From Prasinococcaceae sp. CCMP 1430 (Eukaryota; Prasinodermophyta; Palmophyllophyceae; Prasinococcales; Prasinococcaceae), in NCBI GenBank assembly GCA_013416795.1, contig RQSC01000663.1, forward strand, positions 28,004-48,724: 20,721 nt of DNA. Reading direction: 5' to 3'. The notes under the pieces are model-generated. The model saw only the letters and a program-made list of their open reading frames with translations. It was not told the DNA's origin and made no database searches. Position 1 is the first letter of the stretch; every line of letters begins with the position of its first letter. Both the position numbers and the translations under genes were made by a program. This document shows, piece after piece, positions 1 through 20,721 of this stretch.

Positions 1-2
1 CG

Positions 3-2219
3 GCGGCGGGCGCCAAGGCTGCGAGCGTGCGCGCGGCTGCGCCAGCGGCCGCAGCCGCGGCCAGCGTCGTCAAGCGCGGTAGGAGCAACGAGGGCCGTGA
101 GCTGCGCGCGCTCGGCAGGGCCGTGCGTGCACAGGCAGCCAAGGTCTCCAAGGCGAGGACCGGCGCCGCGGCCGCCGGCGCCGACCCGCTGCTGCAGGAG
201 AGCGTCGAGCAGCTCAAGGAGCGCTTCCGCGCCACGTTGGGCAGGGATGCGTCCTCAAGCAATAAGGGCTGGCTTGTCATGAAGATCCGGTTGGAAGAGA
301 AGAAGGCCGACAAGGAGAAGGCCGCCGCGTCGCCCTCGCCGGCGAAGGCTGGGCGCTCGCCCGCAGCGCGATCGTCGCCGCCGCAGCGGCAGCAGCAGCA
401 GCGTTCACCAGCGGCTGCGCGGTCACCCACGCACAACCGCGCATCAGCCGGACGGAAGCGCGGGGCGTGCAGCCAGGCAGACGCCGGGGCTTCCGCACGC
501 GCGCGCAAGAGACTCAACCTCGGCAGCGCGGACGGCATCGCGGGGCGCGATGAGGTAGAAAGCGAGGGCGACGAGGCCTCCGACGAGCAGCTCGAGGATG
601 CACGGGCGGACGACGACGGCAGCGGAGGGAGGGACGCCGATGTGGGCGACGACGACTTCTTCAACCGCGATGCGTGTGCAGATGCGAGCCCGGGCGCGGG
701 CGCGGGTACGAGTGGCTATGTCGCAGCGCCTGTGGCGCCCACCGCAGTCGCGCGGCCGGCGGTCAACGGCGACGCGATCCGCGCGGCGATGCGCGCGGCG
801 ATGGGGCGTTCGATGGGAGGCGGCCTGACCATCGCGGCCGCCGCGCCCGCGGAGCCGAACGAGAGTGCTGGCAGGGGCGTGGACGCAAGCGCGATGGAAA
901 GGGGCACCGGCACGGCGTGTGCACCTGGCACCGACGAAGCCGAACAGGAGGAGGAGGAGGAGGAGGGTGGGAATGGCCGCGCGTACATCGAAGCCACGCG
1001 CAAGCAGGGCGCGTCCGGCAGCACGGCCAAGGGAAGCAAGGGCGCCAAGGGCGCCAAGGGCGCCGCGCGCACCAAGACGAACAACCGCGCCGCGAGCGCC
1101 CCACTGAATGAGTCGTTGCTGGCGGACGACGCGGCGGTGGCAGCAGCGCTCGCGACGCTTCCCGACAAGCACGCGGCCGCGCGCGCAGAGCTTTTCGAGG
1201 TGTACGAGCACGAGTCGGCGCAATGGGCACTGCGGCTGCGCGCAGGGAGCTCGCTGCTCTTCCACGGTTTCGGCTCCAAGCGCAAGCTTCTGGATGAGTT
1301 CGTCGCGCGCTCGTGCTCTGACGGCAGCGTGCTGGAAGTCGACGGCTTCGAGCAGGCGCTCACGGCGCGTGACGTGCTGCGCGCGGCCGCCACGATCGCG
1401 CGCGAGCACGCGGCGGCGGTGGCCAACGCCAACGCCGCCACGGGCTCGGCTGTAGACGCCGAGGGCGTGGCCGTGGGCGCGGCGATTAGTGGGATGTCCA
1501 ATGCGGAGCTCTGCGCGGTGGTGCGCGCCGCCATGCATCTGCCGGGAGTCGATCCGCGCGCCGAGGAGAGCGGGTCCTCGGTGCCCATGCCTCCCCTGTA
1601 CCTGGTGGTGCACTCGATCGACGGCCCCAGCCTGCGGAGCGCCGAGGCGCAAGCGCAGTTGGCCGAACTTGCCGCATGCACGCACGTGCGCGTGGTGGCC
1701 AGTGTCGACCACCTGAATGCCGCGCTGCTGTGGGATCGCGAGGCGCTCGGGCGCTTTCGCTGGAGCTGGATCGAGGCGCCCACGTGGGCTCCATATACCT
1801 CCGAGGCGCGCAGCTTCGCGCCGCTGGTGGCGCCCCGCGCCGAGGGTCGCCGCGCGCAGGGTGCACTGCAGGTGCTGCAGTCGCTCACGCCCAACGCGCG
1901 GGGCATCTTCCGCATGCTCATCGACCGCTGCAACGCGCAGGCCCAGGCGGCCGCAGCGGCAGGCGGCCGCGGCGGCGGCGCCATTGGCATCAGCTTCCAC
2001 GCGCTCTACGAGGCCTGCCGCGAGCGCTTCCTGTGCTCGAGCCAGGCCACGCTCAAGAGTGTGCTCACCGAGTTCGCCGACCACGAGCTGGTGCGCGAAC
2101 GGCGCACAGCAGGCACGGGCGAGCGCACCGGGGGCGAGCGCGGCGGCGGTGACCTCATCCAGGTGGCGTTGCCCAAGGCGGCGCTCAGCTCGGTGCTTGA
2201 GGCCATGGACGCTGCCTGA
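3..2219 (+). CDS. ORC2: Origin recognition complex subunit 2, 5'-partial
   Basis: ORC2 is a core subunit of the six-part complex that marks replication origins in the nucleus and helps load the MCM helicase. The conserved region spans roughly residues 390-725, counting from base 27. It shows GFGSKRKLLDEF (415-426), VVASVDHLNAALLWD (556-570), WAPYTSEA (587-594), SLTPNARGIFRMLI (619-632) and GISFHALYEACRERF (654-668), all ORC2 hallmarks covering the AAA+-like and winged-helix parts. The first 360 residues are low-complexity: Ala/Lys-rich, five Ser-Pro sites, an acidic stretch, poly-Glu and KGAKGAKGA repeats. The frame is open to the left edge with no ATG (base 27 is GTG), so the true start lies outside the window. 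No intron is needed. It ends in TGA, 30 bases before an AATAAA signal, and converges on the glycosyltransferase gene. Identity is near certain. Confidence 0.96.
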   Translation, partial: AAGAKAASVRAAAPAAAAAASVVKRGRSNEGRELRALGRAVRAQAAKVSKARTGAAAAGADPLLQESVEQLKERFRATLGRDASSSNKGWLVMKIRLEEKKADKEKAAASPSPAKAGRSPAARSSPPQRQQQQRSPAAARSPTHNRASAGRKRGACSQADAGASARARKRLNLGSADGIAGRDEVESEGDEASDEQLEDARADDDGSGGRDADVGDDDFFNRDACADASPGAGAGTSGYVAAPVAPTAVARPAVNGDAIRAAMRAAMGRSMGGGLTIAAAAPAEPNESAGRGVDASAMERGTGTACAPGTDEAEQEEEEEEGGNGRAYIEATRKQGASGSTAKGSKGAKGAKGAARTKTNNRAASAPLNESLLADDAAVAAALATLPDKHAAARAELFEVYEHESAQWALRLRAGSSLLFHGFGSKRKLLDEFVARSCSDGSVLEVDGFEQALTARDVLRAAATIAREHAAAVANANAATGSAVDAEGVAVGAAISGMSNAELCAVVRAAMHLPGVDPRAEESGSSVPMPPLYLVVHSIDGPSLRSAEAQAQLAELAACTHVRVVASVDHLNAALLWDREALGRFRWSWIEAPTWAPYTSEARSFAPLVAPRAEGRRAQGALQVLQSLTPNARGIFRMLIDRCNAQAQAAAAAGGRGGGAIGISFHALYEACRERFLCSSQATLKSVLTEFADHELVRERRTAGTGERTGGERGGGDLIQVALPKAALSSVLEAMDAA

Positions 2220-2379
2220 GCGCGTGCGCGCGTAAGAACCTCGCTCTAAATAAAGCACATGGCACGCGGCGTCTCCGCGCTGCCCGCGCACGCAGGCCTG
2301 GCAGAACACTGTGCTTATACGCACTTCGTCAGAATCGGGGCTAGCGGCACCTGTGTGGCGCTGCGCGGCGCATAATGCG
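2220..2379. other. Convergent intergenic gap ORC2 / glycosyltransferase
   Basis: This 160-bp gap separates two genes that run into each other. It holds the ORC2 polyadenylation signal and a small inverted repeat (GTGC-TTATAC-GCAC, near 2312-2325). No canonical AATAAA is visible for the minus-strand gene, so its 3' UTR may use a variant signal or overlap ORC2. Confidence 0.5.
2249..2254 (+). terminator. AATAAA polyadenylation signal of ORC2
   Basis: A canonical AATAAA hexamer lies 30 bases after the ORC2 stop codon, where a short 3' UTR signal would be expected. It is the only clear canonical signal found for the genes in this window. Confidence 0.65.
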
Positions 2380-5300
2380 CTACGTCGCGCTCTCTGCGCC
2401 GCCAGCTTTGTCACCCACGCCGATGCTGCCCGCGCCGATAGCGTCACTGGGCCCTTCGCACGAGCCGTACAGCGCGCGCTCATACCCCTCGATCTCCGAG
2501 GCGGAGAGGCCGTTGAAAGCAACCGACTCGGGGGCGAGAGCACGCAGGCCGTCGTGGAGCGGCCCGCGGCTCCGCTCAGCGTACCAGCCGACGCGGTCGG
2601 GCGCTGACCTCATCGGCGTCAGCGCGGCCTTCAGTGCGCTGCCGCCATGAAAGCGCTCGCGCCCCTGATCGTCTCGCGAGTCGGTGGGAGTCACATGGGC
2701 GTCCTTCTGCATGCACCTTGAGAGCGCGATATCTGCCGCCATGTTTTCGTTGCATTGGCCCTCCGCGACGCGCTCGCCTTCGCCGCGCCATCCCGCCGTT
2801 GCATCAGCAAACTTCTCTAAGCCCGCGGAGTTGAAGAGGTACATGGTGTTCAGCACTGTGAGGGCGCCGGTGCTGGAGTTGGCCAAGGGGACGCCCTCGG
2901 CGTCGCGCTTGTTCCGATGCAAAGCGTCCTCAAACATCACGCGCCCTGTGTAGAGCGCACGCTGCTCGTCGCCCGCCTTGCTCTCAAGCTGTGCGATCAT
3001 CTTGCGGACATTCTCGACGACCACGTAGGAGTTGTCAGGCATGAAAAGGAAGTGGGTGAAGGCCTTCGTGTGGCCGCGGCAATTCAGAATGCGCAGCACT
3101 TCAAACAGCTCCTTTGCGTGGCCGAACTCGCGCCCCCGCACCAAGAATGGCTGCAGCGCCGCCTCGGCCTCAGCGTACGCGGGTCGTTCCGCCTTGAATG
3201 CATCGGTGGCATATTGGCCCACGAAGAGCACGCCACTGCAGCGCTTGCCCCATGTGCGCCAGGAGCGCGTCGCCAAGCCCGACCGGATGCCTTCGACGTT
3301 CGTCGAGATAACACACAGCAGCTTGATGGATGCACGCGCGGCATCCTCGCCATGGCCACGCACTACCCTCAGGTGGCGCATCGCGAGATCGTCTGTGGTC
3401 CCGTTCCAGCTCGGATAGCTGACAACGTCGCCCTGGGCGACGCCTTTGTGTTCATGCGCCTCCGGCAGGCCCTCGCCACCATAAGGGGCCACAAAGTTCG
3501 CAGAGCACGTGTCGACCTCGGTTGCCCATGCGGCCGTATTGCCGAGCCTTGCGTCGTCCCACCTAGCGTCCCCTTGCATATGGATAGCGCCCCCAGGTTT
3601 GTCAATGTTGCAGCACAGCAGACGCTCCCGGGTTGTGAATCCCTCGGCGCGCTCCACCGCCGCGGCCGCTGCCGCTGGCTCCAGTGACTTGAGAGGCACC
3701 GGGTCGAGCTGCCACCCACAGCCGCACTGGGTACCAATCCACTGGGACTTGGACGCGTTGGACCCTGCAGGTGTATGGATGACGAAACCGGAGCGGTCGA
3801 GGTATTGCTGCCTCGTTCGCTCGTTGCCGATTGCGAACGCTTCACCAGGGGCGAGGCCAGAGAGCTCGATCTCCCCGCTATCTTTCTGTGGCAAACTGAA
3901 GATCTCCCATACGCGACGCTCAGCAGCAGCGCGGCGGCGTTGCACCTGAGGCTGCCAAGCGTGGTGCATGCTTTCGAGACGAGGTGCGCCTTCGCGCCTG
4001 TAGTAATGAAAGACCACGTTCACCGACGGGATGTAGAAATCAAAACCATGGCTGTACAAACGGAGTGCCCGCGCTGGTTCCTCGCCCATGAAAACGTACG
4101 GCATGTACTTGTCGTAAGGCACCGCACGCTCACTCTCGCCGAGGCCAAAGCTGAGTCCCGCTGCCCAGAATCCCGTGAGCTCCGGCCTGCCGACCCAGGG
4201 ATTCTCATCGCCTGCCCCCTTGTTCGCCAGGCTCCCACCGTTCAGAAACAGCCTGCAGATGCGTGGCACCATCTTGTAGTGGGAGATGCCATCCAGCCAG
4301 GGCTTTTCCATTCTGTCGTCTGCCATCGGGTACGCCGTGAGGATGCCGCGCGGGTTCCCGGCCAGCTTCCAATTGTCGATGAGGAGCGAGTCCCAGTTCT
4401 GCGCGAAGAGGGAATGGGAATCCACCTGGAGGAAAAAAGTCTCGTCTTCTAGGAGCTGCTGCGAGTCATACCGTGTCACGCACACGCCCTCCGAATCCTC
4501 CGCGCGCTGCCTGCTGACGCGCACTTGTGACCGACGGCAATTGCTCTCCCCGACCTTGTTGCAATACATGTCCAGGCAATCGAAATCGAACGGGACGGCG
4601 AACTGATCACCCGATGCTGTCTGCTGCACAATGCCGATGAACACGCGCGACGCGTTCGCGGCGTTCTTGAAAGCGCTCTCAAGGGTGCGTGGGCACTCGC
4701 GATCCCGGAATGATGCGAGCGCCATGAAGACAGACGATGACGACGTCGAGTGGTTGAGGTGTAAGCGATCCCAAAACGGGCCGTTCCGCGTCAGATGGCG
4801 ATTTCTATCCGCCTCGGTCACTGTCTCGAAGGGGTGTCCCATCGTCTTGTTCGTAGCATTTTTGTCGCTGTCGGCGCCATGCTCCGGCTTGGACTCGCCG
4901 TGCGCCGGCTTGGACTCCCCTCGCGCCACGGCGTCCTGCTCGCGCAGCCTTGAGAGGCGCTCTCGCTCTCGCTCCGTGCAGCTCGAGGGCACGGGCATCT
5001 GCGGGTTGTGCCGAAGCAATCCCATGTTGCAACCGTCCTGCTTCGGCCCAAGCTTTCTGAGCGCACTCGTGGCGGCCTCGCGCAGCATCGGCAGCGCGTG
5101 TGCGGCCACACGCGTGGGCCAGGATTCGATGACCGGGTCCGGCTGGTGTTTTTCGCCGGTAGCGGTCGCCACGCCGCCTGTGGTGGCTTTGTCCCCTTGG
5201 TCGCGCTCCCCTAGGAGCCGCGCGCTGGCGCTGCCGGTCGACCCGGCGTCCACCCGCTGAGACAGCAGCGAAGGCCGCAGCAGCGCGTCGACCGACTCGA

Positions 5301-5559
5301 CCGACGTCTCTTCGAGCTCTTGCTCGAGCTCCTCCCACCACGAAAGGCCTTGCGTTTTGGCACCGGGCGCCAGCCCCCCGCGCACTCCGCCGCGCGGAGA
5401 CTGCCTGTGCTCCCACACGACGAGAGGCGCGAGCACCGTGAGCGCCATAAGACCGATGGCGATGACGGTGAGTAGCGAGGGCGCACCGGCCCCAGCTGCA
5501 GTCGCGGCATGGAGCGGCAGCGCCGCCGCCCCCGACGCGGATCCGCGCTCGCGGCGCAT
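2380..5559 (-). CDS. Golgi-type two-domain glycosyltransferase: GT60 alpha-GlcNAc-transferase plus C1GALT-like GT31
   Basis: The protein has 1059 residues if read from ATG 5559. Residues 29-48 are a single hydrophobic segment after a short Arg-containing tail, giving type II (Golgi/ER) topology. A low-complexity stem with ESKP repeats follows. Residues 276-595 match GT60, the Skp1/Thr polypeptide alpha-GlcNAc-transferase family. They carry VFMALASFRDRECPRTLES (277-295), the metal-binding QVDSH (378-382) with the following NWD, and the closing AIGNERTRQQYLDRSGF (576-592). Residues 744-975 resemble the core-1 beta-1,3-galactosyltransferase branch of GT31: LLCVISTN, the SWRTWGKRC region, ALSRCM and the late DSRDDQGRERFH. 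The expected DDD motif reads PDN (841-843). The later start was chosen because it puts the anchor close to the N-terminus; an in-frame ATG at 5841 is possible. Fusion and domain assignment are solid, but substrates are inferred. Confidence 0.87.
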   Translation of the reverse strand: MRRERGSASGAAALPLHAATAAGAGAPSLLTVIAIGLMALTVLAPLVVWEHRQSPRGGVRGGLAPGAKTQGLSWWEELEQELEETSVESVDALLRPSLLSQRVDAGSTGSASARLLGERDQGDKATTGGVATATGEKHQPDPVIESWPTRVAAHALPMLREAATSALRKLGPKQDGCNMGLLRHNPQMPVPSSCTERERERLSRLREQDAVARGESKPAHGESKPEHGADSDKNATNKTMGHPFETVTEADRNRHLTRNGPFWDRLHLNHSTSSSSVFMALASFRDRECPRTLESAFKNAANASRVFIGIVQQTASGDQFAVPFDFDCLDMYCNKVGESNCRRSQVRVSRQRAEDSEGVCVTRYDSQQLLEDETFFLQVDSHSLFAQNWDSLLIDNWKLAGNPRGILTAYPMADDRMEKPWLDGISHYKMVPRICRLFLNGGSLANKGAGDENPWVGRPELTGFWAAGLSFGLGESERAVPYDKYMPYVFMGEEPARALRLYSHGFDFYIPSVNVVFHYYRREGAPRLESMHHAWQPQVQRRRAAAERRVWEIFSLPQKDSGEIELSGLAPGEAFAIGNERTRQQYLDRSGFVIHTPAGSNASKSQWIGTQCGCGWQLDPVPLKSLEPAAAAAAVERAEGFTTRERLLCCNIDKPGGAIHMQGDARWDDARLGNTAAWATEVDTCSANFVAPYGGEGLPEAHEHKGVAQGDVVSYPSWNGTTDDLAMRHLRVVRGHGEDAARASIKLLCVISTNVEGIRSGLATRSWRTWGKRCSGVLFVGQYATDAFKAERPAYAEAEAALQPFLVRGREFGHAKELFEVLRILNCRGHTKAFTHFLFMPDNSYVVVENVRKMIAQLESKAGDEQRALYTGRVMFEDALHRNKRDAEGVPLANSSTGALTVLNTMYLFNSAGLEKFADATAGWRGEGERVAEGQCNENMAADIALSRCMQKDAHVTPTDSRDDQGRERFHGGSALKAALTPMRSAPDRVGWYAERSRGPLHDGLRALAPESVAFNGLSASEIEGYERALYGSCEGPSDAIGAGSIGVGDKAGGAESAT

Positions 5560-6179
5560 GTCGTCGACTCCTTTCCCCACACCGCCCCCTACTATCTCTA
5601 GAGCCCCGCCCTCGGGCGCGACAGGCGCGACCGCGCTCGCGCGGGGCGGGGCGCGCGCAGCGTCCTGTGGCGCGGCAGCCGGCGCCGCGCCGTCCTCCAG
5701 CGCGCTGTCAACACCCGCGCGGCGGCGCGGCGGCCGCCGCAATTCGATCTGATATGCGCCGATGCGATTTGATGGAGGTCTTCCTGTGTGTGGAGACGAG
5801 ACCGAGCGGCCCAATGCGATTTGATATGGATGCGAGCTCATGTCATGTTGGTTGATGGGGGTCCGCGGGTGGTGTGTTGAGCATGCATACGACGGCCGGC
5901 GCGCTCTCCGACCCCTCCGTGCGGTGGGTGCACGTCGAGGTGGGGAGCGGGCTGCCACGGCGGAGGGGCAGTGGCGCGCGCGCGCGGGCGAGCGCCACTC
6001 GCGCTCCCTCGCCCGCGTCGGCGCTGCGAGTGGCGGCGCCCCGCGCGCGCGCGCGTGCGCGTCCCAGCCAGCCAGGGCGCGCCATTGATGCAAGGCGGAG
6101 GTCGCGACGCGCGAGCCGCTGCCAGTGCTCACGCAGCTGAGCTCGAGCGCCCACAGCGCACCCCACGGTGGCGACGGGC
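5560..6179. promoter_or_regulatory. Divergent promoter region between glycosyltransferase and CLC genes
   Basis: This 620-bp head-to-head interval should contain both promoters and 5' UTRs. It holds three copies of a GCGATTTGAT-like element (5745-5757, 5764-5776, 5816-5830), a CCAAT pentamer (5811-5815, plus strand), and GC-alternating tracts near 5977-5990 and 6043-6060. The minus-strand frame stays open across it with an ATG at 5841. An in-frame stop at 6138-6140 closes the plus-strand frame just before the CLC start. No clear TATA box was seen. Confidence 0.5.
5745..5830. repeat. Three spaced copies of a GCGATTTGAT-like element
   Basis: The copies lie at 5745-5757 (CGATCTGATATGC, the most diverged), 5764-5776 (GCGATTTGATGGA) and 5816-5830 (GCGATTTGATATGGA). 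All have the same orientation, with starts about 19 and 52 bp apart. The AT-containing element stands out from the GC-rich surroundings, and its position suggests a transcription-factor site, which is an inference. Confidence 0.55.
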
Positions 6180-8114
6180 ATGCACTGCGAGGGTGCGAAC
6201 GGCGGGGAGAGCGATGCCGGCGGCGGGGGCGATGGCACAACAACTGGGTACCACGTAGAGTCAGCGGCGCAGGCGCCGAACATAGCAGAGGCCGCAGCGC
6301 ATGGCGCGACTGGACACCAACACGCAGAGTCTGGGGCGCGGGCGCCGAACATAGGACAGGCCGTGACGCGAGAGCGAGGCGGTCGCGTTGCCGCGTCTCT
6401 AGTCGCGTCGGGAGCGTGGTTCCGTCGCTGGGCGCGCCTGCAACGGCGGCGCTGGGGCAGTGACGACGCGTGGCACCACGTCGCACACGCAGCGCTCGGT
6501 GGGGTGGGCGGGGCGCTCTCCGGTCTCATGGCTGCCGGATTCTTCGAGGCGGCCGACGCCCTCGAGGGTGTGCGACGCAGGTGGGTGCAGTCGGCCAGCT
6601 GGGCGTTTTGGATCGCCTTGCCACTAGGCGCCGTGGCGATACTCGCGGCGACCCGGTGCTGCTTTGACGGCGCTGCGGGCTCGGGCATACCGCTGTTGAT
6701 GGCAGAGCTCCTAAGCGCTGCGCCGCGGGGCGAGAACGTCCGCAAACGCGCCTTGTCGCCTTGGGTGGCCGCCGGCAAGGTCGGCATGACTCTGCTCGGG
6801 CAGCTGGTAGGTCTTAGCATCGGCCGCGAGGGGCCAACCGTTCAAGCAGCTGCGACGATCTGCTTCAGCGTGCTGGAGGCCGTTTGGTGGCTGGCGGAAA
6901 AGGGCCCAAGGTGGACACAGACTCTGCTTGAGGGCTGGAGAGAGTGGATGCGGGATAAGGGCCGCGCAGACGAACACGCCCGGCTTGCCATGCTCGCGGG
7001 CGGCGCTGCTGGCATAGCAGGCGCCTTCAATACCCCCCTCGGAGGCGTGTTGTTCGCGATCGAGGAGATGGGCCCAGCGTTCTACGGGAGGGCTACGGGA
7101 AAAATGTACTTCATTATAGTAGCCGTCTCAACTGCGTGCGCGACGTGGGTGTCCGGGTCCTACAGCTGGTATACCGGCGCCGTCTTCTCCGGTACCGTCG
7201 CGTCGAATGGCCAATTCGCGGTGCGCCGCGTCGCGGCACGCGCTGCCGCTCGCGCCACGCCGTAGCTCGTGCGCTGACGCCACTGGCATTTGCTTGCGGC
7301 CTTCACGCAGTACATCACGATAATCGTCGGAGTCTTCTGTGGCCTCGCCGGTGGCCTTTGGAGTAGCGCTCTACTCCTCGGCATGGACGTGCGTGCTGCT
7401 CTTAGGTGCCCCTACCTCATTGCACTTGCCTGCGGTGCCGGTATTGTGCTCACCGGATTCTGGGGGCAAGGACAGACGTATGGCTCGGGTGAGGCGGAGT
7501 CGGCGGCCATCATCGTGCCGCAGTCATTGGCGGGTACAGATGTGGTCAATCCATCGACGTCTTTCGGTCCCCTGAAAATGATCGCGACTGCTTTGTCTTA
7601 CTGGGCCGGTGTTCCTGGTGGCCTCTTTGCGCCGACAATTTCTGCCGGGGCTGGGTGGGGACGTCTTCTATTCCGGTGGATCCTTGGCCCGCTGGGCGTC
7701 GCGCAGGACGCCGAACCAGTGGTGGCTCTATACGCCGCGGCGGCATTCTTTGCGGCAGTGACGCAGAGCCCTCTCACGTCCGTGGCCATCGTGCAAGGCC
7801 TTATCACAGACCGGCGCGATATCATTCCTGGCCTCCTCATGGCAGTCCTGATTGCCTGGACGCTCAGCCGAGCCCTGTGCCCGGAACCCGTCTACGCTGC
7901 GCTCTCGCTCGCTGCGGGTTCGGCGTGCGTGCCACCAGAAAATTACCAGCGGTCGCTGCGTGCTCTTCGGCGGCGCCAGGCCGAGGCAGCCGATGGTGTA
8001 GCGAACAATAGTCACGATGCAGTGAGCTCCGCAGCCGGCGAATGCGAGCTGGACGAAGCTTCCCACTTACCTACGGACATTGCTCGCCGGCTGGGCTCTT
8101 TCGTTACGTCGTGA
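6180..8114 (+). CDS. CLC-family H+/Cl- exchanger, bacterial-like, one intron
   Basis: This is a membrane chloride/anion transporter of the CLC family. The CDS is join(6180..7220,7311..8114), 614 residues. The start is the first ATG after an in-frame stop at 6138. The N-terminal ~95 residues are polar and partly repeated. CLC signatures follow in order: GSGIP (167-171), GREGPTVQ with the gating Glu (E217), GAFNTPLGGVLFAIEEMG with two adjacent Glu (295-296), GGLFAPTISAG (450-460), and a late EPVY whose Tyr (542) matches the central anion-coordinating Tyr. In E. coli ClC-ec1 the second Glu of IEEM is the internal proton glutamate, so coupled H+/Cl- exchange is predicted. The ~65-residue tail has no CBS domains, unlike typical animal and plant CLCs. 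Organelle location is plausible (compare plant CLC-e/f) but unproven. Confidence 0.92.
6257..6369 (+). repeat. Imperfect ~44-bp direct repeat in the CLC N-terminus
   Basis: Units at about 6257-6300 and 6326-6369 share the core GGCGCCGAACATAG and encode APNIAEAAAHG and APNIGQAVTRE-like segments in the same frame. The 69-bp period keeps the reading frame. The repeat lies in the variable cytosolic tail before the membrane domain. Confidence 0.65.
7221..7310 (+). other. Spliceosomal intron in the CLC gene (90 nt, phase 0)
   Basis: The donor is TTCGCG|GTGCGC and the acceptor is TTCACGCAG|TAC. A CTGAC branch-point-like sequence lies at 7273-7277, about 33 bases before the acceptor. Unspliced, the frame meets TAG at 7263-7265, inside the CLC fold. 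Removal joins both halves in the same frame between two transmembrane segments. The boundaries are inferred from sequence only, and an alternative donor at GGTACC just upstream cannot be excluded. Confidence 0.8.
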
Positions 8115-8426
8115 TGGCAGGCGGATGCAGCCGGCTAGGCCGACGCGAACTGCGACGCGGGCGGCGACCCATCGACGCGGACAGCGGAGGCGGAGCGCCA
8201 GGCTGGGCTCGTCGTCGTCGTAATTAAGTCATTATGCAGTGAGCTCAGCTCTAGTGGGCACCCTCGCGCGGCGCTCCTCAGGAAAGTCCCACGCAGTATT
8301 AGCCCGCCACGCCCGCCCCCCCCCCAAATGAACAAGAGAACTCGCACACCAGCCGCCACCTCGCCCCCTGCCTCCAGCGCGCGTCCGGCGCGCGCGCACC
8401 CACATCCATTTGCGCTCACTCGCCCG
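8115..8426. other. Convergent intergenic gap CLC / chromatin gene
   Basis: This 312-bp gap lies between two stop codons. It contains a run of ten C (8316-8325) and an AT-containing patch near 8219-8240 (GTAATTAAGTCATTATGCAG). There is no canonical AATAAA on either strand and no convincing coding signal. Confidence 0.5.
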
Positions 8427-11400
8427 TCACACGGCGAGAAGCTCTCGCTGCCACCGCGACGTCTTTGGTGCCACGGTGGCACGGGCGGCTGCAGAGGCTG
8501 CGAAGCCATCGCCTCTCAGAGCCGCCACATAGCTCGCAGAGCTCATGCCCACGGCCACGAGCCTCGCGCGATGCAGAACACCAGCCGCACCGGTGGCAGC
8601 GTTTGCGTCTGCAGCTGCATTCGCGTTTGGCACTCCGCCCCCGCCAGCACCAACCACCCCCGCCGCTCCAGCTCCACCCCCACCCCCGGCGGCAGCTTGG
8701 CCTGCCACAGGCGCACCCGCGGCGCCAAGCAAGCCCGCGTTGTTGAGCGCGTAACTCAAAGAGACCATGCCACGCACGCCCACAAAGACGCCCCCGAGCT
8801 GCTCGCCGAGCCACGTGCCGTCCACGCGCGTGGCGCACGCGCTCAGATATGCACCCACGGCGCGCACTTGGTCCTGGTACGCAACGCCAGCGTTTGCCGA
8901 GTCCGCAGCGGGCACTAGAGTGCCCCAATCTGACCCAGCGGCCATCTTGTTGGTCGCCACTGCCAGCCTCGACGCTTCATTGTACAGCGGAGGAGGCCTC
9001 ATCGGCCGAATCCCAATGTTCGGAAGGATCGACGCCGTGGCGGCGAGGACGGCGTTTGACATTGCCATAAGCTCATCGGCATCGCCCAAACCTTCAGCTC
9101 CAGCCTGCGCGTCGGGGACTGGCCCTTGCGCCAGCTGTGGGTGGTTTGCACAGGCGCGCGAGATCGCAGCAATGGACTTGGCGAACGTGCAGTTGTGAAA
9201 CTTGAAGCGCACGGGCTCCGGCATGCCGCCGAGAGTGCGCTGGACCTCGCCGCTCGCCATGAAATCGAAGGCAGCCGTGTCCAGAGCCAAGCTATGCGGG
9301 TGGGGGACGTGCACGCCCTCGACGGGGCAGCCTCGCAGCGCGTTGACGACAAACGGCAGCAACGGGGACAGCAGCGGCACGGAGCGGTCGAGCGCGGGTG
9401 ATGCCTCCTGCGCCGCCGCGAGGCACACCCGCACGAACTGGAAGACCGCGCAAGCAGCCTGGGCCGCACACAGCTTGGCGTTCGCACCAACAACGGCGCG
9501 CTTGTACCAGGCCACCGTCGCACAGCCAGCAACGAACTGCAGCATATCAGGAGGAACTCCCGACGAGGCCAACGCCCGCGCCAGAGCGCCCGCTTCGGCG
9601 CGTGCGCGCCCTGCGGCCTCGGATCCCGCATCAGAGCTGGCCAACGCGACGAGGACGGCGTCGACCACGCCCACAACGAAGCGAAGGAGGCCTGCGCTTC
9701 CCTTCCATCCGTCGAGCCCCGCCACGGTGGTAAGGGCGCTTGAAACGTCAGCCTGCACCATGCAGGCGAGGTCGTTCGCAAGTGTTGATTGGATGAGCCG
9801 CACCAGTGCAGCGTGCAGCATGCCACGCATTGACAGCGCCTTGTCGAGCAGGGGCACCAGCACGCTCGCACCGCTCGCCGCGTCCCCATCACCAGAGTGC
9901 AGCGGCGCCCCGAGCTCAGCAGCCGCAGCCGCGATGACGCCGAGCGACACCGTCGCATACACGGCACCGTCCTGCAGTTGCAGCGAGGATTTCGCCAGCG
10001 CCTTGCCGCCCGCCATGACCGCCGCGGGGACGCCCTGGAGCGCCCGCCGAGCGGCCGAGCGGCCTTGGTTGCCCATGAGCCTCGAGCGCTCGGCAACGCG
10101 CTTCAACACGGCAGCCGCAGACTCGCGCCTCCACGAGACGTCAGGAACACGCAGCGCGCGTGGGGCGGCCTGCCACGAGCTGCCACCGCCCTCGGCACCA
10201 ATGTCGGAGATCCCAGCGAAGAGTGCGCTCGTTGGGGGCGTGCGGGAGAGGACCGCGGCTAGCTCGCGCTGGACGGTGACGAACGGATCCACGCATGCAG
10301 CGAGCCATGCCGCCGTGAGCTCCCAAGCAACGTCTGTGGGCACCGGCGGAGGCGCTGCCGTGCGCTCGACCGGCCCCACGTTGGCAGAGGCCTCCGCATC
10401 GTCAGCGCGGCGCCAGAGCACGGACAGCAACACCCGCATGGGCGCTTGCCGCGCTTCCCACAGACCCGGTTCTGCCCAGTGCGAGCGCGGCCCATACGCC
10501 GCGATGAAGTCCTTCCAATCGCGCAGGCCAGTGCGGATCATGAGCCACTCCAATGCCGCCACCGCTGCCGCCGTCGACTCCAGCCGATCGGCCGCTTGAC
10601 GGCGCGCGGCAGGGGAGGCGCCAGGCCGAGCAGCCTGGGCGGACGCGCTCGCGGCCAACCTGAAAGCCCGGTCGAGCGGGCCCGAGCAGTGCTCCTTCGC
10701 TGCCTTGGCCAGCTCGCGGCATGCCTGCAAGAAAGGGTGCAGCGACTCCACCAGGCCGGCGTAATATTCCTCCTTCATTGCCTTGTCACGCTCAGCGCGC
10801 CTGCAGGCCTGCTCCATCATTGCGTCCATATCGTTGGGATCTGCATCGGGCGATTCACCCTCGTGGTCGTATCCGCCGCCGCCGAGCAGAGCACTCTGTT
10901 GAGGCTCGGGAGCCGCCGGGGGCTGCGGCAAGGTGAGCGCAGCAGCAAGGGCACGCGCCGCCGCGGCGGAAACTTCGGGAGGTCGCGACACGCCCTCGCC
11001 GACGTGTGCAGGCGGCGACAGGAGCGACCCGAGGGCCGACGTCACGAAGAGCGCGCGCAGAGAGGCGCCCGCCGCTGCCGAGGCGCATGCTGCGGCGTAC
11101 GCAGCGGCGTCACGCGGCATCGACTCCGGAACGGGCGCCGTGCGCGGCAGAGCAGCCGCGATGGCGTTGAGCGCACCCTTGAGAGCACTAGCGGCCTCGG
11201 CAGCGTCGAGGGCAGCCTCACGCGCCTTGGTGCGGCGCCGAGATGCGATGACCCAAGCGGGTAGCTGGCCGTCGCCCGTGATCGTCTCGCCACCAGACGA
11301 AAGCGACCATCGCGCAACGGCGCCGTGCGCCGCTGTTTGAAAAGGGGTCGCTGCGAGCCCTCCCCCGGGCATGTCTGTGTCGCCCTTTGCGAGTGCGGCG

Positions 11401-12617
11401 TGTGCATCGTGCTCGTGCGTCAGCTTGTCCAGGGCCTTGTTGATCTGACCGGACACAGCCTTCGCTGCTCCCATCGACGCGTTGACGTCCGTCTGCGTGC
11501 GCGAGAGAACGGCAGAGGTGCCGACGATGCGAGCCAGTGCTAGCAGTCCACTAAGCAAGACCTCGCGCCCGCCGCGATCAGCGTGCTCGAATGGCACAAG
11601 GTTGATCATGCAGTGCATCACCGTGTTCCACTGCGCAGCGGGCAAGCTCGCGGCAAGGACCGCGCAGAGCTGCACGCTGTGGCGCAACTCTGCGAGCGAT
11701 CCCACCCGCGCCCCGCGCCCGTGCCCGCCTGCTGACGGCGCACGGAGCATTTGCAAGAATCGAGACGACGCGCGAACCGACCTCTGCACGCCCGCACCAG
11801 GGGGCGCAATCGCTGACGACACCAGCTGAAGCGCACAGGCGCATGGTCTGAGGTTCGCCAGTCCTGACGGACCAGAACTTTGAGGGCAGCAGCGCAATGC
11901 TGACATCACGAAGTCTGGAACCCCTTCACAGCAGCTGCTGACGTCCGCGTCTTGCCCTCCGGCAGCACTGGCAGCGCGCTGGAGCTGCGACCAGGCGGTC
12001 ACTGCGACATTGACGGATCCGTTGCCCTTCCATAGGCGTGCCAGTCCAGCCACGCGCTTGAGCACCGCCGACGCGTAGCGTTCCCGAGCATGACCGAGTC
12101 TCACGAACGCGCCCATGCGCCCACCAGCCGCGCGCATGCCCTCAAATGCAGGATTCTGAAACGCGGGCGATGTCTCGAGCAGGCGCTGCACCAGCGGCCA
12201 GCAGTGTCGCTGGACCGAGCCGTTTGTGCGTCCGTCGCTACATCTGACATCCGCGAGCGCGTGGTACAGGGGCGCGATGTACATGCACGAGGCCCACGCG
12301 CGCTCAGCAACAAGAGCTTTGTCCTCGGGCGTCGTGACCACATCGAGCGACGCGAATGCAGCCGCCTGCACAGTTTGCCAGAAGCCAGCCCCTCCAGCGG
12401 CGTCCGAGACAGCAATGGCGCTCGCAATTTTCGACACGAGCTCGCGCGACTTTTCGCTGTAGTCGTACGAGCGCCAGACGAGGTCGACCGACGTGTCGAT
12501 GTCCGCGATGGCATGCTGCACGCACTCGGCAGCCTCCTCAGCGGACTGCCCACTGGGCTCCACGACTGGTATTCGGCCCGAAAACAGGTCTTTTGCAATC
12601 GCAAAGTACGATTCCAT
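8427..12617 (-). other. Helical C-terminal region of the chromatin protein, possible MMS22-like module
   Basis: This part begins at an internal Met (residue 1673, MESYFAIAKDLFSGR) and is rich in Ala, Leu and Val with amphipathic helices, unlike the disordered linker before it. A segment with DTSVDLVWRSYD, FWQTVQAAAF, ERAWASC and VAVTAWSQLQRA follows the order of landmarks I associate with the MMS22/Mus7 family. That family acts at stalled forks with a Rtt107 or TONSL partner. The match is by eye, and any long HEAT-like helical protein could produce part of it. Confidence 0.3.
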
Positions 12618-15600
12618 GTCGGTCGGCAGGGGGCGTGGCAAGACCGCAACCCCCGCTTGGATGGAACGGGAACGATTGGAGGCGTCTGGATTTTGCGTCC
12701 GCGCTGCAATCGCCTCAGTCGTGCTGCCAGGGATTACCGAGGGTTGCTGGCCGATGCCACGGCCAAAGTCGCCATGCCAGGCGCTGTTGTCACCGTCGCC
12801 CCCCAAATCGTCACCGAAGCCGCCGTCGTCCCAGTCGATATCCTCGATGGCGTCGCTCGCTGTCTGCGCACCGGTAACGAGGTCATCACTGTCGTCACTG
12901 GCATCGCTCTCCGTATCAGCCAGAGCATCATCGTGGGTACGTTTTGCTTTCTGCGCCCAAGGGCGCCTGCATTTGCACCGCGTGCACATGCACGTGTTTT
13001 TGTGCGGTCGGGGCGCCTTCCTGCGACTCCTGGAGGACGCAGGGGCCGCCGCCCACCCCCTGGCTGGCGTGAGCGGCGCAGAACCTTCTCCCAGTCGTCG
13101 AGTCCTGCCCAGAGCCAGTCGCCGCGATCGCGGTGCACCCCCCAGGCCAAAAGAGGCACTGCGAGTCGAGCCTTCGTCGCCCGAGTCGACACCCGCTCCC
13201 CTATCTGCGAGTCGCAACAGGATGCGGCCGAGACGGGCCGACTGCTGTTGGGGCGTGCGCACGACACGCGGCCGGCGCTGTAGTCGAGGTGCCGTGCCTG
13301 GTGTGCGCAGTCGAATTGCACCTTGGCGCGCGAGTCCGACAACTCTCTCACCCTGCGGCGTCGCCGAGGCGGACGGCGTGCCCGTATGCACTCTCATCTG
13401 CCCGTGCTCACGCGAAGCACCAGCACCGATGTTTCCCGACATTTCGCCACTAGCCGCTACACGATGATTGATGCCTGCGCGCGTGGGTGGCCGAAGAATC
13501 CTCGCTGGGGACTCGTCGTCGTCGTCGCTCGAGTCGATGAGCTGGACGCGCCGTGGGCCAGTCGAAGGCTGCCGCGCGGATGACCCGGCGCCTCCGTCCC
13601 GCACTTTCTCAGGGCCACCGATTGCTGGCGTGCGCATCGCTGGACTCGTCGCATGCCTGCGTCCCCGTACTTGCTGCCCAATCGGCTGCAAGACCGTCCG
13701 TGCGTGCGCACGCGATGGGCCAGGTGTCTGCTGCGAGGAGTCGGACGCCACGTTGCGCGCCGGTGCCCGTTGTGACTTCGAAGCACTGCCACTGCCGCCA
13801 TCTCCGATGCGCGGCGCGGCGCGCGCATTGTGCTCAGTGGGCTCGGCACGAGGTCGCACGATTGCGGCGCCTGCGCGCGGCGGCTGGGGGAGCTCAACCT
13901 CAACATTCTGCGCATTGGCTCGGCGGCGGATGTACTTCCAAACCTTGGCCGCGTTCCACGTCTGTCCGTTCGCGTCGCTCGCCTCCAGCTTGGTACGCAG
14001 CGCCACCAGCTGGGCTTGTAAATGGTCTGCAACGCTTCGGTAGCCGCGCTTTGTCGCATTGTAAATCTGCAGACCGAGTGGTTTCATGCCGCGACGGCGC
14101 ATGCAGAACGAGCAGTTGCACAACCAGAAGTCGTCGGGGTGCTCCTCCTCGTAGCAGGTAGGGCAAACCCAGTCGGCCGCACGGGCCTCGCGCAGGCTCA
14201 AGCCGAAGCGCACAACCAAGCAGCGCGAGCAGAAAGTGCCAAGCGCGCTCGAGCACCTGGAGCAGTTGCTGTGGCCGACGCACTCAGCGTTGGCATTGCC
14301 GCCCTCACAGCGGGGGCACCCCGGCTCCCCGCACGTCATTTTCTGTCGACAGAAGTGGCACGTCGTCCCGAGGATGGGATCTAGCACACCTTGCCTCACG
14401 GTCGAGCGGTCAGCTTCTCCAGCCCGAGGCGCGATGTATCTGCCGCGGGCCACGTCCACCTCTGTATCAATGTCGAAGCCGAGAGCGCCAGCTCCAGACG
14501 ACCCTCCAGCAGCAGCGTGCAGCAACTGCTGCTGCTGCTGCTGGCGTCGCTGTTGCCTCGTGTCCTCTCGCCCCTGTCGCTCTTGCTGACGCGCTTGGCG
14601 GCGCAAGTCACGGCGGCGCTTCTGCTCTCGTTGCTGGCCCTCGGTGAGCAATGGGCCGTCCTCGAACTGCAGCACAGGCTTGGCAAAACGCCGCGCCGCC
14701 CCCTCATTGCCTCGAGCAGCTGCGTGTCTCATCGAGCGTCGAAAGACCGCGAGAAAGTCGGGGACTCGAGCACGGCCATTCGACCTGCGCGGCACGGCAC
14801 GAGCGTAGGCGCGCATGCTCTGCCGGAGGATGGTGAGGGCCGCAGCCGGGCCATAGTCGATGTCCTCGACTTCGTACCAAGGCTCAGCATCGAGAGCCGT
14901 TCCTACCGGCAAGCGTGATGTCAATGCGAGTGCGGCCGCAGGTGACGCCATCGTCGCCGTAGGAGAGGGCGGCCGGGCGCGGGGTGCCGGCGGCCGTCGA
15001 GGCGGCGGGATCGCTTGCTTGGTTCTCTGCTTTTTCTGCGGCGGGGCCAGTGATAGGCGCGCCTGTTCGGCCTGCGGCTGTGCTCGACCGGGATCCCGCT
15101 GCGCACCTGCACGATTTTGCCTGACCAGCTGCGCGAGCGACATGCCTTCCTCGTCAGTGCTGCTTTCGTCGTTCTCCACGTCAGGCCTCCACGCTTCCTC
15201 TTCGTCCTGTGTCTCCGTTTCGATCCGCCGCTGCTTCTCTCTGTCTCGCACGAGCTGCGGCGCGTGTTCTTTGCATCGTGCGAGGTACTCATCGCGAAGG
15301 AGCACCCCGCCGCTCCTCTCGACGCACATGAGGTGAAACGACTTCGGGCATGCCTCGCACGAGCATCCCAAAGCGGCACCGCGCTTCTTGCAGTGCGCGC
15401 ACTCAAGCTCCATAGCACGCTGTATTTCTGCTCGCAACCCGACCAGCCGCCCGTCCTTCCAGTACGCTTGGGGGCACCACTCGGCGCAGTCCTCGTGCAC
15501 GTGCTTGCCTCCATGATTCAGCAGCGGGCGCTCGCGCGTGCCGTGGCCCATGCACAGCACGCACGTAGGTTCCACGCTGCGACCACCACTGGTCACTTTC

Positions 15601-17633
15601 TCCGACCCCACCCCCGCGCGTTGGTGAGGCGACGCAGACACATCCTGCGTCGGCAGCGTGCGCTCTTGCGGGGCTGCAGGAGCTCGGCGCAGCGCAAAGA
15701 GCGGTGCGGCATCGTCTTCACTGCTGCTATCGTCAAGGCCAGCACCGGTGGACGTCTCTCGTGCAGGTGATGTCGTTTTGGGCGGGAGGACCGGATGCGG
15801 CGGCACGTTCTGCTCCTCCCCGGCCGTGTTGGCAGCTTGTGGTTCGCGAGAGCGCTGCACATCCTGCTCATTGCCATTGCTGCCCTCGTCGCCAAGGCCC
15901 GCCTGCAAAGACTGCTGCTGCGCAGCAGCGGCGGCGGCGACGAGCCGCCGCTGCTGCGGCGCGGCCGATGGCGTGCTCTTTGGCCCACGCGGCCTCTGAG
16001 CGAGCGGCACGTCATCGTCCTCGCTCGAGTCCTCTTGCAGTCCGACCGCCGCACACCGCTTCTTGAAAGCGCGTCGGGGCGGCGTCCGTCGCGGCGGCTG
16101 CGAAGCCGGTAGAGGGGCCGGCGGCTGCAGAGGCCATGCCAAGAGCTCTTGGTCCACACCGCCGCTGCCGTCGTCCGGCTCAACAGACGCAGGGTCATCC
16201 GCACCACCGGCGTCCTCCGCCTCTCGGCGCTCTCGCATCTCTTGCTCCCTCACGCGCGGCAAAGCGTGCTGCTCGCACCGCGCCGTAAACCTTTGCTTCT
16301 GCAGCAGGCCACCGCTCGCTTCGACGCACATGAGGTGGAAGGACGCCGGGCAGCCCTTGCGCGAGCAGCCCAGCGCCGCGCCAGGCTTCTGGCAGTACGC
16401 GCAGCCAAGCTTCTTCGCACGAGCGACCGACTTGGCCACGTTGACCAGCTGGTCGTCCTCGTTCAGGTACGCCTCGGGGCACCACTCCGCGCAGTCGGCA
16501 TGGAGGCGCTTTCCCTCGAACTCCCCCAGGGGCCGCTCGCTCGTGCCCTTTTCCAGGCACAGCTCGCACGTCGGCGCCTCTTTGACCCGGTGGCGGGAGC
16601 AGCGCGCGGTGAAGGTGTCCTTGTCGAGCATGCCACCGCTCGGCTCCACGCACTTGAGATGGAACGTCCTGCCGCAGCCCTTCCGCAGGCACTTGAGCGG
16701 CGCGCCGGTCGTGTTGCAGTGCGCGCACCGGAGCTTTGAGGCGCGCTTGACAGCCCTGGCCACGTTGACGAGCTGGTCGTCCTCATTCAGGTACGCCTCA
16801 GGGCACCACTCGGCGCAGTCTTCGTGCACGCGTACGCCCTCGACCACGACGATCGGCCTCGCTTTGGTGGCTCGGGCGCCGCACAGCTCGCAGGTGTCCT
16901 CAGCAGGCAGCGGCGATGCCCTGCGCGCCGCCGCAGCCGAGCGCCGCTGCGCCGAAGCTGGCGCCGACGCGAGCGCTGGCACCGCCGCCGCCACGCCGGC
17001 CCTGGCCGCAGCCGTGCCTGCCGGCAATGCCGCCTCAGCCGACGGAGACCCCGGCGGGGAGGCGTCCGTTCCCTCCATGCTGGCCTCCGTCGTGGCCTCG
17101 CTCCCGGTGCACGTCGGCGGCTGCTGTAGCTCCTCCTGCTGCTGCCGCTCCCGGGCCTCCCGTGGGTCCCGCGGTTGCTGCATGCTCTGCTGCTCGAGCT
17201 GCCCTGGACGCTCAAGCACATCCACAGCCTCGAGCGGGGGCTGTCGGTCTGTATCGCCATGCTGCTGCTCGTCGCGGCCGTCCTCGCTCGTGCGGGGTAG
17301 TCGCGGCCTTTTCCCCCCCGCCTCGACAGCTGCCTCGCCGCGGCGCGCAGCGCGGTGCGCGCCGCTGCCTCGCCGCCGCCGCCGCTTGCGTGTGCCGCCG
17401 CCACCCCCTTCCTCGCCGTCGGACGGCTCGCTGCAGCTGTCGGGCACCGTCCCCACGTCGTCCTCGCCGCCTCGCGGCGCCCCCACGCCCCCCCCCTGCG
17501 CCAGACGCAGCAGGACGCAGACTGCAGCTGACCCCGCCGCCGCCACGCGCGCGCGCGCGCGCGCCGCGCGCGCGCTCTGGCAGCGCCTCTGCCGAAAATT
17601 CGCGCGCTTTCGCGCGCGTTCGAGCCGCGCCAT
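8427..17633 (-). CDS. Giant chromatin protein: three ePHD fingers, CDCA7-type zf-4CXXC_R1 finger, MMS22-like helical C-terminus (tentative)
   Basis: One stop-free frame of 3068 residues runs from ATG 17633 to TGA. A basic, acidic and Gln-rich N-terminus is followed by ePHD1 (244-349), ePHD2 (352-457) and ePHD3 (688-791). Each has the C-x2-C, H-x2-C-x2-W, C-x2-C, FHLxC and C-x2-H ligands of the extended PHD (C2HC pre-PHD plus PHD) fold that reads histone tails. Residues 1087-1208 form a zf-4CXXC_R1 finger (CHFCRQKM, CSRCLVVRFG, WVCPTC, CNCSFCMRRRG) as in CDCA7, a DNA-methylation maintenance factor that recognises hemimethylated DNA. A poly-Gln tract (1027-1036), a VQLIDSSDDDDE phospho-SIM-like motif (1363-1374) and a CxCxxCxC knuckle (1548-1555) follow. 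Residues ~1673-3068 are Ala-rich and probably helical. Short stretches (DLVWRSYD, AWSQLQRA) recall MMS22/Mus7, which is weak evidence. Introns or two same-frame genes are not excluded. The location is expected to be nuclear. Confidence 0.8.
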   Translation of the reverse strand: MARLERARKRANFRQRRCQSARAARARARVAAAGSAAVCVLLRLAQGGGVGAPRGGEDDVGTVPDSCSEPSDGEEGGGGGTRKRRRRRGSGAHRAARRGEAAVEAGGKRPRLPRTSEDGRDEQQHGDTDRQPPLEAVDVLERPGQLEQQSMQQPRDPREARERQQQEELQQPPTCTGSEATTEASMEGTDASPPGSPSAEAALPAGTAAARAGVAAAVPALASAPASAQRRSAAAARRASPLPAEDTCELCGARATKARPIVVVEGVRVHEDCAEWCPEAYLNEDDQLVNVARAVKRASKLRCAHCNTTGAPLKCLRKGCGRTFHLKCVEPSGGMLDKDTFTARCSRHRVKEAPTCELCLEKGTSERPLGEFEGKRLHADCAEWCPEAYLNEDDQLVNVAKSVARAKKLGCAYCQKPGAALGCSRKGCPASFHLMCVEASGGLLQKQRFTARCEQHALPRVREQEMRERREAEDAGGADDPASVEPDDGSGGVDQELLAWPLQPPAPLPASQPPRRTPPRRAFKKRCAAVGLQEDSSEDDDVPLAQRPRGPKSTPSAAPQQRRLVAAAAAAQQQSLQAGLGDEGSNGNEQDVQRSREPQAANTAGEEQNVPPHPVLPPKTTSPARETSTGAGLDDSSSEDDAAPLFALRRAPAAPQERTLPTQDVSASPHQRAGVGSEKVTSGGRSVEPTCVLCMGHGTRERPLLNHGGKHVHEDCAEWCPQAYWKDGRLVGLRAEIQRAMELECAHCKKRGAALGCSCEACPKSFHLMCVERSGGVLLRDEYLARCKEHAPQLVRDREKQRRIETETQDEEEAWRPDVENDESSTDEEGMSLAQLVRQNRAGAQRDPGRAQPQAEQARLSLAPPQKKQRTKQAIPPPRRPPAPRARPPSPTATMASPAAALALTSRLPVGTALDAEPWYEVEDIDYGPAAALTILRQSMRAYARAVPRRSNGRARVPDFLAVFRRSMRHAAARGNEGAARRFAKPVLQFEDGPLLTEGQQREQKRRRDLRRQARQQERQGREDTRQQRRQQQQQQLLHAAAGGSSGAGALGFDIDTEVDVARGRYIAPRAGEADRSTVRQGVLDPILGTTCHFCRQKMTCGEPGCPRCEGGNANAECVGHSNCSRCSSALGTFCSRCLVVRFGLSLREARAADWVCPTCYEEEHPDDFWLCNCSFCMRRRGMKPLGLQIYNATKRGYRSVADHLQAQLVALRTKLEASDANGQTWNAAKVWKYIRRRANAQNVEVELPQPPRAGAAIVRPRAEPTEHNARAAPRIGDGGSGSASKSQRAPARNVASDSSQQTPGPSRAHARTVLQPIGQQVRGRRHATSPAMRTPAIGGPEKVRDGGAGSSARQPSTGPRRVQLIDSSDDDDESPARILRPPTRAGINHRVAASGEMSGNIGAGASREHGQMRVHTGTPSASATPQGERVVGLARQGAIRLRTPGTAPRLQRRPRVVRTPQQQSARLGRILLRLADRGAGVDSGDEGSTRSASFGLGGAPRSRRLALGRTRRLGEGSAPLTPARGWAAAPASSRSRRKAPRPHKNTCMCTRCKCRRPWAQKAKRTHDDALADTESDASDDSDDLVTGAQTASDAIEDIDWDDGGFGDDLGGDGDNSAWHGDFGRGIGQQPSVIPGSTTEAIAARTQNPDASNRSRSIQAGVAVLPRPLPTDMESYFAIAKDLFSGRIPVVEPSGQSAEEAAECVQHAIADIDTSVDLVWRSYDYSEKSRELVSKIASAIAVSDAAGGAGFWQTVQAAAFASLDVVTTPEDKALVAERAWASCMYIAPLYHALADVRCSDGRTNGSVQRHCWPLVQRLLETSPAFQNPAFEGMRAAGGRMGAFVRLGHARERYASAVLKRVAGLARLWKGNGSVNVAVTAWSQLQRAASAAGGQDADVSSCCEGVPDFVMSALRCCPQSSGPSGLANLRPCACALQLVSSAIAPPGAGVQRSVRASSRFLQMLRAPSAGGHGRGARVGSLAELRHSVQLCAVLAASLPAAQWNTVMHCMINLVPFEHADRGGREVLLSGLLALARIVGTSAVLSRTQTDVNASMGAAKAVSGQINKALDKLTHEHDAHAALAKGDTDMPGGGLAATPFQTAAHGAVARWSLSSGGETITGDGQLPAWVIASRRRTKAREAALDAAEAASALKGALNAIAAALPRTAPVPESMPRDAAAYAAACASAAAGASLRALFVTSALGSLLSPPAHVGEGVSRPPEVSAAAARALAAALTLPQPPAAPEPQQSALLGGGGYDHEGESPDADPNDMDAMMEQACRRAERDKAMKEEYYAGLVESLHPFLQACRELAKAAKEHCSGPLDRAFRLAASASAQAARPGASPAARRQAADRLESTAAAVAALEWLMIRTGLRDWKDFIAAYGPRSHWAEPGLWEARQAPMRVLLSVLWRRADDAEASANVGPVERTAAPPPVPTDVAWELTAAWLAACVDPFVTVQRELAAVLSRTPPTSALFAGISDIGAEGGGSSWQAAPRALRVPDVSWRRESAAAVLKRVAERSRLMGNQGRSAARRALQGVPAAVMAGGKALAKSSLQLQDGAVYATVSLGVIAAAAAELGAPLHSGDGDAASGASVLVPLLDKALSMRGMLHAALVRLIQSTLANDLACMVQADVSSALTTVAGLDGWKGSAGLLRFVVGVVDAVLVALASSDAGSEAAGRARAEAGALARALASSGVPPDMLQFVAGCATVAWYKRAVVGANAKLCAAQAACAVFQFVRVCLAAAQEASPALDRSVPLLSPLLPFVVNALRGCPVEGVHVPHPHSLALDTAAFDFMASGEVQRTLGGMPEPVRFKFHNCTFAKSIAAISRACANHPQLAQGPVPDAQAGAEGLGDADELMAMSNAVLAATASILPNIGIRPMRPPPLYNEASRLAVATNKMAAGSDWGTLVPAADSANAGVAYQDQVRAVGAYLSACATRVDGTWLGEQLGGVFVGVRGMVSLSYALNNAGLLGAAGAPVAGQAAAGGGGGAGAAGVVGAGGGGVPNANAAADANAATGAAGVLHRARLVAVGMSSASYVAALRGDGFAASAAARATVAPKTSRWQRELLAV
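14010..14375 (-). other. CDCA7-type zf-4CXXC_R1 domain
   Basis: About fourteen Cys in CxxC or CxC pairs match the zf-4CXXC_R1 pattern of CDCA7/CDCA7L and some plant chromatin proteins. CDCA7 positions mutated in ICF syndrome appear to be kept: Arg in CRQK, Gly in the VRFG equivalent of RYGE, and Arg in the following LSLREA. The finger has two extra features relative to CDCA7: a longer first Cys cluster and an insert (EEEHPDDFWL) between WVCPTC and CNCSFC. Confidence 0.8.
14520..14560 (-). repeat. CAG/CTG triplet tract encoding poly-Gln
   Basis: Successive CTG triplets on the plus strand encode a Gln run (residues 1027-1036) in the charged Gln/Arg-rich helix just before the zf-4CXXC_R1 finger. 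The tract may be length-variable between strains. Confidence 0.6.
16263..16904 (-). repeat. Tandemly duplicated ePHD domains 1 and 2
   Basis: ePHD1 (16587-16904) and ePHD2 (16263-16580) follow each other with only two residues between them. They share the identical stretch DCAEWCPEAYLNEDDQLVNV. The matching DNA, near 16758-16818 and 16437-16497, is also nearly identical. The third ePHD (15261-15572) is more diverged. This indicates recent duplication or homogenisation within the gene. Confidence 0.8.
17545..17575. repeat. Alternating CG tract with Z-DNA potential
   Basis: (CG)9 at 17546-17563 and (CG)5 at 17565-17574, interrupted by one base, lie within the first codons of the chromatin gene. 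They encode an RARAR-type basic segment (residues ~22-30). Pure CG alternation is the best Z-DNA-forming sequence, and a position just after a start codon is where negative supercoiling is expected. Confidence 0.6.
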
Positions 17634-17715
17634 CAAAACGCACGCGGGCGCGCACGAGCCGGAATCGCATGGCGACGCGCGGACAGCGTACAGATCCAGG
17701 GATCTGAATGGACCC

Positions 17716-17721
17716 TATATA
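17716..17721 (-). promoter_or_regulatory. Candidate TATA box of the chromatin gene
   Basis: TATATA is a rare AT-only hexamer in this GC-rich region. It lies 83 bases before the predicted ATG, leaving room for a 5' UTR of about 50 bases. The motif is self-complementary, so it could equally serve the plus strand. Confidence 0.4.
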
Positions 17722-17814
17722 GATCTAACCCTACATGCGACCATGCGTGCGTACTGTACCGTAACTGCCGCACCACCGCGCGCGGCCGTTTCTCGGCGCG
17801 CCGGCGTTGGGCAC

Positions 17815-17839
17815 GGGGGTGGGGGGTGGGGGGTGGGGG
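17815..17839 (+). other. Potential G-quadruplex beside an undetermined base
   Basis: Four G runs of 5, 6, 6 and 5 bases separated by single T (17815-17839) meet the strongest G-quadruplex rule. The sole N of the window follows at 17842. The complementary C-rich strand could form an i-motif. Such tracts often stop polymerases, so the N probably marks a read or assembly failure. Confidence 0.75.
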
Positions 17840-17842
17840 TGN

Positions 17843-18798
17843 CCACCGAAACAGAGCACGAGCGCTGGACACCGCCGCCCCGGGCAGATCGTCTGGGCAC
17901 ACGAGCACTGCAGAGGCGGGCTTGAGTTGCGCCGCCGTGGCGAGAGCAACCTGGCAGCCGTGCTCAAGGCCGAGTTCTCGTGCGCCGGCCTGGGCGTGCG
18001 CGTGATCGAGCTCGGCCAGGCCCCTGCGAGCGCGCCTGACGCCGCACGCGCGGCAGCCGAGGCAGCGCTCGCACCGCGCTCGCCGCTGGGAGGCTGGGTG
18101 TCGAACCTGCTCAGGCGCGACGGCGCGGTCACCGTCGAGCCCTGGCTCGACATCGCCGCGGAGCTCACCGTCGAGTGGGACGGCGAGGGCGTGCTCCAGG
18201 GTGTGTCGGTACCTATCGTTGAGAGCATGCGGTGGCAGGGGCAGTGGGTGGGTTGCGGCGGCGGTGCGGCGCGCGCCGCGCTGGCAGACGACATTGCCCG
18301 CTTCGTCTACGACGACAGCGGCGTGGAGCGGGCGCTGGGGGCGCTGAACATACCAGCGACCTGTGGCGTCCCGCCAGGCTCGAGATGCGGCGCCGACGTC
18401 GCTGTCTTGCGCGCCGCCTCCGCCGATGGGGCAGAGAGCTCGCAGAACGGGTTCGAGGTCGTCGTGCTCGAAGGTGCTGCGCCAGTCGATCGCGCCTCGA
18501 CGCGATGCGCGCGATGCAGCGCGCTCTCACCCGGTTAGCGGGAGCGCGTCAGCGTCGATGGCGAGCACTCGTCCCGCCCCGCGCTGACGCGGCTCGCCCC
18601 CCCTCGCCTCGCCGCGAAGTGAACGCGCGCACCACCATGTCCCACTACGCTGCGGCGGCGGTTGCGCGCCTTGGCGGGGGCGAGTACAGCCGCTTCGAGG
18701 TGTTGCGCGCCGCGGATGTGCGGCTAGGACGGGACGGGGTCGTGTGCCTCACCGACCCAGAGACCGCCGAAGCCTTCTGTGCCGTGCTGCGGCGCTAG
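17843..18798 (+). CDS. ATP-grasp ligase-like protein, 5'-truncated, one intron
   Basis: The supported CDS is join(17843..18473,18620..18798), 269 residues, with no start codon. ATP-grasp enzymes join a carboxylate to an amine or thiol through an acyl-phosphate. Visible landmarks are VLKAEFSCAGLGVRVIE (ATP-binding Lys and Gly-rich loop), VTVEPWLDIAAELTVEW (a conserved Glu-Pro strand), GADVAVLR, and FEVVVLE|VNARTTMSHYA, where the metal-binding E-x-N-x-R motif is split by the intron. The pre-ATP-grasp part that normally precedes the Lys loop is absent, and the frame runs back into the G-rich tract and N, so upstream exons are missing from this sequence. The substrate is unknown. The gene is divergent from the chromatin gene and convergent with cyclin A. 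Confidence 0.7.
18474..18619 (+). other. Spliceosomal intron in the ATP-grasp gene (146 nt, phase 1)
   Basis: The donor is CTCGAAG|GTGCTG and the acceptor CCGCGAAG|TGAACG, with CTGAC at 18583-18587 and a pyrimidine-rich stretch after it. Removal restores LEVNARTTMSHY exactly across the junction. Without it the first frame stops at 18536-18538. The acceptor has A rather than the usual C at -3. Confidence 0.8.
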
Positions 18799-19061
18799 TC
18801 CAAGCCGCGCGCCGGACAGGCGCTCCGCATCGTAGAGATGGGAGCGGCAGCAACGGAGCACTCTGTAGTACTGTAGCTAGCTAGCTAGCTGGATAGCGAG
18901 CCGACGTGTAGTTAGGCGCGCAGCCGCTGGTCCAGGGAGGACGAGTGTGTCGTGGTGCACTTATTAATGGATGTTAGGGCCCCGCTAGAGGCCCCGGTGC
19001 GCTTCGATGTGCGCTATGCTGCCCAAGTGGTCGCTGCCGGGCATAAACCCCTGCGCGGTCC
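18799..19061. other. Convergent intergenic gap ATP-grasp gene / cyclin A
   Basis: This 263-bp gap holds the (AGCT)4 palindrome and an AATAAG hexamer on the minus strand (18960-18965), about 100 bases after the cyclin stop. The hexamer is a possible variant polyadenylation signal. No canonical AATAAA and no coding signal were seen. Confidence 0.45.
18875..18890. repeat. (AGCT)4 self-complementary microsatellite
   Basis: AGCTAGCTAGCTAGCT is a perfect 16-base palindrome of tetranucleotide repeats in the 3' region of the ATP-grasp gene, 77 bases after its stop codon. It could form a small hairpin in RNA. No function is implied. Confidence 0.7.
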
Positions 19062-20375
19062 TCATGAGTGAGCGGCGCTCACGAGCGTGATCTGCTCCGG
19101 CGGCGTGATAGCGCTCACGTTCTTGAATTTCTGCGACGCGTACTTCTCGCGGATGGCCACCAGGTTGCTCTTGGGCGAGTCCTTGTACAGGCGGTGCAGC
19201 GCCTCGATGCACGGCTCGAGCTCCTTGAGGCTATACCCGGTGTAGTGGGCGATGGTCGGGCTCCACGCAACGCGCTTGTTGGTGAAGTTGGCCAGGAAGA
19301 CGCACGCCGCCGCGATTTGGCTCGGGAGGAACTGCAGGAACTTGACGTCGACGAGGGTGAGCTCGCACAGGTAGTTCGCCAGCAGCTCGGTCTTGGGGTC
19401 GGCCTCCGAGCTCTTAATAAAGCGCCGCAGGAAGTGCTTGGGGGTGGGAGCGGTCAGCTCGAAGCCCAGCAGGTCCAGAATCTTGCGCTCCATCTGAATC
19501 ACCTCGTTGCGCGTGTATGTGTTGTCAGTGATGTACACGAACTCGTCGACCTGCGGCGCGTAAATCTCCTCGTACTTCGCAGCGACGAGCATGCACGACA
19601 CGCCCACGAGCTGCAGCCTGCTTCGCTGCACCTGGAACTTGGACAGCACGCGGTCGATGTAATTCACCGACAGGTACAGCGTGTCCGACACCAGCTTGTA
19701 CTCCTCAGCCACCTCCACCAGCCAGTCCACCAGGATGCTCCTCATCTGCGAGTTGATGTCCTGCTGCGTGCCGTCCTCCATGTACGCGGCAGACGGGCGC
19801 CGCGTCTGCTCCGTCTCGCGCAGATGTTTGTAGATCTCGGCGACGTACTTGGTGCAGTACTCCGGGTCGTTCACATGCGCACGGTCGATGTCCTTCACGT
19901 CATCGCCCTTCGGCGCCGGCTCTGCGCGTGCCGAGGCGCGGCGGCGAGTGCGGCGTGCGGATGCGCGTTTTCGCGGCGCGAGCGCGGACGGCGCGGACAG
20001 TTCAAATGTCAGCTGCCTGCAACAGCGAGGGCGCGAGGCAGCCGCGGCGACGCGGGGTGGGGAGGGGCCCGCACGAGAGCGGCAGGCACGCCACCGGCAC
20101 GGACGTGCCCCCTCGCGAGTGAACGGGACGCACGCGCGCCACGCGCGCGCGCGCCCGCTCCGCGGCCGCGACGAACGGGCAAGGGGCGCAGCTTTCGGGC
20201 GAGCACCGCACGTGCGGGGCGCGCGCGCGCACCTCCCGGTTCCCCCACGCGCTGCTGCTTGGCGCGCGTCGCCGCGCGCGTCACTGGGCCCTTCACCAGG
20301 CTCGCCTTTTGATCGAGGACGCGGGCGCGGGCGGGGGGGAGGGGGCACCGCGCGCAGGGGAAGGGAGGGCATCAT
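19062..20375 (-). CDS. A-type mitotic/S-phase cyclin
   Basis: This is the regulatory subunit of a cyclin-dependent kinase. The cyclin_N fold covers residues ~173-302, with MRSILVDWLVEVAEEYKL (211-228), including the MRAIL-like hydrophobic patch that docks RxL substrates. Next come LYLSVNYIDRVLS, LQLVGVSCMLVAAKYEEIYA (255-273) and the A-type YITDNTYTRNEVIQMER (281-297). Cyclin_C spans ~305-427 (FELTAPTPKHFLRRF, PTIAHYTGY). Order and wording fit cyclin A, plant-like, better than cyclin B. Numbering starts at ATG 20375. Residues 1-119 are an Arg/Pro/Ala-rich stretch without cyclin features and may be untranslated or intronic. A good 3' splice site (CTGTTGCAG|GCAG) sits at residue 120. No clear destruction box (RxxLxxxxN) is visible, but RKRASARRTRRR (135-146) is a likely nuclear signal. 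Cyclin identity is certain; the N-terminus is not. Confidence 0.9.
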   Translation of the reverse strand: MMPSLPLRAVPPPPRPRPRPRSKGEPGEGPSDARGDARQAAARGGTGRCARAPRTCGARPKAAPLARSSRPRSGRARAWRACVPFTREGARPCRWRACRSRAGPSPPRVAAAASRPRCCRQLTFELSAPSALAPRKRASARRTRRRASARAEPAPKGDDVKDIDRAHVNDPEYCTKYVAEIYKHLRETEQTRRPSAAYMEDGTQQDINSQMRSILVDWLVEVAEEYKLVSDTLYLSVNYIDRVLSKFQVQRSRLQLVGVSCMLVAAKYEEIYAPQVDEFVYITDNTYTRNEVIQMERKILDLLGFELTAPTPKHFLRRFIKSSEADPKTELLANYLCELTLVDVKFLQFLPSQIAAACVFLANFTNKRVAWSPTIAHYTGYSLKELEPCIEALHRLYKDSPKSNLVAIREKYASQKFKNVSAITPPEQITLVSAAHS

Positions 20376-20524
20376 TAAGCGGCGCTCGTGGTGTTGCGGC
20401 GGAGCAACACGCCGTCCGCGACGCGCGGCGGCGGCGCAGCGCCTGGGCCGGCACGGTTGCCAACCCTAAAGCGACTCCTCTTTCCCCCCCTTTTTCAATC
20501 TCGGGCGCCGCCAGCGCTCCGCAC

Positions 20525-20649
20525 CTGCTGTACAGCTCGCGCTGCGCCTGGTGCAGCTCGCCAGCAGCAGAGGCGAAGCCTGCCGCCTGCGCCTGGCGCA
20601 CCGCCTGCGCTGCCGGGCTCGCGGCGCGTGACAGCGCGCGTCGCAGCAT
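20525..20649 (-). CDS. Possible first exon (of cyclin A or of an unrelated short gene)
   Basis: ATG 20649 opens a 118-codon frame. A donor-like AGCAG|GTGCGG at 20525/20524 would splice in phase 2 to the CTGTTGCAG|GCAG acceptor (intron 20017-20524, 508 nt), and the join is in frame with the cyclin. The peptide MLRRALSRAASP...RELYSR looks instead like a mitochondrial presequence (Arg/Ala/Ser-rich, no acidic residue before position 32). This makes an independent small gene a real alternative. No CTGAC branch point was seen near the acceptor. Support is thin. Confidence 0.3.
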
Positions 20650-20721
20650 GGCTCTGCTGCGCTGCCCGGGGGGGCGCCCCGCCCCGTGCGCGCTGACTGG
20701 TGCGACGCTGCCCCCCCCCCC
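20650..20721. other. Window end, GC-rich, no gene seen
   Basis: Seventy-two bases of GC-rich sequence end in eleven C. The homopolymer at the exact edge may mark an assembly end. It would be part of the upstream region of the minus-strand genes. Confidence 0.4.

Follow-up and report, generated by a model that had tools for sequence, protein, structure and literature searches.

A giant algal reading frame that probably encodes a CDCA7-type hemimethylation sensor with a tandem ePHD array

A stretch of algal DNA of 20,721 nucleotides (the window, to which coordinates refer unless a contig is named) contains a single, very long frame in which three ePHD modules, a CDCA7-type zinc finger, a disordered linker and a large, plausibly helical region follow one another. 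The encoded protein probably serves this alga as its CDCA7-type sensor of hemimethylated DNA, grown far larger through the addition of a tandem ePHD array and a helical scaffold of no assigned class, a reading to which we assign a probability of about 0.6. ICF syndrome type 3 traces to CDCA7, a hemimethylation sensor that works by recruiting HELLS. The predicted features are the following.

8427..17633, minus strand: giant open reading frame, from the ATG at 17633 to the stop at 8427; 3068 amino acids plus stop
16590..16895, minus strand: ePHD1, residues 247-348, with complete C2HC and C4HC2H ligands
16266..16571, minus strand: ePHD2, residues 355-456, a tandem duplicate with 65% identity to ePHD1
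15264..15566, minus strand: ePHD3, residues 690-790, with 49-56% identity to ePHD1 and ePHD2
14013..14375, minus strand: zf-4CXXC_R1 (HMZF) finger with C-terminal helical extension, residues 1087-1207
12624..14012, minus strand: disordered linker, residues 1208-1670
8679..12623, minus strand: helical region with no family assigned, residues 1671-2985 (about 1,300 residues)

The open reading frame

An earlier note on this DNA described one stop-free frame of 3068 codons without giving its strand. The frame lies on the minus strand, where it is open from stop to stop over 17714-8427, and the plus strand carries many stops at 8427-17633. From the base composition, about 70 stops would be expected over 3068 codons, and the probability of encountering none is about 1e-31. 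Codon usage agrees: in log-odds calculated over stretches of 120 codons with a model whose training set was genes of this genome with domain support, the giant frame is preferred in 23 of 25 stretches, the two others starting at codons 1415 and 1895. The coding signal is weakest at 13754-13034, within the disordered linker. The start codon is uncertain, with further in-frame ATGs near residues 151 and 186. The best reading is that the frame encodes one protein, and this is preferred over split genes.

The assembled sequence has no N inside the giant gene; the window has a single N, at 17842, upstream of it. An exact 886-bp copy of window 15728-16613 is found on another contig (C84:183057-183942; L015:3558-4443), where it begins at a single N (an N gap) and ends in unrelated sequence; in the window, the giant frame continues across both edges of the duplicated segment. 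The copy is probably assembly redundancy at the ePHD repeat; failing that, it would be a gene fragment of recent origin. The giant gene itself could contain an assembly error. The linker also harbors a cysteine cluster, CMCTRCKC, at residue 1548 (12969-12992, minus strand), which matches no family.

The zinc-finger modules

The CDCA7-type finger proposed in the earlier note is confirmed by the zf-4CXXC_R1 profile (PF10497), which exceeds its cut-off of 22.7 bits with a score of 74 (1.2e-20), and by the retention of every hemimethyl-CpG recognition residue that could be checked. In a six-frame search of the genome (24.5 Mb in 145 contigs), which intron-split genes can escape, the profile matches just this place. 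In the PDB, the finger comes closest to CDCA7 HMZF structures, with 39% identity over 107 aligned residues. R1096, G1132 and R1142 correspond to the ICF residues R274, G294 and R304 of the human protein, and Q1097 and S1175 match human Q275 and S330. These five residues have been named for recognition and folding, R274 and Q275 as those that discriminate hemimethylated CpG and S330 as a backbone contact (PMC11343034). Selective binding by CDCA7 requires the C-terminal helical extension of the HMZF, and HELLS recruitment requires an N-terminal helix (PMC11343034); the extension is also matched in the algal finger. The finger has 15 cysteines. Nine of the 11 CDCA7 signature cysteines align clearly; the other two, the third and fourth, are located in a stretch between the second and fifth where an insertion of four brings the cysteines to six, versus two in CDCA7. 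Despite this insertion, the finger can be placed in CDCA7 class I by the published criteria (PMC10538959), from which class II departs in lacking the ICF glycine and class III in lacking all ICF residues (PMC10538959). A search for relatives of the HMZF part in IMG/VR returned none.

The three ePHDs that had been noticed in the frame are equally clear, as three stretches exceed the Pfam cut-off for zf-HC5HC2H (8.5e-24), each with a full set of zinc ligands. Their mutual identity of 49-65% indicates that the array grew by duplication. ePHD1 finds its best PDB match in the ePHD of KMT2D, and a phmmer search of the PDB retrieved the ePHDs of KMT2D, JADE1, PHF7, PHF6 and BRPF1 as relatives, with E values of about 1e-3 to 1e-6. 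As a class, ePHDs have histones, DNA or other proteins as their ligands. The statement in the earlier note that ePHDs read histone tails is thus too strong. The ePHD model matches nine other places in the genome, not counting the C84 fragment. One predicted protein (contig C72, L014:3-6062) combines a GATA-type zinc finger, a glutamine-rich region and, C-terminal to both, three ePHDs, demonstrating that an ePHD triplet is not exclusive to the giant gene.

The helical C-terminal region

Residues 1671-2985 have no Pfam match and no paralogue in their own genome. A PDB sequence search with this part yielded nothing at E values up to 10, and no relatives were detected in IMG/VR or in bacterial and archaeal genomes. 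A match to B12D (E of about 0.01, below the cut-off for that family) falls in an alanine-rich stretch and was taken as chance. Two single-sequence AlphaFold models, which together cover both halves of the region (~1671-2985), are all helix with a pLDDT of 41-44. The large helical C-terminus that had been claimed is, therefore, plausible on these models as far as helical character goes, and the fold itself is not supported at this confidence. Foldseek searches with the models gave best E values of 0.59-1.3; given the poor quality of models built without an alignment, these matches are uninformative.

The region had been suggested to resemble MMS22 proteins. The profiles MMS22L_N, MMS22L_C and Mus7 (PF14910, PF14911, PF09462) have no match in the protein in what is a low-sensitivity test, nor in the genome in a search that lacked a working positive control. 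Human MMS22L and yeast Mms22, which served as comparators and were validated with Pfam (1252 and 476 bits for the former, 83 bits for the latter), gave no pairwise signal against the helical part. Human MMS22L and fungal Mus7 likewise fail to recognize each other pairwise, and since true members behave in this way, the tests are weak and the MMS22 link is to be regarded as unsupported rather than refuted. The proposed coupling to fork repair loses its support together with it.

Methylation partners in the genome

The genome encodes a predicted DDM1/HELLS remodeler (contig C75), which scores 632 bits with Arabidopsis DDM1 and 439 with ISWI, the next family, and which ranks Arabidopsis ahead of human. 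Together with the compact, GC-rich genome and the plant-like cyclin, this ranking points to a green picoalga. A DNMT5 gene (contig C69, L036:595-3657) unites methylase and SNF2 domains within a single frame of 2343 amino acids, and matches PDB 7r76, which we take to be the Cryptococcus DNMT5 structure, with E=3e-198. There are two chromodomain-methyltransferases (CMT-like); the one that was checked against the PDB is closest to 7ubu and 4fsx, presumably maize ZMET2. Three SRA proteins are found, one with a SET domain; this SRA and SET protein (contig C76, L022:3027-5468) resembles the plant SUVH histone methyltransferases. A further frame of 752 amino acids (contig C43, L032:226-2481) has a bacterial-type (HhaI-like) cytosine methyltransferase at its C-terminal end and a 425-residue N-terminal extension. 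A DNMT1 RFD model had no match in the genome, in a search without a working positive control.

A survey of 180 species found HELLS in all species with CDCA7 and DNMT1 in almost all of them; several of the DNMT1-less exceptions have DNMT5 (PMC10538959). The Mamiellophyceae also retain CDCA7 alongside DNMT5. Judged by gene content, the combination of DDM1, DNMT5, CMT-like and SRA genes is the usual eukaryotic setting of CDCA7. The giant gene is flanked by genes for ORC2 (3-2219, plus strand) and a plant-like cyclin (19062-20465, minus strand); both are cell-cycle genes, and nothing indicates more than chance in this arrangement.

Proposed function and alternative explanations

In the proposed mechanism, the HMZF finger would sense hemimethylated CpG, while the three ePHDs might hold the same or a neighboring nucleosome via histone tails, DNA or both. 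The giant protein would then recruit the DDM1/HELLS remodeler, and remodeling would open the site to the enzyme that maintains methylation, in this genome probably DNMT5, a CMT or both. The helical C-terminus may serve as a protein-binding scaffold. The earlier note had envisaged one polypeptide that couples the reading of newly replicated chromatin to methylation maintenance and fork repair; of this idea, the single frame, the ePHDs, the CDCA7 finger and the partner genes are supported, and the MMS22 and fork-repair part is not.

An unlikely possibility, though one to be taken seriously, is that this is a different chromatin protein that, like the DDR and JmjC proteins, has a borrowed zf-4CXXC_R1 finger, and that it plays no role in methylation maintenance. 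Other zf-4CXXC_R1 classes do occur in multidomain proteins (PMC10538959), the finger has its insertion, and the genome has another protein with three ePHDs. However, the ICF residues are all kept, in contrast to classes II and III, and the six-frame search turned up no further candidate for CDCA7, even though the genome has both DDM1 and DNMT5. It is less probable still that two genes or transcripts have been merged, one for the ePHDs and the HMZF, the other for the helical part with a start near the ATG at 12617. The coding signal is weak at 13034-13754, the linker contains in-frame ATGs, and with 14 stops per 10 frame-stretches in the other frames, chance alone would leave about 6% of such stretches open. 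Yet over 12400-14100 the gene frame has no stops, versus 4 and 17 in the other two minus frames, and the two halves share one frame, both with coding-like codon use. Splicing out of the frame before 12617, which the earlier note had named as evidence against a single protein, is not indicated either, as a search of the linker from 14283 to 12525 encountered no strong canonical splice donor.

A helical part that is MMS22-like, in a protein that couples hemimethylation sensing to fork rescue of the TONSL/RAD51 type, is very unlikely. Its size, all-helical character and position are as such a reading would have them, and a fungal Mus7 fragment, validated at 119.8 bits to PF09462, aligns best to residues 2373-2475 with its landmarks in order, at about 5-12 in 1000 versus shuffles (z of about 3). 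Against this, the fragment was composed after the query had been seen, an unrelated control rich in coiled coils outscored the query (57 versus 47), and phmmer ranked shuffles above the query. In a carrier (add-on) test with the Mus7 profile, which circumvents the HMMER speed filters, the query added +1.0 bit, within the range of shuffled and reversed controls (−1.7 to +3.0). The absence of Pfam MMS22 and Mus7 matches and of any likeness to human MMS22L points the same way, as does a review according to which plants have no MMS22L (PMC9409234). Hardly to be expected, finally, is a single chain that recognizes both hemimethylated CpG and nucleosomes in the wake of the fork and also recruits fork-rescue factors via an MMS22-type scaffold that escaped detection.

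Significance and comparison with known systems

If the giant protein is an enlarged CDCA7, a natural CDCA7 with a tandem ePHD array would demonstrate that one chain can combine the sensing of hemimethyl-CpG with the reading of nucleosomes, in a genome that pairs it with DNMT5, and would be a tractable natural fusion for asking which chromatin state CDCA7 needs to see. Were an MMS22-type scaffold present after all, methylation maintenance and recombination repair would share one reader in a plant-lineage organism, and the protein would fill the place of MMS22L, which plants are said to lack.

The earlier note knew of no described protein with this architecture, and our literature search for a CDCA7-PHD fusion found none. 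The survey of 180 species describes vertebrate and plant class I proteins as having no added domains, and PHD goes unmentioned in its main text (PMC10538959). Like the cysteine insertion in the finger, the lack of further annotated domains in known class I proteins counts against the CDCA7 reading. The giant protein shares with human and Arabidopsis CDCA7 an HMZF with equivalents of R274, Q275, G294, R304 and S330 and the C-terminal extension, and like CDCA7 it shares its genome with DDM1/HELLS and a maintenance methyltransferase. Unlike CDCA7, it has 3068 amino acids, three ePHDs, a helical tail, and 15 rather than 11 finger cysteines. DDR1-3 (class II, with DDT and WHIM1) and IBM1/JMJ24 (class III, with JmjC) are likewise multidomain zf-4CXXC_R1 proteins, but do not keep the three ICF residues that the giant protein retains; DDT, WHIM1 and JmjC had no match in the giant protein. 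MMS22L, Mms22 and Mus7 are also large helical proteins, a resemblance that goes without profile or pairwise support. With KMT2D, JADE1, PHF7, PHF6 and BRPF1, the giant protein has complete ePHD zinc ligands in common, but its ePHDs differ from theirs in forming a tandem triplet, and to our knowledge the HMZF finger is absent from all five.
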